Positions 1-64,000 of a DNA stretch of 64,000 nt are shown piece by piece. Below the pieces are notes generated by a model. That model saw only the letters and a program-made list of their open reading frames with translations. It did no database searches and had not been told where the DNA came from. This DNA is from Pedobacter puniceum (GTDB lineage Bacteria; Bacteroidota; Bacteroidia; Sphingobacteriales; Sphingobacteriaceae), in contig NZ_WKJI01000002.1 in the NCBI RefSeq assembly GCF_009674685.1, forward strand, positions 992,001 to 1,056,000. The letters run 5' to 3'. Made by a program: the position numbers and the translations under genes. Positions within the stretch are counted from its first letter, which is position 1; every line of letters starts with the position of its first letter.

Positions 1-92
1 AAAAAGCTGTACCCTCTATAACTGCTGTTGAGGCTATTAACCTAACAGCTATGGATGATCCTTCAGCTGTATTACCAGCAAACCTTCAATAA
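1..92 (+). CDS. C-terminal end of an unidentified protein (5' part outside window)
   Basis: The frame that starts at base 3 stays open from the left edge to a TAA stop at 90-92, giving about 29 C-terminal residues ending in DDPSAVLPANLQ. The other two forward frames hit stops within the first 30 bases. A good intrinsic terminator follows at 118-152, which is what a real gene end should look like. Too little of the protein is visible to name a family, and I do not recognise the tail. The upstream sequence is needed to identify it. Confidence 0.6.
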   Translation, partial: KAVPSITAVEAINLTAMDDPSAVLPANLQ

Positions 93-117
93 TTTTACAA
101 TTTATTTTAAAACATAT

Positions 118-153
118 AAAAAGCCTTATCGTTAAAATGATGAAGGCTTTTTT
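118..153 (+). terminator. Intrinsic terminator after the left-edge gene
   Basis: The arms AAAAAGCCTT (118-127) and AAGGCTTTTT (143-152) pair perfectly around a 15-base loop and run into a T tract. It lies 25 bases after the stop of the left-edge gene and about 55 bases before the next start, so it separates the two transcription units. Confidence 0.8.
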
Positions 154-208
154 CTTTAACACAATTTAACAGATAAATTAAGAAGCTTTTAATATTTTTA
201 TTTTAATA

Positions 209-838
209 ATGAGGAGCATATTAGTTGTTATATTTTGTCTTATAGCTAGCACTACTTTTGCACAAAAGGAAGGAAAGCCTTTGGTGCAATTTTCTGGTGT
301 TATTTATGATATAGATAGTAATACTGTTGTTCCTTATGTTACGTTAAATAATTTATCAGAAAAAAAGACCCATTCTGCTAATTATAAAGGTTATTACTCT
401 TTTGTTGCTCATGAAGGAGATAGCATACAGTTTTCTTCCGTTGGATATAAAAAATTGGTATTGGTAATACCACAAAATCTCAAAGAAAGAAAATTTACGG
501 CGGTTGTTAAAATGAAGTCTGATAACATTATTTTACCAACCGTAAGAGTTTTTCCTTGGGCAAGTTATGATGAGTTTAAAAGAGATTTCTTAACCATGAA
601 ATTTGCCGATGATGATTTAGAAATTGCCAAGAAAAACTTGTCTAGCAAAAGCTTAAGAGATTTATATGTTTCTTTACCTAGAGATGGTACAGAAATGCAA
701 TCTTTCAATTTTCAGAATAACCATATTGGGCTTACCAATAAAAATATGGTTCAAACAAATCCTTTGCTGAACCCATTTGCATGGGGTGCGCTTATTAAAC
801 AAATTACAGAAGGTAATAAAGAGAGAAACAAAAAGTAA
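209..838 (+). CDS. Secreted protein with carboxypeptidase-regulatory-like (CarboxypepD_reg) domain
   Basis: This is a 209-residue protein of unknown role. Residues 1-19 form a clear signal peptide (hydrophobic core ending in TTFAQ), so it is exported. Residues about 27-105 look like the beta-sandwich carboxypeptidase-D regulatory-like fold common in Bacteroidota, with the typical run 'GVIYDIDSNTVVPYVTL' and a later 'YSF...DSIQFSSVGY' stretch. The C-terminal half is not recognisable to me. In this phylum such domains occur at the N-termini of TonB-dependent receptors or as stand-alone periplasmic proteins; this one has no receptor barrel. It stands alone between a terminator and the convergent def gene. 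The domain call is moderately secure and the function is unknown. Confidence 0.75.
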   Translation: MRSILVVIFCLIASTTFAQKEGKPLVQFSGVIYDIDSNTVVPYVTLNNLSEKKTHSANYKGYYSFVAHEGDSIQFSSVGYKKLVLVIPQNLKERKFTAVVKMKSDNIILPTVRVFPWASYDEFKRDFLTMKFADDDLEIAKKNLSSKSLRDLYVSLPRDGTEMQSFNFQNNHIGLTNKNMVQTNPLLNPFAWGALIKQITEGNKERNKK

Positions 839-852
839 AGAAAAAGGAAGTC

Positions 853-1422
853 TTATCTTTTTTTCTTTAAAGATGGAAACTTCATTTTATAAGCTACTTT
901 AACAGCTCCTTTAGATATAGATTCTAATTTGTTTTTCAGCATCGTTTTACGCAATAAGCTAATACGATCTGTAAAAAGCTTTCCTTCTATGTGGTCATAC
1001 TCGTGTTGTATAACTCTTGCTGCAAGACCTTTAAAGTTTTCTTCTTTAAGCTCCCAATTTTCATCGTAATAAGAAACACGTATTTCGGGTTTTCTGCTTA
1101 CGTCTTCCCTAACATCCGGGATGCTTAAACAGCCTTCGTTAAATTTCCAAGGTTCACCGGTTTCTTCTAGAATGCGGGCATTGATAAATACCTTTTTGAA
1201 ATTACTTAATTCAGGCTCATCATCATCAAAAGGAGTAGCATCAACAATAAAAAGTCTAATGGGTAAACCTATTTGTGGTGCTGCTAAACCTACACCACTA
1301 GCCGCATACATGGTTTCAAACATGTTTTCAATCAAAACATTTAAATCTGGATAATCTTGATTAATATCCGTAGCGATTTTTTTTAAAACAGGGTCTCCGT
1401 ATGCAACTATGGGTAACTTCAT
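853..1422 (-). CDS. def: Peptide deformylase
   Basis: This is a cytoplasmic metalloenzyme that removes the formyl group from the initiator methionine of new proteins. All three family motifs are present: GVGLAAPQIG (43-52), EGCLSIP (96-102, Cys98 a metal ligand) and QHEYDHIEG (139-147, His140 and His144 metal ligands, Glu141 catalytic). At 189 residues it has the usual length for the bacterial enzyme, with a basic C-terminal tail. The start at 1422 places the conserved first motif at the normal distance from the N-terminus. It converges with the preceding secreted-protein gene (14-base gap) and is transcribed alone. Def is normally essential and near-universal, so the call is firm. Confidence 0.97.
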   Translation of the reverse strand: MKLPIVAYGDPVLKKIATDINQDYPDLNVLIENMFETMYAASGVGLAAPQIGLPIRLFIVDATPFDDDEPELSNFKKVFINARILEETGEPWKFNEGCLSIPDVREDVSRKPEIRVSYYDENWELKEENFKGLAARVIQHEYDHIEGKLFTDRISLLRKTMLKNKLESISKGAVKVAYKMKFPSLKKKR

Positions 1423-1508
1423 GATGTAAAATTAGTAAAAAAATAGTTTTTGTAAGATGCAGAGACAACCTTAATTCTAATCTAACGTAATAAACAATGT
1501 ATTTTTTT

Positions 1509-1516
1509 TATATTTA
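1509..1516 (+). promoter_or_regulatory. Candidate Bacteroidota -7 element (TATATTTA) for the T9SS cargo gene
   Basis: TATATTTA matches the phylum's -7 consensus TAnnTTTG except at the last base. It lies 20 bases upstream of ATG 1536. Because it falls inside a possible upstream extension starting at 1497, it supports the downstream start. No clear -33 TTTG was found at the expected spacing. Confidence 0.35.
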
Positions 1517-1535
1517 CCATGAAAATTTCCTAATT

Positions 1536-2321
1536 ATGATGAAAAATTTATTAACTATTTTCTTCATTTGCTGTTTGCACACCATTGTAAAAGCGCAGTG
1601 TACAGCAACTATTTCTGGTCCTACATCAGGTTGTTTAGACAATATTACAACATACACCATAACAGGTGCTACCGGTGCTACTTCCTACACTTGGGCTATA
1701 ACAGGCGCAACCAGTAGCAGAGTTTCAGATACCCAATATACCGTTCTTGTTCCAACCACTGTTGGGGCAACTTTTAATATAGCTGTAACTATAACCGGAG
1801 GTGTATGTGATGGCTCAACTATTTCAAAACTGGTAACAGTTGTAGCACAACCTGCTAAGCCAGTTATCAACAGGGCAGTAAATAGTAATACTTTAACAAC
1901 AGCTGCTGTAGCTGGTGCCACTTATCAGTGGTATTTTAACAGAACTCTTGTTTCTGGTGCTAATACAACATCTTTTCCTATTCAAAATACAGGGTTTTAT
2001 GCTGTTGAGATTACAAATTCTGCGGGCTGTAAAAGTTATTCAGAAGATTTTCCTTATTTTTCTACTTCTGTTAAAGAAGATCCAAAATTTGTAGGTTTTG
2101 CTTATTATCCTAATCCTATAGAAGCTGGAAATACTTTAACCGTAATGTTTTCTGACACTTATGATATAGAGCTTATTGATATGACTGGTAAATCGGTTTT
2201 AAACCAAAAGAGCTTAAAGGGTAAGCAAGAGCTCGAAACAAGTAAATTAAATTCGGGCATATACCTGCTGAAAGTAGAAAGCGAAGGAAAGCTCGCCTTT
2301 AGAAAAATCATCATCAACTAA
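1536..2321 (+). CDS. Secreted protein with PKD/Ig-like repeats and T9SS type A sorting domain
   Basis: I place the start at ATG 1536 (or the adjacent ATG 1539) rather than the upstream 1497, because a signal peptide begins here (MMKNLLTIFFICC... to KAQC) and a promoter-like element lies just upstream. After the signal peptide come Cys-containing Ig/PKD-like segments (CTATISGP..., then CDGSTISKLVTV) rich in Thr, Ser and Val. The last ~75 residues form a type A type IX secretion sorting domain: the tract 'YYPNPIEAGNTLTVMF', an 'IELIDMTGKSV' strand, and a 'LNSGIYLLKVE' and 'RKIIIN' end. The protein is therefore predicted to cross the outer membrane through T9SS and be anchored or released at the surface. 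The specific role is unknown. Confidence 0.85.
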   Translation: MMKNLLTIFFICCLHTIVKAQCTATISGPTSGCLDNITTYTITGATGATSYTWAITGATSSRVSDTQYTVLVPTTVGATFNIAVTITGGVCDGSTISKLVTVVAQPAKPVINRAVNSNTLTTAAVAGATYQWYFNRTLVSGANTTSFPIQNTGFYAVEITNSAGCKSYSEDFPYFSTSVKEDPKFVGFAYYPNPIEAGNTLTVMFSDTYDIELIDMTGKSVLNQKSLKGKQELETSKLNSGIYLLKVESEGKLAFRKIIIN

Positions 2322-2330
2322 ACAAGACAT

Positions 2331-2356
2331 AACCCAGTTTAAAGCTGGGTTTTTTG
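2331..2356 (+). terminator. Intrinsic terminator after the T9SS cargo gene
   Basis: AACCCAG (2331-2337) pairs with CTGGGTT (2345-2351) around a 7-base loop, followed by a T run to 2355. It lies 10 bases after the stop codon. Confidence 0.8.
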
Positions 2357-2418
2357 TTAGGAATTTTATTTTGCGCTACCTACAGTTTTTTACAACTTCG
2401 TAGACTAATAAAATTTAC

Positions 2419-4686
2419 ATGAGAGACCAACATATACAGCTTGTAGCGCAGGAACTAAGTATTGGTACTAAACAGGTTGATGCAACTTTAGCCTTGTTAG
2501 ATGAAGGTGCTACCGTACCTTTTATTTCTAGATACCGCAAAGAACTTACTGGAAGTTTAGATGAGGTTGAGGTAGCTACCATAAGAGACAGGATACAGCA
2601 GCTAAGAGAATTAGATAAAAGAAGAGAGGCTATTCTTAAATCTATTGAAGAACAAGGTAAATTAACCGATGATTTAAGAAAGCAAATTATGGAAGCAGCC
2701 ACTATGGCTGTTTTAGAAGATATTTATCTGCCTTATAAACCAAAGCGTAAAACCAAAGCATCTGTTGCCCGCGAGAAAGGTTTAGAGCCCCTAGCATTAA
2801 GTATTTTAGAACAAGATAGAAACGATCCTGAGGCTGAGGCAGAGCAATATATCAATGAAGAAAAAGGTGTTTTCGCTGTTGCCGATGCTTTACAAGGCGC
2901 AAGAGATATTATAGCAGAGTTGATAGCAGAAAACGCTGATGCGAGAGCTAAGATGAGAGATTTATTTTGGGAGAAAGCCACCTTAAAAGCAGAAGTTTTT
3001 AAAGGTAAAGAAGAGGAAGGTATCAAATACAAAGATTATTTTGAGTGGGAAGAACCTTTAAAGACTGCTCCTTCTCACCGTATTTTGGCTATCCGTAGAG
3101 GAGAGAAAGAACTTATCTTAAAATTAGATATTTTACCTCCCGAAGAAGATGCTATAGAACTCTTAGAAAAACTTTTCATCAAGGCTAATCAAGCAAAATC
3201 TCAACAAGTAAAGCTAGCCGTAGAAGATGGTTATAAAAGATTGCTTAAGCCTGGTATGGAAACAGAAATCAGGCTGTTATCTAAACAAAAAGCAGATGAG
3301 GAAGCTATAAAAGTGTTTGCAGAAAATGCTCGCCAGTTATTGTTAGCAGCACCAATGGGACAAAAAAATGTATTAGCCTTAGACCCTGGTTTTAGAACGG
3401 GTTGTAAATTGGTTTGCCTAGATAAACAAGGTAAATTATTAGAAAACACTACTATATATCCTTTTACAGGAGCCGGAAACTTAAAAGAGGCAGAGCAAAC
3501 TTTGGTTTACTTGGTTAACAAATATGAAATAGAAGCCATAGCCATTGGTAACGGAACAGCTAGTAGAGAAACAGAAGAATTTGTACGTAAGCAAGGTTTA
3601 AAAAATGTACAAGTGGTGATGGTTAATGAAAGCGGAGCCTCTATTTACTCTGCTTCTGAGGTAGCCAGAGAAGAATTTCCAGATCATGATATTACCGTTA
3701 GAGGAGCTGTTTCTATTGGAAGAAGGTTGATGGACCCATTAGCAGAATTGGTTAAAATAGATCCAAAATCTATTGGTGTTGGGCAATACCAACATGATGT
3801 TGACCAAAACAAGTTACAAAGCTCTTTAGATGATACGGTTATAAGTTGTGTTAATGCTGTTGGGGTAGAGCTAAATACGGCTTCTAAACAAATTTTATCT
3901 TATGTTTCTGGCTTGGGGCCGCAATTGGCACAAAACATTGTAGAATATAGGAACCTTCACGGAGCTTTTAAAAACCGAGAATCATTAAAGAAGGTTACTC
4001 GTTTAGGTGATAAAGCTTTTGAACAAGCTGCAGGGTTTTTAAGAATCAGAAATGCCGAGCATCCTTTAGATGCCAGTGCAGTACACCCAGAGCGTTATGC
4101 TTTGGTAGAGCAAATGGCTAAAGATTTAGGCTGTAAAGTAGAAGATTTATTGGTTAATGATGCACTTAGAAAGCAGATAAACCTACAAAAGTATATTTCT
4201 GATGAAGTAGGTTTGCCAACGCTAAAAGATATTTTAGCCGAGCTTGCCAAACCAGGCAGAGACCCACGTGAGCAATTTGAATCTTTCAATTTTGCTGATG
4301 GGATTAATAAAATTGAAGATTTAAGGGTAGGGATGAAAGTACCAGGCATTGTAACTAACATAACAAATTTTGGTGCCTTTGTTGATATTGGTGTTCATCA
4401 AGATGGTTTAGTGCACCTTAGCCAAATGGCAGATAGGTTTATACAAAACCCTAATGAAGTTGTAAAAGTACAGCAAAGGGTAGAAGTTACTGTTACAGAG
4501 GTTGATGTTGCCCGTAAGCGTATAGCATTGAGTATGAAGGGTAATACAAGCCCGGTAAAGAAGGCAGATAAACCAGCTAGCGTTCAAAAATCATCAGGTA
4601 AAGAAGGGTTTAAAAAGCCAGTACAAAAAGATGCTGAAACAGATATGCAGCATAAGCTAAAAGCCCTGATGGGTAAGTTTAAATAA
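2419..4686 (+). CDS. tex: Tex family transcription accessory / S1 RNA-binding protein
   Basis: This 755-residue cytoplasmic protein matches Tex over its whole length. The N-terminal helical region is 'ATVPFISRYRKELTGSLDE'. It is followed by a YqgF-like RNase-H fold around 325-450, starting with VLALDPGFRTGCKLV. Helix-hairpin-helix segments lie near 500-570 ('LSYVSGLGPQLAQNIVEYR'). An S1 OB fold spans about 640-710 ('GIVTNITNFGAFVDIGVHQD'). The length is normal for the family, with a short basic tail after S1. Tex binds nucleic acid and affects transcription and fitness in other bacteria; its exact role is not settled. It stands alone between terminators at 2331 and 4693. Confidence 0.95.
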   Translation: MRDQHIQLVAQELSIGTKQVDATLALLDEGATVPFISRYRKELTGSLDEVEVATIRDRIQQLRELDKRREAILKSIEEQGKLTDDLRKQIMEAATMAVLEDIYLPYKPKRKTKASVAREKGLEPLALSILEQDRNDPEAEAEQYINEEKGVFAVADALQGARDIIAELIAENADARAKMRDLFWEKATLKAEVFKGKEEEGIKYKDYFEWEEPLKTAPSHRILAIRRGEKELILKLDILPPEEDAIELLEKLFIKANQAKSQQVKLAVEDGYKRLLKPGMETEIRLLSKQKADEEAIKVFAENARQLLLAAPMGQKNVLALDPGFRTGCKLVCLDKQGKLLENTTIYPFTGAGNLKEAEQTLVYLVNKYEIEAIAIGNGTASRETEEFVRKQGLKNVQVVMVNESGASIYSASEVAREEFPDHDITVRGAVSIGRRLMDPLAELVKIDPKSIGVGQYQHDVDQNKLQSSLDDTVISCVNAVGVELNTASKQILSYVSGLGPQLAQNIVEYRNLHGAFKNRESLKKVTRLGDKAFEQAAGFLRIRNAEHPLDASAVHPERYALVEQMAKDLGCKVEDLLVNDALRKQINLQKYISDEVGLPTLKDILAELAKPGRDPREQFESFNFADGINKIEDLRVGMKVPGIVTNITNFGAFVDIGVHQDGLVHLSQMADRFIQNPNEVVKVQQRVEVTVTEVDVARKRIALSMKGNTSPVKKADKPASVQKSSGKEGFKKPVQKDAETDMQHKLKALMGKFK

Positions 4687-4692
4687 AATTTT

Positions 4693-4748
4693 GTATCAGG
4701 CTGATTGGGATAAAGCTTAATTAATTTCAATCAGCTTGATACTTTTTC
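4693..4748. terminator. Bidirectional hairpin between convergent tex and fucosidase genes
   Basis: GTATCAGGCTGATTG (4693-4707) pairs with CAATCAGCTTGATAC (4728-4742) with a single G-T wobble. A T tract follows on the + strand and A-rich sequence precedes it, which gives a weaker U tract on the minus transcript. It lies between two gene ends. Confidence 0.7.
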
Positions 4749-4761
4749 ACCTAGAAGCCAC

Positions 4762-6195
4762 TTAGTCAAGAGCCCCAGTTTTCATTTTTTCTTTTCCTGA
4801 TTGTTCAAACCAAGTTTTCATTTCTCCTTTTACTTCAACCTTTATAACACTTGCCACAGCATGCGGTGCTTGTGATGGTATTTTTAACATCACTTGGTTG
4901 CTGTTTTTATTCCACTTTAGTTTTTCACCATTGTGCAGCATTCCTGCTGATATCACTTCTTGATTTAGCCCATCGATGCTAAGTATACCATTTTTTGGCC
5001 ACTCAAATACAGAAAGATAAAGGGTAGTCTTTCCATTTTGTGTTTTTGTGGTTACACGCCCCCAAGTTTGGCTAGGTAGCGGACTGGCTTCTGTAGCATA
5101 AATGGCTTCGCTATAAATCTTCATCCAATTACCTAAATCTTTTAAGCGTTCTACACTAGCATCAGGGAAAGAACCATCTGGTTTTGGTCCTACATTTAAT
5201 AAATAATTCCCCCCTTTTGATGCAATATCAACCAGATTACGAATTAAGGTTTCAGATGATTTCCATTTAGTATCAGAATTTCTAAAACCCCAGGTACCAT
5301 TCATGGTCATACAAGTTTCCCAATCTTTACCATCTAGTTCGCTTAAATTCGGAATTTTTTGTTCAGGTGTTTTGGTGTCTCCAGGAAAATTTGGGCGTTT
5401 TAAACGGTCATTTGTAATAATATGAGTTTGCTTTTTTAACTGTTCTTGTAACTTAAGAGCAGCTTCATCAGTCATTTTTACCGGCGTATCCCACCATAAA
5501 ACCGCAATATCACCGTAGTTAGTCATTAATTCTTTTACCTGTGGAACTGCAACTTCATCAATGTATTGTGCAAATGTTTTGGTTTCTTGTGCCGGGTCCC
5601 AATGGCCCTCATGCTCTTGTGTGTAATTATTGATTTTGGTACTATCTGGATTAGGCCAGCCTTCTGCCATTAATTTTCTGGCTGCAGAACCTCCTGGGTT
5701 TACCCAATCTTGGGCTTGAGAGTAGTAGAAGCCTAATTTTATCTTGTATTTTTTACATGCTTCTGCCAAAGGTTTTAACAGGTCTTTTTTGTATGGCGTT
5801 GCATCCATAATATCCCAATCACTAGCTTTAGAATCAAATAAAGCAAAGCCATCATGGTGTTTAGCTGTAATGATTAGATATTTCATTCCAGCATCTCTGG
5901 CCATTTTCACCCATTCATCAGCATCAAATTTTACCGGATTAAATTTTTTAGCAACCTCTTTATATTCTGAAACAGGTACTTTCATTCTGTTCATAATCCA
6001 CTCTGCCCCACCACGAGCCTGTTGATGACCTTTATATTCTCCGGCCATTTGTGCATAAACCCCAAAGTGAATAAACATACCGAAACGAGCCTCTCGCCAC
6101 CATTTCATTTTTTCATCTTGCGATATGGGTTGTGCAAAAACCGAAATACTTACACAAAACAGCACTAAAAGGGGGTATAATTTTTTTAGGTTCAT
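4762..6195 (-). CDS. GH29 alpha-L-fucosidase, secreted
   Basis: This is a 477-residue glycoside hydrolase with a signal peptide (residues 1-22, ending SVFAQ), so it is periplasmic or surface-exposed. It carries GH29 landmarks: 'WWREARFGMFIHFGVYA' (32-48), 'YLIITAKHHDGFALFDS' (106-122) and 'GDIAVLWWDTP' (228-238), where Asp236 is the expected nucleophile of this retaining family. It would release L-fucose from glycans. There is no SusC/SusD pair, fucose-pathway gene or other glycosidase next to it, so it is not part of an obvious polysaccharide utilisation locus here. The C-terminal ~120 residues form the usual beta-sandwich. The family is secure; the natural substrate is unknown. Confidence 0.9.
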   Translation of the reverse strand: MNLKKLYPLLVLFCVSISVFAQPISQDEKMKWWREARFGMFIHFGVYAQMAGEYKGHQQARGGAEWIMNRMKVPVSEYKEVAKKFNPVKFDADEWVKMARDAGMKYLIITAKHHDGFALFDSKASDWDIMDATPYKKDLLKPLAEACKKYKIKLGFYYSQAQDWVNPGGSAARKLMAEGWPNPDSTKINNYTQEHEGHWDPAQETKTFAQYIDEVAVPQVKELMTNYGDIAVLWWDTPVKMTDEAALKLQEQLKKQTHIITNDRLKRPNFPGDTKTPEQKIPNLSELDGKDWETCMTMNGTWGFRNSDTKWKSSETLIRNLVDIASKGGNYLLNVGPKPDGSFPDASVERLKDLGNWMKIYSEAIYATEASPLPSQTWGRVTTKTQNGKTTLYLSVFEWPKNGILSIDGLNQEVISAGMLHNGEKLKWNKNSNQVMLKIPSQAPHAVASVIKVEVKGEMKTWFEQSGKEKMKTGALD

Positions 6196-6300
6196 GGTTA
6201 TTATGGTTAAGGTTTACCAGTTGCGGATAATTAGTAAACCATTACTAAAGTAATAGAAATCAACCAAATAACATAGCTATAATATAAGGATAATAGCCAT

Positions 6301-6327
6301 TAAAAACCCCGAATTATCGGGGTGATT
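6301..6327 (-). terminator. Intrinsic terminator after the small hydrophilic gene
   Basis: ACCCCGA (6306-6312) and TCGGGGT (6317-6323) form a 4-base-loop hairpin. On the minus strand it is followed by a U run (AAAA at 6302-6305 on +) and lies 7 bases after the stop of the 78-residue gene. A T run also follows on the + strand, so it could act both ways. Confidence 0.75.
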
Positions 6328-6329
6328 TT

Positions 6330-6566
6330 TTATTCTTCTGTTTGCGGGTGGGTTGGCTTTTGGTCTATCTTAGGTTCGTTCTTAAGACCTTCATATTGCT
6401 CATCTTCATCGCCATTTTTTTCTTTATAGCTGCCTTCCCCTTTGTCATCTAAATTTTCTTTACGGCGTTCTGATTCTTTAAGTGCTCTTTCTGCTTGTTC
6501 TTTAACTCGTTTATCTAAGTGGTCTTGGTTAGGACCAGATTCCCAATGTTTTTCTTGTGTTTCCAT
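6330..6566 (-). CDS. Small, highly charged hypothetical protein (78 aa)
   Basis: The protein is almost entirely hydrophilic, rich in Glu, Lys, Asp, Gln and Asn, with no signal peptide or membrane segment; it reads as disordered or a short coiled coil ('LDKRVKEQAERALKESERR'). The start ATG at 6566 has no competitor, and a strong terminator immediately follows the stop, so the unit looks like a genuine one-gene transcript rather than chance. No family was recognised. Composition of this kind is seen in small stress or desiccation proteins, but that is only an analogy. Confidence 0.6.
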   Translation of the reverse strand: METQEKHWESGPNQDHLDKRVKEQAERALKESERRKENLDDKGEGSYKEKNGDEDEQYEGLKNEPKIDQKPTHPQTEE

Positions 6567-6633
6567 GGCTGTTAAATTTGATTTTGGTAAAACAAAATCT
6601 TTGCCATGTTAATTAGCATCCTTAATATGAAAT

Positions 6634-6665
6634 AAAAAAAGCTTCCCTATTACTAAGGAAGCTTT
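6634..6665 (-). terminator. Intrinsic terminator after htpG
   Basis: AAAGCTTCC (6638-6646) pairs with GGAAGCTTT (6657-6665). The A run at 6634-6640 becomes the U tract on the minus transcript. It is 24 bases beyond the htpG stop. Confidence 0.8.
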
Positions 6666-6688
6666 AAATGATGTATTTAGCAATCTCT

Positions 6689-8572
6689 TTAGATTAAAGA
6701 AACACTTCTGTTTACAAAAGCTGTTAAATCTGCTCCGGTTAATAAACCTTGAGATAGTAAAGCTAAATCAAATGCTTGTTTTGCTAACTCGGCTTGAGTG
6801 TTTTCATCTTCGGCTTGTAAAATTTTACTTACCAGTTTATGATTTCCGTTGATAGCAACTTTATAACTGTCAGGCATATTGCCATAAAAACTCATACCGC
6901 CACCCATAGCAGCCATATCTTTCATACGGCGCATAAACTCGTCCATGGTAACGGTAACTGGCAATTCTTCTGGGTTCATAGCTTCTATATTTACCTGATA
7001 AGCTGGCTTATTAATAGCTTTTTCAAATATCTCTTTAACTTTTTTAGTTTGATCTTCACTTAATGCATGTTCAAGTTTCTCGCCTTTATCAATCAATTTA
7101 TCAGCAACATCAGCATCAACACGTTTTAACTGAACCTTTTCTAGCTTATGCTCTATATGGCTTACAAAATGATTATCAATAGGGGTATCCATCAATAATA
7201 CATCGTAATTTTTCTTTTTAGCCGATTGTATAAAGGCATCTTGCTTAGCTGGGTCTATGGTGTATAAATAAACCACATTACCATCTTTATCTGTTTGTGC
7301 TGCTTTAACTTTTTCTTTGTATTCTTCTAAAGTGAAGTATTGGTTATCGGTATTTTTAAATAAGCCAAAGTCTTTTGCTTTTTCATAAAACTTCTCTTCG
7401 CTTATCATTCCGTATTTCACAAAAATGCCAATATCATTCCATTTTTGCTCGTAAGCTGGGCGGTCTTTTTTGAAAAGTTCAGCCAATTTTTCGGCAACTT
7501 TTTTAGTAATATAGCTATTGATTTTTTTAACATTTCCATCTGCTTGCAAGAAACTTCTAGAAACGTTTAGAGGGATATCTGGAGAGTCTATAACACCATG
7601 TAATAACATTAAAAACTCTGGTACAATGTCTTTTACCTCATCAGTAATAAAAACTTGTCTGCTAAATAATTTGATTTTATTACGTTGAAATTCAACATCA
7701 TTTTTAAGTTTAGGAAAGTATAAAACACCTGTTAAATTAAAAGGATAATCAACATTTAGATGAATCCAAAATAGTGGGTCTTCAGAAAAAGGATAAAGTT
7801 CTTTGTAAAATTGTAGGTAATCTTCATCTTTTAAATCAGCAGGTGCTAAAGTCCAGATAGGTTTAGCGCCATTAATGATGTTTTCTTTCTCTACAGATTT
7901 ATATTGTGGCTTACCATCTTTGTCTTCTCCGTCTGGCTCACTCTCTGTTTTAGTACCAAAAACAAGCTTGGTTGGTAAAAACTTAAAGTATTTATCTAAA
8001 ATTTCTTGAAGCTTATATTTACTTAAAAATTCTTCAGAATCTGCATTAATGTATAAGATAACATCCGTACCACGGGTTGTTCTTGTACCCTTAGCAATCT
8101 CAAACTCTGTACTTCCATCGCAAATCCAGCTAGCAGGTTCTGCACCATCTTGGTAAGAAAGGGTTTGGATTTCTACCTTTTCTGCAACCATAAAGGCCGA
8201 GTAAAATCCTAAACCAAATTTTCCGATAATTTCATTGGCGTCTTTAGCATCTTTAAATTTCTCAACAAATTCTGTAGCGCCAGAAAAAGCAATTTGGTTG
8301 ATATATTTTTTAATCTCTTCGGCAGTCATCCCTATACCATTATCACTTATGGTAATGGTTTTCTTTTTCTCATCAAAAGCTACTTCAACCTTTAGTTCGC
8401 CTAATTCGCCATTATACTGCCCTAATGAGGCTAATCTTTTTATCTTTTGTGTAGCATCTGAAGCATTTGATACTAACTCTCTCAAGAATATTTCATTATC
8501 CGAATACAAGAATTTTTTAATAATCGGAAAAATATTCTCGGTGTGGATTGAAATGGTTCCTTTTTCTTGCAT
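6689..8572 (-). CDS. htpG: Molecular chaperone HtpG (bacterial Hsp90)
   Basis: This 627-residue ATP-dependent cytosolic chaperone works with the DnaK system in remodelling client proteins. Its N-terminal GHKL ATPase domain shows 'YSDNEIFLRELVSNASDA' near 23, 'ISDNGIGMT' near 75-83, and 'GKFGLGFYSAFMV' near 118-130. The middle domain contains 'FWIHLNVDYPFNLTGVLYFP' and the conserved arginine segment 'LNVSRSFLQ' near 339-347. The C-terminal dimerisation domain is present and the length is normal. It is transcribed alone with its own terminator and is divergent from the yjbQ-like gene. No clear -33/-7 promoter was identified in the 137-base gap. Confidence 0.97.
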   Translation of the reverse strand: MQEKGTISIHTENIFPIIKKFLYSDNEIFLRELVSNASDATQKIKRLASLGQYNGELGELKVEVAFDEKKKTITISDNGIGMTAEEIKKYINQIAFSGATEFVEKFKDAKDANEIIGKFGLGFYSAFMVAEKVEIQTLSYQDGAEPASWICDGSTEFEIAKGTRTTRGTDVILYINADSEEFLSKYKLQEILDKYFKFLPTKLVFGTKTESEPDGEDKDGKPQYKSVEKENIINGAKPIWTLAPADLKDEDYLQFYKELYPFSEDPLFWIHLNVDYPFNLTGVLYFPKLKNDVEFQRNKIKLFSRQVFITDEVKDIVPEFLMLLHGVIDSPDIPLNVSRSFLQADGNVKKINSYITKKVAEKLAELFKKDRPAYEQKWNDIGIFVKYGMISEEKFYEKAKDFGLFKNTDNQYFTLEEYKEKVKAAQTDKDGNVVYLYTIDPAKQDAFIQSAKKKNYDVLLMDTPIDNHFVSHIEHKLEKVQLKRVDADVADKLIDKGEKLEHALSEDQTKKVKEIFEKAINKPAYQVNIEAMNPEELPVTVTMDEFMRRMKDMAAMGGGMSFYGNMPDSYKVAINGNHKLVSKILQAEDENTQAELAKQAFDLALLSQGLLTGADLTAFVNRSVSLI

Positions 8573-8709
8573 AGCTCTATGTTGTTAGATTGATTTTTAT
8601 GTTTCACCTAGCCTTATCAAGCGCTGTACCAATGCTTTTTAAGTGACATGTTGACAGCCGGCAAGTATTTCGCAGCTACTTGTTTGGTATAATTTCAATA
8701 ACTTTAAAG

Positions 8710-9132
8710 ATGAAATTTTTTCAGCAACAAATAAGGTTAAGACCCTTTTCAAGAGGTTTTCATTTAATCACCAGAGAAGTTTTAGCGGCTTTACCACAAA
8801 TTCAGGAAATAGAAGTTGGGCAGTTGCAAGTTTTTATGCAGCATACATCAGCATCATTAACCATTAATGAAAATGCAGACCCTACAGTAAGACAAGATTT
8901 TGAATCGCATTTTAATATGATGGTACCAGAAAATGCTACACATTATTTACATGATTATGAAGGGGCAGATGATATGCCTGCCCATATAAAAGCATCTTTG
9001 TTAGGGCCATCAATACAAATTCCTATATCAAATGGTAAATTATGTTTAGGTACTTGGCAAGGTATTTACATGTGTGAGCATAGAGATTACGGAGGAAGTA
9101 GAAATATTATATTAACAGCTTGGGGAATTTAA
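8710..9132 (+). CDS. YjbQ family protein (UPF0047, thiamin-phosphate-synthase-like)
   Basis: The protein is taken to start at ATG 8710 (MKFFQQQIRLRPFSRGF), giving about 140 residues. A longer reading from 8680 adds ten residues with no family match and would run through TAACTTTA at 8699-8706, a promoter-like sequence. The family core is complete: 'MQHTSASLTINENADPTVR', a later 'DDMPAHIKASLLGPS', and the C-terminal 'GTWQGIYMCEHRDYGGSR'. YjbQ proteins form small trimeric enzymes; some can replace thiamin-phosphate synthase weakly, and the physiological role is open. It is followed after 44 bases by a sensor kinase, probably unrelated in function. Confidence 0.88.
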   Translation: MKFFQQQIRLRPFSRGFHLITREVLAALPQIQEIEVGQLQVFMQHTSASLTINENADPTVRQDFESHFNMMVPENATHYLHDYEGADDMPAHIKASLLGPSIQIPISNGKLCLGTWQGIYMCEHRDYGGSRNIILTAWGI

Positions 9133-9176
9133 TGTTAACTTTGGTAAAAATTATAATGTTTTAGATAAAAATATTA

Positions 9177-10478
9177 ATGCAAAACCTTCAGAAGGAAAAA
9201 AATTTTTCTCTTTTTTGGAAATGGTGGACAGGTGAAAATTTAAACTTTACACTTGAAAGCCGTATTTTTCATTCTTTTAGTTTTGTTGTGATATCGGCAG
9301 TTCTTTTTGTTACTCCTATCAATTATTATAATAATTTAATTCCTTCTTTTTTACTTACATTAGAAATACTTCTTATACAATGTGTAACCTACTGCATAAG
9401 TAGATTTAGAAATAAATTAGCTTTAGCTATAGATATTTCTGCCGTAAATATCAACCTTATACTTGCTGTAAACTATTTACATAATGGCGGAATAGAAGGC
9501 CCTAGCTTATTACTTTATATTGTAAGCTTATTCTTGCTGCTTTCTATTTCAAGGCTTAATAAATTACCTTATTGGTTAATGCTTAATATTGTTTTTGTAG
9601 CTATTGTTGTTGCTTTAGAATATTATTATGGCGAAAAATTAATAACTCCATATCCAAGTGCAGAAAGTAGGCTTTTTGATATGATATCAACCTATTTTAT
9701 TTGTTTGGTTTTGATTTACGTTGGAACCCTATACCTTAAAAAAAGTTATATCACGCAAAAGAAAATAGTTTCAGAAAAAGCAGAAGCTTTAAAAGTACTT
9801 AATGATGAAAAGGATAAGATTTTTTCTGTGATTTCGCATGATTTAAGAACACCTTTAGCTAACGTTCAACAGTATCTAGAATTGGCGGGTAGCGTAGAAC
9901 TCACCCCGGATGAAAGAAAGGTAATTAAAGAAGATTTACTTGAGCTAACTAAAAATGCGCAAGAGTTACTAAATAATCTGTTGCATTGGTCTAAAAACCA
10001 AATGAAAGGTAATACTGCAAATAAGCGTTTAATTTTGGTGCTAGAAGAGTTTAGTCCTACTTTTAATTTGATGAAAAGTATAGCTATGAAAAAAGGTATA
10101 CTTTTAGAAGTAGAAATAAAGAATAATGAGCTTTACGCCGATGTTGAAATGCTAAAGTTGATTTTTAGAAATCTTATTCATAATGCTATAAAATTTACAC
10201 CAAACAATGGTTCTATAAATATATGTTTTGATACTGATGAGCATAATTATCATATCTCTATTAAGGATAATGGAATAGGAATTAAAGAAGAAGAGCAGGT
10301 TTCTATTTTTACTATCAGTACAAAAACCAATTACGGAACCAATAAAGAAAAAGGAACGGGTTTGGGCTTAATGCTTTGTAAAGAGTATACCGATATGCAA
10401 GGTGGTAAAATATGGTTTACCAGTAAAGAAAAAGAAGGAACAAGCTTTTACCTATCTTTTCCAAAAAAGGAGACATAA
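9177..10478 (+). CDS. Membrane sensor histidine kinase
   Basis: This 433-residue kinase has about six hydrophobic segments between residues 33 and 187 and no extracellular loop large enough for a classical sensor domain, so it probably senses within the membrane or from the cytoplasm. After a short coiled linker (190-212) the dimerisation domain carries the phosphoacceptor His221 in 'VISHDLRTPLANVQQYL'. The ATPase domain shows the N box 'FRNLIHNAIKFTP', G1 'DNGIGI' and G2 'GTGLGL'. No response regulator lies beside it, so it is an orphan kinase in this window. It ends at a terminator shared with the convergent lipoprotein gene. Confidence 0.92.
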   Translation: MQNLQKEKNFSLFWKWWTGENLNFTLESRIFHSFSFVVISAVLFVTPINYYNNLIPSFLLTLEILLIQCVTYCISRFRNKLALAIDISAVNINLILAVNYLHNGGIEGPSLLLYIVSLFLLLSISRLNKLPYWLMLNIVFVAIVVALEYYYGEKLITPYPSAESRLFDMISTYFICLVLIYVGTLYLKKSYITQKKIVSEKAEALKVLNDEKDKIFSVISHDLRTPLANVQQYLELAGSVELTPDERKVIKEDLLELTKNAQELLNNLLHWSKNQMKGNTANKRLILVLEEFSPTFNLMKSIAMKKGILLEVEIKNNELYADVEMLKLIFRNLIHNAIKFTPNNGSINICFDTDEHNYHISIKDNGIGIKEEEQVSIFTISTKTNYGTNKEKGTGLGLMLCKEYTDMQGGKIWFTSKEKEGTSFYLSFPKKET

Positions 10479-10508
10479 AAAAAGGCTACTTTAAAGCAGC
10501 CTTTTAAA
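10477..10508. terminator. Bidirectional terminator between kinase and lipoprotein genes
   Basis: AAAAGGCT (10480-10487) pairs with AGCCTTTT (10498-10505). A runs flank the left arm and a T run forms the right arm, so it can end transcription from both convergent genes. It overlaps the last base of the kinase stop region. Confidence 0.7.
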
Positions 10509-10526
10509 CAGGAAGAAAATAGGGTT

Positions 10527-11252
10527 TTAATAATCGCTTAAATGCTCACTTACTTGTATAGCTGTTTTAAGCGTGTCATTGGTAGTATTATCAATTCCTT
10601 TAGCCCAAATAGTATAAACTCTTCCGGTCTTAATCTCTACATTTTGTTTGATGGCTTTATCAGTACCATTATTTTTAATTTTAAAAGTGTAGGTTCTATT
10701 ACCTGATATTTCACTAAAAGGGGTATGAACTTTATAAGCTGTGGTATTAAATATCAAACTATCGGTAGCTGTTGTTAAGCTTAAAGAACCAGCATCCGGA
10801 CTTAAATTAATAAATCTGACTTTTGCTTTGCCAGCAGTAGGGTTACTTAAAGAGTCTTTAATAATTAAAAAGTTTGGATTTGGCGCAGCATCTACTACAT
10901 AGATAGAATAAAATTTATCAGCCTCAAGATTTACAGAGCCTGTTCTTAAAGTATCTTGTGTACCACCTACTTTGCGAATGCTTATCCTACGTAGTCCGGC
11001 TGCATATAAATTGTAAAAAGTTCTTTGGCTAAATGTAAATGGCCCACTACCAGTACCACGGTCTGTTATAAAATTAAAAGCCTGTGTACCTGGCGAAGCA
11101 TGGAATATGCTTACTGCAGCTACTTGTTGTGGGGTATAATCGTTGTCGTTTTTTAAACACGAAGTTAAAGTTAACAGTAAGGCAGCTGCTAGCAGCGTTT
11201 TTGCTGTGGTCAATCGTTTAAGATTGTTAGAAGTTTTAAAATTAATCATCAT
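10527..11252 (-). CDS. DUF4397 domain lipoprotein
   Basis: The start is set at ATG 11252 (or 11249), because a lipoprotein signal begins there and ends in the lipobox LTSC with Cys32. The upstream extension to 11306 adds 18 residues with no secretory feature. The mature protein (about 210 residues) has two beta-rich repeats typical of DUF4397: 'VSIFHASPGTQAFNFI' and 'KVRFINLSPDAGSLSL', each followed by Tyr/Phe-rich strands. It should be anchored in the outer or inner membrane facing the periplasm, or exported to the surface. The function of the domain is not known; in Bacteroidota it is widespread and often multicopy. It is a single-gene unit. Confidence 0.85.
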   Translation of the reverse strand: MMINFKTSNNLKRLTTAKTLLAAALLLTLTSCLKNDNDYTPQQVAAVSIFHASPGTQAFNFITDRGTGSGPFTFSQRTFYNLYAAGLRRISIRKVGGTQDTLRTGSVNLEADKFYSIYVVDAAPNPNFLIIKDSLSNPTAGKAKVRFINLSPDAGSLSLTTATDSLIFNTTAYKVHTPFSEISGNRTYTFKIKNNGTDKAIKQNVEIKTGRVYTIWAKGIDNTTNDTLKTAIQVSEHLSDY

Positions 11253-11443
11253 TGTAAAATTTAGTATTTGGTAGACATTACAGAACATAACGGAGACAAT
11301 CATCAATCTGTTACAGAAGAAACAATTTTTTTCTGGTTTTTTTTAGTTTTTTTGCCACAGCATCAAAAAGAATAGTTTTTAAACTGGTTAAGAGAGATAG
11401 TTAGCAAGAAGCTTTCAAGAATTTACCTTAAAATTTAAACATC

Positions 11444-11848
11444 ATGTACTACTTAATTTATTTTGCTTACGAGTCTTCTCCTTTTACACCTACTGGTTTA
11501 GAAGAGCTTTTGGTTCAAGCAAGAGATAAAAACGCAAAATATAATGTAACGGGTAAGCTTCTTTATGTGGAGGGCACCTTTATACAATTGTTAGAAGGAG
11601 ATAAAGAGGCAGTAAAGCATATTTTTAGTTCTATAGAAAAAGATAAGAGAATTATTGCACTTAAAGTAGTAATAGAAGGGCCCGCAAAAACACGTTATTT
11701 TCCTGATTGGTCTATGGCATATGAGAAAATATCTTTAGCAGATATAAACCAAATGGAACAGTGCGAGCATCCTGGAGTGAAGGAGTATCTTAAAAATGCT
11801 ACGCCATTTAGACTAATAAAGCTTATTGCTAATAATCCGCTATTATAA
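11444..11848 (+). CDS. BLUF domain blue-light photoreceptor (FAD)
   Basis: This is a 134-residue stand-alone BLUF protein that should bind FAD non-covalently and respond to blue light. The photoactive residues are present with exact family spacing: Tyr6 in 'YYLIYFAY', Asn30 in 'RDKNAKYNVTGKLLY' and Gln48 in 'GTFIQLLEGD', the same separations as Tyr8/Asn32/Gln50 in the cyanobacterial PixD. The 'PDWSMAYE' strand supplies the conserved Trp-x-Met. There is no fused effector domain, so signalling must be by protein contact. The stop is 4 bases before the start of a quinone-oxidoreductase gene, which suggests co-transcription. The identity is secure; the output pathway is unknown. Confidence 0.95.
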   Translation: MYYLIYFAYESSPFTPTGLEELLVQARDKNAKYNVTGKLLYVEGTFIQLLEGDKEAVKHIFSSIEKDKRIIALKVVIEGPAKTRYFPDWSMAYEKISLADINQMEQCEHPGVKEYLKNATPFRLIKLIANNPLL

Positions 11849-11852
11849 ATTT

Positions 11853-12821
11853 ATGAAAGCTATAGTTGTTCATCATTATGGTGGTCCGGAAGTTTTAACG
11901 TTAGAAGAAAGAGCTATACCACATGTAGCAGATGATGAAGTTTTAATAAAAGTTGCTGCCGTTGGTATTAACAGACCAGATATCATGCAAAGGCAAGGGA
12001 AATATCCCGCTCCGGCTGGGGCTGTTCCTGATATTTTAGGTTTAGAATTAGCGGGTGAAGTAGTTGCTTGTGGCTCGGCTGTTAATAAATATAAAGTTGG
12101 AGATTATGTTTGCGCATTAGTTTCAGGTGGCGCTTATGCGGAGTATGTGGTTGCAAAAGAGGGAAGTTGTTTAAACATCCCCAAAGGGTTAAACTTTATC
12201 GAAGCTGCTTCTTTGCCAGAAACTGTTTTTACAGTTTGGTATAACCTTTTTATACTAGGCAAATTAAAGGCTGGAGAAAAAGTTTTGATACACGGTGGCT
12301 CTAGCGGCATAGGCGTTATGGCTATCCAATTAGCTAAAGCATTTGGCTGTAAAATAATAGTTACCGCAGGTTCTAAAGAGAAATGTGATGCTTGTTTAGC
12401 CTTAGGTGCCGATATGGCCATTAATTATAAAGAGCAAGATTTTGAGTTTTTACTTAAAGAAACTGGGGTAAATGTTGTTTTAGATATGGTAGGAGGGAAT
12501 TACCTGCCTAAAAATATCAATATTTTAAGTTTAGAAGGGCGTTTGGTTTATATCAATGCGATGCAAAATAGAATTGGAGAGCTAGATATTCTTAAAGTTA
12601 TGCAGAAGAGATTACAAATTACCGGAAGTACTTTAAGAGCAAGAGAACCAGAATTTAAAGCTTTTTTAGCCAGAGAAATAGAAAAGTATGTTTGGCCGCT
12701 TTTTGAAGATAAAAAAGTGAAGCCTGTTATCCATCAGGTTTTTGCTTACGCTGATGTTATAAAAGCCCATCAATTAATGGAGAGCAGCAGGCATATTGGT
12801 AAAATTATGCTTAAATTTTAA
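11853..12821 (+). CDS. NAD(P)H:quinone oxidoreductase, PIG3 family (MDR superfamily)
   Basis: The start is ATG 11853 (MKAIVVHHYGG), giving 322 residues; an upstream reading from 11826 overlaps the BLUF gene and adds nothing conserved. The catalytic GroES-like domain holds 'GINRPDIMQRQGKYP' (38-52) and 'LPETVFTVWYNLF' (121-133), diagnostic of the PIG3/TP53I3 branch of zinc-independent quinone reductases. The Rossmann motif is 'HGGSSGIGVMAIQLA' (147-161). The enzyme reduces quinones with NADPH in the cytosol. It directly follows the BLUF photoreceptor gene and likely shares its mRNA, then ends at a hairpin at 12820. The subfamily call is fairly secure. Confidence 0.92.
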   Translation: MKAIVVHHYGGPEVLTLEERAIPHVADDEVLIKVAAVGINRPDIMQRQGKYPAPAGAVPDILGLELAGEVVACGSAVNKYKVGDYVCALVSGGAYAEYVVAKEGSCLNIPKGLNFIEAASLPETVFTVWYNLFILGKLKAGEKVLIHGGSSGIGVMAIQLAKAFGCKIIVTAGSKEKCDACLALGADMAINYKEQDFEFLLKETGVNVVLDMVGGNYLPKNINILSLEGRLVYINAMQNRIGELDILKVMQKRLQITGSTLRAREPEFKAFLAREIEKYVWPLFEDKKVKPVIHQVFAYADVIKAHQLMESSRHIGKIMLKF

Positions 12822-12852
12822 AGGAGATACATATTTTTATATATCTCCTTTA
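12820..12852. terminator. Bidirectional terminator between quinone oxidoreductase and YtxH genes
   Basis: AAAGGAGATA (12820-12829) pairs perfectly with TATCTCCTTT (12842-12851). It overlaps the stop of the + gene and lies 9 bases past the end of the minus gene. Confidence 0.7.
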
Positions 12853-12859
12853 AAAATCA

Positions 12860-13162
12860 TTAAGATAAAGATTTTGAATCCTGAGCAACTTTAGCAGAGA
12901 TATCATTTAAAGTATGATCAGAGAAATGCGAAGCTTCATGTGCTTTTGAGGTTAGATAATCTGAGGTTTCTTTAGATAAATCATTTATCTTGCTTGCTTG
13001 TTTAGAAGCTGTATTTTTTAAATGGTCTGTAAAGTCTTTTACACCATCTACCAAAGAAGACCAATTTTGTTTTCCGTTTTCTGATTTTAGAAAATACCAA
13101 GCTGCTGCTCCTGCAGCAATGCCGGCTACCACCACTGCTGCTATTTTTGATTTGTTTTCCAT
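12860..13162 (-). CDS. YtxH domain small membrane-anchored protein
   Basis: This is a 100-residue protein with one N-terminal transmembrane segment (about residues 8-25, 'IAAVVVAGIAAGAAAWYFL') followed at once by a long amphipathic helical tail rich in Lys, Ser, Asp and Ala. That arrangement, with the Gly/Ala-rich helix and 'SENGKQNW', is the YtxH pattern. YtxH-like proteins are associated with general stress in Bacillus and are frequent but uncharacterised in Bacteroidota. A second, shorter YtxH protein is present at 45275-45541. It is transcribed alone, divergent from the amidase lipoprotein. Confidence 0.75.
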   Translation of the reverse strand: MENKSKIAAVVVAGIAAGAAAWYFLKSENGKQNWSSLVDGVKDFTDHLKNTASKQASKINDLSKETSDYLTSKAHEASHFSDHTLNDISAKVAQDSKSLS

Positions 13163-13249
13163 TTTCTTAAGGTTTTACTTTAAGTTATTTAAAGCTAAGA
13201 CCTTGCCAAAATTGAGTTAGAAATTATTAAAATAAAAACCGTTAAATCT

Positions 13250-13257
13250 TATATTTA
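13250..13257 (+). promoter_or_regulatory. Candidate -7 element (TATATTTA) for the amidase gene
   Basis: TATATTTA fits the phylum's TAnnTTTG except at the final base. It overlaps a possible ATG at 13257, so transcription from here would favour the ATG at 13272 as the true start, 14 bases downstream. Confidence 0.35.
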
Positions 13258-13271
13258 TGCGTTTTAAGCAT

Positions 13272-14083
13272 ATGAAGTATTTTATCGTTCTCTTTTCAGC
13301 ATTCATCATTGTCTCTTGTTCTCCTAAACCCTACAAACAAGCAGAAAAAATACAAACCGCAAAAATGGAAGAGGTTACCGCTAGTATTGTGGTAAATCCG
13401 GCGCCAATGGTGTTAGATTCTTCTGGTAATGCAATACCATCTGCATATATACCTACCGTAAATTTTGGCGCTCGAAAACCCTTTTATGTCATCATTCATC
13501 ATACTGCACAAGACTCTTTAGCGCAAACCATTAAAACCTTTACTATGGAAAGCACCCAAGTAAGTGCGCATTATGTGATAGGTAGAGATGGTTTTTTAGT
13601 TCAGATGTTAAATGATGAGCTAAGAGCATGGCATGCAGGTGCGGGTAAATGGGGTAATATTACGGATATGAACTCTTGCTCTATTGGTATTGAGTTGGAT
13701 AATAATGGTAGAGAACCTTTTGCCGAAGCACAAATAAATACTTTGTTATTGCTTTTGGCTAAACTTAAAAAGGATTATAATATCCCTACAGCAAATTTTA
13801 TTGGACATGGCGATATCGCACCTAAAAGAAAAGCAGATCCGAGTATATTATTTCCTTGGGATGTTTTAGCTAAAAATGGTTTTGGTTTATGGTATGATTT
13901 ACCTGATATGCCACCACCAGTTAATTTTGATGAAGAAGCTGCTTTAAAAAGAATTGGTTATGATACTACAGATATGGCTGCCGCAATAGTAGCTTTTAAA
14001 AGGCATTTTACCAAGACAGATTTGTTTCCTATTCTTTCTACTTGGGATAGATGTATACTTTATAACCTGTACAAGAAGTATTA

Positions 14084-14084
<1 letters not shown>
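13272..14084 (+). CDS. N-acetylmuramoyl-L-alanine amidase (Amidase_2 family), lipoprotein
   Basis: From ATG 13272 the protein is 270 residues with a lipoprotein signal ending in the lipobox IVSC (Cys16). A start at 13257 would add five residues and collide with a promoter-like element. The Amidase_2 domain spans about 70-215: 'FYVIIHHTAQDSLAQ' gives the first zinc His, 'AHYVIGRDGFLVQM' and 'RAWHAGAGKWGN' follow, and 'FIGHGDIAPKRKADP' provides the second His and the catalytic Lys. The enzyme would cut the bond between MurNAc and the stem peptide in periplasmic peptidoglycan, serving remodelling or recycling like AmiD. It ends in an unusual heptad tandem repeat. Confidence 0.93.
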
Positions 14085-14152
<68 letters not shown>

Positions 14153-14161
14153 TTTTTATGA

Positions 14162-15847
14162 TTATTTATTGGCTTCTTTAGCCCAACTATCTTTTAAACC
14201 AACAGTTCTGTTAAAAATTAGGTGTTCTGCTGTGGCTTCTTTGTCTAAACAGAAATAACCTTTTCTAATAAATTGGTATCTCCTGTCTGGGTTTTCTTGT
14301 AATTGCTTGATAGCTAATGTTAAGTCTGGTTCTATATAAGCGTTTTTAACTACTACCAAACTTTCTGGGTTAATGTAATCCTTAAAATCACCATCTTCTG
14401 CATCTGGTTGTTCTACTTTAAATAGCCTATCATACAATCTTACTTCGGCAGTTTTAGCGTGTTTTACACTTACCCAATGCATGGTTCCTTTTACTTTTAA
14501 TCCTGATGTATCTTCGCCAGATTTTGAGTTAGGGAAATAAGTACAATGAATTTCAGTTACATTACCATCGGCATCTTTAACAAAATCATCACATTGTACG
14601 ATGTAAGCATTTTTTAAACGACACATTAAGCCTACGCCAAGTCTGAAGAATTTCTTTGGAGGTTCTTCCATAAAATCTTCACGCTCTATCCATAACTCTT
14701 TGCTAAATGGTATTGCCCTTTCGCCATCATGGCCTTCAACTTCTGGGTTGTTTTCTCCATGTAAAATTTCTTCTTGCCCATCAGGATAATTGGTAATAAC
14801 CATTTTTATAGGGTCAAGAACCACCATTCTCCTCCACGATGTTTTATTTAAATCTTCACGGATAAAGAACTCTAGCAAACTAAAATCAATTAAGTTATCT
14901 CTTTTAGCTACACCTATTCTTTCGCAAAAATTACGGATGGATGCTGGCGTAAACCCACGTCTTCTTAAACCACTAATGGTAGGCATTCGAGGGTCATCCC
15001 AACCGGCAACAATCTGGTTATTTACCAACTGCATCAATTTACGCTTACTCATAACCGTATAGCTCATGTTTAAGCGAGCAAATTCATATTGTTTTGATGG
15101 GAAAATATCCAGTTGTTCTATAAACCACTCGTATAATGGGCGGTGTGGAATAAACTCTAGCGTACAAACCGAGTGGGTAATTTTTTCAATAGCATCAGAC
15201 TGCCCATGCGCAAAATCATACATCGGGTAAATACACCATTTATCTCCAGTACGGTGATGATGTGCATGTTTTATCCTGTACATCAAGGGGTCACGTAGGT
15301 GCATGTTTGGGTTAGCCAAATCAATTTTAGCTCTTAAAACCTTGGCACCATCAGGATATTTACCAGCTTTCATTTCTTCAAAAAGCTGTAAGTTTTCTTC
15401 TATAGATCTGCTTCTGTAAATATTTGGAGTTCCTGCTTCTGTAGGTGTACCTTTTCCAGCAGCAATTTCTTCTGCTGTACTATCATCTACGTAAGCCAAT
15501 CCTTTTTTTATCAGGGCAACCGCAAAATCATATAATTGGTCAAAATAATCAGAAGAATAAAGTTCTTCTTTCCAATCAAAACCTAGCCATTTTACATCTT
15601 CTTTTATGCTTTCTACATATTCAGTATCTTCCGTAACAGGGTTGGTATCATCAAATCTTAGGTTGGTAGTGCCATTATACTTCTTGGCTATCCCGAAGTT
15701 TAGGCAGATAGATTTAGCATGACCAATATGTAAATAGCCATTTGGCTCTGGAGGGAAACGTGTTAAAACTCTACCGCCATGCTTGCCATTTCTAAGATCT
15801 TCTTCTATAATCTCTTCAATAAAATTTAATGATTTTTCCTCTGACAT
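14162..15847 (-). CDS. glnS: Glutaminyl-tRNA synthetase
   Basis: This 561-residue class I aminoacyl-tRNA synthetase charges tRNA-Gln directly with glutamine. The HIGH signature lies in '[15 protein letters not shown]' (32-46) and the KMSKS-like loop is 'VMSKRKL' (265-271). The glutamine-type active-site block '[15 protein letters not shown]' (207-221) and the anticodon-binding beta-barrels ('[19 protein letters not shown]') are intact. The length is normal for GlnRS and longer tails are absent. Direct glutaminylation suggests the cell does not depend solely on the GatCAB route for Gln-tRNA. It has its own promoter candidate at 15865-15872. Confidence 0.97.
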
Positions 15848-15864
15848 ATCTTTTGCTTTACCTA

Positions 15865-15872
15865 CAAAAGTA
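15865..15872 (-). promoter_or_regulatory. Candidate -7 element (TACTTTTG) for glnS
   Basis: Read on the minus strand the sequence is TACTTTTG, an exact match to TAnnTTTG. It ends 17 bases upstream of the glnS ATG at 15847. No TTTG was found at the ideal -33 spacing, so the assignment rests on the -7 box alone. Confidence 0.5.
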
Positions 15873-16071
15873 AAAAAACAGCCGGATTTATCAGCCTCTG
15901 CTAAATTTCTAGCAAATAAATTACGCTAAATGGCATATATAGTTAAATGTAAAGGCTTTATAATAGGGTTAGAATTTTGAATCGATAAACGCTTAGCTCA
16001 ATATTTTGTGATTTAATTGTTATGTTTTTATGTCTTTAGCATCATTTTTGATATAATTATCTACTTTTACG

Positions 16072-16079
16072 CAGCTTAA
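16072..16079 (+). promoter_or_regulatory. Candidate -7 element (TACTTTTA) for the Mla operon
   Basis: TACTTTTA differs from TAnnTTTG only in the last base and lies 14 bases upstream of the TTG codon at 16094. It is the best promoter-like sequence in the 246-base gap between glnS and the permease gene. The rest of that gap holds nothing else I can support. Confidence 0.35.
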
Positions 16080-16093
16080 TTGAATAAGAATAA

Positions 16094-16876
16094 TTGGAAG
16101 CACCAAAATCACGTTTCGTACAAAAATTACATAGTATGTTTTACGAACTGTATTTAGTATATCAGTTCGTGATGAAATTCTTCAAAGAAGTACTTCTACC
16201 GCCTTATGAGGGTAAAGAAATTATGCGTCAATGTTACCAAGTTGGTTACCGCTCTTTAGCCTTAATATCTTTAACAGGATTTATAACCGGTATAGTTTTT
16301 ACCAAACAATCCAGACCATCTCTGGCCGAGTTTGGGGCAACATCATGGTTGCCATCTTTGGTGGGTATTGCTTTATTGAGAACATTAGCACCACTTTTAA
16401 CGGCCTTAATTTCTGCTGGTAAAGTTGGGTCTAGTATTGGTGCCGAGCTTGGCTCTATGAAGGTAACCGAGCAAATAGATGCTATGGAAGTTTCTGCTAC
16501 CAACCCCTTTAAGTTTTTAGTAGTATCTAGGGTTTTAGCAACCACCATTACTATTCCTATTTTAACTTTTTATACTGCTTTGGTAGGTTTATTAGGGAGT
16601 TTTGTAAACGTTGCCATGTTTGAGGATACTAGCTTCAACGGTTTTATTTCATCATCACTAGAGTCTATAACTTTTCTTGATATTATTGCATCTACTATAA
16701 AGGCTATCCTATTTGGGTTTACCATTGGTATGGTTGGTTGTTACCAAGGTTTTAACTCATCAAAAGGTACAGAAGGTGTAGGAAAAGCAGCAAATTCATC
16801 GGTAGTTATTGGTATGTTTTTGGTGTTTATTGAAGAAGTATTAGCAACGCAAATCACGTTTTTATTCCGTACATAA
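16094..16876 (+). CDS. mlaE: MlaE/YrbE family ABC transporter permease (phospholipid transport)
   Basis: This is the membrane subunit of an MCE-type lipid transporter. It has five or six hydrophobic segments, with the conserved MlaE core 'LISAGKVGSSIGAELGSMKV' and the preceding 'LVGIALLRTLAPLLTAL', then 'ISSSLESITFLDIIASTIKA' and 'FGFTIGMVGCYQGFNSSKG'. The start is uncertain: TTG 16094 gives 260 residues and sits well behind a promoter-like box, while ATG 16136 would remove 14 residues before the first helix. It overlaps the ATPase gene by one base and forms the first gene of a three-gene operon. The transporter moves phospholipids between the membranes in organisms studied so far. Confidence 0.92.
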   Translation: MEAPKSRFVQKLHSMFYELYLVYQFVMKFFKEVLLPPYEGKEIMRQCYQVGYRSLALISLTGFITGIVFTKQSRPSLAEFGATSWLPSLVGIALLRTLAPLLTALISAGKVGSSIGAELGSMKVTEQIDAMEVSATNPFKFLVVSRVLATTITIPILTFYTALVGLLGSFVNVAMFEDTSFNGFISSSLESITFLDIIASTIKAILFGFTIGMVGCYQGFNSSKGTEGVGKAANSSVVIGMFLVFIEEVLATQITFLFRT

Positions 16877-17655
16877 TGCATAAAAATAACAGAATAGAAC
16901 ATCCGGAAGAAAGAGATAAGGTAATTATTATCAGGGATTTAAATAAATCTTTTGGAGATTACCATGTGCTTAAAGGTGTTAATCTGGATTTGTATGAAAG
17001 AGAAAATCTTGTGGTATTGGGTAAATCAGGAACAGGGAAATCTGTTCTGATTAAAATTATATCAGGCCTACTCAAACAAGATAGCGGTACGGTAGAAGTT
17101 TTGGGTAAAGAAGTTAGCCAGTTAAACGAAAGAGAATTACAAGAATTGAGAATACATATAGGCTTTTCTTTCCAAAATAGTGCGCTTTACGATAGTATGA
17201 CTGTAAGAGAAAACCTAGAATTTCCTTTGGTGAGAAATCGTAAAAACCTAACTAAAAAGGAGAAAGATTATGCTGTTGAAACCGTTTTAGATGCCGTAAG
17301 TTTAGGGCAAACCATTAACCAAATGCCTTCTGAATTATCCGGAGGGCAAAGAAAGCGTATTGGTATTGCCCGTACCCTTATATTACAACCTAAAATTATG
17401 TTGTATGATGAACCAACAGCGGGTTTAGATCCTATAACATGTTTAGAAATTAATGGCTTAATAAACGAGGTACAAGAAAGATATCATACCAGTTCTATTA
17501 TCATTACCCATGATCTTACTTGTGCCAAACAAACCGGAGACCGTATAACCATGCTTCTTGATGGTCATTTTAATAAAGTTGGCACCTTTGAAGAAGTTTT
17601 TAATACAGATGATGAAAGAGTTAAATCTTTCTATGAATATAATTTTATAGAGTAA
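16876..17655 (+). CDS. mlaF: MlaF family ABC transporter ATP-binding protein
   Basis: This 259-residue cytoplasmic ATPase energises the MlaE permease. Walker A is 'GKSGTGKS', the Q loop lies in 'IGFSFQNSALYDSMTVRENL', the signature is 'LSGGQRKRIGIARTL' and Walker B is 'IMLYDEPTAGLDP'; the H-loop histidine is in 'IIITHDLTCA'. The segment 'SALYDSMTVRENLEFPL' is typical of the Mla/Ttg2A branch. Its ATG shares its A with the last base of the mlaE stop codon, which implies translational coupling, and MlaD follows after 2 bases. Confidence 0.95.
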   Translation: MHKNNRIEHPEERDKVIIIRDLNKSFGDYHVLKGVNLDLYERENLVVLGKSGTGKSVLIKIISGLLKQDSGTVEVLGKEVSQLNERELQELRIHIGFSFQNSALYDSMTVRENLEFPLVRNRKNLTKKEKDYAVETVLDAVSLGQTINQMPSELSGGQRKRIGIARTLILQPKIMLYDEPTAGLDPITCLEINGLINEVQERYHTSSIIITHDLTCAKQTGDRITMLLDGHFNKVGTFEEVFNTDDERVKSFYEYNFIE

Positions 17656-17657
17656 AA

Positions 17658-18632
17658 ATGACTGAAATAGCAGACAGAAAACGCGGTGTAACCGTTGGAA
17701 TATTTATTTTTATTGGCCTTGCCATTTTCCTTATCGGGATATTAACTTTAGGAGGACAAAAGAAGACTTTCGTAAAATCTTTTACTGTAAATGTTGTTTT
17801 TGATGATATACAAGGATTAAAAGTAGGGAACAACGTGTGGTTCTCTGGCGTTAAGGTAGGTACTATCAAAAAAATTCAGTTTTATGGAACTTCCCAAGTT
17901 CAAGTTTTTTTAAGTATAGAGGAAGCTGCTCATCAATACATCCATAAAGATGCTAAAGCAAGTATCAATTCTGATGGTTTGATAGGTAATAAGATTATTG
18001 TGATTGACGGAGGTTCGCCTAGTTTTCCTTTTGTTGAGGATGGCGATAGACTACAGGTTAACAAAACTTTATCTACGGATGATATGATGAAGACCTTACA
18101 AACTAATAACAAGAACTTAGTAGATATAACTTCAGACTTTAAGATTCTTGCTAGAAACTTAGTAGAAGGAAAAGGTGCTGCAGGGGCATTATTAGCTGAT
18201 GAGCAAATTGCTAAAGATTTTAAAGCTATGGTGGCTAATTTAGAAACTACAGCCGCTTCTACCAATAAAATGGCTAAAGAACTCAATAGCTTTACTGCAA
18301 AAATGAATACCAAAGGTGGCTTGGCCGATAAGCTTTTTACAGATACTGCGGTATTTGCAAAATTACAAACATCAGTAAATGAGTTCCAACAAACAGCAGC
18401 AGCTGCTGCTAAGCTTACCGAGAATTTAAAAGTAGCATCGGCAAAGTTAAATGCAAATGATAACGCTTTAGGTTTAATGTTGAATGATAAGCAAACTGCC
18501 GAGCAGCTTAAAGTAATTATGCGAAATTTAGAAACCAGCAGCCAAAAGCTTGATGAAGATTTAGAAGCTTTACAACATAACTTCTTATTAAGAGGCTACT
18601 TTAAGAAGAAAGCTAAAGAAGAGGCTAAATAG
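17658..18632 (+). CDS. mlaD: MlaD family MCE-domain lipid-binding protein
   Basis: This 324-residue protein is anchored by one N-terminal transmembrane helix (about residues 13-33) with the rest in the periplasm. An MCE domain spans about 40-120, with 'GLKVGNNVWFSGVKVGTIKK' and 'ASINSDGLIGNKIIVIDGG' as its landmarks. The C-terminal half is a long helical, Ala/Asn/Lys-rich region that in related proteins builds the needle or tunnel over the MCE ring. It is the third gene of the mlaEFD operon (2-base gap). MlaB, MlaC and MlaA are not adjacent, as is common in this phylum. A long palindromic terminator follows. Confidence 0.93.
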   Translation: MTEIADRKRGVTVGIFIFIGLAIFLIGILTLGGQKKTFVKSFTVNVVFDDIQGLKVGNNVWFSGVKVGTIKKIQFYGTSQVQVFLSIEEAAHQYIHKDAKASINSDGLIGNKIIVIDGGSPSFPFVEDGDRLQVNKTLSTDDMMKTLQTNNKNLVDITSDFKILARNLVEGKGAAGALLADEQIAKDFKAMVANLETTAASTNKMAKELNSFTAKMNTKGGLADKLFTDTAVFAKLQTSVNEFQQTAAAAAKLTENLKVASAKLNANDNALGLMLNDKQTAEQLKVIMRNLETSSQKLDEDLEALQHNFLLRGYFKKKAKEEAK

Positions 18633-18660
18633 CAATACAAGTAAAAACTTGTCTTTAACA

Positions 18661-18698
18661 AAAAAGGGTGATTTGAATATTCAAATCACCCTTTTTTG
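18661..18698. terminator. Perfect 36-bp palindromic bidirectional terminator
   Basis: AAAAAGGGTGATTTGAAT (18661-18678) is followed immediately by its exact reverse complement (18679-18696) with no separating bases. A and T runs at the ends provide U tracts for both the mlaD and the convergent rpsP transcript. Confidence 0.85.
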
Positions 18699-18714
18699 TT
18701 AAAAGAAAATAATA

Positions 18715-19272
18715 TTATTCTGCTGAAGGAGCTTCAGTTTCCTCTGCAGAAGCTTCAACAGCTGCATCTTCTGATGCTGCTTCCTCTTCTACTTCTGGAG
18801 CTGCTTCTTCAACAGGAGCATTTTTAGCTGCAATTGCAGCCTCGATAGCTTCTCTTTTCTTAGCCTCTTCTACCAAAGCAGCTTTTTTAGCTTCTTCTTT
18901 TTTAGAAACTAAACCTGCTTTTTTAGCTTCGATTTTACCTTCTTTGCTTTGTAACCATTCTGCAAATTTTGCATCAGCTTGCTCTTGAGTAAGAGCGCCT
19001 TTAGTTACACCACCATTTAAGTGTTTTTTGTAAAGAACACCTTTGTAAGAAAGAATAGCCTTAGCTGTATCTGTAGGTGTAGCTCCGCTAGTAACCCATT
19101 TAACAGCTTGATCAAAATTCAAGTCAATTGTAGCAGGATTGGTGTTTGGATTGTAAGAACCTAATCTTTCAATAAATCTACCATCTCTTGGTGCTCTTGA
19201 ATCTGCTACTACGATGTAGTAGAATGGTTTTCCTTTTTTACCGTGTCTTTGTAATCTAATTTTAGTTGCCAT
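18715..19272 (-). CDS. rpsP: 30S ribosomal protein S16 with long acidic/Ala-rich extension
   Basis: The first ~85 residues are a standard S16 ('[20 protein letters not shown]', '[20 protein letters not shown]'), which helps assemble the 30S 5' domain. The usual protein is 80-90 residues, but this one is 185: residues about 110-185 are a Lys/Ala-rich then Glu/Ala-rich low-complexity tail. Such extensions occur in other Bacteroidota and are probably disordered, so I do not regard this as a fusion artefact. It is expressed alone, without rimM or trmD next to it, from a likely promoter at 19322-19329 through a short leader containing a hairpin. Confidence 0.95.
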
Positions 19273-19300
19273 TTTTTAATACATTAAATTTTTGCAATAC

Positions 19301-19318
19301 CCCTTTACACGTAAAGGG
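19301..19318 (-). promoter_or_regulatory. Hairpin in the rpsP 5' leader
   Basis: CCCTTTAC (19301-19308) and GTAAAGGG (19311-19318) are inverted repeats separated by 2 bases, so 7 to 8 pairs with a small loop. If transcription starts about 6-8 bases past the -7 box at 19322-19329, this hairpin lies at the extreme 5' end of the rpsP mRNA. It could stabilise the message or be part of an autoregulatory leader; neither is shown. Confidence 0.4.
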
Positions 19319-19321
19319 ACG

Positions 19322-19329
19322 CAAATGTA
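19322..19329 (-). promoter_or_regulatory. Candidate -7 element (TACATTTG) for rpsP
   Basis: On the minus strand this reads TACATTTG, an exact TAnnTTTG match, followed by GCG. It predicts a leader of roughly 40 bases before the ATG at 19272. A good -33 TTTG is not evident. Confidence 0.5.
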
Positions 19330-19408
19330 AGATTTATAATTGTATTTTGCTAGTAATCAATTTTTTATTTTCCTGTGTTAGGTTTAAAATTCTCTTTACC
19401 TTTATTGT

Positions 19409-19993
19409 ATGAATTTGAAATGCCTTTTTTTAACACTTTTTGCCTTAATATGCTCTTTTTTAGGTTTTTCTCAGAAAAATGAAATTCAAATAGCACAGAT
19501 GGGCTCTGTAACAGCGCTCTCAGAAAGCCATCGAATTTTAATCACTTATAATGATAATAAAACAGAGGTTATTAAGGCTGGCGAAATGGTTAGGTTAGCA
19601 TACCCGGTAAACAAGTTAAATTTAGGTAGGAAATTTAAAGGTGAAGAGGCTGGTTTAAGGGGTTTAATAGACTCTATAAGGAAAGAAACCATTTATTTAA
19701 AAATAAGAAAAGGTGCTAAAGATAATTTGGCTTTAAACGTTAAAGATATTACAGCTATACAAAAAAGTAATTTTGGTGGCACATTAGGCGTATTTTTATT
19801 AAGCTATGGTATTTTAGGAGGTTCGGCTATTGCTTTAACCCAAAGTTTAGATGTAAACCCAGCCATTACTGCTTTTAGTGCAGTGGCAGCAATTTTTCCG
19901 GCCAGTATCATTACCGTTAATATGTTTTATCCAAGTAAACCAAAGAAAAAGGTGGGGAAAGACTATAAACTGAATATTATTACAGTTTACTAA
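19409..19993 (+). CDS. Hypothetical exported or membrane protein
   Basis: This is a 194-residue protein I do not recognise. Residues 1-21 form a signal peptide ending SFLGFSQ. A mostly beta-stranded region (about 30-120) is rich in Lys and Ile with 'YNDNKTEVIKAGEMVRLAYP'. Two hydrophobic stretches (about 124-143 and 152-172) look like a helical hairpin in the membrane, and a short basic tail 'PSKPKKKVGK' follows. The topology suggests a periplasmic domain tied to the inner membrane. Its stop overlaps the 3' end of the convergent helicase gene by four bases, and no terminator lies between them. It is a single-gene unit. Confidence 0.65.
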   Translation: MNLKCLFLTLFALICSFLGFSQKNEIQIAQMGSVTALSESHRILITYNDNKTEVIKAGEMVRLAYPVNKLNLGRKFKGEEAGLRGLIDSIRKETIYLKIRKGAKDNLALNVKDITAIQKSNFGGTLGVFLLSYGILGGSAIALTQSLDVNPAITAFSAVAAIFPASIITVNMFYPSKPKKKVGKDYKLNIITVY

Positions 19994-22500
19994 GCTAACC
20001 TTTCTACCATTTTAGCCACTCTTTCTTCTAAAGACTCGGTACTCATTTTTTCTCTAAGCCTATCTACCATGATAGGGAAAGCAAAAGGACTAGGTTGTGC
20101 CGTTTCTTTAACTATAATTTTTTGTTTTTGTATCCGCTGCAAAGCTTCTCTTAATCTAAATTCTTCTAGTTGAAAAGCTAAAGCTTCATTATAAGCCTGT
20201 CTTATTAATAAGTTATCCTTCTCGTATTCGCTAAAAACATCAAATAATAAGGATGTTGAAGATTGCAAATGTTTGTTTTTCATGGGTTTGCCCGGAAATC
20301 CTGTGAAAATTAAGCCCGAAATATGTGCAATATCTCTAAATCTTCTACGGGCCATTTCATTAGCGTTAAGGCTATTTTGTATATCGTCTATTAGATTTTT
20401 ATCGCTAAATAAATGATGTTCTAAAGCTTTTTCTAACAATACTTCATCATCAGTTAATAACTCAAAACCATAATCATTCATGGCTATAGAGAAACTAGCT
20501 TTTTTAAATTTAGATAATCTAAAACCTATTAAAGAGGCCATACCTTCATGAACTAATCGGCCTTCAAAAGGATAAAAGAATAAATGATGACCATCTCTGG
20601 TTTCTAATTTTTCTATCAGGAATTCGGTTTTTTGAGGTAAATGGGATAAAGAGTTTTGTTGAGCAAATAGCGGCCTTAAAGCAATAATTTCTTTGTCTTC
20701 TTCTACTCCTATAGCCACTTCATCAAGTTTTTCTCTAAAAACTGCTGATAGTTGTGATGATAATGGCATTCTGCCTCCGGCCCAAGTAGCAATAGCACCT
20801 TTCTTTTTGGTTGATTTTTTAACATAGGCAGTCATTTCTTTTACACGTACCAATTCTAAGTTTCTGCCTGCAAACCAAAAGTTATCGCCTATTTTAAGTT
20901 TAGCAATAAAGCCTTCTTCAACAGTGCCTAAACTGCCTCCGCTTTGGAATTTTACCCGCATGCTTATTTCACTGGTGATGGTTCCCATGCTTAAACGATG
21001 TCGCATGGCTATTCTACGGTTGTTTACTTTATACAAACCGTTTTCGTATTCTACTTTTAAATACTCATCGTACTGCGAGAGTGTTTTACCTCCTTTGCTG
21101 ATAAAATCTAGTAAATCATCAAATTCTTGAGGCAAAATATCCGCGTAAGCAAAAGTGCTTTTTATTTCTTTATAGATTTCATCGGCTTTAAAGCCATCAG
21201 AAACAGCTAGGGTAACTAAATATTGGATAAGAACATCAAAAGCTAAAATGATGGGGTCTCTACTCTCGAAAGTTTTTTGTTTGATAGCGTATTTTAAGGC
21301 AGCGCCTTCCAGTAATTCTAAAGAATGCGTTGGCACAAACCAAGCCTTAGAAGTTGCACCGGGATGATGCCCACTTCTGCCTGCCCTTTGCATAAAACGG
21401 GCTACCCCTTTAGGGCTACCTATTTGTATAACGGTGTCTACTGGTCTAAAATCTACACCCAAATCTAAACTGGAGGTGCATACTACTACTTTTAAAATCT
21501 CGGCATGTAAAGCTTGTTCTACCCAATTGCGTAAATCGTTATCTAAAGAGCCGTGGTGCATAGCCATAATGCCAGCATATTCTGGATATTTATCTAAAAT
21601 GGCTTGATACCATATTTCTGATTGCGCTCTGGTATTGGTAAATATGAGCGTGGTTTTGCTTTGGGCCACAATCTCCATCACTTCTGGTAGTAACTTTAAA
21701 CCAATATGCCCGCTCCAACTATAATTTTCTATATTTTGAGGGATGATAGAAGTGATAACGAGATTTTTATCGATATCAGCTTTGACCATTTTTTGCCGCT
21801 CTTTAGGGAAGTTAACACCCAAAAGCACTTGAGCCGCTTCTTCAAGATTACCAATGGTTGCACTAATACCCCAAATTTTTAAAGTTTGATAATCGGTGTA
21901 GGAAGTTGGAAAATCTGACTTATCTTCGGTCTTGGGTCTTGAAGTTTCCGACTTCAATCCTTTCAACCTACTTAAGCCTAGCTCCATTTGTACACCGCGT
22001 TTTGTGCCTAAGAGTTCATGCCATTCATCGGTTACAACTACTCTTAATTTTTCAAAAGTTTTAGGGTAATCTTTTTGAGCCAACATGAGGTGTAAACTCT
22101 CTGGCGTAGTTAATAAAACTTCTGGTGGTTTCCTTTTAATGGCTTGCTTATCGGCACTGCTAGTATCGCCAGTGCGGGTGCCAATTTTCCAGGGGATTCC
22201 TAAATCATCAACAACGGCTTGCATAGCCTTTTGGATATCATTGGTTAAAGCTCTTAATGGCGTTATCCATAGCATTAGCAAACCATTATTTTTTCTGCTT
22301 TGGTAATCGTTTGGATATTGATTGATATAATCTGCAAGAAAGGGCAAAAACAAGGCAAAAGTTTTACCGCTACCTGTTGGAGCATTTAACAAGCCCGAAT
22401 AGCCTTTTAAATAGGCATCCATCATTTCTTGTTGGAAAGCAAATTGCTGCCACTTTTTTTGCTTATACCAATTGCTTATGATTTTTTCTCCCGGGCTCAT
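19990..22500 (-). CDS. Ligase-associated Lhr-like DEXH-box helicase
   Basis: This 836-residue superfamily 2 helicase has Walker A 'PTGSGKT' (41-47), a DEWH box (158-161) in place of DEAH, motif III SAT (213-215) and the C-terminal RecA motif 'QRAGRSGHHPG', followed by winged-helix and Lhr-core segments ('GNFWFAGRNLELVRV'-like run 'DNFWFAGRNLELVRV'). That matches the 'ligase-associated DNA damage response' DEXH helicase, which in many bacteria is encoded with an ATP-dependent ligase, an exonuclease and a phosphoesterase; none is adjacent here. Residues about 182-206 are an insertion unlike the family, discussed separately. It is thought to act in DNA repair. Confidence 0.9.
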   Translation of the reverse strand: MSPGEKIISNWYKQKKWQQFAFQQEMMDAYLKGYSGLLNAPTGSGKTFALFLPFLADYINQYPNDYQSRKNNGLLMLWITPLRALTNDIQKAMQAVVDDLGIPWKIGTRTGDTSSADKQAIKRKPPEVLLTTPESLHLMLAQKDYPKTFEKLRVVVTDEWHELLGTKRGVQMELGLSRLKGLKSETSRPKTEDKSDFPTSYTDYQTLKIWGISATIGNLEEAAQVLLGVNFPKERQKMVKADIDKNLVITSIIPQNIENYSWSGHIGLKLLPEVMEIVAQSKTTLIFTNTRAQSEIWYQAILDKYPEYAGIMAMHHGSLDNDLRNWVEQALHAEILKVVVCTSSLDLGVDFRPVDTVIQIGSPKGVARFMQRAGRSGHHPGATSKAWFVPTHSLELLEGAALKYAIKQKTFESRDPIILAFDVLIQYLVTLAVSDGFKADEIYKEIKSTFAYADILPQEFDDLLDFISKGGKTLSQYDEYLKVEYENGLYKVNNRRIAMRHRLSMGTITSEISMRVKFQSGGSLGTVEEGFIAKLKIGDNFWFAGRNLELVRVKEMTAYVKKSTKKKGAIATWAGGRMPLSSQLSAVFREKLDEVAIGVEEDKEIIALRPLFAQQNSLSHLPQKTEFLIEKLETRDGHHLFFYPFEGRLVHEGMASLIGFRLSKFKKASFSIAMNDYGFELLTDDEVLLEKALEHHLFSDKNLIDDIQNSLNANEMARRRFRDIAHISGLIFTGFPGKPMKNKHLQSSTSLLFDVFSEYEKDNLLIRQAYNEALAFQLEEFRLREALQRIQKQKIIVKETAQPSPFAFPIMVDRLREKMSTESLEERVAKMVERLA
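21905..21957. repeat. In-frame micro-repeat insertion inside the helicase gene
   Basis: This stretch contains short inverted and direct repeats (GAAGTC/GACTTC-like, GGTCTTGGGTCTT, GAAGTTGG) unlike the surrounding codon pattern. It encodes the run KSETSRPKTEDKSDF (residues about 183-197), between the conserved 'LGLSRLKGL' and 'IWGISATIGN' of the helicase. Similar Ser/Pro/Lys/Thr/Glu runs of the 'RPKTED' type recur in unrelated Bacteroidota proteins where a small interspersed DNA repeat has inserted in frame. I am inferring this from the pattern; the dispersed copies are not in this window. Confidence 0.5.
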
Positions 22501-22545
22501 TTGTATAGAAGAATTAAAACTAAGCCAAAATGTTTGCTTTGGGTT

Positions 22546-24258
22546 TTATTTTACTTCGCCAGCACCAAATTTATAATAAGCATTTATGGTTATAGGCAAT
22601 TTTCCTTTAGCGCTTAGCTTTCCTAAAATTACCCTTGCCGCAGAAGATTGCATTTCTTTACTGTTTTGATAACCTAGTACCAATGCTTTAGACTGCTCAA
22701 TTCCTGGTAAACCGGCTAAAGTATAAGGGTTTGCAAAAACTACAGTAATGGGGTTAAATTTGGTCATATCGGCAATAAATAGCTTTAAGTTATTTTGATA
22801 ATCTAAAGTACCAGCCGGTCGTAATCTGGTATCGTGAATAGCCATTACAACTTGTCCAAATTTTGCTATTTCTGTTTTTACAGTTTCTAATTCTTTTAGG
22901 CTGATATCTTTTGGGATGATGAATAAAGTAGCGTCAGGGAAAAAACGTTTAATAGTTTCTGAAAAAGTTGTTGGATCTTTTGGCCCGATGCTTAGAATAG
23001 CTATTTTTCTTACAAAATCTGTTGCGATGGGGAAATTTTCAGAACCTTTTAGTACTGTTACAGCAGCATCTGTTAGCTCTTGTGTCAAAACTTTAGATTC
23101 TGCGCTATTTAAATCTTCAACAAGTTTGGTAGTATCAATAGCTTGGTATTGATGTAAGTTCATCCAGTATTTTGCCGCTAAAATGCGTTTCACTTTTTGG
23201 TTAATATCATCCCAACTTAATTGATGTTTTCTGATGGACTTACGAACTAAATGAATAGCTTTTTCAGAATCTTGAGAAAGTTCTATCACATCTAAACCCG
23301 CTATAATGGCTTTTACATCGGCCTCGCCATTAGGGAAAAATTTAACAACGCCTTTCATATCCATGGCGTCAGAAAAAACCAATCCTTTAAAATCTAAATC
23401 ATTTTTAAGCAAATTGGTAATAATGGGCTTAGAAAGTGTTGAAGGAAGATTTTTAGTATTATCTAATGCCGGGATACTCATGTGTGCTACCATTACACCG
23501 TTTAAACCTGCGGCTATAGCTTGTTTAAAGGGGTACATTTCTAACGAGTCTAGCCTTTGCTTGCTAAAAGGTAGTTGTGGTAAATCGTAATGAGAATCAA
23601 CATCAGTATCGCCATGACCTGGGAAGTGTTTAGCGGTTGTAAACAAGCCAGCATCTTGCATACCTTTCATATAGGCGATGCTTTTATCGGCAACGTTATA
23701 CTTATTTTCACCAAAAGAGCGGTAGTTGATTACTGGGTTTCTAGGGTTATTATTAACATCCATTACAGGAGCAAAATTGATATGAACACCTAAGCGTTTT
23801 AAATCTTTAGCTACTATTTGCCCCATTTTATATATTAGGTTATTGTTTTGGATGGCGCCCAATGTCATTTGATAAGGGTAAGATAAAGTGCTATCTAAAC
23901 GCATTCCTAAACCCCACTCTGCATCTTGAGCGATCATTAAAGGTACTTTTTTAGATAAGCTTTGATATTGGTTGCTTAGCAAAGCTTGTCTTTTTGGGCC
24001 ACCTTGGAAAAACACTACACCACCTAAATGTTGTTTGGCAATAACTTTAGCAACAGAATCTGAATAAGCCTGCCCCAAATTGGTATGGGCTCTTACCATA
24101 AATAACTGGCCAATTTTCTCGTTACGGGTAAGTTTTTTAAAAACAGAATCTACCCAGCGGTTAGTGGCATTTACAGTACTGATAAAAGGAACTTTAGTTT
24201 GTGCTTGCAATAATGAAAAACTCAGCGCTAAGCTTATTAAACATATTATTTTCTTCAT
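22546..24258 (-). CDS. GH3 family beta-N-acetylglucosaminidase-like hydrolase (NagZ-type), secreted
   Basis: I start the protein at ATG 24258 because a signal peptide (MKKIICLISLALSF... to LQAQ) begins there; the 15-residue upstream extension from 24303 would spoil it. It is about 570 residues. The GH3 barrel shows the NagZ His loop 'TAKHFPGHGDTDVDSHYDLP' (208-227, carrying the Asp-His general acid pair used by NagZ-like enzymes) and the nucleophile Asp297 in 'LVFSDAMDMKG'. The second alpha/beta domain follows and the protein ends there, with no fused serine beta-lactamase-like domain that many Bacteroidota relatives have. It probably cleaves N-acetylglucosamine from peptidoglycan fragments or glycans in the periplasm. 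Confidence 0.88.
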   Translation of the reverse strand: MKKIICLISLALSFSLLQAQTKVPFISTVNATNRWVDSVFKKLTRNEKIGQLFMVRAHTNLGQAYSDSVAKVIAKQHLGGVVFFQGGPKRQALLSNQYQSLSKKVPLMIAQDAEWGLGMRLDSTLSYPYQMTLGAIQNNNLIYKMGQIVAKDLKRLGVHINFAPVMDVNNNPRNPVINYRSFGENKYNVADKSIAYMKGMQDAGLFTTAKHFPGHGDTDVDSHYDLPQLPFSKQRLDSLEMYPFKQAIAAGLNGVMVAHMSIPALDNTKNLPSTLSKPIITNLLKNDLDFKGLVFSDAMDMKGVVKFFPNGEADVKAIIAGLDVIELSQDSEKAIHLVRKSIRKHQLSWDDINQKVKRILAAKYWMNLHQYQAIDTTKLVEDLNSAESKVLTQELTDAAVTVLKGSENFPIATDFVRKIAILSIGPKDPTTFSETIKRFFPDATLFIIPKDISLKELETVKTEIAKFGQVVMAIHDTRLRPAGTLDYQNNLKLFIADMTKFNPITVVFANPYTLAGLPGIEQSKALVLGYQNSKEMQSSAARVILGKLSAKGKLPITINAYYKFGAGEVK

Positions 24259-24362
24259 GTATATCTTTTGCTTAAAGATTTTTTTTGATTTGCCAATGAA
24301 CAAATATAAGCCTTAAATGATTGTTGCTCATGAAGCAGATTTTATAACGGAAATTAAAACGG

Positions 24363-25562
24363 TTAGATTACTTTACGCTCTTTTTTCATATAAACTAGTA
24401 AATAAAGTAAAGCTAAGAAATTACATAATGCGGCGCCATAAAATACAAAAGGAACTCTAGCGATAATATCTCTAAAAAACCAGCCGGCAAAAAGAGCGCC
24501 AAAGCCAATACCCGCTTCTAAGGCAATATACATGGTGGCAACAGATTTTCCGCGTTTATCATCATCACTTAAATCAATAGCCCATGCAGAAATGGCAGGA
24601 GAGAACATACCAGTTGCCATACCATAAATGATAGAACCTGTAATGAAACCCATAGTTGTTTGCCATGTGGCTAGCCAAGTGAGCGATACACAAAGTAAGA
24701 TAATAGAAACTCTTAAGACAGGTTTACGGCCATATTGGTCAGAAACTTTACCTGCAATAAACCTCATTAATAAAGATGCAATGGTAAAGACCATAAAGAA
24801 CAAACCTTTGTTTTTGATACCAATATGCCCACTCCAATCGGGGATAAGCGTTATTAAAGCGCCATAGCTTACATAACTAAAAAGCGTTACCCAAAATACA
24901 GGCATGGCTTGTTTGTTTATAATTTCTGATTTATTGATGGTCATGAAAGTCCACTTGAATGCTTCTTTAGTAGCTAAAGTTTCTTTCATATTAAACAAAA
25001 TCACGATAGAAAGTAATGCGAATAAAGAAGAGCAGTAAAAAAGAATATCAATAGAATAATACAAGGTAATAGCACTACCAATAGCTGGCCCAATAGCCAT
25101 GCCTGTGCTAAAAGCTAAGCCATGTATACCCATAGCTTCTCCCCATCTGGTTGAGGGAACTAAATCTGCCACATAAGCTGCTGTTGCGGTAGGTTTAAAA
25201 CCTGTGGAGAAACCATGTATCAATCTTAGAAATAAAAATCCGGCAACGCTGGTTAAAATAGGATATAAAAACCCGCAAACGAAACAAACCAAAGAGCCCA
25301 CCGCCATAATAGGGATTCTCCCAATTTTGTCTGTTAATTTTCCACTAAAAGGTCTGGATATTCCTGCTGTTAAGGTAAATAAAGCTATGATTAATCCTTT
25401 ATACTCTGCACCACCCAAGCTACTTAAATAAGAAGGTAGTTCTGGTAAAAGCATGTTAAAGCTGGCCGAGAAGAGAAAAGAGCTTAGGCAAACTAATGAA
25501 AATTGTAATGTGTAAATTGATTTTTGTTCCTGTACCTCCAAAACCCACAATATTTGTTGCAA
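24363..25562 (-). CDS. Major facilitator superfamily transporter (MFS_1, drug-efflux-like)
   Basis: This is a 399-residue polytopic inner-membrane protein with about twelve hydrophobic segments. The MFS loop 2-3 signature is 'SGKLTDKIGRIPIMAVGS', echoed in the second half by 'AGKVSDQYGRKPVLRVS', and motif C-like glycine/proline sequence 'FSTGMAIGPAIGSAI' marks helix 5, as in proton-coupled exporters. The substrate is not predictable. The protein begins with a hydrophilic 15-residue stretch and ends in a charged tail. It is divergently transcribed from the 25663 gene with a 100-base gap, but no operon partner tells what it carries. Confidence 0.9.
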   Translation of the reverse strand: MQQILWVLEVQEQKSIYTLQFSLVCLSSFLFSASFNMLLPELPSYLSSLGGAEYKGLIIALFTLTAGISRPFSGKLTDKIGRIPIMAVGSLVCFVCGFLYPILTSVAGFLFLRLIHGFSTGFKPTATAAYVADLVPSTRWGEAMGIHGLAFSTGMAIGPAIGSAITLYYSIDILFYCSSLFALLSIVILFNMKETLATKEAFKWTFMTINKSEIINKQAMPVFWVTLFSYVSYGALITLIPDWSGHIGIKNKGLFFMVFTIASLLMRFIAGKVSDQYGRKPVLRVSIILLCVSLTWLATWQTTMGFITGSIIYGMATGMFSPAISAWAIDLSDDDKRGKSVATMYIALEAGIGFGALFAGWFFRDIIARVPFVFYGAALCNFLALLYLLVYMKKERKVI

Positions 25563-25650
25563 ATTTAGCCATTCTGTATGAACAGATGATGAATAAAAAC
25601 AGCTTTTTGTAATAATTAGTATGGGTAAGTATTAATTAAAGTGCGCTTTG

Positions 25651-25658
25651 TATTTTTG
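25651..25658 (+). promoter_or_regulatory. -7 element (TATTTTTG) very close to a start codon
   Basis: TATTTTTG matches TAnnTTTG exactly and ends only 4 bases before ATG 25663. With the usual start point 6-8 bases past the box, the mRNA would begin at or very near the AUG, so a leaderless or near-leaderless transcript is possible. The box also overlaps the alternative TTG start at 25648, which argues against that start. Confidence 0.45.
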
Positions 25659-25662
25659 CCCT

Positions 25663-26649
25663 ATGCAAGAGCCACTTTACCAACCTTTTCAAAGAATGCG
25701 ATTTGAGTCTTCTGTTTGTTTCCTTAGCGGAGATAAACTCAACTCAACAGAAGAAACCTTAAATGTTTTTGCACCTTGGCTCATTAGTAAGTACAAATTA
25801 GATGAAAGGCCATTTAAGCTTTTAGATGAAAGCATGGTAAGCTACGCTGATATTAAAATTCCGTGTAGTGTGAAAACAGCAGAGGCTTTTGAGAAATTAG
25901 AAAGTACTATTGAGAATGCTTTTTTAAAAGGCTATAAAGCGGTTTCTGCATTAGATGAGCAACAGCTTTTTTTGTGGGTTGCTAAAACTGTATACGGCAT
26001 TATTTTTAAAGAATTGCAAATTGCAGCAAGGCAGCAGCAAGCCAGCGGAGAGCAATTCCACATGTCACAAGGCCTTATACATAAGTTTAGCATGTTGCAT
26101 AGCATGCTGCAGGCGGTTATTAAACCAGTTAAATTAGATGGTTTTAAACCTTGGAGTATCTGGATATGCGAAGTAGATAATGCCGAAGAAGAGTTTTCCT
26201 ATCGGGATGAAATTAATACGCTTACTTTTTCTTTAAGGATGCAAGATTTTGGCATTATCCTTTGTTTGCAAGATAATGGTGCTAACAAAAAATACCACGA
26301 AGAGCTTTGGGAGAAAATTGGAGGAGTCAAGTTACATCCTATTCAGTTTGAAGAGTTGTGTGCAAGAGTTTTTTATTCGGCTTATTTATTTAACAGGTTG
26401 CCAGAATATCATATTATGCCTGTAGAAGACGAACTTCATATTGAAGCTATGCCTTTAAGAGGTATGCAAGCAAAACCAGTTTTTGATTTATGGAACAATA
26501 AAACTTACGGCCAAGTTTTAGAGAATTTTTGGAAGCGTTGGAATTTCCTTTTACTCGAGATTATTAAAAATCCCGAAAGACCAGTAAGTTATCTTTTCAA
26601 TGAAAATGAAGAACTTATAAAGGCAGAAGAGATTAATTTATCAAAATAA
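25663..26649 (+). CDS. Conserved hypothetical protein (about 328 aa)
   Basis: The start is ATG 25663 (MQEPLYQPFQRMRFE); a TTG at 25648 lies inside the promoter box. The protein is soluble, with no signal peptide or membrane span, and is rich in aromatic and charged residues ('HNK'-free core such as 'LWEKIGGVKLHPIQFEELC' and 'WKRWNFLLLEIIKNPERP'). I do not recognise a catalytic motif. Scattered Cys and His residues are present but not in a metal-binding pattern. It stands alone, 38 bases before the next gene, which could be co-transcribed. It appears to be a full-length protein rather than a fragment. Confidence 0.7.
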   Translation: MQEPLYQPFQRMRFESSVCFLSGDKLNSTEETLNVFAPWLISKYKLDERPFKLLDESMVSYADIKIPCSVKTAEAFEKLESTIENAFLKGYKAVSALDEQQLFLWVAKTVYGIIFKELQIAARQQQASGEQFHMSQGLIHKFSMLHSMLQAVIKPVKLDGFKPWSIWICEVDNAEEEFSYRDEINTLTFSLRMQDFGIILCLQDNGANKKYHEELWEKIGGVKLHPIQFEELCARVFYSAYLFNRLPEYHIMPVEDELHIEAMPLRGMQAKPVFDLWNNKTYGQVLENFWKRWNFLLLEIIKNPERPVSYLFNENEELIKAEEINLSK

Positions 26650-26687
26650 CGAGCTGTAATTTCTATCTTTAATGGTATAGCCTATTT

Positions 26688-27416
26688 ATGAATGTACCAG
26701 ATATAGAAAAATTCATCCCATCATTAGATTTAGTTTCTCATTTGGGACTATACTTGTTGGCTTATGTTGCTTTAGCCGTTTTATTGGTTTCTGTACTTAA
26801 AGCTAAGTTCAATATCAAAACAGCATATTCACGTAAGATATATCATTTTCTCATTTTTACTGCGGCTGCCGTTTTACAGGTTTTATATGGTTTGCCGGCA
26901 GCGGTTTTAATGGGTGTTATTGTTTTCCTTTGGGTGATATTTGCCGTTTTAAAGAGTAAAAAAAGTTTTTTCTATCAGGCTTTAGCCCGAGAGAAAGATG
27001 AACCTTATGCTGATAGATTCATTATCATACCTTTATTTGCTACAGCTATTGGTGGTGTTTTAAGCAATTTATTTTTTCCGGGTTTTGCTTTTATAGGTTA
27101 TTTGGTAGGTGGCTGGGGCGATGCTATCGGCGAACCTGTAGGTTCTAAATTGGGGAAACATCCTTACCAAGTGCCAACGCTCTTTGGTGTAAAAGCTACC
27201 AGAACTTATGAAGGTTCTTTAGCTATTTTTATAATAAGCGCACTTATTTGTTTTTTGATATACCGCTTTTATGGATATCAATTGCATAATGCACTTGTTT
27301 ATGCCATAGTTTGTGCTTTTATAGCCACTTTGGTTGAGGCTTTTAGTAGCCATGGTTTAGATAATCTTACCATGCAGTTTAGTGCCGCTGCAGCAAGTTA
27401 TTATTTACTTACTTAA
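26688..27416 (+). CDS. Membrane protein of the phytol/dolichol kinase - CDP-alcohol-like family
   Basis: This 242-residue protein has six or seven transmembrane segments. Two segments are diagnostic for the polyprenol kinase/phosphatidate cytidylyltransferase-like group: 'YSRKIYHFLIFTAAAV' near 46-62 and 'GWGDAIGEPVGSKLGKHPYQ' near 143-162, then 'KATRTYEGSLAI' and 'EAFSSHGLDNLTM' near the C-terminus. Family members phosphorylate lipid alcohols (dolichol, phytol) using CTP, so a lipid-kinase role at the inner membrane is the best guess, but the substrate is unknown. Its last codons overlap the convergent rhomboid gene by four bases. Confidence 0.65.
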   Translation: MNVPDIEKFIPSLDLVSHLGLYLLAYVALAVLLVSVLKAKFNIKTAYSRKIYHFLIFTAAAVLQVLYGLPAAVLMGVIVFLWVIFAVLKSKKSFFYQALAREKDEPYADRFIIIPLFATAIGGVLSNLFFPGFAFIGYLVGGWGDAIGEPVGSKLGKHPYQVPTLFGVKATRTYEGSLAIFIISALICFLIYRFYGYQLHNALVYAIVCAFIATLVEAFSSHGLDNLTMQFSAAAASYYLLT

Positions 27417-28036
27417 GAAGCTAAACCTGCCGAAATACTATTTATAAAATGAGCAATAGCTCTGGGGTATAAAATAATGGTGATTAAAACTCCGGTTATG
27501 GCACCATAAAAGTGTGCATCGTGGTTTATTCCATCATTAGATTTTCTGCCTGCATAAGAAGTATAAATCAAGAATAAGAAACCGTAAATAACTGCTGGTA
27601 TTGGGATAGGCAGCGGAAAAATAATCATCTTGGTTAGCGGCGCAAAAACTATAAAACTGAAAACCACTGCGCAAACCGCTCCAGATGCGCCTAAGCTATT
27701 GTACCAGAAATGGTCTTTATGTCTTTGTACAGTAGGTAAATCGCTTAAAATTAAACTCACTATATAGAGTAAGCCAAATTGCCAATGCCCTATTATTTTT
27801 TCTAGGTTAAAGGCAAAGAAATAATAAGAAAGCATGTTAAATATCAGGTGCGACCAATCTTTATGAATAAAACCACTACTGATAAGTTGGTATAAATTCT
27901 TTCCTTTTGCAACGCTGTAAGGGTGAAGCATAAACTTACCATAAAGCGTTTCGTTATTAAAAGCATAAATACTGGTAACAATGGTGAAAATGAATATAAC
28001 GGCCGCCACAGGCGTTTCATTTAAGATATCTAGCAT
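27413..28036 (-). CDS. Rhomboid family intramembrane serine protease
   Basis: This 207-residue protein has about six membrane helices. The catalytic serine lies in 'NSLGASGAVCAVV' (Ser118 in a GxSG motif) and the partner histidine in 'DAHFYGAITG' (His175), the classical dyad of rhomboids. The loop-1 and helix-2 motif is 'HKDWSHLIFNML' (58-69), corresponding to the family's HxxxHxxxN. Catalysis should take place within the inner membrane, cutting transmembrane proteins; the substrate is unknown. It lies downstream of the yjbR-like gene on the minus strand with a 9-base gap, probably co-transcribed. Confidence 0.9.
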   Translation of the reverse strand: MLDILNETPVAAVIFIFTIVTSIYAFNNETLYGKFMLHPYSVAKGKNLYQLISSGFIHKDWSHLIFNMLSYYFFAFNLEKIIGHWQFGLLYIVSLILSDLPTVQRHKDHFWYNSLGASGAVCAVVFSFIVFAPLTKMIIFPLPIPIPAVIYGFLFLIYTSYAGRKSNDGINHDAHFYGAITGVLITIILYPRAIAHFINSISAGLAS

Positions 28037-28044
28037 GCTGTAAT

Positions 28045-28398
28045 TTAAAGATTATTAATTTCTTCTTGCTGTTTCTTTGGTAAATTTTTTAGAACCAGTT
28101 TGTAAGAATGGTCTATCATTTCTATAAGTTGTTTATCAGAAAGGCTGCCGTTGTAATAAACTGTGTTCCAATGTTTTTTGTTCATATGGTAACCTGGTAT
28201 CACTTCGCTAAAACTTTCTCTAAGTTGTATAGCTTTTTCTGGGTCGCATTTTACGTTAAAGCTACGAGGCTCTATTAAACTGGCTAATAAAAATACTTTG
28301 TTTACGATTTTAAACACCAAGGTATCATCCCCGAAAGGGAAAGATTCTGTTACACCTTTTAGACCAAGGCAATAATTTCTTAAACTTTCAATGTTCAT
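28045..28398 (-). CDS. MmcQ/YjbR family protein
   Basis: Starting at ATG 28398 (MNIESLRNYC) the protein has 117 residues. An upstream start at 28431 would overlap the preceding gene and adds nothing conserved. The CyaY-like alpha/beta fold of YjbR is visible: 'LKGVTESFPFGDDTLVFKIV', 'LASLIEPRSFNVKCDPEKA', 'VIPGYHMNKKHWNTVYYNG'. Family members are predicted to bind DNA and some are linked to mitomycin resistance (mcr); the role in ordinary cells is unclear. It follows the outer-membrane protein gene with 4 bases between them. Confidence 0.9.
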   Translation of the reverse strand: MNIESLRNYCLGLKGVTESFPFGDDTLVFKIVNKVFLLASLIEPRSFNVKCDPEKAIQLRESFSEVIPGYHMNKKHWNTVYYNGSLSDKQLIEMIDHSYKLVLKNLPKKQQEEINNL

Positions 28399-28402
28399 GA
28401 AA

Positions 28403-29203
28403 TTATCTGTAGAAAATTTTGGTTGGTCCAAATAAATATTTAACAGAGAAACCTAAAGTTGTGTAGGCATCTTTAGAGTTATTTTGATAGATAGAAGGGT
28501 TATCGTTGTAACCATCAATATCATCAGAAAAGGTAAAAACCATTTTGTAATTAATACCTATTTGTAAAAAAGCTACATTATAAGCATCATAAACATTTAT
28601 CCTGTAGCCAATAGTCATGGGTAAATTTAAGACTGTGCTGTATTTGCTCTGACCTAAGTCGTTTCTATGTTGTCTACTAAAAGGATCCTGCTCATTTTTT
28701 CCACCGGTTGATCTTGAATCTAATGCCGGATTATATGGTTTTACATTATTCTTCCCATTTATCATTCCTAAACCTAAAGAAAGATTTACGTTTCTTAAAG
28801 CATAAACTAAAGGATTGTAAGAGTAATCAAAAAATTGCCCAGCTGCTATATTACCTCTTAGCTCTATATTAGAGAAATCTGCAACGAATTGCCTATTATG
28901 TCTATCAGGACCATCTTTAAGAGTTACCATATTATATTCTAAACCAGCAGAAATAAAAGGAGTAATATTATAATCTATTGATAATCCAAAGTTTTTACTC
29001 TTATTTAGGGCTAAACCATCTTTTGCTGTAAATATGGTATCCTTACCTGTTATAGGATTTGTAACTTTTAAATTGCCATAACTTAAGCCTGTATAAGCAG
29101 TACTAATTCCTCCTTGTAAACCTATTCCAAACTGAAAATAGTTAGCTTGGGAAAAACCAGAAAGAGAACTCAGAAGTAAAATGATTGTTAATATCTTTTT
29201 CAA
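28403..29203 (-). CDS. Outer membrane beta-barrel protein
   Basis: This 266-residue protein has an N-terminal signal peptide ('MKKILTIILLLSSLSGFSQ'). The mature part is a series of alternating-hydrophobic strands with many Gly, Tyr and Asn, including 'FQFGIGLQGGISTAYTGL' and 'SIDYNITPFISAGLEYNM'. It ends in 'TLGFSVKYLFGPTKIFYR', close to a barrel-type C-terminus ending in an aromatic-then-basic residue. It is probably a small porin-like or adhesion barrel; the specific function is unknown. It is the first gene of a possible three-gene minus-strand operon (with yjbR-like and rhomboid). Confidence 0.8.
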   Translation of the reverse strand: MKKILTIILLLSSLSGFSQANYFQFGIGLQGGISTAYTGLSYGNLKVTNPITGKDTIFTAKDGLALNKSKNFGLSIDYNITPFISAGLEYNMVTLKDGPDRHNRQFVADFSNIELRGNIAAGQFFDYSYNPLVYALRNVNLSLGLGMINGKNNVKPYNPALDSRSTGGKNEQDPFSRQHRNDLGQSKYSTVLNLPMTIGYRINVYDAYNVAFLQIGINYKMVFTFSDDIDGYNDNPSIYQNNSKDAYTTLGFSVKYLFGPTKIFYR

Positions 29204-29318
29204 AGTATTGTTTTGAATCTTAAATCATACTTTTATGCAAAAAACCAGATATACTGCTTTATGCAATCAGGTTAAAAATATTGCAAAAAATTGGCTTATC
29301 AAAATATAAATCATCAAA

Positions 29319-30557
29319 ATGGATATACGATATCAAGTTGTAGAGCGATTTTTAAGATACGTTCAGATAGATACACAATCTAATCCTTATTCTGAGACTG
29401 TCCCGTCTACAGAAAAACAAAAGAATCTTGGGAGATTATTGGTAAAAGAATTACAAGAAATAGGTCTTCAAGACGCAGAAATGGATGAAAATGGTTATGT
29501 ATACGCCAGCATTCCTTCTAATACAGATAAGCAAGTTCCGGTTATATTTTTCTGCTCGCATATGGATACTTCACCAGATTGCTCTGGCGAAAATGTAAAA
29601 CCTATTATCCATAAAAATTATCAAGGCGAGGATATCATTTTACCTGATGATACTTCGGTTATCCTAAAAATGGCCGAACATCCCGATTTAGCTCATCAAA
29701 TTGGAAATGATATCATCACAGCAAGCGGAAAAACTTTACTTGGTGCCGATAATAAAGCGGGTATTGCAGAAATTATGGATGCTGTTAGTTTTTTGATGAA
29801 CCATCCAGAGCTAAAACATGGTGAAATTAAGATTTTGTTTACCCCCGATGAAGAAATTGGAAGAGGTGTAGACCATGTAAATTTAGCTAAGCTTAAAGCT
29901 GATTTTGGTTATACCATTGATGGTGAAACTTTAGGTTCTTTTGAAGATGAAACCTTCTCTGCTGATGGTATGATAGTTCATATTCAAGGCGTTAGTGCAC
30001 ATCCAGGTTTTGCAAAAAATAAGATGGAAAGTGCCATTAAAATAGCGGCTAATATCGTAGCTGCATTGCCTAAAGATTTATCACCAGAGCACACCAGCGA
30101 TAAACAAGGTTTTATACATCCGGTAGCTATAAAGGGCGAAGTTGAGGAGTCTGTGATAGAATTTATCATCCGCGATTTTGATGATGCCATGCTGCCGAAG
30201 CATGAAGAATTGGTGAAGAAAATCTCTTTAAAAGTACTAGAAAACTACCCTTCTGCTAAAGTGACTTTTACGGTAAAAGAGCAATATCGCAATATGAAAA
30301 ACATCATTGCGAAATATCCTAAAGTGAGTGATTATGCTCTGGAAGCCATACAAAGGGCAGGAATAAAACCTAAAGCTCAAAGTATTAGAGGCGGTACAGA
30401 TGGTTCTCGTTTATCTTTCATGGGTTTGCCTTGCCCAAATATTTTTGCTGGCGAGCATGCTTTCCATAGTAAACAAGAATGGGTTAGTGTTCAGGATATG
30501 GAAGCGGCCGTAAGAACTATCATTAATTTAGCACTTATTTGGGAAGAAAAAGCCTAA
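29319..30557 (+). CDS. pepT: Peptidase T (tripeptide aminopeptidase)
   Basis: This 412-residue M20B zinc metallopeptidase removes the N-terminal residue from tripeptides in the cytosol. Zn and catalytic residues are in 'FFCSHMDTSPDCSG' (His and Asp, near 78-91), 'LLGADNKAGIAEIMDA' (Asp), 'FTPDEEIGRG' (the catalytic Glu pair) and 'AGEHAFHSKQEWV' (C-terminal His). 'RGGTDGSRLSFMGLPCPN' is the PepT-specific loop. Full length and in good order. It is convergent with the HPP gene with only 3 bases between stops. Confidence 0.95.
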   Translation: MDIRYQVVERFLRYVQIDTQSNPYSETVPSTEKQKNLGRLLVKELQEIGLQDAEMDENGYVYASIPSNTDKQVPVIFFCSHMDTSPDCSGENVKPIIHKNYQGEDIILPDDTSVILKMAEHPDLAHQIGNDIITASGKTLLGADNKAGIAEIMDAVSFLMNHPELKHGEIKILFTPDEEIGRGVDHVNLAKLKADFGYTIDGETLGSFEDETFSADGMIVHIQGVSAHPGFAKNKMESAIKIAANIVAALPKDLSPEHTSDKQGFIHPVAIKGEVEESVIEFIIRDFDDAMLPKHEELVKKISLKVLENYPSAKVTFTVKEQYRNMKNIIAKYPKVSDYALEAIQRAGIKPKAQSIRGGTDGSRLSFMGLPCPNIFAGEHAFHSKQEWVSVQDMEAAVRTIINLALIWEEKA

Positions 30558-30560
30558 GTT

Positions 30561-31109
30561 TTAATGTTTATAAGGATAATTTCTTCCTTTCGGGATGTTG
30601 TTAACGATTAAAGCTATCAACAATAAAATGATGATACCGCTTAAAACCGGAGAAATAATATAGTTAAAACCGAGGTCTTTTATCCTTTCAGAGCCAATAA
30701 TAGCTATTAATGCCGTTGCACCACCCGGAGGGTGCATAGTTTTAGTAATTTGCATAGCCACTATAGATAAGGCTACAGCTAAAGCTGATGAAATCCAGAT
30801 TTGATCTGGTAAAAGTTTATAGATAACCACACCTATAATGGCTGATAGTAGATGCCCACCAACTAAATTTCTAGGTTGTGCCAATGGACTATTGGTTGCG
30901 CCAAAAACCAATACCGCCGATGCTCCAAAAGAACCTATCAGGAAAACATTATCTAAATCGTTAAACTTTTGGTTATGAAAAAAACCTATGGTAGCAATAC
31001 CCAAAAAAGCACCTATAAATGTCCAAAAATGGTCAATGGGGTCTATAATGGTTTGTTTATAAACAACATATTTAGCAACGCGATAACTTCTTTTCAATCT
31101 CTTTTTCAC
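30561..31109 (-). CDS. HPP family membrane protein
   Basis: This 182-residue protein has four or five transmembrane segments and the family signature 'KTMHPPGGATALIAIIGSE' near 122-140. HPP proteins are integral inner-membrane proteins; plant and cyanobacterial members act in nitrite transport, but bacterial function is generally unassigned. The basic N-terminus 'MKKRLKRSYRVAKYV' is cytoplasmic. It lies downstream of rarA on the same strand with a 40-base gap and could share its transcript. Confidence 0.9.
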   Translation of the reverse strand: MKKRLKRSYRVAKYVVYKQTIIDPIDHFWTFIGAFLGIATIGFFHNQKFNDLDNVFLIGSFGASAVLVFGATNSPLAQPRNLVGGHLLSAIIGVVIYKLLPDQIWISSALAVALSIVAMQITKTMHPPGGATALIAIIGSERIKDLGFNYIISPVLSGIIILLLIALIVNNIPKGRNYPYKH

Positions 31110-31149
31110 CAGTCGGGTAGTTTTGCGCTGGCAAAATTATCAATAATGT

Positions 31150-32427
31150 TTAATACTTATAGCGTTTATTCCACAAGCTTTTTAAGCGTTCTTTAATCTT
31201 GATTTCTGCCGGGTTGTTTTGAGGTTCATAAAGCGTTGTGCCACTTAACTGCTCGGGGAAAAACTCTTGCTCAGCAAAATTACCTTCATAAGCATGTGCG
31301 TATTTATAATCTTCGCCGTAACCAATGTTTTTCATCAGTTTAGTTGGTGCATTTCTAAGGTGTAGGGGTACTGGTAAATCTCCGGTTTGTTTAACCAATT
31401 GTTGTGCTTTACCAATAGCTTCGTAAGATGCGTTACTTTTTGCCGAGCTTGCTAAATAAGTAACCGTTTGTGAGAGGATAATTCTAGACTCGGGCCAACC
31501 TATCACATTCACCGCTTGGAAACAATTATTGGCCAATAATAAAGCATTTGGATTAGCATTACCAATATCTTCTGAAGCTAAAATGAGCAATCTTCTGGCA
31601 ATAAAAGAGGGGTCTTCGCCGCCTTCAATCATACGGGCTAGCCAATAAACAGCTGCGTTAGGGTCGCTTCCGCGGATAGACTTGATAAAGGCCGATATGA
31701 TGTCATAATGTTGTTCGCCAGTTTTATCATACAAAGCCATGTTTTGTTGTACATGCTTTAATACAAATTCATTGGTGATGCTTATTTTATCATCTTCAGC
31801 TGCATTTATCACTAACTCAAAAACGTTTAGTAGTCTCCTACCGTCGCCTCCTGATAACCTAAATAAAGCTTCTGTTTCTTTTAAATCAATAGGTTTGGTT
31901 TTTAAAATTTCATCATTTTCTAAAGCTCTTTTTAAGAGCTGAAGCAAATCATCCTCATTTAAATTTTTAAGAATATAAACCTGACATCTTGATAATAAAG
32001 CTGATATCACCTCAAAAGAAGGGTTTTCTGTAGTAGCACCCACCAAAGTAACCAAGCCACGTTCTACTGCACCCAATAAAGAATCTTGCTGAGATTTTGA
32101 AAACCTATGAATCTCATCAATAAACAAAACTGGTACAATGCCTCCCTTTTTGTATTGAGCAGCTTTTTCTATCACATCTCTCACATCTTTAACACCAGAG
32201 TTAATGGCACTTAAAGAGAAAAATGGTCTATCTAAACTTTTAGAAATGATATAAGCTAAGGTAGTTTTACCCACTCCGGGCGGGCCCCAAAATATCATGC
32301 TAGGTATATTTCCGTTCTCTAAAGCCTTACGCAAAACAGCTCCTTGGCCAACCAAATGTTGTTGCCCGGTATAATTGTCTAATGAAGTAGGGCGCATGCG
32401 CTCTGCTAAAGGGTCTGTGATAGCCAA
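31150..32427 (-). CDS. rarA: Replication-associated recombination protein A (MgsA/RarA ATPase)
   Basis: This 425-residue AAA+ ATPase works at stalled replication forks. Walker A is 'WGPPGVGKTTLAYIIS' (48-63), Walker B is 'VLFIDEIHRFSKSQQD', sensor 1 is 'VGATTENPSF' and the arginine finger region follows. The C-terminal MgsA domain contains 'ILASEDIGNANPNALLLANN' and 'HLRNAPTKLMKNIGYG'. The length is normal. It is the first gene of a possible pair with the HPP membrane protein and is divergent from the Prc protease gene. Confidence 0.95.
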   Translation of the reverse strand: MAITDPLAERMRPTSLDNYTGQQHLVGQGAVLRKALENGNIPSMIFWGPPGVGKTTLAYIISKSLDRPFFSLSAINSGVKDVRDVIEKAAQYKKGGIVPVLFIDEIHRFSKSQQDSLLGAVERGLVTLVGATTENPSFEVISALLSRCQVYILKNLNEDDLLQLLKRALENDEILKTKPIDLKETEALFRLSGGDGRRLLNVFELVINAAEDDKISITNEFVLKHVQQNMALYDKTGEQHYDIISAFIKSIRGSDPNAAVYWLARMIEGGEDPSFIARRLLILASEDIGNANPNALLLANNCFQAVNVIGWPESRIILSQTVTYLASSAKSNASYEAIGKAQQLVKQTGDLPVPLHLRNAPTKLMKNIGYGEDYKYAHAYEGNFAEQEFFPEQLSGTTLYEPQNNPAEIKIKERLKSLWNKRYKY

Positions 32428-32595
32428 TTTTTATTTTTTTAGATGGATAACAAATATCGTACAAGATAGCATATTAACCAGTTTTAAGCTAAAATTTAAA
32501 GTAGATATGATAGATTTTTCCTTTTATTGTCAGGCTTTGTATTCTATGTTTTTTGTTTAGCTTTAAAGCATTATTTTGCAAAAAAATACGTTGTA

Positions 32596-34701
32596 ATGAA
32601 TACTTCTCTCACGGGATTTGAAAAGATAAAATATATGTTAAGAAGAATTTTTTCAGGGATTTTAATAGCTGCTACTGTAGCTTGTACCGCAACACCTAGA
32701 ATTATAAAAGATGTTCCGGGGTCTAACAACCTAAAACCTGATGAGCAGCAAGCTTTAATTACTAAAGAGATAGCCGAGCTGGTTACCAGTTTTAACTATA
32801 AAAAGTTAAACTTAAATGACTCTTTAGGCGGTGTTATTTATGATAACTATTTAAAAAGTTTAGATCCCAATCGTAATTATTTTTTAGCTGCCGATATTGC
32901 AGAGTTCGCACAGTTTAGATCTACTTTTGATGATGATTTAAAAGCTGGTGATTTAACAGCACCTTTTTACATGTTTAATGTATACCAAAAAAGGTATAAC
33001 GAAAGGATGACTTTTTCTATCAAAAACTTAAATAATAATTTTGATTTTACTAAGAAAGAAGATTATCTATTTAGTCGTGAAAAACTACCTTGGTTTAAAG
33101 ATTTAGCAGAAAGCGATGCCAGCTGGACAAAAAAAGTAAAGTATGATTATTTAAATCTAAAACTTACTCAAAAAGCAGATACAGCAATAAAATCATCTTT
33201 GAAGAAGCGTTATGAGAACTTAATAACTCAATCTTCAAAAATCAATAATCAAGATGCTTTTCAGGTAATAATGACAGCTTTTACCGAGTCTATAGATCCA
33301 CATACCAGTTATTTTAATCCGGCAAATGCTGCCAATTTTAATATCGATATGTCTAGATCTTTAGAGGGTATAGGTGCAACTTTATCATCAGAAAACGAAT
33401 TTGTAACCATTAAAAGTATAGTTACAGGTGGCCCTGCAGATAAAAGTAAGCAATTAAAAATTGATGATAAGATTATTGGTGTAGCCCAAGGAAATGATGA
33501 GTTTGTGGATGTGATCGGTTGGAGATTAGACAATGCTATTTCATTAATTAGAGGTAAAAAAGGAACTATTGTTCGCTTAAAAATCTTGTCTAAAGAACAA
33601 GACATGTCTGCGAAGCCAAAAATTGTAGAAATGGTTCGCGAGAAAATTATCTTGGAAGATCAATCTGCAAAAAAATCAATTAAAACTGTTACCAGAGATG
33701 GTAAAACTTATAAGTATGGTATAATAGAAATTCCAGCTTTTTATGCAGATTGGAAAGCTATGCAAGCCGGAGACCCCAACTATAAATCAACTACTAGAGA
33801 TGTTAAGCTGCTTTTAGATAGTTTAAAGCAACAAAATGTTGATGCTGTAGTGATAGATTTGAGAACTAATGGAGGCGGTTCATTAGTAGAAGCTATAGAT
33901 TTAACTGGCTTGTTTATCTCTACAGGTCCTGTGGTACAGGTTAGAGACTTAAGAAATAGAGTTGAAGTAGATAGTGATGATGACCCTACCGTTGTATGGA
34001 ATGGTCCATTAGCAGTAATGGTAGATAGATTTAGTGCTTCCGCATCAGAAATTTTTGCAGGCGCTATACAAGATTACGGTCGTGGTATTGTAATAGGCAA
34101 TACAACCTATGGTAAGGGAACAGTGCAATCTGCTATTGATATGCGTAGGGTAAACCCTAATTTAGGCGAGAAAGGTGGGCAAATTAACCTTACAACAGGT
34201 AAATTTTATCGCATTAGTGGAAGCTCTACCCAACATAAAGGTGTAACGCCAGACATAGAGTTTCCGGCTATTTTCCCTGCTGATAAATATGGAGAAAGTT
34301 CAGAGCCTGCTGCTTTACCTTGGGATGAGATTAAGAGTAGTAACTACACAAAAATTAAAGATTTAAGTAAAGATATAAGCTCGCTTAAAGCAATGCATCA
34401 GCAAAGAATGAAGACTAGCCAAGAGTTTAAGTTTTTGTTAGAAGATATTGAGGAATTTAAAAGGAGAGATAAAGAAAACTCAGTTCCGTTAAACGAGGAG
34501 GCACTTAAAAAACAGCGTGAAGACCTAGAGCAAAAAAGTTTTGCGCAAGAAAATGCCAGAAGAGTTAGCAGAGGTTTACCAGCTTTAAAGAAAGGCGAAT
34601 CTAAACCTGCAAAAGAAGAAGCATTTGACTTTATGCAACAAGAGGCTTTACAAATCCTTACCGATTTTATAGGATTTAATAAAGTAGCTAAAGTAAAATA
34701 A
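32596..34701 (+). CDS. prc: Carboxy-terminal (tail-specific) processing protease, Prc-like S41A
   Basis: The best start is ATG 32596 (MNTSLTGF...) or ATG 32635, the latter giving a possible lipoprotein signal with Cys after AATVA. A further upstream frame start at 32527 is unlikely. The large periplasmic protease (about 700 residues) has an N-terminal helical domain, a PDZ domain ('GIGATLSSENEFVTIKSIV', 'GGPADKSKQLKIDDKIIGVA') and the Ser-Lys active site in 'FSASASEIFAGAIQDYGRG' and 'NTTYGKGTVQSAI'. Family members trim or degrade lipoproteins and cell-envelope proteins. The SMR exporter gene begins 2 bases after its stop. A second S41 protease of the shorter CtpA type is at 60988. Confidence 0.93.
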   Translation: MNTSLTGFEKIKYMLRRIFSGILIAATVACTATPRIIKDVPGSNNLKPDEQQALITKEIAELVTSFNYKKLNLNDSLGGVIYDNYLKSLDPNRNYFLAADIAEFAQFRSTFDDDLKAGDLTAPFYMFNVYQKRYNERMTFSIKNLNNNFDFTKKEDYLFSREKLPWFKDLAESDASWTKKVKYDYLNLKLTQKADTAIKSSLKKRYENLITQSSKINNQDAFQVIMTAFTESIDPHTSYFNPANAANFNIDMSRSLEGIGATLSSENEFVTIKSIVTGGPADKSKQLKIDDKIIGVAQGNDEFVDVIGWRLDNAISLIRGKKGTIVRLKILSKEQDMSAKPKIVEMVREKIILEDQSAKKSIKTVTRDGKTYKYGIIEIPAFYADWKAMQAGDPNYKSTTRDVKLLLDSLKQQNVDAVVIDLRTNGGGSLVEAIDLTGLFISTGPVVQVRDLRNRVEVDSDDDPTVVWNGPLAVMVDRFSASASEIFAGAIQDYGRGIVIGNTTYGKGTVQSAIDMRRVNPNLGEKGGQINLTTGKFYRISGSSTQHKGVTPDIEFPAIFPADKYGESSEPAALPWDEIKSSNYTKIKDLSKDISSLKAMHQQRMKTSQEFKFLLEDIEEFKRRDKENSVPLNEEALKKQREDLEQKSFAQENARRVSRGLPALKKGESKPAKEEAFDFMQQEALQILTDFIGFNKVAKVK

Positions 34702-34703
34702 GC

Positions 34704-35030
34704 ATGAATTGGCTTTTATTAGTTATTGCTGGTTTGTTTGAAGTTGGTTTCGCATCTTGTTTAGGAAAGGCGAAAGAAACATCTGGCCATGTTGCTTTAT
34801 GGTGGATAGGAGGTTTCTTCATCTGTTTATCCATCAGCATGTACTTATTGTATTTAGCAACTAAAACTTTGCCCATTGGAACTGCTTACGCCGTTTGGAC
34901 TGGTGTTGGTGCTGTAGGAACTGTGTTGGTAGGGATATTTATCTTTAAAGAGCCTGCTACTTTCTGGAGGATATTTTTTATCATCACTCTTATAGGTTCT
35001 ATTATAGGATTAAAGTTTGTATCAAACTAA
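34704..35030 (+). CDS. SMR family exporter, SugE/Gdx-like (guanidinium-type)
   Basis: This 108-residue protein has four transmembrane helices and functions as an antiparallel dimer. The essential Glu13 lies in 'VIAGLFEVGFAS', and helix 3 has 'GTAYAVWTGVGAVGTVLVG', the sequence that separates the Gdx/SugE branch from EmrE-type multidrug pumps. Gdx proteins export guanidinium ion with proton antiport. In many bacteria these genes sit behind a guanidine-I riboswitch, but here the gene begins 2 bases after prc and cannot carry a leader of its own. Followed by a terminator. Confidence 0.9.
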   Translation: MNWLLLVIAGLFEVGFASCLGKAKETSGHVALWWIGGFFICLSISMYLLYLATKTLPIGTAYAVWTGVGAVGTVLVGIFIFKEPATFWRIFFIITLIGSIIGLKFVSN

Positions 35031-35050
35031 ACTAAAAAGTTTAAGATATA

Positions 35051-35084
35051 AAAAAGCCGTAGGATATAATCTTACGGCTTTTTT
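35051..35084. terminator. Bidirectional terminator between SMR gene and pfkA
   Basis: AAAAAGCCGTA (35051-35061) pairs with TACGGCTTTTT (35073-35083). It ends the prc-SMR unit and, on the other strand, the dsbD-pfkA unit. Confidence 0.85.
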
Positions 35085-35103
35085 GATGATATATTTTTTG
35101 TGT

Positions 35104-36084
35104 TTATAGGGAAAGTACCTCTACTATTTTTAATAGATTTTCATTTACTTCTACATGGTGTTTAATAGCTTGTTCAAAAGATGTAAAAGCAATTTTTCCG
35201 TGTATTAAACCTACCATTTGAGCTCTTTCTCCTTTTAACAAACCTTCAACAGCTGCAACGCCAACACGGCTTGCTAAAACTCTATCCATACAAGTTGGTG
35301 TTCCACCACGTTGGATGTGCCCTAGTATAGAAACTTTGGTATCATAATTAGGGAAACGAGCTTTAATGATTTCTGCTACTTCAAAAGCACCACCAGCGTC
35401 ATCGCCTTCGGCAACCATAATAATTTTAGAAGATTTGTCTTTTCTACTAATCTCTAATCTATGGATAATAGCGTTAATATCTGTTTTTGTTTCTGGTATC
35501 AAAATAGATTCTGCACCTACACCAATGCCGCTTCTTAGTGCTATTAAACCACAATCTCTACCCATTACTTCAACAATAAATAAACGATCATGAGATTCTG
35601 CTGTATCTCTAATTTTATCTACCGCATTTATAACAGTATTAATAGCCGTGTCATAACCTATGGTGAAATCTGTGCCAAATAAATCATTATCTATGGTGCC
35701 TGGTAAGCCTAAAATTGGCATGTCAAACTCCTCGCCAAATACTTTAGCACCTGTAAAAGTACCATCGCCGCCAATGGCAACCAAAGCGTCAACATTTATT
35801 TTTTTAAGGTTGTTGTAAGCAATCTGTCTACCTTCTGGAGTTAAAAAAGCCTGACTTCTGGCTGTTTTTAAAATGGTTCCGCCACGCTGTATAATGTTAG
35901 CTACAGATTTACGGTCCATATCCTGAAACTCGGCATTAATCATCCCTTCATAGCCTCTTCTAATACCAACAACTTCTATATTATGATATAAAGCAGTACG
36001 TACTACAGCTCTAATTGCTGCATTCATACCTGGTGAATCGCCTCCGGATGTAAAAACGCCTATTTTTTTGATGGTACTTGTCAT
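35104..36084 (-). CDS. pfkA: ATP-dependent 6-phosphofructokinase
   Basis: This 326-residue glycolytic enzyme phosphorylates fructose 6-phosphate to the 1,6-bisphosphate. ATP and substrate motifs: 'TSGGDSPGMNAAIRAVVR' (13-30), 'VAIGGDGTFTGA' (about 98-109; the glycine in GGDGT favours ATP use), 'GTIDNDLFGTDFTIGYDTA' (containing the catalytic Asp) and 'GHIQRGGTPTCMDR'. The length matches PfkA of group I. It starts directly after dsbD on the minus strand: the dsbD stop abuts the pfkA ATG with no intervening base, so translation is probably coupled. That pairing is unusual because the two functions are unrelated. Confidence 0.97.
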   Translation of the reverse strand: MTSTIKKIGVFTSGGDSPGMNAAIRAVVRTALYHNIEVVGIRRGYEGMINAEFQDMDRKSVANIIQRGGTILKTARSQAFLTPEGRQIAYNNLKKINVDALVAIGGDGTFTGAKVFGEEFDMPILGLPGTIDNDLFGTDFTIGYDTAINTVINAVDKIRDTAESHDRLFIVEVMGRDCGLIALRSGIGVGAESILIPETKTDINAIIHRLEISRKDKSSKIIMVAEGDDAGGAFEVAEIIKARFPNYDTKVSILGHIQRGGTPTCMDRVLASRVGVAAVEGLLKGERAQMVGLIHGKIAFTSFEQAIKHHVEVNENLLKIVEVLSL

Positions 36085-38136
36085 TTAATTTTTGTTTTGA
36101 TAGTTAGATTTCCCTTCATTAAGAAATCTGATATAGTTACTGATATCTAAGTTAAAAGCCTCTGGTTTGGTAAGTAGCTCTTCTTTATCATTCACAATAA
36201 CATAATAGGGCTGTGAGTTTACTTTAAATTTAGATGCCTGGAAATCGCTCCATTTATTACCTAAAGTTTTAATCTTTTTACCAGAAAAAGTAGAAGTGTA
36301 TTGTTCTGCTTCTGGTAAAGCTGTTTTATCATCCACGTAAAGTGAAATCAAAACGTAATCCTTTTTTAGGATGTTTAATACCTCAGGGTCGCTCCAAACA
36401 CTAGCTTCCATTTTACGGCAATTTACACAGCTATGTCCTGTAAAATCTATAAGAACTGGTTTATTCACACTTTTAGCATATGCCATACCTTCTTCATAAT
36501 CAAAAAAGGCTTCTAAGTTATGCGGTGCCTCAAATAAGCCAGCGTACTTTTTAGCTACATTACTTTTTTCAGAGGGCGAAGATAAGCTATTTGTGTAAAG
36601 GTCAAAATCTTGAGTGGTTTGTGGCGGCAACCAAGCACTTATAGCTTTTAGTGGTGCACCCCATAAACCGGGTACCATGTAAAGGGTAAAAGAGAAAACT
36701 ATAATACTTAGAAATAAGCGTGGTACACTTACAAAAGGTAAATCAGTATCATGAGAGAATTTGATTTTTCCTAAGAGATATAATCCTAATAAAGCAAAAA
36801 TTACAATCCAAAGAACCAAGAAAACTTCGCGGTCTAATATGTCCCAGTGGTAAGCTAAATCTACATTTGATAAGAATTTAAAGGCTAAAGCAAGCTCAAT
36901 AAAACCTAAAACAACTTTTACGCTATTTAGCCATCCGCCAGATTTTGGTAAAGATTTAAGTAAAGATGGGAATGCCGCAAAAAGCGTAAATGGTATAGCT
37001 AAAGCAAGCGAGAAACCAAACATACCTATGGCAGGTCCCATCAACTCGCCCATTGAGGCAGCTTGTACTAATAAAGTTCCTATGATTGGGCCTGTACAAG
37101 AAAAAGAAACTAAAGCTAAGGCAAATGCCATAAAAAATAATCCGGCTAAGCCTCCTTTATCTGATTTTTCATCAACTTTATTAACCCATGATGATGGTAA
37201 GGTAAGCTCAAATGCTCCAAAGAAAGAGATAGCAAATATTACCAGCATCAAGAAAAATACAAAGTTAAAAATACCATTACTGGCCATTTCATTTAAAGCA
37301 TCAGAACCGAAAATAATGGTCACTAATAAGCCCAAGGCTACATAAATCACAATAATAAATAGACCATATAAACCAGCCTGTGTAACTGCTTTTGCCTTGC
37401 TGCCTGCTTTTTTGGTAAAAAAGCTAACGGTTAGAGGAAGCATAGGAAAAATACATGGCATTATGAGTGCTAAAAAACCACCAATAAAACCTGCTAAAAA
37501 AATAGCCCATAAACTTTGTTCTTCTTGTGCTAAAGGTTCTGTATCAATAGCATTAACAAGAAATTGTTTAGATGTAGTGTCTTTAATAGCGCTATCTGTT
37601 GTTGCAGATGTAGATAAATTTAAACTATCAGCCGATGGGGTGCTTGCAGGCGTTGCAGATGCATTTGTGGTGGCTTTACCCGCTAATGAGGCTGTAACTT
37701 TAAACTCTATTTCCTCAGGAGGAAGACATTGCTTATCATTACAAACCATAAATTCTAAAACGCCATTTATAGTTGCTTCTTGGGTGTTAAGTTTAACTTT
37801 TTGTTTAAAAACAGCTCGGTCTTCATGCCAAGCAATGTTCATATTAAAGTTTGGGTCGAAGGCTTTTTCAGCTTCTGGCGCTTCTGTGGTTTTACCCACC
37901 AGCGTATAGCTTTTGCTAGGGCTTAATGTTAATGATGTTGCAATTGGTCCACCATCCTCAATATTTAATGAGTATACATGCCAACCTTTATCAATTTTAG
38001 CTGTAGCAACAACATAAGCTTCTTTATCATTGATAGCTTCTGTTGTAAAAGACCAACTTACAGGTTTTAAAATTTGAGCCCAGCTTGTGACAGTTAAACT
38101 GAGAAGGAAGAGGGTGAATAAAATATTTTTTTTCAT
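36085..38136 (-). CDS. dsbD: Thiol:disulfide interchange protein DsbD
   Basis: This 683-residue inner-membrane protein carries reducing power from cytosolic thioredoxin to the periplasm. After a signal peptide comes the periplasmic alpha domain (about 20-150) with its Cys pair in 'FMVCNDKQCLPPEE'. A Ser/Thr-rich linker follows. About eight membrane helices start near 210, with their Cys pair in 'IMPCIFPML' and 'FSCTGPII'. The C-terminal thioredoxin-like gamma domain has CVNC at 570-573. All six expected cysteines are visible. In DsbD these feed reductant to DsbC/CcmG-type partners, which are not in the window. It is immediately upstream of pfkA and downstream of birA in transcription order, with only 7 bases to the biotin ligase. 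Confidence 0.95.
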   Translation of the reverse strand: MKKNILFTLFLLSLTVTSWAQILKPVSWSFTTEAINDKEAYVVATAKIDKGWHVYSLNIEDGGPIATSLTLSPSKSYTLVGKTTEAPEAEKAFDPNFNMNIAWHEDRAVFKQKVKLNTQEATINGVLEFMVCNDKQCLPPEEIEFKVTASLAGKATTNASATPASTPSADSLNLSTSATTDSAIKDTTSKQFLVNAIDTEPLAQEEQSLWAIFLAGFIGGFLALIMPCIFPMLPLTVSFFTKKAGSKAKAVTQAGLYGLFIIVIYVALGLLVTIIFGSDALNEMASNGIFNFVFFLMLVIFAISFFGAFELTLPSSWVNKVDEKSDKGGLAGLFFMAFALALVSFSCTGPIIGTLLVQAASMGELMGPAIGMFGFSLALAIPFTLFAAFPSLLKSLPKSGGWLNSVKVVLGFIELALAFKFLSNVDLAYHWDILDREVFLVLWIVIFALLGLYLLGKIKFSHDTDLPFVSVPRLFLSIIVFSFTLYMVPGLWGAPLKAISAWLPPQTTQDFDLYTNSLSSPSEKSNVAKKYAGLFEAPHNLEAFFDYEEGMAYAKSVNKPVLIDFTGHSCVNCRKMEASVWSDPEVLNILKKDYVLISLYVDDKTALPEAEQYTSTFSGKKIKTLGNKWSDFQASKFKVNSQPYYVIVNDKEELLTKPEAFNLDISNYIRFLNEGKSNYQNKN

Positions 38137-38143
38137 TGTAACA

Positions 38144-38908
38144 TTAAATTACGAAAGTGATTTCCTTAAAATCAAATGCTTGTATATCTCCGGCTATACT
38201 TACCACAAGCTTGCCATCTTGGTTAACATCAATAATTCTGGCAGACACTTTTTCATGATTAATGATAAAGTCTGACAGCTGGTTAAACCTAAATAACCGG
38301 TTCATGTAATCGGCATAAAGTAAATCTTTTTTATTGGCTTTAAGTTGTAAGTATCTACCTTCTATATAGTAACAAAGTTCTGATAATAACTGGTTAAGAT
38401 GATATTCTATTTGTAAAATATTAGCAACAGAGGTGGCTTTAAGCCCATCTGCAAAAATGTTCTGGTTAACATTTAAGCCTATACCCACCACACTATCCTT
38501 TAAAAAAGCTCCTTTAAGGGTGTTTTCTATCAGAATACCACCTATCTTTTGGTCTTTAACATAAATATCATTGGGCCATTTAACTTTACAATCTTCACCT
38601 AATAATTTCGTTAAACAATCTGTAACACCCAAGGAAATAACTTTTGTAAGTTCAAACTGTTGTGATGCAGCTAAGAATACAGGTTTTAAAAGAATACTTA
38701 TGGTTAGATTTTTTCCAGCTTCGCTTAGCCAAACATTACCCCTTTGCCCTCTTCCAGCAAATTGCGTATCTGCCATTATAACAGTACCTTCTTGAAGTGG
38801 CTCGCAATTTGAAAGTAAATGTTTAAGGTAATTGTTTGTAGAATCAATCTCCTTTAATTTTACAATATTTTGTCCAACAAATAGTGATGAAAAAGTGTTA
38901 TTTTGCAA
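38144..38908 (-). CDS. birA: Biotin-[acetyl-CoA carboxylase] ligase (no DNA-binding domain)
   Basis: This 254-residue enzyme attaches biotin to acetyl-CoA carboxylase biotin carrier protein. The catalytic core begins with the family glycine loop 'FAGRGQRGNVWLSEAGKNL' (near 52-70) and has 'KWPNDIYVKDQKIGGIL' (near 115-131) and the C-terminal SH3-like segment. There is no N-terminal winged helix, so it is the monofunctional class that does not repress a biotin operon. It is likely the first gene of the birA-dsbD-pfkA unit and is divergent from rsfS. Confidence 0.95.
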   Translation of the reverse strand: MQNNTFSSLFVGQNIVKLKEIDSTNNYLKHLLSNCEPLQEGTVIMADTQFAGRGQRGNVWLSEAGKNLTISILLKPVFLAASQQFELTKVISLGVTDCLTKLLGEDCKVKWPNDIYVKDQKIGGILIENTLKGAFLKDSVVGIGLNVNQNIFADGLKATSVANILQIEYHLNQLLSELCYYIEGRYLQLKANKKDLLYADYMNRLFRFNQLSDFIINHEKVSARIIDVNQDGKLVVSIAGDIQAFDFKEITFVI

Positions 38909-38944
38909 TATGTTTTAATTAAAGTTCAAAACTAAAATTTTTTA

Positions 38945-39319
38945 ATGGTAAAAAATAAAACAGAAATCTCATCTACAGATATATCTGCTCTCGTGGTCCA
39001 CGGAATTCAGGAAAAAAAAGGGAATGAAATAGTGCGGTTAGACCTTAGAAATATTCATAGTTCTGTTGCAGATTTTTTTGTGATTTGTCATGCAGAATCA
39101 TCTACTCAAATAAGAGCAATAGCTGATAGCGTAGAAGAAGAAGTTTATAAAGCAACTGGGCAAGAGCCTTCAAGAAAAGAGGGTTTAACCAATGCCGAAT
39201 GGGTAATTCTAGACTATTCGGACGTTGTAGTACATATCTTTAAAACCGATAAAAGAGCTTTCTATGGTATAGAAGATTTATGGGGAGACGCGGAAGTTAA
39301 ATTTTATCAAAGCGCCTAA
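38945..39319 (+). CDS. rsfS: Ribosome silencing factor (RsfS/DUF143)
   Basis: This 124-residue protein binds ribosomal protein uL14 and stops the subunits from joining under starvation. The conserved core 'IRAIADSVEEEV' (about 58-69) and 'RKEGLTNAEWVILDYSDVVV' (79-98) is intact, with 'YGIEDLWGDAE' near the end. The gene begins 36 bases after the divergent birA start and 26 bases before ftsH, which is the usual order in Bacteroidota (rsfS-ftsH). Confidence 0.95.
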   Translation: MVKNKTEISSTDISALVVHGIQEKKGNEIVRLDLRNIHSSVADFFVICHAESSTQIRAIADSVEEEVYKATGQEPSRKEGLTNAEWVILDYSDVVVHIFKTDKRAFYGIEDLWGDAEVKFYQSA

Positions 39320-39345
39320 ACCAAAGAAGTATTATCAAGAAGAAA

Positions 39346-41430
39346 ATGAAAGAAAATCAAGATAAAAAATCAATAAAAAAAGTTCCGGGTAAACGTGTAG
39401 TTCCAAAGCCACCAAAATTCAATATCATGTGGATTTATGGTATCATTATACTGGCTATTTTGGCGGTTCAGTTTTTCATGAGTGGTAACAATTCTAAGTT
39501 AATTACTTACCAAAAATTTGAGCAAGAAATGCTTAAAACTGGTGATGTAGATAAACTAGTTGGCTACAAGCAAGAAGACCTTTACATTGCAGAGGTTTAT
39601 ATTAAAAAGGATAGTTTAAAAAAGGATAAGTTTAAAGATGTTAGAGATAATTCTAATTTCTCTGTAACTGGCACAAGTCCTCAGTATTATTTTAAGGATG
39701 GCTCTTTTGAGGCCTTAGAGAAACGTTTACAGGCTTCACAAGAAGGTATTCCTGATGGCCAACGTGTTAATGTTATCCCAGAAACTAGAAGCAACCCAAT
39801 TTCTGGATGGTTCTGGAGTGTGATATTCCCTATTATCCTTTTTGCTTTGTTGTGGATATTTATCATGAGAAGAATGGGTGGCGGTGCCGGAGGTGGTGCT
39901 GGTGGTCAAATCTTTAATATTGGTAAATCAAAAGCTACGCTTTTTGATAAAGAATCTCAGGTAACCGTTACTTTTAATGATGTTGCTGGTTTAGAAGAAG
40001 CTAAACAAGAGGTAATGGAAATTGTAGATTTCCTTAAAAACCCTAAAAAATACACTAATTTGGGTGGTAAAATCCCTAAAGGAGCCTTGTTAGTGGGGTC
40101 GCCTGGTACAGGTAAAACTTTATTGGCTAAGGCTGTTGCAGGTGAAGCTCAAGTTCCTTTCTTCTCTTTATCAGGTTCAGACTTTGTAGAGATGTTTGTA
40201 GGTGTTGGTGCATCAAGGGTAAGAGATTTATTTAAGCAGGCTAAAGAAAAAGCGCCATGTATTATTTTTATTGATGAGATTGATGCTATTGGTAGAGCTA
40301 GAGGCAAAAATAGTATGGTTGGTGGTAATGATGAGCGTGAAAACACCTTAAACCAGTTATTGGTTGAAATGGACGGTTTCGGTACCGATTCTGGTATCAT
40401 CATTATGGCAGCAACTAACAGACCAGATGTATTGGATAGCGCTTTATTACGTCCAGGTCGTTTTGATAGACAAATTTCTATTGATAAGCCAGATTTAGTT
40501 GGTAGAGAGCAAATCTTTAAAGTGCATTTGCAGCCCTTAAAACTTGCTAAAGAGATAGATCCTAAAAAATTATCGGCACAAACCCCAGGTTTTGCTGGTG
40601 CAGAAATAGCTAATGTTTGTAATGAGGCCGCTCTTATTGCAGCTAGAAGAAACAAAGAAGCTATTGATATGCAAGATTTTCAGGATGCGATTGACCGTGT
40701 AATTGGTGGTTTAGAGAAAAAGAATAAAATCATATCTCCAGAAGAAAAGAAAATTGTTGCTTATCACGAAGCTGGCCATGCCATTGCAGGTTGGTTTTTA
40801 GAACATGCAGATCCATTGGTTAAAGTTTCTATTGTTCCACGTGGAGTAGCGGCTTTAGGTTATGCGCAATATTTACCAAAAGAACAGTTTTTGTACACTA
40901 CAGAACAACTTTCTGATGGTTTATGTATGACTATGGGTGGGCGTGTTGCAGAGGATATCATCTTCGGGAAAATCTCTACAGGTGCACAAAACGATTTAGA
41001 GCGTATCACCAAACTTGCTTACGCCATGGTTACCATTTATGGTATGAACCCTAAAGTAGGTAATGTTTCTTTCCACGATCCTAATAACGAATATAATTTC
41101 AGCAAACCTTATTCTGATAAAACTGCTGAGCTTATTGATACAGAAGTTAGGTTATTAATTGAAGGTATATATAATAGAACTAAGCAATTACTTACCGAAA
41201 AAAGAGAAGGTTTAGAGTTATTAGCTCAAAAACTTTTGGAGAAAGAAATCTTGTTCCAAAGTGATTTAGAAGAGATTTTAGGTAAAAGACCATTTGACCA
41301 CAGAACCACTTACGATGAATTTGTGAACGGTAAAGAAGGTGGTGAGCAGGGTGTAATTGCAGAAAATATACATCCAGAGCCTGTAGGCGATAGTACAGAA
41401 CCTCTTAAATCAGAATCATCTGAAATATAA
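39346..41430 (+). CDS. ftsH: ATP-dependent zinc metalloprotease FtsH
   Basis: This 694-residue membrane-bound AAA protease degrades unfolded membrane proteins and short-lived regulators. Two transmembrane helices (about 26-46 and 148-168) flank a periplasmic domain; a Gly-rich linker follows. Walker A is 'GSPGTGKTLLAKAVAGE', Walker B 'IIFIDEIDAIGRARG' and the second region of homology 'TNRPDVLDSALLRPGRFDR' is intact. The zinc site is HEAGH with a downstream Asp. The C-terminal tail is short and acidic. It likely shares the rsfS transcript and ends at a strong terminator. Confidence 0.97.
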   Translation: MKENQDKKSIKKVPGKRVVPKPPKFNIMWIYGIIILAILAVQFFMSGNNSKLITYQKFEQEMLKTGDVDKLVGYKQEDLYIAEVYIKKDSLKKDKFKDVRDNSNFSVTGTSPQYYFKDGSFEALEKRLQASQEGIPDGQRVNVIPETRSNPISGWFWSVIFPIILFALLWIFIMRRMGGGAGGGAGGQIFNIGKSKATLFDKESQVTVTFNDVAGLEEAKQEVMEIVDFLKNPKKYTNLGGKIPKGALLVGSPGTGKTLLAKAVAGEAQVPFFSLSGSDFVEMFVGVGASRVRDLFKQAKEKAPCIIFIDEIDAIGRARGKNSMVGGNDERENTLNQLLVEMDGFGTDSGIIIMAATNRPDVLDSALLRPGRFDRQISIDKPDLVGREQIFKVHLQPLKLAKEIDPKKLSAQTPGFAGAEIANVCNEAALIAARRNKEAIDMQDFQDAIDRVIGGLEKKNKIISPEEKKIVAYHEAGHAIAGWFLEHADPLVKVSIVPRGVAALGYAQYLPKEQFLYTTEQLSDGLCMTMGGRVAEDIIFGKISTGAQNDLERITKLAYAMVTIYGMNPKVGNVSFHDPNNEYNFSKPYSDKTAELIDTEVRLLIEGIYNRTKQLLTEKREGLELLAQKLLEKEILFQSDLEEILGKRPFDHRTTYDEFVNGKEGGEQGVIAENIHPEPVGDSTEPLKSESSEI

Positions 41431-41436
41431 AATTTT

Positions 41437-41463
41437 AAATCCCCTGTTTTCAGGGGATTTTTT
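41437..41463 (+). terminator. Intrinsic terminator after ftsH
   Basis: AAATCCCCTG (41437-41446) pairs with CAGGGGATTT (41451-41460) around TTTT, followed by a T run. It lies 6 bases after the ftsH stop. Confidence 0.85.
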
Positions 41464-41469
41464 ATATCC

Positions 41470-41477
41470 TAAATTTG
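41470..41477 (+). promoter_or_regulatory. Candidate -7 element (TAAATTTG) for the LUD-domain gene
   Basis: TAAATTTG is an exact TAnnTTTG match and lies 18 bases upstream of ATG 41496. No matching -33 TTTG was found at the usual spacing, because that position is inside the ftsH terminator. Confidence 0.5.
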
Positions 41478-41495
41478 CAGCTTATATCATAGGAA

Positions 41496-42140
41496 ATGAA
41501 GGAAAGTACCTCGAAAGAGAAATTATTAAAAAAAATACGAAAAGCTTTATTAGAGAAAAGAGATAATCCATATCCAAATCTGGAAGATCTTCCTTTATAT
41601 CCACCGGTAAATGAAGTACCAGAAGTAGTATTTGCCGAACAATTTATAAACGTAAGCGGTCAGTTTGTTTTTTGCGAAGATGAAATACAACTCATAGAAA
41701 ATATTTTGCTTTTAGCTGATGAGAAAAAGTGGCGTAAAATATACTGCTGGGAAAAACCTTTACAAGATTTATTAAGAAAGTACGAGTATCCATTTTACGA
41801 AAGCGATAAAGATTTTGAACTTGCAGAAGTAGGTTTTACTTTATGCGAAGCACTTATAGCCAGAAATGGTTCTATATTAGTAAGCAATGCCGGTGCTGCT
41901 GGTAGGAGATTAAGTATTTACCCGCATTTTCATGTAGTAATAGCTTATACCTCACAATTGGTAATGGATTTAAAAGACGGGTTTAAATTATTAAAAGATA
42001 AATACGGCAATAACTTACCAACAATGATTAGTACTATTACCGGTCCAAGTCGTACTGCTGATATAGAAAAAACATTGGTTATAGGCGCTCATGGCCCTAA
42101 AGAACTTTTTGTTTTCTTGTTAGATGATTCTTATCAATAA
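41496..42140 (+). CDS. LUD domain protein (LutC/YkgG-like)
   Basis: This 214-residue cytoplasmic protein has the LUD fold of LutC-type lactate utilisation proteins: 'VGFTLCEALIARNGSILVSN' (about 111-130), 'HFHVVIAYTSQLVMDLKDGF' (about 143-162) and the closing 'TITGPSRTADIEKTLVIGAH' (about 178-197). LutC proteins partner with LutA and LutB iron-sulfur proteins in lactate oxidation, but neither gene is adjacent, so the role here may differ. It has its own promoter candidate at 41470 and lies between ftsH and a radical SAM gene. Confidence 0.88.
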   Translation: MKESTSKEKLLKKIRKALLEKRDNPYPNLEDLPLYPPVNEVPEVVFAEQFINVSGQFVFCEDEIQLIENILLLADEKKWRKIYCWEKPLQDLLRKYEYPFYESDKDFELAEVGFTLCEALIARNGSILVSNAGAAGRRLSIYPHFHVVIAYTSQLVMDLKDGFKLLKDKYGNNLPTMISTITGPSRTADIEKTLVIGAHGPKELFVFLLDDSYQ

Positions 42141-42154
42141 TTTATTTTCCATCT

Positions 42155-42181
42155 AAAAATACTAAAAATTTTAGTATTTTT
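42155..42181 (+). promoter_or_regulatory. Perfect AT-rich palindrome upstream of the radical SAM gene
   Basis: AAAAATACTAAAA (42155-42167) and TTTTAGTATTTTT (42169-42181) are perfect 13-base inverted repeats around a single A. The second arm overlaps a TATTTTTA -7-like box, and the palindrome ends 5 bases before ATG 42187. It is either a repressor site over the promoter or, less likely given the lack of GC pairs, a terminator for the LUD gene. The central ACTAA...TTAGT resembles the half-sites at 55435-55472. Confidence 0.4.
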
Positions 42182-42186
42182 AGGTT

Positions 42187-43254
42187 ATGTTGAATAATGA
42201 AGAATCTTACCTAAAAGGTCGTGGAGCGCAGGGAAATATCAATAATAAATTCCAAAATTTAAAATATAGTTTAGAGCATATTGAAGGTTTAGATGAACCT
42301 TTTATTGATGAAATAAAGACAGAATTCATCAAAGAATATCCAAAAAAAATCATCAGCGAAAGCAACAGTCCAGATTTATCTTTTGTAGCATCAGTTAATC
42401 CATATCATGGTTGCGAGCATGGTTGTATTTATTGCTATGCAAGAAACTCGCATGAGTATTGGGGTTTTGATGCAGGTTTAGATTTTGAGAGTAAAATCAT
42501 CATAAAGCCTGATGCTGCCAAGCTATTAGAACAGCAATTAAATAAGCCAAACTACCAACCTAAAGTTATTTTACTATCCGGAAATACAGATTGCTACCAG
42601 CCTGCAGAAAGAAAATTTAAAATAACACGGTCGCTTTTAGAAGTATTACTAAAATACAAGCATCCGGTTAGTATCATCACTAAAAATAATCTTATCCTTA
42701 GAGATTTAGACCTATTACAAGAATTAAACAAGCATGATTTACTGCATGTAAATATTTCTATTACTTCATTGAATGAGGATTTGCGCCTGAAACTAGAGCC
42801 TAGAACTGTTACTGGTAAAGGAAGACTAAAAGTTGTTGAAACGTTGGCAAAGTATGATATACCTGTAAGAGTAATGGTTGCCCCCATTATACCAGGCTTA
42901 AATAGTCATGAAATTACGGATATTGTTAAGGCAGCCGCATCTCATGGGGCGCAGGCTGCTGCTTTTACTATTGTGCGTTTAAATGGTGCCATCGCTCATA
43001 TTTTTACAGATTGGATAGAAAAAGCCTTTCCGGATGCGGCCCAAAAAGTGTTGCACCAAATACAAGCTTGCCATGCAGGTAAGTTAAACGATACAAGGTG
43101 GGGTAAGCGTATCTCTGGAGATGGGATAGAGGCTCAAGCCATACATCAACTTTTTAATTTAGCTGTTAAAAAATATCTAACAGGAAGATCAATGAAAATT
43201 CAAAGATTAGATCTTTTTAGGAATGATTTTAATAGGCAAACGAGTTTGTTTTAA
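42187..43254 (+). CDS. PA0069 family radical SAM protein (SplB-like)
   Basis: This 355-residue protein has the radical SAM [4Fe-4S] motif CEHGCIYC (76-83, Cys76, Cys80, Cys83) preceded by 'NPYHG' and followed by 'YARNSHEYWGFDAGLDFE', typical of the PA0069 group related to spore photoproduct lyase. The remaining TIM barrel is intact ('VILLSGNTDCYQPAE', 'HPVSIITKNNLI', 'PVRVMVAPIIPGLN'). These proteins use SAM-derived radicals, but the substrate in non-sporulating bacteria is unknown. It is preceded by a palindrome that could be its operator. Confidence 0.92.
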   Translation: MLNNEESYLKGRGAQGNINNKFQNLKYSLEHIEGLDEPFIDEIKTEFIKEYPKKIISESNSPDLSFVASVNPYHGCEHGCIYCYARNSHEYWGFDAGLDFESKIIIKPDAAKLLEQQLNKPNYQPKVILLSGNTDCYQPAERKFKITRSLLEVLLKYKHPVSIITKNNLILRDLDLLQELNKHDLLHVNISITSLNEDLRLKLEPRTVTGKGRLKVVETLAKYDIPVRVMVAPIIPGLNSHEITDIVKAAASHGAQAAAFTIVRLNGAIAHIFTDWIEKAFPDAAQKVLHQIQACHAGKLNDTRWGKRISGDGIEAQAIHQLFNLAVKKYLTGRSMKIQRLDLFRNDFNRQTSLF

Positions 43255-43313
43255 TAAATATTTCCTAATTCCGATACTTTATACTAATTTGGTATATAGT
43301 TCAAATTTAACGT

Positions 43314-44396
43314 ATGACTAAATCAATTAAAGCTGTTATTACTGCAACTGGGAGTTATATTCCTGGTGTTGTAGTTAAGAACGAAGATTTTATTAACCAT
43401 GAATTCTTTGAAAGAGACGGGCAACGCATCAATCGTAGTAATGCAGACATTATTAAGAAATTTGTTACCATTACCGATATAGAAGAGAGAAGATATGCTG
43501 AGCCTAATCAAACAGCTTCTGAGTTAGGTTTTCTAGCTGCGCAAGATGCTTTACAATCTTCTTTGATAGATCCAGAGTCTTTAGATTATATCATTGTAGC
43601 ACATAATTTTGGTGATATAAATTATGGTACAAACCGCTCTGATATGGTGCCAACATTAGCTAGTCGTATTAAGCATAAATTAGAAATACAAAATCCAGAC
43701 TGTATAGCTTATGATTTACCTTTTGGATGCCCAGGATGGGTGCAAGGTTTAATACAAGCTAACTACTATATCCAAGCTGGCGATGCAAAAAATGTCTTAA
43801 TAATAGGTACAGAAACATTATCAAGAATTACCGACCCACATGATAGAGATAGCATGATTTATGCTGATGGTGCTGGTGCTGTGATATTAAGTGCTGTAGA
43901 AACAAATGAAAATGTGGGTATGCTATCTCATAAAGCCCAAACACATACGCAAAATGAAGCTTGGTTTTTAAGAATGGAAGGCAGTAGTAAAGAAGATTAT
44001 GCTGCTTACACTGATATTTTCTTAAAAATGGACGGACGTAAAGTGTATGAATATGCTTTAAAAAATGTACCATTGGTGATGAAGACAGCTTTAGAAAAAG
44101 CCAATTTAACACCAAGTGATGTAAAGAAAGTTTTAGTCCACCAGGCCAATGGAAAAATGGATGAGGCTATTTTAAAAAGATTTTTCAAGCTTTATGATAT
44201 TGATGATGCTCCACTAGATGTAATGCCGATGTCTATTGCAAAACTTGGTAACTCTTCAGTAGCTACAGTGCCAACTTTATTAGACTTAATCTTGAAAACT
44301 AAATATCAGGGGCATGAAATTAAGAAAGATGATGTTGTCTTATTTACCTCTGTAGGTGCAGGTATGAATATCAATACTGTTGTCTATAAATTTTAA
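43314..44396 (+). CDS. 3-oxoacyl-ACP synthase III-type enzyme (FabH family)
   Basis: This 360-residue thiolase-fold enzyme should condense acyl-CoA with malonyl-ACP at the start of fatty-acid or related chain synthesis. The catalytic triad is Cys139 ('LPFGCPGWVQG'), His276 ('VLVHQANGKMDE') and Asn313 ('LGNSSVATVP'). It is longer than E. coli FabH (317 residues) because of extra segments such as 'DGQRINRSNADIIKKF' near 35-50, so it may be a divergent KAS III. No fatty-acid genes are adjacent. It stands alone with a terminator after it. Confidence 0.88.
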   Translation: MTKSIKAVITATGSYIPGVVVKNEDFINHEFFERDGQRINRSNADIIKKFVTITDIEERRYAEPNQTASELGFLAAQDALQSSLIDPESLDYIIVAHNFGDINYGTNRSDMVPTLASRIKHKLEIQNPDCIAYDLPFGCPGWVQGLIQANYYIQAGDAKNVLIIGTETLSRITDPHDRDSMIYADGAGAVILSAVETNENVGMLSHKAQTHTQNEAWFLRMEGSSKEDYAAYTDIFLKMDGRKVYEYALKNVPLVMKTALEKANLTPSDVKKVLVHQANGKMDEAILKRFFKLYDIDDAPLDVMPMSIAKLGNSSVATVPTLLDLILKTKYQGHEIKKDDVVLFTSVGAGMNINTVVYKF

Positions 44397-44401
44397 AAAG
44401 G

Positions 44402-44429
44402 GAGAGCTTATAAAAAGCTCTCTTTTTTG
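44402..44429 (+). terminator. Intrinsic terminator after the FabH-family gene
   Basis: GAGAGCTT (44402-44409) pairs with AAGCTCTC (44415-44422) and is followed by TTTTTT. It is 5 bases past the stop of the + gene and just before the end of the convergent minus gene, which may use the same stem. Confidence 0.75.
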
Positions 44430-44894
44430 TTAAAAAGTTTCGCTATCTGGCGGGATGCCATAATCTATATCTTTTTTCTTTTTACTTTTTAGGGTAGAGT
44501 TTATCCAAGAGCTTACTTTATCTATTAAACTACTTAATGTATGTTGATTAACATTTTGTGGGTTAATAGCCCTTTGTGAGATAAGCGTAAGTACAGATTT
44601 TAAAAACAAGCCATTACCTCTTAATAAGGTTTTATTAAGTACAAATGGTACAAATATTCTTGCTAGAGAGGTAACCCAATCTGCGTTTTTAGGGCTTACA
44701 CCTTGCTGTTCTTTACTATTAAAACCTAAAAATGAACCTACTTTTTTTAAGAACTTAAAGGGAGATTTAATTGCTTCTTGAAAACTCTGCTTTTTTTCTA
44801 AGAAATAAAGCTCTTGTTCTGCTTGTTGTAAGCGTAATGTTTTTATTTGAGCTCTTAACTGTTGAAGATTCTCTATTTTAACTTGAGTTTCCAC
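44430..44894 (-). CDS. Hypothetical helical protein of a YtxH/holin-like cluster
   Basis: This 154-residue protein begins with a coiled-coil-like segment ('LQQLRAQIKTLRLQQAEQEL', residues about 9-28), then has basic and hydrophobic mixed helices; a moderately hydrophobic part near 70-115 ('ARIFVPFVLNKTLLRGNG') may dip into the membrane. I do not recognise a domain. It is the third gene of a minus-strand run with the holin-like protein (2-base gap) and YtxH protein, and the order suggests a shared envelope role. Confidence 0.65.
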   Translation of the reverse strand: METQVKIENLQQLRAQIKTLRLQQAEQELYFLEKKQSFQEAIKSPFKFLKKVGSFLGFNSKEQQGVSPKNADWVTSLARIFVPFVLNKTLLRGNGLFLKSVLTLISQRAINPQNVNQHTLSSLIDKVSSWINSTLKSKKKKDIDYGIPPDSETF

Positions 44895-44896
44895 TG

Positions 44897-45232
44897 CTAT
44901 TCCTCCTCTTGTTTCTTAAAAATTTTCTTAATCATGTTATTAATTATAGGTTTTTCTAGGTATTTGTCTTTGGTAGCATATACTAATACTGCCATTAAAA
45001 AATAGAAAAGAGAAACCAAGAAGAAGCCTCCGTAACTATTGCCAAGCAATTCTGATAAGTAAAAACCAAATGCCAGACTCACGAAAAGAAATGCAAGTAC
45101 AATGAATATAATTACTAAACCATCCGTAATTAAATTGGCGAAGAGCAGTACTCCTTTCTCTACAAGTGTAAGCTTAGCAAGCTTCATTCTTGTATTTAAA
45201 TGCTCTTTTATTTTTTCTATTAACTCTTCCAT
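44897..45232 (-). CDS. Phage-holin-family-like (superfamily III holin) membrane protein
   Basis: This 111-residue protein has two strongly hydrophobic helices (about 28-60 and 67-88) framed by charged ends, matching the 'phage holin family' (Holin-X) of cellular, non-phage genes. The Glu/Lys-rich N-terminus 'MEELIEKIKEHLNTRMKLAK' is typical. It is not part of a phage here: no endolysin or structural gene is near. In Bacteroidota and Actinobacteria these genes sit with YtxH-like stress genes, as here (42 bases after the YtxH gene, 2 bases before the helical-protein gene). Confidence 0.8.
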   Translation of the reverse strand: MEELIEKIKEHLNTRMKLAKLTLVEKGVLLFANLITDGLVIIFIVLAFLFVSLAFGFYLSELLGNSYGGFFLVSLFYFLMAVLVYATKDKYLEKPIINNMIKKIFKKQEEE

Positions 45233-45274
45233 TACTTAACGTGTGTCTGTCATTAAAAATTAGATGATTAAAAA

Positions 45275-45541
45275 TTAAGCGTGTTCCGTATCATCAGCAT
45301 ATTCATGTTCTGCTTGCTTAATTTTTGATTTTATATTACCTACAATTTTTTCCTTTAAATCTGTAAGATTATCAATTTCTTCTGCGGCTTTTTCTTTGAT
45401 ACTATCGCCTAAATTCTTTAAAGATTCAGCAAGTTTATCTCTTGTGTCTGAACCTTTTTCTGGAGCAAATAATAAACCTAAAGCAGCACCAGCAGCTAAT
45501 CCGGCTAAAAGTGCTATAACTGTTTTTGAATTCTCTGTCAT
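45275..45541 (-). CDS. YtxH domain protein (short form)
   Basis: This 88-residue protein has one N-terminal membrane segment, '[20 protein letters not shown]' (about 8-27), followed by the family motif '[20 protein letters not shown]' and a charged helix. This is the YtxH signature in its usual length. It is the promoter-proximal gene of a three-gene set with the holin-like and helical proteins. A paralogue at 12860 lacks the EKGSDTR motif, so the two are not close copies. Confidence 0.88.
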
Positions 45542-45608
45542 GATGATTTTTTTTAATGTGAATAACTATGTTTAACAAGAAAATATCCTGCCAAAATGTT
45601 TTTTTATG

Positions 45609-46652
45609 CTATGAATTTGAATTTTTGTTTTCTAAATGATTTTCTAATCTTTCTGTTGCTATGATATCTATTTCATAGATGGCAGCTAAATGTATAAACC
45701 AAGAGAGTAGCAAAGGACCAAATACTAAACCCACAAAACCAAACATGGGTATACCAATAATAACACCTATAACAGTGATGATAGGATGCGTATCAGCTAC
45801 TTTTTTATTGATGATAAAACGAATGATATTGTCTATATTGATAAGTATAGTTAGCGTAAAAATGCTTAGAAAAATAGCATTCCCCGTTTCTCCGTTTAAA
45901 AATAAAATAATGGCAGCAGGCAAGGTAATCAGTGGGGCACCAACAACAGGTAAAAATGATAAAAATATACCCAACACACCCCAAAATATGGCATCGTTTA
46001 TCCCAACAATGAAAAATGATAGACTTACCAGCATACCTTGTACTAGAGCTATTAAACCTTGACCTAAAATGTTAGAATAGGTGGTGTTTTTGAGTTCTTC
46101 TGCAAATTGTTTGGCATGATGTTCTCTTAATGGTGCATATTTTAAAAGGATATTTTCGAATGATTCCATCTCTACCAACATAAAGTAAAGTATAAAATAC
46201 ATCAGCGTAAGGGCAAGAAATATGAAAAATGCGCCTCCAACAAAAGTTGGAAATAGCTCTTGAATTAATATGGAAAGCTTATTTACGTATTTATCTACCA
46301 AATGAGGTTGATTTAACTGAAGTCCTACAAAATCATCTAATCTGGAAATTAAGGCTTTAAGTTGAAACTGATTTTGTTTTAAATCAGTTACACGATCTAT
46401 AATCATATAACTGAGAGCAAAAAAAGGTAAAATAATGATGATAAAGGATAATAAAATAACCGTTGCAGCAGCTAAATAACTCTTTATTCTTTTAGCCAGA
46501 TATAGATATAGCGGTTTGAAAATGGTGTAAATTACAATAGCGCCTAAGAAAGCAGTAAATAAGTCTCTTAAACTGTACAGTATTACCGCGGCTAAAATTA
46601 ATAGTACGATAAGAACAATAGAATTTCTTTGCTTATAAGTAAAAACTGACAT
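45609..46652 (-). CDS. AI-2E family transporter (PerM-like permease)
   Basis: This 347-residue polytopic inner-membrane protein has about seven or eight transmembrane segments. It shows the family region 'ILGQGLIALVQGMLVSLSFF' (about 195-214), 'IFWGVLGIFLSFLPVVGAPL' (about 222-241) and 'IGVIIGIPMFGFVGLVFGPL' (about 296-315). The group includes TqsA, an autoinducer-2 exporter, and sodium/proton antiporters, so the substrate cannot be assigned. It is 68 bases upstream of the YtxH cluster in transcription order and may be its first gene. Confidence 0.93.
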   Translation of the reverse strand: MSVFTYKQRNSIVLIVLLILAAVILYSLRDLFTAFLGAIVIYTIFKPLYLYLAKRIKSYLAAATVILLSFIIIILPFFALSYMIIDRVTDLKQNQFQLKALISRLDDFVGLQLNQPHLVDKYVNKLSILIQELFPTFVGGAFFIFLALTLMYFILYFMLVEMESFENILLKYAPLREHHAKQFAEELKNTTYSNILGQGLIALVQGMLVSLSFFIVGINDAIFWGVLGIFLSFLPVVGAPLITLPAAIILFLNGETGNAIFLSIFTLTILINIDNIIRFIINKKVADTHPIITVIGVIIGIPMFGFVGLVFGPLLLSWFIHLAAIYEIDIIATERLENHLENKNSNS

Positions 46653-46680
46653 AATTAAATATATGAAAGCTTTTAAAACA

Positions 46681-46714
46681 AAAAAAGCTCCGAAAATTAT
46701 TTCGAAGCTTTTTT
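46681..46714 (-). terminator. Intrinsic terminator after the OmpA-like gene
   Basis: AAAAGCTCCGAAA (46683-46695) pairs with TTTCGAAGCTTTT (46700-46712) with one mismatch, followed on the minus strand by a U run from the preceding A stretch. It is 17 bases beyond the end of the OmpA-like gene. Confidence 0.65.
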
Positions 46715-46730
46715 ATGATGATGGTAAAGA

Positions 46731-47720
46731 TTATTTTGCTTTAGTTTGAGGAACAACTAATGCACAACCTGCACCATCTACTTTGGTGCCTACTGGTGTT
46801 CCAGGGCACTTATCTAGGTGGTCAGCAACACCATCTCCATCGGTATCTTTTTTAAGATCTTGTACATCTTGCTCTGCTGTAGAAGTACGAGTTTTTAACT
46901 TGTTAACATCTTCACGTAGTTTTGAATCGTTAAGCTCATCATACATGGTAGCTACTGGATTAGCCCAAGTTAAATTTGGTTTGCTTTTAGAACCTAAAGA
47001 AAATTCTAAACCAGCATGAGTGTATGAAAATTTATCTTTAGAATTTTCTTTAGCAGAATTAGCATCTAGATTATCCGCATCTAAGAAATTCATAGTATAC
47101 CCTAAGTTAAAGCTTACCAATTCAGAAACTTTGAATTTTGCGCCAACACCTACAGGTACATAAGCACTCTTTATAAAATCTTTATCGCCAGAAGCACCAG
47201 AAACACCTTTCCAATCTATAATTGCATTAGCTTGGTTTACATAGCTAGGAGCGTAACCTAAGACACCTAAACCAGTAGAAACACTAAAGTTTAGTGCATT
47301 TTCTCTTTTAAGGAAATCAACAGTAGCTACGTTAGCAACACCTCTTAAATCTATTCCGAAGCCTATTTGTGTTTCAAAAGATCTGTAGTTGCCTACTCTA
47401 CCGCCTGGTGCATCAGCATTATTACCTGATAAATCACCAAAAAAAGCATTAGCTTGTAAGCTGAAAGAATGTGCAACTTGTTTGTTTAGGCTTAAACCAT
47501 ATCCAAAGTTAGCATCCCAATTGGTAAAGTCATTTGAACCTCCTGTTAATACAACCGGAGTTAAAGCTCCAGCATTAACACCTACAGACCAAGTTCTGTA
47601 TTGACCTCTGCCGCCAAAAGTTTTTGCTGTAGACATTTTAGTATCTTGAGCAAGAGCTACAAAGGTTGTTGATGCAAAAAGCGTGTATAATGCTAAAAAA
47701 TTTTTAATGTTTTTTCTCAT
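46731..47720 (-). CDS. OmpA-like outer membrane beta-barrel with thrombospondin type 3 repeat, no peptidoglycan-binding domain
   Basis: The start is ATG 47720 (MRKNIKNFLALYTLF), which opens a signal peptide ending VALAQ; an upstream start at 47741 is less likely. Residues about 30-240 are a beta-barrel with many aromatic-Gly strands ('TWSVGVNAGALTPVVLTGG', 'AGLEFSLGSKSKP'). A coiled linker ('LREDVNKLKTRTSTAEQDV') leads to one calcium-binding type 3 repeat, 'DTDGDGVADHLDKCPGTPVG'. In full-length OmpA proteins a ~110-residue domain follows, but here the protein ends 18 residues later. The barrel is probably functional without it. Confidence 0.85.
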   Translation of the reverse strand: MRKNIKNFLALYTLFASTTFVALAQDTKMSTAKTFGGRGQYRTWSVGVNAGALTPVVLTGGSNDFTNWDANFGYGLSLNKQVAHSFSLQANAFFGDLSGNNADAPGGRVGNYRSFETQIGFGIDLRGVANVATVDFLKRENALNFSVSTGLGVLGYAPSYVNQANAIIDWKGVSGASGDKDFIKSAYVPVGVGAKFKVSELVSFNLGYTMNFLDADNLDANSAKENSKDKFSYTHAGLEFSLGSKSKPNLTWANPVATMYDELNDSKLREDVNKLKTRTSTAEQDVQDLKKDTDGDGVADHLDKCPGTPVGTKVDGAGCALVVPQTKAK

Positions 47721-47789
47721 CTCTATTATTTTAATTTGCAATGTTAATAAATTTCTTGATTATAATATGCTAAATAATAAAAAATTTAA

Positions 47790-49250
47790 TTATAAAGCAT
47801 CCCATAAATTTATTTGTTTACTTACAGGTATTGAAATAGCGAAGGTAGAACCATTTGCTGAAGTATCCTCTAAGCTAATTTTACCTTTATGATTCAAAAG
47901 AATTTTTTGAGCATTTGCTAAACCCATACCTAAGCTTTTTGCTTTATGGGTGAAAAATGGCTCAAATATTCTTTTTTGGTCTTCTGGTTGTACTCCGCTT
48001 CCATTATCAGAAATAAGTATTTCTACTTCATTATTTTTTACTGCTGTTTTTACTGATATATAGTTTGCACCTGCCTCTATAGCGTTGATGAAAACATTTT
48101 GTAAAGCTTGTAAAATTTGTTCCTCATCAACATCAACCATAATATCAGTAGTATTGAAGTCTTTATCTATTTTTAACGATTGGTGAGTTAACTCATCTTC
48201 TGTTTTGATAATGCTCTCTTCTAGAATATGGTTGATAACTTTAGTTTGAATATTAAGTTCTCTGTTTTGTGTAGAGCTAACTAAATTAGAAACTAATAGG
48301 TTAATCTTATCAAAATTTGTTTTTAAGATGTTTAAATAAAGATTGATGGTTTCATCATTTGTATTTAAATCAAGCTTAAGTTGTTCTAAGGATAAGTTGA
48401 TGTTAGATAAAGGATTTCTTATTTCATTTGATAAGCCTTTAACAATTCTTTCTGTTACGGCTAGCTTTTCAATATCTACAATAGCTTTTTCTTCTTTTTT
48501 TCTATTGGTGATATCATGGATGATACAGTAATAAAGCTCTTGTGTGGCGTGTTGGTCTATTTGTAAAAAGGCCGATATGGCTACTGTTCTTATTTCTTTC
48601 TCTTTGGTGATGAGCTGGGTTTCAAAATCATTAACAGAACCTTTTTCATCCATTTGCTGAACAAATTGGGTATTATCTTTACGGTTAAGGTATAAATCAA
48701 CACCTTTTATGAGCTCAAGTTCTTCTCTGGTGTATTTGAAAAATCTTAAACCAGCTTCATTAATATCTCTAATGGCACCAAAAGAATCTATAATTACAAA
48801 TGGTTCTTTAGAGCGCTCAAAAATAATTTTAAACTTGTTTTCACTTTCTTTTAACGCTTTTAAGGCTAAAGTATGTTTTAAAGCATATCGTATAGAGCGT
48901 TCTATAGTGTAAGGGTCTATTTTATCTTTGATAAGATAATCTGCTGCACCAATTTGTAAAGCTTCGTCATCTACTTTAGAATCACCTTTTCCTGTTAAGA
49001 TGATAATAGGTTCTCCAACGTTAGATTTTATAGCTTCTTTCAGCAAATCAATACCAGTATATTTACCCAAACGATAATCTACCAGGTAGATATCATAATG
49101 GCTCTTGAGCATGGCATTAATACCTTCTTCATAGTTGTTAATCCAGCTTAACTGATATTTTTCTTTTTGAGGAATATCGTTAAATATTTCTTTGGTAAGG
49201 ATGTAGTCATCCTCATCATCATCTATTAATAATACTTTAACAGGCTTCAT
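47790..49250 (-). CDS. Receiver-PAS-histidine-kinase-like protein with His-to-Asn substitution
   Basis: This 486-residue cytoplasmic protein has three parts. An N-terminal receiver (residues 1-125) has Asp pocket 'IDDDEDD' and phosphoacceptor Asp58 in 'YLVDYRLG'. A PAS domain covers about 138-255 ('SKEPFVIIDSFGAIRDINEA'). A kinase-like core has the dimerisation helix 'IVKGLSNEIRNPLSNI', where the phosphoacceptor His expected in the 'xHEIRNPL' position is Asn275 (codon 48426-48428). The ATPase domain is otherwise intact: N box 'NVFINAIEAG', G1 'DNGSGV', F box 'FEPFFTHK', G2 'GMGLANA'. Without the His it probably cannot autophosphorylate in the usual way; it may regulate partners or act as a phosphatase. 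Last gene of the signalling operon. Confidence 0.9.
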   Translation of the reverse strand: MKPVKVLLIDDDEDDYILTKEIFNDIPQKEKYQLSWINNYEEGINAMLKSHYDIYLVDYRLGKYTGIDLLKEAIKSNVGEPIIILTGKGDSKVDDEALQIGAADYLIKDKIDPYTIERSIRYALKHTLALKALKESENKFKIIFERSKEPFVIIDSFGAIRDINEAGLRFFKYTREELELIKGVDLYLNRKDNTQFVQQMDEKGSVNDFETQLITKEKEIRTVAISAFLQIDQHATQELYYCIIHDITNRKKEEKAIVDIEKLAVTERIVKGLSNEIRNPLSNINLSLEQLKLDLNTNDETINLYLNILKTNFDKINLLVSNLVSSTQNRELNIQTKVINHILEESIIKTEDELTHQSLKIDKDFNTTDIMVDVDEEQILQALQNVFINAIEAGANYISVKTAVKNNEVEILISDNGSGVQPEDQKRIFEPFFTHKAKSLGMGLANAQKILLNHKGKISLEDTSANGSTFAISIPVSKQINLWDAL

Positions 49251-49261
49251 ATTATTATCAT

Positions 49262-49669
49262 TTATCCGTATGATTTGATTAAATCTCCGGCAATTTTTAT
49301 CATATCTTTAAATTTATAGGGTTTAGTAATAAAATCACTAGCACCTAGTTTTAGGCTTTCTATTTTTTCTTCTTCGCTTTTAGAAGTAGTAAAAATTATA
49401 ACCGGTATATTTTTGGTGTTTTCATTAGCTTTAATAAAGGCTAATACCTCATGTCCGTTTATTTTAGGCATATTCAAATCCAGCAAAATAAGATTTGGCC
49501 TTAATTTAATGCGTTTCTTTTTTAAGCTTTCAATAACTTTTTCGCCATCCTCAAAAAAAACTAAAGGCTTGGTATAATTAACTTCCTCAAAAGCTTCTTT
49601 AAGCATTAATCTATCGTCAGGGTCGTCCTCTGCAATCCAAATAGTACTATTTATTATTTTTTTACTCAT
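49262..49669 (-). CDS. Single-domain response regulator (CheY/Rcp-like receiver)
   Basis: This 135-residue receiver has the acidic pair in 'IAEDDPDDR' (12-20), phosphoacceptor Asp64 in 'ILLDLNMP', a Thr in 'VIIFTTSKSEEE' and Lys in 'FITKPYKFKD'. There is no output domain, so signals must be passed by protein contact. The PDD/'NMPKINGHEVL' style resembles Rcp-type receivers often linked to PAS or phytochrome kinases. The ATG at 49669 overlaps the kinase stop by 4 bases (coupled translation), and 11 bases separate it from the next gene. Confidence 0.93.
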   Translation of the reverse strand: MSKKIINSTIWIAEDDPDDRLMLKEAFEEVNYTKPLVFFEDGEKVIESLKKKRIKLRPNLILLDLNMPKINGHEVLAFIKANENTKNIPVIIFTTSKSEEEKIESLKLGASDFITKPYKFKDMIKIAGDLIKSYG

Positions 49670-52485
49670 GAAGCTTTGTAAGGTAAAATGATGGTGAATA
49701 ATGTGCCTTCTCCTGGTTTACTATCAGCTTGTATAAAACCATCGTGTTTCTCAACTATTTTTTTACAAACAGCTAATCCAATACCTGTTCCCTCGTATTC
49801 ATTTCTGGTATGTAATCTTTGGAAAAGTGCAAATATTTTATCGCCGTATTGAGGGTCGAAACCTATACCGTTATCTTTAATTTTAATAACACAGTAATCT
49901 TTGTTGGGATAAACTCCTGGTATATGAAGTAAAGAACCACTTATTATTTCAGATTTTACTTCTATTACCGGAGCAATATTTTCTCTACTGAATTTAATAG
50001 CATTACTAAATAAATTTTGGAAAAGCTGTCTAATTTGCCCAGGTATTGCTTTTACGGTATGGTTTACCATCATATCTATGGTAGCGCCTTTTTTCTCTAT
50101 AGCAAATTCAAGATTTTCTAAAGTCATTTGTATTTGCTCATGTAGATCTACCTCTACAAAACCTTCGTCTCCGCGGGTAACCCTAGAATAGGTAAGTAAA
50201 TCATCAATAAGAGTTTGCATTCTCTCTGATGCACTTTGCATCCTTTTTATGTAATCTAAACCTTCTTCAGAAATTTCTTGGGCATATTTGTTTTGCAAAC
50301 GGTCTCCAAAAGCTCTTATCTTTCTTAAGGGTTCTTGTAAATCGTGAGAGGCTACATAAGCAAATTGTTCTAAATCTTGGTTAGACCTATTTAACTCATC
50401 AACCTTAGATTCTAAATCTTTTTGTGCGGCTTTAATCTCAGAAATATCATGCTTTACCACCATCACACTAAAAATTTCTCCTGCTACGTTTCTTACCGGT
50501 ACGTAGTCTATCTTGTAAAAACGATTATTCTCTTCTTTTTCAAAAGATACTTCTAAACCTGCAAATGCTTTATCGAGAGATTTTTTAATTTTTGATGCTA
50601 GTTCATCATGATATAAATCAGGTAGAAAAATACCAGTTTGTGGTTGGGTTTTAAAGTTTAAGTCTTTAACTATTGGGCCATCTAATAAGATTAATTTGTA
50701 ATCTTTATCAAACATCATCACAGCAGAATCTGGAACATTTTTGGCAATAGTTTTATAAATACTTTCTGTTTTTTCTAATAATATGGTTGTGTTTTTAAGC
50801 TCTGTAATATCCTGAATGGTACCTAAAACTTTTATGGCCTCGGTTTTTTTATCGATGATAATTTTTGCTGTTCCATACAAGAATCTAACCTCTTTATCTG
50901 GTTTAATAATACGGTACTCAATAACAAAGTTACGCTTCAGATTAAAAGCTTTTTCTACTGTAGATTCGCATCTTTTAAGGTCTTCTGGATGAATTAAGGT
51001 TTTATAAAAGCCAAAATCTAGTTTAATATTTTGTGGGTCTAAGCCGTGTATCCTATAAAGTTCATCAGACCAAAAAATAGAAGAAGAGCCTTGATTCCAT
51101 TCAAAACTTCCATTATGAGAAATTGATTCTGCTTCTTTTAAAATGGCCTCATTTTGTTCTAGTTTAAATGTGGCTTCTTTAAGTTTGGTCACATCAAGGC
51201 AGGTGCCTATAATTTTGTTCTCTGTTTGGATATACTGTCCTTTTATTTGTAAAAAGCGCTGTTTCGATGTATGATGATCTGTAATTTGATACTCTAACTG
51301 AAAAGAACCTTGAGTTTTGATACAGTTTTGTAAAGCTTGTTTGAAGTTGTTTTTATCATCATCCTGAAAAAGGTGAAGAATAGCTTCAAGAGTTGGCTGG
51401 GTTTGTTGTGGATTTAAATTTAAAACGTGGTATAGTGCATCAGACCATATCATCTTATCGGTAGTTGTTTGCATTTCCCAACTACCCATATTAGCCATAG
51501 ACTCGGCATATTTTAGCAAATTTTGTCTGCTTTCTAAGTTTTGCTGTATTTTCTTTTTTTCCTGTATCTCTCTATCTAATTTTAAATTAGTATGGTGTTG
51601 TTTAGAGATGCTTCTTGAATAGTTTAGGCTAATTCCTGTTAAAGGAATAAAATAGGTTATTAGCCTTAAAAACTGCGCAACATTATAATTAGCATCAAAA
51701 GGAAAGGTTGAAATAGACATATGTACGGCTGCAAAAATTGCAGGAATCATACTTAAAACTAAAAGTTGCGAAAATATACTAGGGTAGGTTTTTATCACAT
51801 TTGGCATGATAACCGAACCCCATAAAAAGAATAATCCTATAATTATTAATTCTGTTGGATGTATCAGAAAAGAATTGCTGGTTTTAAGTAGATCTGGTAG
51901 AGTTTTTACTGTAAGTAGAAAGTATATTACAGTTACAGTTATAATAGCAAATATGAGTGTTAAACTTTGCAATAGTTTAACTTTTTGCTCTATTTTTCTG
52001 ATGGTTTTAGTTTTAACAACTAGGATGAGTCCTGTACCTACAATTAAAAATGTAACTTGTAGAATCCTACTAGCAAACCATGTAATATAAAGTGCATCTG
52101 TATCATTAATGGCTAGTTGAATTAAATCAGCGGCAACTATAAGATGTAATAAGTCTATCATTGCTGTGCAAAGTAGTACTAGGCCAATAATGGGGGCTGC
52201 GATATCTTTTTTAACCTTAAAATCAATTAAAGTTAAGATGCAGGTAAATAATCCGGTAGCAACACTAAATAATATCCAAGCTGTATTAAATGCTTTGCCA
52301 ACATTCATATTTCTGTGGATAGTATTGTTTTCAAAAGATATGATATGATAGCCAAGTAAATCAATATCAAGCCTTAAAACTGAAAGCATGAACGGAAAAA
52401 TACATAGCGTAAATATTGCTATGAAATACGGAATAGGGATATCAAATCCTTTTCTAGATTTTAAAAATGAGAGGTTAGAAGTCAT
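49666..52485 (-). CDS. Membrane PAS-domain sensor histidine kinase
   Basis: This 939-residue kinase starts with seven or eight hydrophobic helices (about 17-290) resembling a MASE-type membrane sensor, with 'YITWFASRILQVTFLIVG' near 133-150. A short coiled coil (about 300-325) and several PAS/PAC modules follow (about 330-680; e.g. 'YQITDHHTSKQRFLQIKG', 'GTIQDITELKNTT', 'VMVVKHDISEIKAA'). The dimerisation domain has phosphoacceptor His714 in 'YVASHDLQEPLRKIR' (codon 50344-50346). The ATPase has 'NLFSNAIKFS', 'DNGIGFD' and 'GTGIGLAV'. Unlike the neighbouring kinase-like protein, its catalytic residues are intact. It is two bases from the NtrC-type gene. Confidence 0.93.
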   Translation of the reverse strand: MTSNLSFLKSRKGFDIPIPYFIAIFTLCIFPFMLSVLRLDIDLLGYHIISFENNTIHRNMNVGKAFNTAWILFSVATGLFTCILTLIDFKVKKDIAAPIIGLVLLCTAMIDLLHLIVAADLIQLAINDTDALYITWFASRILQVTFLIVGTGLILVVKTKTIRKIEQKVKLLQSLTLIFAIITVTVIYFLLTVKTLPDLLKTSNSFLIHPTELIIIGLFFLWGSVIMPNVIKTYPSIFSQLLVLSMIPAIFAAVHMSISTFPFDANYNVAQFLRLITYFIPLTGISLNYSRSISKQHHTNLKLDREIQEKKKIQQNLESRQNLLKYAESMANMGSWEMQTTTDKMIWSDALYHVLNLNPQQTQPTLEAILHLFQDDDKNNFKQALQNCIKTQGSFQLEYQITDHHTSKQRFLQIKGQYIQTENKIIGTCLDVTKLKEATFKLEQNEAILKEAESISHNGSFEWNQGSSSIFWSDELYRIHGLDPQNIKLDFGFYKTLIHPEDLKRCESTVEKAFNLKRNFVIEYRIIKPDKEVRFLYGTAKIIIDKKTEAIKVLGTIQDITELKNTTILLEKTESIYKTIAKNVPDSAVMMFDKDYKLILLDGPIVKDLNFKTQPQTGIFLPDLYHDELASKIKKSLDKAFAGLEVSFEKEENNRFYKIDYVPVRNVAGEIFSVMVVKHDISEIKAAQKDLESKVDELNRSNQDLEQFAYVASHDLQEPLRKIRAFGDRLQNKYAQEISEEGLDYIKRMQSASERMQTLIDDLLTYSRVTRGDEGFVEVDLHEQIQMTLENLEFAIEKKGATIDMMVNHTVKAIPGQIRQLFQNLFSNAIKFSRENIAPVIEVKSEIISGSLLHIPGVYPNKDYCVIKIKDNGIGFDPQYGDKIFALFQRLHTRNEYEGTGIGLAVCKKIVEKHDGFIQADSKPGEGTLFTIILPYKAS

Positions 52486-52487
52486 TA

Positions 52488-53918
52488 TTATTCTAGATTA
52501 ATAGCTTTCATTTTGTTATAAAGCGTTTTCCTATCAATATTTAAAAGTTTGGCTGCTTTAGTTTTATTGAAATTTACTTCTTTAAGTACTTTTAAAATGG
52601 TTTCGTATTCTGCCTCTAAGGCTGCATTTTTTAAATCTAGTTTTTTCTCTCTTCTACCTTCCCCACCTCCTGATGGTTTGTCTAAAATGGTTTCTAATGC
52701 TGATATTTTTGTGAAGGTTGAAATTTCTAATGGTAAGGCTTTTAAAAGGATATAATCTCCCTCAGTTAACAGAACTGCTCTACGCATAACGTTCTTTAAC
52801 TCTCTAACGTTACCTGGCCATGTATAAGTAAGTATACATTCTTCTACCTCTTCACTAAAGCCTTTAACATCTCGGTTAAGTTCTGCATTTGCTGCGTTTA
52901 GAAAGTGTTCTGCAAAAATTAAGATATCTTTTCCTCTTTCTCTTAAGGGAGGCATATAGATTCCAAATTCATTAAACCTGTGATATAAATCTTCTCTAAA
53001 TTTACCTTTAGATATAGCATCAATTAAGTTTTCATTGGTAGCAACAATAATTCTTACATCAAGGTCTATTTCTTTAGTAGAGCCAATTCTTTTTACTTTT
53101 CTTTCTTGTACCGTTCTTAATAAAGCGGCTTGTATTTCGTAAGAAAGGTTTCCTACTTCATCTAAAAATAGTGTGCCACCATTTGCCATTTCAAAGTGAC
53201 CAATTTTGGTGTATAATGCGCCAGTAAAAGAGCCTTTCTCATGCCCAAAAAACTCTGATCCTGCCAATTCTTTAGTTAAAGAACCGCAATCCATCGCAAT
53301 AAAAGGTTTGTCTCTTCTATTACTTTTCATATGGATACTTTTAGCAACCGATTCCTTACCTGTTCCACTTTCTCCTATTAAAATAACGCTGTAATTGGTA
53401 GGAGCCACCAATTCTATCTGCCTCATTAGTTCTTTAGCGGCAGTACTTTGACCTATTACATATTCATCAAAACTTCCTGAAGTTTTTTTAGCCTCTTTTG
53501 TTTTAGGGGTTTCTTCTGCAATAGTAGAAGGATTGTCTAATTCTTCATTTAAAGCTTGTTGAGTTTCAATAGCTTTATTGATGGTGTTGAGAATCTCATC
53601 TGGATAAAGAGGTTTGGTTATATAGTCATAGGCACCCATTTTAATGAGCTCTACAGCTAATTTTATATCAGAATAACCTGTAATAATGATAACACCTGTT
53701 CTTGGATAAAGTAATTTGATTTTTTTTAATACTTCTCGGCCATCTGTATCTTCCAACCTAAAATCGCAAAGCACAAGGTTAAAAGTTTCTTTACTGAGGA
53801 TATCAAAGGCTGAAGTTCCTGAAGTAGCAGTCTTTATTTCAAAACCATTTCTTGATAGAAATTTAGAGAGAAGTAACCCAATGTTAACTTCATCATCAAC
53901 GATTAGTATTTTTTTCAT
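52488..53918 (-). CDS. Sigma-54-dependent response regulator (NtrC family)
   Basis: From ATG 53918 (MKKILIVDDE) the protein has 476 residues; a longer start at 53942 adds eight non-conserved ones. The receiver carries phosphoacceptor Asp52 in 'LVLCDFRLED'. The AAA+ domain has Walker A 'GESGTGKE' (182-189), the sigma-54 contact loop as GSFTGA (229-234, a Ser variant of GAFTGA) and Walker B 'GGTLFLDEVG' (247-256). A Fis-type helix-turn-helix ends the protein ('AAKLLNIDRKTLYNKMKAIN'). It should activate sigma-54 promoters when phosphorylated, likely by the kinase encoded next. First gene of the four-gene operon. Confidence 0.95.
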   Translation of the reverse strand: MKKILIVDDEVNIGLLLSKFLSRNGFEIKTATSGTSAFDILSKETFNLVLCDFRLEDTDGREVLKKIKLLYPRTGVIIITGYSDIKLAVELIKMGAYDYITKPLYPDEILNTINKAIETQQALNEELDNPSTIAEETPKTKEAKKTSGSFDEYVIGQSTAAKELMRQIELVAPTNYSVILIGESGTGKESVAKSIHMKSNRRDKPFIAMDCGSLTKELAGSEFFGHEKGSFTGALYTKIGHFEMANGGTLFLDEVGNLSYEIQAALLRTVQERKVKRIGSTKEIDLDVRIIVATNENLIDAISKGKFREDLYHRFNEFGIYMPPLRERGKDILIFAEHFLNAANAELNRDVKGFSEEVEECILTYTWPGNVRELKNVMRRAVLLTEGDYILLKALPLEISTFTKISALETILDKPSGGGEGRREKKLDLKNAALEAEYETILKVLKEVNFNKTKAAKLLNIDRKTLYNKMKAINLE

Positions 53919-54057
53919 ATCTGTATTTACTTGCCAGAACAAGAAACCATCAAGCTTCTTTTAAGCGAATATAGATATTTATTTTAAATGGGAAAATAAT
54001 TCTACATAATTAATTTTAATTATAGTAAAATTAATTCATATGATAGATAAAATCATA

Positions 54058-54834
54058 TTAGCGAAAATTGGGCTTACGCTTTTCTAAGAATGCGGATACA
54101 CCTTCTTTAAAATTGGAGGTAGAGAAACAACTTCCAAAAGCATCTATTTCTGCTTGGTAACCACTTTGACTATGGTTAAACGCATTGATAGCCTGTATGG
54201 CGGCTGCAATAGCTTCTGGCGAGCGACTAAGTATTTTTTGCATTAAAGCTGTTGATTTTGGTAATAAATCTGCTGCAGATACCGCATAATTTATTAATCC
54301 TAATTTTTCTGCTTCTTCGGCAGAAATCATATCAGCAGTTAAAATCATTTCAAGTGCTTTTCCTTTACCCACCAATTCTGTTAATCTTTGAGTACCCCCA
54401 TAACCCGGAATTAACCCTAAACTAACTTCTGGAAGTCCTAATTTGGCATTTTGCGATGCTATTCTGATATGACAAGCCATAGCTAATTCTAAACCACCTC
54501 CTAAAGCGAAGCCATTAATAGCAGCAATAACTGGTTTCTTACTGTTAGCAATTAGATCAAAAACCTTTGTTTGACCTTCTTTAGCTAAGTTTTTTCCTTC
54601 TTCAGCATTAAAATCAGAAAATTCTTTAATATCGGCACCAGCCACAAATGCTTTTTCTCCCTTACCAGTAATGATGATACCTTTTATCAATTCATCATTT
54701 AATGCGGCTATAAAACAATCATGTAATTCGGCTAAAGTATCTTTATTAAGAGCGTTAAGTTTCTCTTCTCTGTTGATAGTTAAATAGAGAATATTGTTTT
54801 GTAAGTCTGTAAGAAGGTTAAGATAGTTTTTCAT
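54058..54834 (-). CDS. Enoyl-CoA hydratase/isomerase (crotonase family)
   Basis: The start is ATG 54834, 2 bases after the preceding gene's stop; a longer version from 54864 would overlap it. The 258-residue protein has the crotonase motifs: oxyanion-hole 'AFVAGADIKEFSD', 'NGFALGGGLELAMACHIRIA' with the catalytic Glu in LEL, and 'LGLPEVSLGLIPGYGGTQRL' with the second Glu in PEV. Both glutamates that serve as acid/base in rat hydratase are kept, so it is a genuine hydratase rather than a degenerate relative. Substrate length is not predictable. It sits in one unit with a B12-binding subunit. Confidence 0.93.
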   Translation of the reverse strand: MKNYLNLLTDLQNNILYLTINREEKLNALNKDTLAELHDCFIAALNDELIKGIIITGKGEKAFVAGADIKEFSDFNAEEGKNLAKEGQTKVFDLIANSKKPVIAAINGFALGGGLELAMACHIRIASQNAKLGLPEVSLGLIPGYGGTQRLTELVGKGKALEMILTADMISAEEAEKLGLINYAVSAADLLPKSTALMQKILSRSPEAIAAAIQAINAFNHSQSGYQAEIDAFGSCFSTSNFKEGVSAFLEKRKPNFR

Positions 54835-54836
54835 AA

Positions 54837-55253
54837 TTAAAAGTCTCTGTGTTTTAGAACCCAATCTTTAATATAATTTACAATGGTTACTGTATTAGTT
54901 CCCGGCGGAAATAACTCGCCAACACCTATTTTCCTTAGCGCTTGCATATCTTCATCCGGAATAATACCACCACCTGTTACCAATACATCATCCATACCTT
55001 TCTCTTTCATAAGATTGATGATTTTTGGAAAAACAGTCATGTGCGCACCTGATAATATAGATACACCTATAGCATCAACATCCTCTTGTAAGGCTGTATT
55101 AACCACCATTTCTGGCGTTTGCCTTAAGCCTGTATAAATAACTTCCATACCGGCGTCTCTTAAAGAAGTCGCTATTATTTTGGCTCCACGGTCATGTCCA
55201 TCTAAGCCAACTTTGGCAACTAAAACTCTTACTGGTCTGTTGAGTTCTTTCAT
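54837..55253 (-). CDS. Stand-alone cobalamin-binding small subunit (methylmalonyl/isobutyryl-CoA mutase type)
   Basis: This 138-residue protein is a Rossmann-like B12-binding domain on its own. The motif '[13 protein letters not shown]' (15-27) has the His20 that replaces the lower axial base of cobalamin, followed by '[15 protein letters not shown]' and '[16 protein letters not shown]', matching the C-terminal domain of methylmalonyl-CoA mutase. It lacks a mutase barrel, so it would pair with a separate large subunit, as in isobutyryl-CoA mutase IcmA/IcmB. No such large subunit is in this window. It is coupled to the enoyl-CoA hydratase (2-base gap), so the pair probably acts in branched-chain acyl-CoA metabolism. 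Confidence 0.85.
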
Positions 55254-55434
55254 ATCAAACAGGTTTCATTGGTTTTATATAAATGTAAACAAAATTTTGG
55301 CTGTTGAGTTGAGTCTATTTGTATTAATCTTATGGGAGTAATATTTTCTGAAAGTTCATGTGATGAAGTAGTTTTATCATTGTAATCACTTTAGTTGTCT
55401 GATTTTCAAAATTTTAAATTATATTTTCTTAAAA

Positions 55435-55472
55435 TAACTAATTTTTTAGTTGTATAACTAAAAAATTAGTTA
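55435..55472 (+). promoter_or_regulatory. Perfect 17-bp-arm palindrome, candidate BlaI operator
   Basis: TAACTAATTTTTTAGTT (55435-55451) and its exact reverse complement (55456-55472) flank GTAT. Each arm also contains a smaller palindrome, AACTAA-TTTT-TTAGTT, so the region holds two nested dyads suited to a dimeric winged-helix repressor. It ends 28 bases before the blaI-like ATG at 55501, and a TAGTTTAA box (55478-55485) lies just after it. Position and symmetry match an autoregulated BlaI/MecI operator. The remaining bases of the 247-base gap show nothing else I can support. Confidence 0.6.
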
Positions 55473-55500
55473 TACATTAGTTTAAACGTTAGCAAATCAT

Positions 55501-55881
55501 ATGGAAAGAGAATTTAAAGAACTTACAAAAGCAGAAGAACAAATTATGCAGGTGATTTGGGAGATACAACAAGGCTTTGTTAAGGATGTTATAGCGCATT
55601 TGCCAGAACCTAAACCGGCTTACAATACAGTATCAACCATCATTAGGATTTTAGAAACTAAGGGTTTTGTTAAGCATAAAGCTTTTGGTAAAAGTCATCA
55701 ATACTTACCATCAATTACAAAAGAAGAATATAAACACTACGCAACTGATAAGCTACTGAACGGTTATTTTGAAAACTCTGTAGAGAGTATGTTCTCCTTT
55801 TTTGTGAAAAAGCAAAAAATTGATTTAAAAGAAGCGGATGAAATATTAAAACTTATTGAAAAACTTAAAAACGATAAATGA
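55501..55881 (+). CDS. BlaI/MecI/CopY family transcriptional repressor
   Basis: This 126-residue winged-helix repressor has 'LTKAEEQIMQVIWEIQQGFV' at the N-terminus and 'AYNTVSTIIRILETKGFVKH' as its recognition helix region, followed by the dimerisation helix and 'YAVDKLL'-like 'YATDKLLNGYFENSVESMFS'. Members repress their own gene and the adjacent sensor until the sensor's protease inactivates them. The stop overlaps the sensor start (ATGATG at 55878), so the two are translationally coupled. A perfect palindrome upstream is the likely operator. The ligand need not be a beta-lactam, because no beta-lactamase gene is adjacent. Confidence 0.93.
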   Translation: MEREFKELTKAEEQIMQVIWEIQQGFVKDVIAHLPEPKPAYNTVSTIIRILETKGFVKHKAFGKSHQYLPSITKEEYKHYATDKLLNGYFENSVESMFSFFVKKQKIDLKEADEILKLIEKLKNDK

Positions 55882-57458
55882 TGAACTGGGCAAACTACCT
55901 TATTCAAATCAACATTTACTTGATGTTATTTTATGGATTTTACTTCTTGTTTTTAAGAAATGAAACCTTTTTTCAGCTTAACAGGATATACTTGGTAGGG
56001 TCGGCTTTAATTTCTTTATGTATACCCTTGTTTTACCTAGATTGGATACGCCAATTTTTTATTACAGATAAGGTAGAGCAAGGATGGTCTGGAGTTTACA
56101 TTGCAGTTACAGAAGGTTTTGCTAAACCAATAAATACACAAGCTCATACCTTGAGTGATTATGTAACTTTCATTTATATAGGTGGTGTTCTTGTATGTTT
56201 TACAAGACTTGTTTACAGGCTTGTAAAATTAAGGAGGCTTTTAAAAACCGATAACCATCAGCAAGCATTTTCATTTTTCAATCAAATTAAAATTGATGAA
56301 AACCTTCCTCAGAAAGATATAATCTTGAAACACGAGCTTACACATGCTAAGCAATTACATACAGCTGATGTTTTATTTTTTGAGATAATTAGCATCATAA
56401 ATTGGTTTAACCCGATTGTATATTTCTATAAAGTTGCAATAAAGCAAATTCATGAATTTATTGCTGATGAGGTAGTTGTACAATCTGCGTCTAGTAAAAA
56501 AGAATATGCTTTACTCCTATTTAGTGAAAGCCTCGGTATAAATCCACATAAGTTAACCAACACATTTTTTAACCAATCTTTATTAAAAAGGAGAATCCTT
56601 ATGTTACAAAAGCAAAAATCAAGTAAAGCAGCCATTCTAAAGTATGGATTGTCTGTTCCATTATTTCTATTAGCATTGATACTATCTTCTGCTACCATCA
56701 ATGAAAATAAAACACTCAAAAACGTGGCTAGCAAAATAGAATTTCAAGAATCAATTCAAACCTTGATTCCTACTTTTAAAGAAACTACCTTATACAAGAT
56801 TAAAACAGAGCAGCTAAAGCCAAAATCTGAAACTATAGTTGATTTTGATGAGACGGAAGCTTCTTTTAATAGGGACACAATAAAAAAAGAACTTACTAAA
56901 GAACCTGCTTTAGATGCACCAATTTTAAAAGAAGTAAAAGTGTATGGCTATAAAAATGAGGAGGTTGTGTCAAATGATGTAGATGTTTTACCGATGTTTA
57001 AAGGTGGGCCTCAAAAATTTCCGGAATTTTTAATGAAAAATTTACAATATCCGATAGAAGCTAAAGAAAAAAAAATAGAAGGAAGAGTTATTGTTAACTT
57101 TATTGTAGAGAAAGATGGTTCTTTAAGTGATATTAAAATTTTAAGAGGTGTGAGTAAGGAATTGGATGAAGAAGCTTTAAGGGTAATAAAACTTTCACCA
57201 AACTGGGAGCCAGGTCAACAGAATGGAAAAGTTGTAAGGGTAAACTTTGCTTTACCTATTTCTTTTAATCTAACAGGTTATACTCCTAAACCTCAATTTA
57301 TTTTAGATGGAAAAGTAATTACTGAAGAGGATATGAAAAAAATTAAGCCTGAAAACATCGATAAAGTAGAAGTCTTGAAAGATAAAAATGCTACAGATAA
57401 ATATGGCGAGCAAGGTAAGAATGGAGTTGTTGTCATTACGCTAAAGGAAAAGCAATAA
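55878..57458 (+). CDS. M56 (BlaR1/MecR1-like) metallopeptidase with TonB C-terminal domain and plug-like tail
   Basis: This 526-residue membrane protein has four membrane helices (about 7-26, 36-54, 92-112 and 252-268). The zinc protease site is HELTH (152-156) with the third ligand likely Glu193 in 'IHEFIADEVV', facing the cytosol. After the last helix, an approximately 100-residue periplasmic linker leads to a TonB C-terminal fold (about 368-465: 'LQYPIEAKEKKIEGRVIVNF', 'DGSLSDIKILRG', 'VIKLSPNWEPGQQ'). The last 55 residues resemble the conserved end of TonB-receptor plug domains ('IKPENIDKVEVLKDKNATDK', 'GKNGVVVITLK'). It would sense an envelope signal and inactivate the BlaI-type repressor. 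Bla genes are absent nearby. Confidence 0.9.
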   Translation: MMNWANYLIQINIYLMLFYGFYFLFLRNETFFQLNRIYLVGSALISLCIPLFYLDWIRQFFITDKVEQGWSGVYIAVTEGFAKPINTQAHTLSDYVTFIYIGGVLVCFTRLVYRLVKLRRLLKTDNHQQAFSFFNQIKIDENLPQKDIILKHELTHAKQLHTADVLFFEIISIINWFNPIVYFYKVAIKQIHEFIADEVVVQSASSKKEYALLLFSESLGINPHKLTNTFFNQSLLKRRILMLQKQKSSKAAILKYGLSVPLFLLALILSSATINENKTLKNVASKIEFQESIQTLIPTFKETTLYKIKTEQLKPKSETIVDFDETEASFNRDTIKKELTKEPALDAPILKEVKVYGYKNEEVVSNDVDVLPMFKGGPQKFPEFLMKNLQYPIEAKEKKIEGRVIVNFIVEKDGSLSDIKILRGVSKELDEEALRVIKLSPNWEPGQQNGKVVRVNFALPISFNLTGYTPKPQFILDGKVITEEDMKKIKPENIDKVEVLKDKNATDKYGEQGKNGVVVITLKEKQ

Positions 57459-57477
57459 TTATAAACCCTATCCACAA

Positions 57478-57513
57478 AAAAAGCCGAGCTGTTTATCACA
57501 ACTCGGCTTTTTC
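57478..57513. terminator. Bidirectional terminator between M56 gene and pdhB
   Basis: AAAAAGCCGAG (57478-57488) pairs with CTCGGCTTTTT (57502-57512). It separates two convergent units and ends about 18 bases before the pdhB stop. Confidence 0.85.
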
Positions 57514-57530
57514 ATATATCTTGAATAAGA

Positions 57531-58517
57531 TTATTTATTGATGTACATTACTTCTTTTACCGCTTTAACAATACGCTCTGCGTTTGGTAAGCTGGCTGCA
57601 ATTAGGGTTGGAGCATAAGGTAGAGGAACATCAGCACAAGTGATACGTAAAACTGGTGCGTCTAAATAATCAAAAGCATTTTTTTGTACATGGAAAGCTA
57701 TTTCAGATGAAATAGATGCTAAAGGCCAAGCCTCTTCAACTACTACCAGTCTGTTTGTTTTCTTAACAGAAGTTAAAATAGTTTCAAAATCAATTGGTCT
57801 TACAGTTCTTAAATCTATAACTTCTACGTTAATACCTTCTTTTTCCAGAGCTTCTACAGCAGGTTGTACAGCTCTGCTCATCATTTTACCGAAAGAAACA
57901 ATGGTAACATCAGAACCTTCTCTGGTTACTTTTGCTTTTCCTATTTCAATATAGTATTCTTCTTCTGGCACTTCACCTTTATCGCCATACATCAATTCAG
58001 ACTCCATGTAAATAACCGGGTCTGGATCTAGAATAGATGATTTTAATAAACCTTTTGCATCATAAGGGTTTGATGGAACTACTACTTTTAAACCAGGGCA
58101 GTTAGCAAACCAATTCTCGAAATTTTGAGAGTGTTGCGCACCTAATTGCCCAGCATTACCAGTAGGACCTCTAAAAACAATTGGTACAGAAATTTGACCA
58201 CCAGACATAGATAACATTTTAGCTGCACCGTTGATAATTTGGTCTATCGCAACTAAAGAAAAGTTAAAAGTCATGAATTCTACAATTGGGCGCAAGCCAT
58301 TCATAGCAGCACCAATAGCAATACCAGCAAAGCCAAGCTCGGCAATAGGCGTATCAATAATTCTTTTCGGACCAAATTCATCAAGCATGCCTTGGCTAAC
58401 TTTGTAAGCACCGTTATACTCGGCAACTTCTTCACCCATTAAGAAAATTTTATCGTCTTTGCGCATTTCTTCGTTCATGGCTTCACGAAGTGCTTCTCTG
58501 TATTGTATTACTCTCAT
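57531..58517 (-). CDS. pdhB: Pyruvate dehydrogenase E1 component, beta subunit
   Basis: This 328-residue subunit matches the E1-beta family: '[20 protein letters not shown]', '[20 protein letters not shown]', '[20 protein letters not shown]', '[20 protein letters not shown]' and the C-terminal '[18 protein letters not shown]'. It forms the ThDP-dependent E1 with an alpha subunit to make acetyl groups for E2. Alpha, E2 and E3 genes are not adjacent in the window. The branched-chain alternative (BkdB) cannot be excluded, but the '[16 protein letters not shown]' form favours pyruvate. Confidence 0.93.
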
Positions 58518-58622
58518 GATTATGTCTTAAAATCTGAATTTACGGAGGCAAATATAAAGATTGTTGCCTGAATTACAATTAGTCTTATATGCTTAGAAAT
58601 CTATTTTTTACTAAAATGTGGC

Positions 58623-60023
58623 TTAAAGTTCAAAACTTTGGTGACGATAAGGTATTTCTATGTTCTGAAAGCCTTTTTCATACAGTTTTTGCTTGAAAAT
58701 TTCTTGTGTATCAGGCTCGCCATGCACTAAAAATATTTTTTTTACTAGGCTTTTATCCTGATTTTCTATAAAACGAATTAAATCTTTTTGGTCTCCGTGG
58801 GCGCTCATGGTTTGTATGCTGATAACTTTGGCATTAACTTGATAATATTCGCCAAAAATAGATACCGGGTTAACACCACTCTTTAAACGTCCGGCTAAGG
58901 AGCCAGACTCACTATAACCAACCAGTAAAATGGTGCAATTTGGATTTTCAATATTATTTTTAATGTGATGTTTTACCCTGCCTGCTTCGGCCATACCGGA
59001 TGCCGAGATAATAACCATCGGTGTTTGGTCTTCATTTAAAGCTATTGAAGCTTCGGTATCTTCAATGAAAGATAAACCCTCGAAATCAAAGGGGTCATCA
59101 TCTTGTTTTAAGACCTCTTGTACCTGGTCATTAAAATTCCAAGGGTGGGCTTTTACCACCAATGTGGCTTTTTCTGATAAAGGGCTATCTACATAGTATT
59201 TTACTTTTGGCAATACGCCTTTTAATTCTAAACCGTTAAGCGCATATAATATCTCTTGTGTGCGTCCAACGCTAAACGCTGGGATAATAACTTTTCCTTT
59301 TCTTTGGATACAAGTATCTTGTATGACCTCTAAAAGTCTGCCTTCTGTTGGCATAGCCATATCATGTAAACTATCTCCATAGGTACTTTCTAGAATTACA
59401 TAATCTGCCTGCCTAAAAGCTGCAGGAGATTTTAATAGTAAATCGTTATAACGGCCAACATCGCCACTAAAGGTTATTTTAGTGGTTTTATTATTTTCTG
59501 TAATATCTAAATGTACGGCTGCACTGCCTATAATGTGGCCAGCATCTGTAAATAAAAGTTCAACACCATCTGTTATCGTATAAGGCTGGTTGTATTTTAC
59601 CCTTTTAAAAAATGAAAGGGCTAACAAAGCATCTTCCATAGTATAAAGTGGCTCTACTAAATTTTTATTCAGTTTTGTTCTTTTTTTGTTGATGAATTTA
59701 GCGTCTGACTCTTGAATTTTTGCTGCATCCTGAAGCATGATTTTACAAAGCTCTCTCGTAGCTGGTGTGCAAATAATATCGCCAGTAAAACCTTCCGCAA
59801 CTAAGCGAGGTATTAAACCAGAATGGTCTATATGTGCATGAGATAAAATCAGAAAATCTATCTCAGAAGGCTGAAAACCGAAATGTAAATTCCATTCTCC
59901 CGTTTGTTTTCCATGCCCTTGGAACATGCCACAGTCTAAAAGAATTTTTTGGCCATTGGCTAGTTCTAATAAATGTTTACTGCCGGTAACTGTTTGTGCA
60001 GCACCATGAAAAGTTATTTTCAT
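58623..60023 (-). CDS. Beta-CASP/MBL-fold RNA-processing nuclease
   Basis: This 466-residue cytosolic metallo-beta-lactamase-fold hydrolase has the zinc motif 'SHAHIDHSGLIPRL' (60-73), a later His in 'DAGHIIGSAAVHLDI', and the beta-CASP insert with 'GKVIIPAFSVGRTQEILYAL' and 'VIISASGMAEAGRVKHHI'. It ends with the RNA-specificity domain ('QTMSAHGDQKDLIRFIENQD', 'VHGEPDTQEIFKQKL'). The order matches the MBL/RNA-metabolism family near archaeal CPSF-like and YtkA-type enzymes. It likely cleaves RNA. It is separated from pdhB by 105 bases and is divergent from the TonB gene. Confidence 0.9.
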   Translation of the reverse strand: MKITFHGAAQTVTGSKHLLELANGQKILLDCGMFQGHGKQTGEWNLHFGFQPSEIDFLILSHAHIDHSGLIPRLVAEGFTGDIICTPATRELCKIMLQDAAKIQESDAKFINKKRTKLNKNLVEPLYTMEDALLALSFFKRVKYNQPYTITDGVELLFTDAGHIIGSAAVHLDITENNKTTKITFSGDVGRYNDLLLKSPAAFRQADYVILESTYGDSLHDMAMPTEGRLLEVIQDTCIQRKGKVIIPAFSVGRTQEILYALNGLELKGVLPKVKYYVDSPLSEKATLVVKAHPWNFNDQVQEVLKQDDDPFDFEGLSFIEDTEASIALNEDQTPMVIISASGMAEAGRVKHHIKNNIENPNCTILLVGYSESGSLAGRLKSGVNPVSIFGEYYQVNAKVISIQTMSAHGDQKDLIRFIENQDKSLVKKIFLVHGEPDTQEIFKQKLYEKGFQNIEIPYRHQSFEL

Positions 60024-60114
60024 ATCTGATTTTTAAAAAAGCAATTTAGGTATTAACTATTGATATTTTAGAAAACAATATGTTTCTTTGGTTTTTAAAC
60101 CAATTACCCTATTT

Positions 60115-60954
60115 ATGAAAAATTTAATCAAGGCTATAGCTTGTACAACATGTTTTATGTTGTCAACTTTCTCTTACTCTAATGCAAATGATTTTTACGC
60201 TCAACAAAAGGAAGCTAATCATAAAGCCGATTATGTTTATGTACAAGTAGATGAAAGCCCCGTATATCTGGATGGCTTAGAGGGGCTTGAAAAGTTGATG
60301 AAAGAAAATCTTAAGTATCCTAAAAATGCTTTAGAGAATAATATTGTAGGATTAATTCATTTGGATTTTATAGTAGAAAAAGACGGGAGTTTAAGTAATA
60401 TTTCTATAACTAGAAATGTTAAAGGTTCTGGTCTTGGAGAAGAAGCTAAAAGATTGTTATCCTTAGCAAAGAAATGGAAAAGTGGAGTTAGAAATGGAGA
60501 AAAAGTTCGGGTAAATAGGAGATTAAATATTACATTTTCCTTAGAAAACAATAATCCAGACCTTAAAATTAAGCTTTTTAGCCCTCCCTTACCTGAAAAT
60601 TTAGATGCAGTTTATACATTAAATCATAATCAAGCAGAACCAGCTAAAGGCTTAAAAGAATTTGAGGCTTTCTTAAATAAGAATTTACAATATCCTGCAG
60701 GAGCATTAAATAAGAATTTGGAAAAAATGGTGCTTGTGAGTTTTGTTGTAGATAAAGAGGGTAGTTTAACGGATATAAAAGTGTTAAGACCTGGCGGTTT
60801 TGGTTTTGATGAGGAAATAACAAGGTTATTAGCTCTATCTCCTAAATGGGTGTCAGGTTCTATCAATGAAATTCCAGTTAAGAGTAGTAAAACTATGGCT
60901 TTTAAATTTACATCCTTTAAAACCATAGAAATATCAGAACCATTGAAAAGATAA
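60115..60954 (+). CDS. Periplasmic protein with two tandem TonB C-terminal domains
   Basis: The start is ATG 60115 (MKNLIKAIACTTCFML), which opens a signal peptide; an upstream TTG at 60088 is unlikely. Two TonB C-terminal folds follow: first at about 52-150 ('LKYPKNALENNIVGLIHLDF', 'DGSLSNISITRN', 'LLSLAKKWKSGVRNG'), second at about 175-268 ('LQYPAGALNKNLEKMVLVSF', 'EGSLTDIKVLRPGG', 'LLALSPKWVSGSIN'). The repeats are clearly related, so the gene arose by internal duplication. There is no membrane anchor or ExbB/ExbD partner, so it is not a classical TonB. The function is unknown; it may interact with a receptor plug. Confidence 0.8.
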   Translation: MKNLIKAIACTTCFMLSTFSYSNANDFYAQQKEANHKADYVYVQVDESPVYLDGLEGLEKLMKENLKYPKNALENNIVGLIHLDFIVEKDGSLSNISITRNVKGSGLGEEAKRLLSLAKKWKSGVRNGEKVRVNRRLNITFSLENNNPDLKIKLFSPPLPENLDAVYTLNHNQAEPAKGLKEFEAFLNKNLQYPAGALNKNLEKMVLVSFVVDKEGSLTDIKVLRPGGFGFDEEITRLLALSPKWVSGSINEIPVKSSKTMAFKFTSFKTIEISEPLKR

Positions 60955-60959
60955 ATGAT

Positions 60960-60985
60960 AAAAAGCGGCTAAAAACCGCTTTTTA
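60960..60985. terminator. Bidirectional terminator between tandem-TonB gene and CtpA gene
   Basis: AAAAAGCGG (60960-60968) pairs with CCGCTTTTT (60976-60984). It lies 6 bases after the + stop and 3 bases before the end of the minus protease gene. Confidence 0.8.
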
Positions 60986-60987
60986 TT

Positions 60988-62673
60988 TTAATCAGCTTTA
61001 GCTACAACTTTTACTGGTTTACCTATAGTTTTATAGCTACCAATACCAGCTAAAACAGCATTATATTTTTGTTTATCATTAAAAAACTCTTTTGCTTTTT
61101 TTATCTCTTCATCGTACTGGAAAGTTTGTACAATACGGCCTTTCTCGTAATAATAACGTTGTACAATTTCAGATTCTAACACTCGCATAATCTCTGCTTT
61201 ATAGGTTGTTAAATCTGCCTTTTTACTATTACTTAAAGTGTTTTGTAAAGCTTCTATTTCTGCTTTTACATCGTTTAATTTCTTTTCTTTTTGTGCTTCC
61301 TCTTTTAAGTTAGCTAATAGCCTTTCTGAAGATGTTTTGTAAGAGATATTCTTATCCTTTATAAAGTTTAAAAAACTATCATAATCTGCATCAGATAGCT
61401 TAAAGTCTGCGGCAGGAGCAATGGTAGGGTTGTTTTTTACAAATAAGTTTCCAAAATCAAATACATGATATTTTGATACTAAGGTTTGTGTAATTTGATG
61501 ATACTTATAAGGATCAATATTGATATCAGGATAAATACCGCTGCCATCATAAACTAAACGGCCACCTTTGGTTTTATACTCGTTAATTAAAGAATCTGAC
61601 ACTTTTTCTACCACACCATCTTCTGTACGGTGGGTATAATCTAAAGCTTGAATGCACCTTCCGGATGAAGTATAATATTTAGCTACCGTTACTTTTACCA
61701 GAGTATTATAAGGTAAATTAAAAGTTTGTTGCACCAGGCCTTTTCCAAAACTACGCTGACCAATAATAACCGCTCTGTCTAAATCTTGTAAAGAGCCAGC
61801 TACAATTTCTGATGCCGATGCAGACCTATTATTAATTAAAATGGCTAAAGGTAAATCTGGCTCTAGGGCTGATAAAAATGTTTTGTAATTGATGTTTTTT
61901 TCAGGGTTTTTCCCTTTCTGAGAAACCACTTCAACATCTTTACCTACAAACAGATTTACAATTTTTACTGCTTCTTGCAAAATGCCACCACCATTATTTC
62001 TCAGGTCTATAATAAGCCCTGTTGGATTATTCTTTTTAAGGTCTATTAGGGCATCTTTAACTTCTTGAGCGGAATTTTCTAAAAATTTATCTAATCTGAT
62101 GTAGGCTGTATTGCCAATCATACCATAATAACTAACATTGGGTTGTTTAATATCAGCTCTTTTTAGCTCTTTTTCAAATACCTTACCATCTCTAGCTAGT
62201 TTTAATTTTACAGGAGTTTCTTTTGGTCCTTTCAATAGCAAACTTACTTGGTCGTTATTTTTACCTTTTAGGATTTGGTCGTTAATAGCAATAATTTCAT
62301 CACCAGCTTTTAAATCTGCTTTTTGTGCTGGGTAACCTTCAAATGGGTCTGATATAAAAACACGCCCATCTCTATGTATAACTGCTGCACCAATACCGCC
62401 ATATTGGGTACTAACGTATTTCATGCGGTAATCTTCAATCTCAGATTCTGGAACAAACTCTGTATAAGGGTCTAAATCACTTAGCATCGCATCAATACTG
62501 GTTCTGATAAGCTTAGCCGAGTTAACCTCATCCACATAATTAAGATTAAGTTCTTTATATACCGATGCAAAAATGTCAAGGTTTTTAGAAACTTGAAATA
62601 AGTCTGTTTTGAAAGAAAATGCTATAAAAGCAATGCTAAACAAAACGGTTAGGAGCTTAATTTTTTTATACAT
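60988..62673 (-). CDS. CtpA-type S41 periplasmic C-terminal processing protease
   Basis: This 561-residue protease is anchored by an N-terminal signal or transmembrane segment (about 6-24). It has a helical cap, a PDZ domain near 95-165 ('GGIGAAVIHRDGRVFISDPF', 'KADLKAGDEIIAIND'), and the catalytic core with Ser in 'NNRSASASEIVAGSLQDLDR' and Lys in 'QRSFGKGLVQQTF'. The C-terminal region ('KAEIMRVLESEIVQRYYYEK') is helical and typical of Bacteroidota members. It differs from the longer Prc-type protein at 32596. Single gene with a terminator shared with the tandem-TonB gene. Confidence 0.93.
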   Translation of the reverse strand: MYKKIKLLTVLFSIAFIAFSFKTDLFQVSKNLDIFASVYKELNLNYVDEVNSAKLIRTSIDAMLSDLDPYTEFVPESEIEDYRMKYVSTQYGGIGAAVIHRDGRVFISDPFEGYPAQKADLKAGDEIIAINDQILKGKNNDQVSLLLKGPKETPVKLKLARDGKVFEKELKRADIKQPNVSYYGMIGNTAYIRLDKFLENSAQEVKDALIDLKKNNPTGLIIDLRNNGGGILQEAVKIVNLFVGKDVEVVSQKGKNPEKNINYKTFLSALEPDLPLAILINNRSASASEIVAGSLQDLDRAVIIGQRSFGKGLVQQTFNLPYNTLVKVTVAKYYTSSGRCIQALDYTHRTEDGVVEKVSDSLINEYKTKGGRLVYDGSGIYPDINIDPYKYHQITQTLVSKYHVFDFGNLFVKNNPTIAPAADFKLSDADYDSFLNFIKDKNISYKTSSERLLANLKEEAQKEKKLNDVKAEIEALQNTLSNSKKADLTTYKAEIMRVLESEIVQRYYYEKGRIVQTFQYDEEIKKAKEFFNDKQKYNAVLAGIGSYKTIGKPVKVVAKAD

Positions 62674-62753
62674 GTTGAATATGTTAAGATGCGCAGCGTT
62701 TTGAAGACTTTAATATAACAAGCTATTAAGGTAGTAGTTTTTAAATAGATGTC

Positions 62754-62783
62754 AAAAAAAGCCTCCATGAAGGAGGCTTTTAA
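62754..62783 (-). terminator. Intrinsic terminator after terC
   Basis: AAAAGCCTCC (62757-62766) pairs with GGAGGCTTTT (62772-62781) around a 5-base loop, with a U tract on the minus transcript from the A run at 62754-62760. It immediately follows the TerC stop. Confidence 0.85.
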
Positions 62784-63557
62784 TTATTCTTGCGGGGTAT
62801 TTCTTAACTCAACCGGCTTTGATTTTTTCTTTGACTTTAAGTTTAGTACTTCTACCAGTACAGAGAAAGCCATTGCAAAATAAATATATCCTTTAGGTAT
62901 GTGCTGGTCTAATCCTTCTGCTACTAAAGAAAAACCAATAAGTAATAAGAAAGATAAAGCTAACATTTTTACCGTAGGATGCTGGTTTACAAAGTTAGAA
63001 ATGGCAGCTGCAGAGAACATCATTACTACAACAGCTATGGTCACAGCGGCTATCATGACCATAATTTCATCGGCCATACCAACCGCAGTAATTACCGAGT
63101 CTAAAGAGAATACAATATCCAGAATTAAAATTTGGATGATAACTCCTGTAAAGGAATAAGTTTTCTTAACAGTGTTATCTTCTTCTGCACCTTCTAGTTT
63201 TTCATGAATTTCGTGGGTACTTTTATAAATCAAGAATAAACCTCCTAGAAGTAGAATTAAATCTCTACCCGAGATGGCGAATTTTGATAATAAAGTGCTA
63301 TCGCTAACTCCAAACCATTCTGCCGGGTTAAAAAGCGTAGCCGTTAAAGACATAACCCAACTTAAAGATAACAATAGTAAAATTCTAGTTATCATGGCTA
63401 AAGCTAGCCCTAAAGAGCGAGCTCTTTTTTGTTGGTCTACAGGTAATTTTCCTGCCAGAATAGATATAAATACAATATTATCTATACCTAATACGATTTC
63501 TAAAACTGTTAAGGTAAGTAGTGAAATCCAGATTTCTGGATTAGTTATCCATTCCAT
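62784..63557 (-). CDS. TerC family integral membrane protein
   Basis: This 257-residue protein has about seven transmembrane helices. The two family metal-site motifs are 'LEIVLGIDNIVFISILA' (19-35) and 'ILDIVFSLDSVITAVGMA' (about 142-159), whose acidic residues bind metal. TerC/YkoY-type proteins are linked to metal (manganese) homeostasis at the membrane and to tellurium resistance; the label does not prove tellurite resistance. The C-terminus is basic ('NLKSKKKSKPVEL'). A 66-base gap separates it from the partial gene to the right on the same strand. Confidence 0.92.
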   Translation of the reverse strand: MEWITNPEIWISLLTLTVLEIVLGIDNIVFISILAGKLPVDQQKRARSLGLALAMITRILLLLSLSWVMSLTATLFNPAEWFGVSDSTLLSKFAISGRDLILLLGGLFLIYKSTHEIHEKLEGAEEDNTVKKTYSFTGVIIQILILDIVFSLDSVITAVGMADEIMVMIAAVTIAVVVMMFSAAAISNFVNQHPTVKMLALSFLLLIGFSLVAEGLDQHIPKGYIYFAMAFSVLVEVLNLKSKKKSKPVELRNTPQE

Positions 63558-63623
63558 ATTGATGTGTGTTGTTTGCGTTAATTTTTATTGTTTTTACAAG
63601 TTTAATATAAAATTATACCAAAA

Positions 63624-64000
63624 TTAATATCTGCTATAAAAACCTCTAATTTTAGTAGTTAACTGGCTATAAATAGGCTTAGTAAACTCTATAAACAGAT
63701 CCTGTGGTGGCGGAGGCATAATCTCTTTTCTTCTGCAAATTCTCCTTTCTTCTTCTGTTAAAGCTCTTTCATCGCCATTAAAGGTTCCCCAAACGTCTCT
63801 CCAAATAAAAGTGCCCGGCATTTTTTCTTGGGATATAATTCTGCCATTGTTAAAGTCTCTTATCCTAAAATCTAGTAATCCGGAAGAGCTGATAGTTTTT
63901 TCAAATGTAGTAACTCGGGCTTTTACTGTTCCATATACAGGTCTTTTCTGTGCAGTTTCGCCAAGTTTTACACTATCTCTTTTTACATCTTGAATGCGCT
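63624..64000 (-). CDS. C-terminal part of an unidentified protein (continues past right edge)
   Basis: The reading frame stays open on the minus strand from the window edge at 64000 down to the stop at 63624, so at least 125 residues are visible and the true start is outside. An internal ATG at 63821 is not the start, because the frame upstream of it has no stop. Visible features include 'VYGTVKARVTTFEKTISSSG', 'LLDFRIRDFNNGRIISQEKM' and 'FIWRDVWGTFNGDERALTEE', then a Pro-rich 'MPPPPQD' and an end 'KIRGFYSRY'. I do not recognise the family. Confidence 0.7.
   Translation of the reverse strand, partial: RIQDVKRDSVKLGETAQKRPVYGTVKARVTTFEKTISSSGLLDFRIRDFNNGRIISQEKMPGTFIWRDVWGTFNGDERALTEEERRICRRKEIMPPPPQDLFIEFTKPIYSQLTTKIRGFYSRY

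Follow-up and report, generated by a model that had tools for sequence, protein, structure and literature searches.

A seven-base hairpin build without a shared spelling recurs at one loop of a DNA-repair helicase in Bacteroidota

The ligase-associated DNA damage response helicase of Pedobacter puniceum carries an in-frame insert of repeat DNA at a site where many related bacteria carry other repeats of the same construction. What recurs is a build, consisting of a seven-nucleotide period, an AGT arm, a loop and an ACT arm, and not a sequence. The position of the insert, its reading frame, its period and the polarity of its arms can be read directly from the sequences compared, as can differences in spelling between near sisters and changes in length between close species. 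Heptad hairpins that grow, are lost and are re-templated locally, in sites that tolerate them, are probably a better explanation than one mobile element. Slippage and template switching would be the processes involved, judging from the end states of the arrays.

The window, the whole stretch of 64,000 nucleotides that was analysed, contains the helicase gene and its variable site (Table 1). The protein belongs to TIGR04121 (1091 bits against a cut-off of 850), has the Pfam domains DEAD, Helicase_C, WH_Lhr and DEAD_assoc, and has solved relatives in 5v9x and 7lhl. The coding strand of the insert reads GAAGTCGGAAACTTCAAGACCCAAGACCGAAGATAAGTC..., and the site measures 87 nt, as against 24 nt in insert-free orthologues (31 of 108 loci), which corresponds in frame to about 21 additional residues. 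An earlier note on this DNA had described an in-frame gain of about 23 residues; alignment with orthologues lacking the insert confirms that it is real, but the site extends lower, to 21874 and not 21895. In an AlphaFold2 model built from 25 sequences (mean pLDDT 77.7), the insert (residues 181-209) sits between a helix (167-186) and a strand (208-213) leading to motif III (SAT), with pLDDT below 50 at residues 186-205. The model suggests a disordered loop immediately ahead of motif III, a place where turnover would cost little. The insert may be near-neutral for the enzyme, and the protein containing it is presumably made.

Table 1. Features of the window, in positions of the whole stretch
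Feature	Position	Strand	Basis or context
Heptad hairpin: (ATAAAGT)6, loop, ACTTTATACTTTG	14084..14152		Between convergent ORFs 13257-14084 (plus) and 14162-15847 (minus)
Ligase-associated DNA damage response DEXH-box (Lhr-like) helicase, 836 aa	19990..22500	minus	ORF; TIGR04121; Pfam
Variable site between LGLSRLK and WGISATIG, 87 nt, residues 181-209, encoding GLKSETSRPKTEDKSDFPTSYTDYQTLKI	21874..21960	minus	Orthologue comparison; model
5' arm of degenerate GAAGACC-type heptads (GAAGTCGG..CAAGACCCAAGACCGAAGA.AAGTC)	21917..21955	minus	Aligned L004 and L005 have clean GAAGACC x3
Decayed 3' arm (CCAACTTCCTACACCGATTATCAAACTT), probably the former complementary arm of a hairpin	21882..21909	minus	Alignment; closest relatives keep ACTTCGGTC or CAGTCTTC

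The repeat signal of the window copy is modest by itself, and the cross-species comparison carries the case. The insert contains 37 self-matches at a lag of seven, the highest count of any 87-nt window of the gene (33 or fewer elsewhere), and only one of 20,000 mononucleotide shuffles reaches this value (p ~1e-4). It is therefore a heptameric tandem repeat in the wide sense of a seven-nucleotide period above chance. Tandem Repeats Finder reports TCTTGGG x2.7 at 21923-21941 with a score of 31, which is equalled or beaten by 33 of the 34 other rows of the window, and the fold of the insert is not more stable than that of shuffled sequences (z -0.87 as DNA, -0.5 with RNA parameters). Of the direct and inverted repeats that the earlier note regarded as unlike the rest of the gene, the direct ones do stand out, while the inverted ones are weak in the window copy and strong in many orthologues. 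Its suggestion that the genome might hold copies of a ~55-base element found no support, as the 121-base insert stretch has a single match in its own genome (G000), which is the site itself.

Helicase loci were collected in sets of 30 and 80, and the site was read in 108 of these 110, L090 and L111 being missed. The 108 loci give 105 distinct tree rows (identical pairs: L022/L123, L018/L072 and L014/L063). The first of these pairs joins G031, a genome of the window's family, to a Mucilaginibacter record, in keeping with that family being Sphingobacteriaceae. Cores of up to 42 nt were classed as having no insert, and a heptad insert was defined by a z of at least 3 at lag 7 or lag 14. By these thresholds, 47 loci have no insert, 42 have heptad inserts and 19 have other inserts that fail the heptad criterion. 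Heptad inserts are found at 36 loci of the clade that includes the window and Mucilaginibacter, and at six of the Chitinophagaceae branch (L087, L107, L108, L109, L113 and L115); none occurs in the Saprospiraceae, Cyclobacteriaceae, Balneolaceae, Chitinophaga and Dyadobacter loci read. The helicase tree requires heptad state to change at least 13 times and insert state at least 11 times; it is a quick tree without a mixture model, with 26 of 102 inner branches below 80. The residues encoded at the site are unrelated between genera. The earlier note held that the same residues in distant genera would indicate an ancestral loop, and other genera carry different ones. Its view that repeats gave rise to an in-frame insertion here, within a gene for DNA repair, stands, the insert being absent from the more distant orthologues read and variable in length. 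Separately, L123:2998-3111 encodes a stretch 55% identical to helicase residues 1-36, nearly 600 bases upstream of the gene.

When the 55 cores of 50 nt or more are pooled, z relative to mononucleotide shuffles is 35.5 at lag 7, 29.3 at lag 14 and 22.2 at lag 21, and does not exceed 4.1 at the other lags between 2 and 20. Taken one by one, 47 of these cores have their strongest signal at lag 7, 14 or 21. Since seven is not a multiple of three, the period is a property of the DNA and not a protein repeat. The polarity of the arms is equally consistent. Among 47 non-redundant inserts (L073 and seven near-duplicates removed), AGT trimers recurring at +7 fall 51 times in the left half and once in the right, while ACT trimers fall once in the left and 65 times in the right. 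The same polarity is seen in seven Chitinophagaceae-branch helicases (AGT 4 left, 1 right; ACT 0 left, 5 right) and in five close opposite pairs from two genome samples.

The coding frame is open in 41 of the 42 heptad inserts, compared with 37 of 210 for the other five frames. In the exception, L006 (G007), the heptad hairpin contains an in-frame TAG, which may mean a split gene or an assembly error. Hairpins more stable than dinucleotide shuffles (z < -2) are found in 21 of 37 non-redundant heptad inserts, with the window copy not among them, and the six Chitinophagaceae heptad inserts fold no better than shuffles (z +0.5 to +1.9). At L115, heptad arms surround two copies of a GTCATCCTGAGC..CGAAGGA-type repeat, so that one repeat kind is nested in another.

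Heptad spelling differs between helicase loci, including those of near sisters. L068 (AGTC) and L069 (CAGT) lie within an unresolved fork of three rows, and L059 (AGTC) and L075 (CAGT, 309 nt) within an unresolved fork of four. The window helicase and its closest relatives (L003, L004 and L005) are 96-97% identical as proteins and strongly different in the insert stretch. The window carries a worn version of the clean GAAGACC x3 of L004 and L005, and the lengths are 21 nt apart. Arrays elsewhere in the genome also change between close species. Sixteen arrays in 13 sampled stretches of the own genome were compared with G013, in which 14 could be placed (for the other two, one flank pair lay on differing strands and one was not found). 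Eleven of the 14 had changed by more than 3 nt. Random 45-nt pieces, compared by the same method with length changes above 2000 nt excluded, had changed to this extent in 20 of the 63 intergenic and 2 of the 64 coding cases that could be placed (arrays versus intergenic pieces, Fisher p 0.002). The flanks of the placed arrays (n=28) are 68 to 99% identical, with 18 at 90% or above. At the intergenic sites L032:16964 and L036:11738, G013 has another hairpin-like sequence (by eye) between flanks that are 94-97% identical; the changed array at L039:8927 (99 versus 415 nt) may reflect a larger rearrangement.

Heptad hairpin arrays are frequent in the intergenic DNA of the window's family and its relatives. 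The example at 14084-14152 has a DNA fold z of -5.0, with none of 200 shuffles equally stable. In a 464-kb sample of the own genome, which includes the window, there are 24 segments with a lag of 7, and 27, 24 and 11 at lags 14, 21 and 28; lags 12 and 15 give 11 each, and lags 4-6, 8-11, 13, 16, 17, 19 and 20 give 0 to 7. By ORF model, AGT/ACT arrays of at least three units are intergenic in 28 of 29 cases in the own sample and 10 of 13 in a sample of M. flavidus. AAG arrays tie with AGT arrays at 29 in the own sample and outnumber them in the M. flavidus sample (16 versus 13), so AGT is not the sole core.

AGT-heptad pattern matches overlap, and their counts are consequently not numbers of arrays. 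G000 has 163 at lag 7, compared with 7 for a backward TGA control and 2 at lag 8. Across 100 genomes the totals are 4809 and 1983 (AGT higher in 57 genomes, lower in 26), but the backward control is not clean because TGA can form part of AGT heptads. Within the own genus (18 genomes), there are 696 matches at lag 8 and 1322 at lag 7; one genome of the genus, G003, has 472 lag-8 matches, the most among the 100 genomes listed. Further arrays were observed individually. AAAGTAN arrays at L046:15750, L039:8985 and L040:18640 are followed by a common short sequence, approximately AAAGATGCTTAAAAAGCGATATTTAGG. Two stretches (L227 and L228) of G104, the genome of L069, are identical in the printed part and contain heptad hairpins around two tRNA-like sequences (by eye).

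A few tolerant protein loops also carry such arrays in coding sequence, in frame. Within the 464-kb sample, heptad segments inside ORFs occur twice in valS (NF004349, 1128 bits against a cut-off of 704), in two regions of an XrtY-associated glycosyltransferase (NF046085, 514 against 400), and at the start of an agmatine deiminase-like ORF, whose below-cut-off match starts at residue 23, after the heptads. The first valS site resembles the helicase site. It has a lag-7 z of 19.2, was read in 29 of 30 loci (16 with at least 48 nt and 13 with 18-45 nt), and in its 17 inserts of at least 45 nt AGT falls 16 times left and once right, while ACT falls 0 times left and 13 times right. The second valS site is weak (lag-7 z 5.6, lag 21 7.1, 24 of 30 read) and keeps its length. 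Site 2 of the glycosyltransferase has a lag-7 z of 19.0 (8 of 21 loci read; site 1 was read in 2 of 21), and several relatives' matches omit approximately residues 33-147 and 361-474, which are the heptad regions.

A heptad dialect common to two genes of each genome was looked for and not seen in the window's family. Mean cosine similarity is 0.016 between two genes of one genome (n 11) and 0.070 between genomes (n 293), values from short arrays that give little power. Within Mucilaginibacter such a dialect is weak. There, the helicase heptad type weakly tracks the genome-wide balance of types (6 versus 8 genomes, p 0.045, uncorrected for kinship). That comparison began with 24 entries, from which one duplicate genome, 8 untyped of the remaining 23, and L066 (a near-duplicate of L056) were removed. 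The tracking is a hint of exchange between loci.

The helicase site can also hold a larger insertion. In L073 (Mucilaginibacter sp. OK268) it is occupied by 477 nt encoding an in-frame DUF559 domain (PF04480, E 5.7e-35), which also matches the restriction-endonuclease-named family PF18741 and is flanked by CCCTCTCC/GGAGAGGG-type palindromes. The same site in L055, the sister of L073 on the tree, carries a heptad insert of 144 nt, and L025 has one palindrome of the CCCTCTCC/GGAGAGGG type alone. Pattern searches found the ORF in 5 of 9 stand-alone DUF559 loci, with similar palindromes on both sides in three (L136, L142 and L159, the ORF of the last being interrupted). From their arrangement, DUF559 genes and these palindromes look like a mobile pair of nuclease and palindrome; DUF559 proteins resemble Vsr-like nucleases. 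The one DUF559 gene of the own genome (L233, G000:C1:75000-77500) lies among tandem ~167-bp units with GAGGGGGTGCAGGGGGAGG and CTCCCTCTAGAGGGAG, and units similar by eye occur at L046:15860-16460, beside AAAGTA heptad arrays.

On match counts, neither DUF559 nor a Y1 transposase, the (RAYT) kind associated with REPs and matched four times in G000 (Y1_Tnp), is required as mobiliser of heptad arrays, as some heptad-rich genomes have no match to either. Among 37 genomes with at least 30 AGT-heptad matches, Y1 is absent from eight, and both are absent from four: G023, G024, G041 (where backward-control matches, at 264, exceed the 209 AGT matches) and G058 (76% complete).

In the preferred explanation, local growth, loss and re-templating, the window insert would be the decayed remnant of 7-bp AGT-core units (GAAGACC-like), a loop and reverse-complement units. 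Slippage in 7-bp units would lengthen or shorten arrays in place, while fold-back template switching would copy one arm into the other, or renew the hairpin in another spelling. Point mutation would then wear the array down, with selection keeping the reading frame. Local writing of this kind accounts for a shared build without shared spelling, for the absence of a two-gene dialect, for length change in place, and for heptad-rich genomes without Y1 or DUF559. It explains whole-array swaps between close species less well. Near sisters with wholly different spelling, and the apparently swapped hairpins at L032:16964 and L036:11738, look like replacement as much as drift.

These apparent swaps, with their closely matching flanks, lend weight to the main rival, a REP-like palindromic element moved as a single-stranded hairpin by an unrecognised transposase or nuclease, which would have landed repeatedly in the loop and then decayed. 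Such an element would also fit the repeated state changes on the helicase tree, the DUF559 cassette with its palindromes in L073 where sister L055 has heptads, the bare palindrome in L025, and the weak tracking of types in Mucilaginibacter. Counts of Y1 and DUF559 matches correlate with heptad counts (rho 0.43 and 0.39), as does genome size (0.44). Against it, the insert sequence is single-copy in its own genome, helicase and valS arrays within a genome have no heptads in common, and some heptad-rich genomes have neither Y1 nor DUF559 matches. A mobile element is a serious possibility, if a less than probable one. Rather unlikely is a further reading, in which Bacteroidota possess an enzyme system that actively writes AGT...ACT heptad hairpins into preferred sites, housekeeping-enzyme loops among them. 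Polarity would be fixed but not spelling, the hairpins would be rewritten at about the pace of speciation, and DUF559 cassettes would use or share the landing sites.

Two other explanations place less in the repeats themselves. If the insert were an ancestral functional loop, a low-complexity protein segment selected for charge or flexibility, it would be expected to be filled in most Sphingobacteriaceae-clade orthologues read and to keep its frame, as is the case. Its period is not a codon period, its residues are unrelated across genera, nearly half of the loci (47 of 108) have no insert by the cut used, and the same DNA build is found in intergenic DNA, all of which makes this explanation very improbable. 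That the insert is chance low-complexity sequence with meaningless repeats might be argued from the window copy alone, given its low Tandem Repeats Finder score and lack of a fold signal. It is scarcely credible in view of the shuffles of that copy, and is refuted by the pooled test over 55 orthologues.

Several known repeat systems share features with the heptad inserts. Rickettsia palindromic elements are palindromic DNA kept in frame within genes, and form multi-copy families with a shared sequence. The heptad inserts keep the coding frame open in 41 of 42 cases, and folding supports a palindrome for 21 of 37 of those in orthologues and not for the window copy. No common family sequence was found among them, and no element sequence of the window insert is common to several genes.

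GTAG/CGTC REPs are described, in the sections of the source drawn on here, as short palindromes that are mostly intergenic and sometimes in frame, their hosts including many DNA synthesis and repair genes as well as tRNA synthetases and RNA helicases (BMC Genomics 2013, PMC3733652). In one instance, the recB genes of two Xanthomonas carry them at roughly matching positions, a parallel to the reused helicase loop. The heptad arrays are similar in being palindromic, mostly intergenic, and in frame in a repair gene and a tRNA synthetase. They differ in that REPs are tagged 20-40 bp stem-loops in many-copy families, while heptad inserts are 7-nt arrays with no shared spelling. The window insert has neither GTAG nor CGTC at its ends (by eye; one GTAG lies 8-11 nt before it, inside conserved LSR codons), and its one match in G000 is not the many copies of a REP family. 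One helicase site, moreover, has been refilled across two families.

Heptamer repeats are also known. TAACTGA direct repeats, mostly intergenic and in part within ORFs, were reported from five Bacteroidetes and interpreted as a possible translational-regulator site (MacGregor 2015, PMC4679880, in the portion consulted). These are likewise 7-nt tandem units, but that system uses one fixed heptad, whereas here there are many heptads, a hairpin build and in-frame loops. The window insert is GAAGACC-like and is not a TAACTGA repeat; a TAACTGA array is present elsewhere in the own genome, at L048:9480, just before an ATG. Heptameric simple sequence repeats are known from bacteria (Mrazek et al. 2007, as cited in PMC4679880 and PMC4692102), and in Xanthomonas and Nostoc the units are GGGAATC and GGGGA(T/C)T (PMC4692102). 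In the available part of PMC4692102, 7-nt units are over-represented, their length and sequence vary between close species, slippage is proposed and inverted forms are mentioned. The heptad arrays share the 7-nt units and the variation among close species, but those repeats are G-rich and studied there chiefly as intergenic quadruplexes, unlike the hairpins described here.

The kind of element is not new, given what is known of heptamer repeats and of REPs lying in frame in repair genes. No report of heptad hairpins in Bacteroidota proteins was found in one open-access library, in searches for which the helicase was barely, and valS never, a search term. Within the literature searched, the Bacteroidota heptad hairpin, with its fixed polarity, free spelling and reused helicase loop, appears to be new.

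Here, across two families, a single loop of a repair helicase holds repeat DNA that keeps its build but not its spelling, and valS shows this again. These loops provide a set of natural examples for studying how 7-bp repeats and hairpins arise, and how conserved enzymes tolerate fast-changing translated junk. Should the arrays be written by an enzyme system, each hairpin would record a process and would not be a replicating sequence. More broadly, such arrays may be the source of puzzling low-complexity inserts in other proteins of Bacteroidota, where they can mislead alignment and annotation.

Follow-up and report, generated by a model that had tools for sequence, protein, structure and literature searches.

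A Pedobacter puniceum pseudo-histidine kinase from a sigma-54 regulator locus: loss of the phosphoacceptor histidine, protection of the ATP pocket and a possible NifL-like role

The window analysed here, a 64-kb stretch of the Pedobacter puniceum genome, contains at 47790..49250 on the minus strand an intact reading frame for a 486-aa protein with the REC-PAS-DHp-CA domains of a histidine kinase and Asn at the phosphoacceptor position. This gene lies directly downstream of three others on the same strand, in line with a preliminary description that placed receivers beside it and named the sigma-54 regulator as a possible recipient of its signals. The first encodes an NtrC-type sigma-54 response regulator (REC-AAA-HTH, 52488..53942), whose nearest curated families are AtoC and ZraR and whose receiver keeps D16, D17, D60, and K110 at 57 of 57 loci, including those that lack an adjacent kinase gene. 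The second encodes a 939-aa sensor histidine kinase (49666..52485) with PAS domains, its own His (in SHDLQEP), and a MASE3-like membrane part scoring just below the cut-off; this membrane kinase is the likely phosphodonor for the receivers. The third encodes a stand-alone receiver of 135 aa (49262..49669, Pfam Response_reg), for which many relatives have a homologue at the same locus. Genes in the order kinase, receiver, REC-PAS-output protein are also met in cyanobacteria and other phyla (L207-L213, L223-L243), the output being a kinase or, in Marinobacter, a GGDEF-like domain.

Downstream, again on the minus strand, are genes for an outer-membrane-like protein with a TSP3 repeat and weak similarity to PorG of the T9SS (46731..47741), an AI-2E family transporter (45609..46652), and YtxH-like, Holin-X-like, and 154-aa proteins (44430..45541), the transporter and the last three being conserved neighbours. 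In most sampled Sphingobacteriaceae, the AI-2E, YtxH, Holin-X-like, and 154-aa genes stay linked to the sigma-54 regulator even where all the kinase genes are missing; this set may be the regulon of that regulator or form a shared envelope-stress unit with it. A sigma-54 promoter scan of the 64-kb window returned four matches against 4.7 expected, and a plasmid search gave no match.

Pfam assigns to the 486-aa protein a receiver (Response_reg, residues 6-109, 48924..49235), a PAS_9 domain (149-248, 48507..48806), a HisKA domain (268-323) at 24.7 bits, just below the cut-off of 26.9, and an HATPase_c or CA domain (375-477, 47820..48128). An AlphaFold model built with 44 natural relatives as input (mean pLDDT 86) contains the receiver, the PAS domain, a DHp helical hairpin (helices 248-294 and 300-327, 48270..48509), and the CA domain, with residue 275 inside helix 1; at a pTM of 0.56 the relative placement of these domains is less sure. 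The receiver has a phosphorylatable Asp58, an acidic stretch at D10-E13, and K108, and in a 44-sequence alignment of the protein and its relatives D11, D12, D58, and K108 are invariant. In the CA domain, the N, G1, F, and G2 boxes required of a functional HisKA kinase are all present (N389, D415, G417, G419, F429-P431, K436, G441, and G443), and the ATP-pocket residues are intact.

The other requirement of a functional HisKA kinase, an acceptor His in DHp helix 1, is lacking. Asn275 (codon AAT, 48426..48428) is embedded in IVKGLSNEIRNPLSNI, and the flanking E276, P280, and L281 do not vary among 44 relatives with and without the His. In the alignment to ZraS (9jfj), the best PDB match by sequence, AHEIRNPLSSI of ZraS pairs with SNEIRNPLSNI of the 486-aa protein, setting N275 on the ZraS His; with the invariant flanks, this makes the register certain. 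Residues 248-327, which span DHp helices 1 and 2, hold no other His, and phosphotransfer through this protein is therefore not expected. Nor is Asn275 background, as 48 of the 49 HisKA matches in the P. puniceum genome carry the His and the 486-aa protein is the sole exception. An assembly error is ruled out by the occurrence of Asn in relatives at 57-86% identity. Thus the preliminary description read the sequence correctly on each of these points: Asn275 in place of the phosphoacceptor, an N-terminal receiver with Asp58 followed by a PAS domain, and a complete set of ATP-binding boxes.

Orthologues were assigned by locus, using the set sigma-54 regulator, kinase, receiver, 486-aa-type gene, and AI-2E transporter/YtxH genes. 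Within the genus, 11 of 17 other genomes have an orthologue, and Asn is found at position 275 in all 11 that retain the region, including one with its ATPase domain deleted (G017) and one with a broken reading frame (G001). The frameshifts of G001 (L069, G001:C1:2847000-2860600, a single-contig assembly) affect four genes of the locus in the same assembly, so we rejected them as a sign of decay and regard them as probably sequencing error. In other genera, the site is E or D (g14 Pedobacter, g13, and g7), K (g12), or L (g7) in same-locus orthologues, and shorter versions across the family have N, R, E, or D. The conservation of Asn275 that the preliminary description proposed to examine thus holds within the genus but not beyond it, and the conserved feature is the absence of His rather than Asn itself.

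His occupies the site in g8, g24, and Solitalea (g5) and in 36 of 36 more distant aligned relatives (Cytophagales, Chitinophagaceae, Saprospiraceae, Solitalea, and others), typically in the motif AHEVRNPLTNI. Many His-bearing orthologues show the matching gene order of sigma-54 regulator, kinase, (receiver), and 486-aa-type gene, which indicates that His is the ancestral state and rules out that the locus-matched relatives are mere paralogues. By the preliminary description, relatives with His would have meant that only one strain had changed or that the motif had been misaligned. Such relatives do exist, but at a distance and in a pattern of old, lineage-wide loss. In a tree of the sigma-54 regulator all His-less loci fall in one clade (SH-aLRT 91), and both g8, which has His, and the outgroups branch outside. 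Judged from these sequences, the loss of the acceptor His took place within Sphingobacteriaceae, and the clade shows no later return of it; a single loss fits the tree, while the quick tree method and some unsettled inner branches leave room for more than one. With the kinase fold kept, the acceptor lost, never His in any full-length member of the clade, and the loss fixed in the lineage, the 486-aa protein is a genuine pseudo-histidine kinase. Its ATP pocket is intact, and it could in principle be a cryptic kinase that uses another acceptor residue; this reading we consider very improbable, as the side chains found at residue 275 (N, E, D, K, L, or R) have no chemistry in common. A candidate acceptor does occur in the main Pedobacter clade g14, where His268, seven residues before the lost one, is conserved (L037-L045, L047, L050, L052, and L053); others have Arg there, among them the 486-aa protein of P. 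puniceum, which has no His in its DHp.

Among 28 His-less full-length proteins, no variation is seen at N389, D415, G417, E430, P431, K436, G441, and G467 and very little at G419 and G443, and the mean entropy of the chosen ATP-site columns is 0.28 against 1.82 for the CA domain, a value as low as which was reached in 0 of 20000 random draws. The DHp of these proteins keeps P280 and L281, and E276 in 27 of 28, but has any of five different residues at position 275. As dN/dS was saturated for most pairs, domain ratios at equal divergence were used instead. Relative to REC and PAS together, the median divergence ratio of the DHp rises from 0.26 in 12 His-bearing pairs to 0.51 in 11 His-less pairs, all of them non-overlapping (p=0.02), and that of the CA domain from 0.50 to 1.18 (p=0.006), where the p-values are only indicative since the pairs were hand-chosen and differ in depth. 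The ratio of PAS to REC divergence is unchanged between the two sets. The DHp and ATPase domains thus evolve at about double the pace of those in relatives that have the His. The kinase core is relaxed but its ATP pocket protected, behind REC and PAS input domains that remain fully constrained.

Such a pattern could be read as that of a relic in which only the REC-PAS part is functional, as a phosphorylation-dependent sensor or adaptor, while the kinase core decays and is being trimmed. The relaxation of the DHp and CA but not of REC and PAS favours this, as does the record of deletion among members of the His-less clade. G017, a congener of P. puniceum, lacks the ATPase domain, as do g20, g2, and g25; a pair of g20 genomes encode REC-PAS-only versions of 260 aa that lack the DHp (L067 and L068), suggesting that in some lineages the retained function may lie in REC-PAS rather than in DHp docking. 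In several lineages the ATPase domain, the partner kinase, or the entire pseudo-kinase gene has gone; in many g14 and all sampled g21 genomes the interval from the sigma-54 gene to the AI-2E/YtxH genes contains no sizeable reading frame of the family. The gene is absent from many genomes that retain the sigma-54 regulator and is thus dispensable. The receiver Asp58 has also been lost in one g2 and one g25 genome; in truncated versions with this loss (L064 and L066) Ser or Tyr replaces it, and receiver and kinase parts are both "pseudo". Nevertheless, we consider the relic reading unlikely, because the ATP-pocket residues are invariant while identity in the surrounding CA domain drops to about 35-60%, CA dN/dS is about 0.12 between close relatives (with dS high), and most truncated forms keep the DHp, which in g3 and g15 is all that survives. 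The preliminary description took the conserved ATPase as an argument against simple decay; this stands to the extent that the pocket is kept wherever the CA domain is, but the relaxed DHp and CA, the repeated CA deletions, and the repeated gene losses make decay part of the history.

The DHp can also outlast all other domains. Two genera that branch just outside the His-less clade, g3 and g15, have directly after the sigma-54 gene a stand-alone HisKA-only reading frame of 62-76 aa (L078-L080 and L098-L104), keeping nothing of the protein but the DHp. This mini-DHp has no ATPase domain and carries His but Gln for Pro (HDIRNQLSNI). It matches the DHp of the 486-aa protein (with BLASTP E values as low as 4e-12 and a profile probability of 99%) and hardly that of the neighbouring membrane kinase, which rules out its being a fragment of the latter; it is possibly a phosphotransfer, docking, or phosphatase mini-protein.

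Phosphatase activity must also be weighed for the 486-aa protein itself. Phosphatases of the HisKA type have Thr or Asn at H+4, four residues after the acceptor position, and the 486-aa protein has Asn279 there (48414..48416, role from PMC3510030), as do 21 of the 28 His-less full-length orthologues. The H-box of CrdS from Myxococcus, LAHEIKNPL, is near-identical to that of the 486-aa protein, and CrdS H371A retains phosphatase, with a CrdA~P half-life of 2.6 min versus 53.5 min for CrdA~P alone; N375, at H+4, is the one residue this activity needs (PMC3510030). By this precedent phosphatase activity is possible in the 486-aa protein, and it might be a dedicated phosphatase in which Asn279 positions a water molecule and which, gated by REC, PAS, and nucleotide, dephosphorylates the sigma-54 regulator or the stand-alone receiver. 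In the other 7 of 28 orthologues, however, H+4 is Asp, and the N375D change leaves CrdS with neither activity (PMC3510030), which makes binding a likelier function than catalysis for the family as a whole. In addition, E276, whose CrdS counterpart is needed only for kinase activity (PMC3510030), is the better conserved residue, and DivL, the best-studied relative in kind, has no phosphatase (PMC4211667). We regard a dedicated phosphatase as improbable, on a par with the relic.

A role beside the membrane kinase is a further alternative, in which the pseudo-kinase would act like DivL (PMC4211667), reading a phosphorylated receiver and altering the activity of its neighbour by contact. The kinase gene is adjacent and the two are often kept or lost together. 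This is nonetheless the less credible option, and distinctly unlikely, given that the pseudo-kinase gene occurs with no adjacent kinase in L058 and L064-L068, that G047 (L081) has the kinase and receiver but no pseudo-kinase gene, and that the fixed Tyr and weak ATP binding of DivL contrast with the variable residue and strict ATP pocket found here.

The explanation we favour, to which we give about an even chance, is that the 486-aa protein is a nucleotide- and receiver-gated, non-phosphorylating brake on the co-encoded sigma-54 regulator. In this model the protein would be unable to autophosphorylate or hand on phosphate; the neighbouring membrane kinase would phosphorylate its receiver, and REC~P, a PAS ligand, and bound ATP or ADP would together set the conformation of the DHp-CA unit. 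By docking, as its ancestor did, on the sigma-54 regulator's receiver, the DHp hairpin would hold the regulator back through contact rather than phosphate donation, much as in NifL-NifA and DivL-DivK~P; with Asn279 in place, docking may also dephosphorylate it. The sigma-54 regulator is the presumed target because of the operon in which the gene lies, its family relationship, and the survival of the DHp; the direction of control is presumed as well. The clade-wide His-less state, the orthology of the locus, the protected ATP pocket, and the survival of the DHp alone in two genera count in favour of the brake, and the dispensability of the gene and the REC-PAS-only versions count against it. 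Extended to the family, our proposal is more tentative and somewhat doubtful: after one acceptor loss, a Bacteroidota kinase may have become a nucleotide-gated, NifL-like controller of an NtrC-type regulator, with all stages of dismantling extant (full length with no His, no ATPase, REC-PAS only, gene lost) and with the ~65-aa DHp of the sister branch serving as a receiver-docking or phosphotransfer mini-protein.

Pseudo-histidine kinases as such are already known, and those we found described are mostly isolated cases (DivL and the experimentally selected ChrS). In the open-access literature we found no description of this pseudo-kinase family, its stepwise loss in Sphingobacteriaceae, the mini-DHp, or Pedobacter pseudo-kinases. 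With an ancestor, the loss of the His, and graded descendants in one syntenic locus, the fate of a kinase core after losing phosphotransfer becomes testable by comparison. Domain annotation would label these His-less proteins kinases, and NifL-style control of a sigma-54 response regulator is possible in Bacteroidota.

Among known systems, ZraS and AtoS share the PAS-HisKA-CA core, are the best curated and PDB sequence matches, and have as regulators the ZraR and AtoC that the neighbouring regulator resembles. The 486-aa protein differs in having Asn for His, an N-terminal receiver, and no membrane sensor, and it scores far below the NCBIfam equivalog cut-offs (AtoS, 165 bits versus 646; ZraS, 123 versus 479). 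Taken at the level of sequence, these comparisons show that the ancestor of the 486-aa protein was a kinase of the ZraS/AtoS (NtrB-like) class that had the REC-PAS-HisKA-CA domains with the His and shared its locus with a sigma-54 regulator, and the ancestral substrate was probably that co-encoded regulator. LvrB, a hybrid response regulator at ranks 11-16 in the fold search, likewise has a receiver before its kinase core, but identity is only 18%. DivL of Caulobacter, offered as the analogy in the preliminary description, is also a pseudo-histidine kinase; its acceptor His is replaced by Tyr550, and it binds a phosphorylated receiver and, weakly, ATP (PMC4211667). The analogy holds for the missing His but not for the fixed residue, since Tyr is constant there and N, E, D, K, L, or R is found here; moreover, the ATP pocket is strictly kept here, the protein has its own N-terminal receiver, and the phylum is different. 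NifL, whose complex with NifA (9qq6) was among the fold-search matches, is a kinase-like PAS-H-GHKL anti-activator of the sigma-54 activator NifA; its GHKL domain binds ADP/ATP, and it inhibits NifA by nucleotide-dependent contact, not phosphate transfer (PMC9866876). The 486-aa protein is likewise a PAS-H-GHKL protein encoded with a sigma-54 activator, with an additional REC and a receiver-type regulator rather than NifA as its neighbour. Unlike it, Azotobacter (A. vinelandii) NifL retains the His, NifA has a GAF domain in place of a receiver, and anti-activation here would be by analogy. Nevertheless, NifL-like control of a sigma-54 activator fits the locus at least as well as the comparison with DivL.
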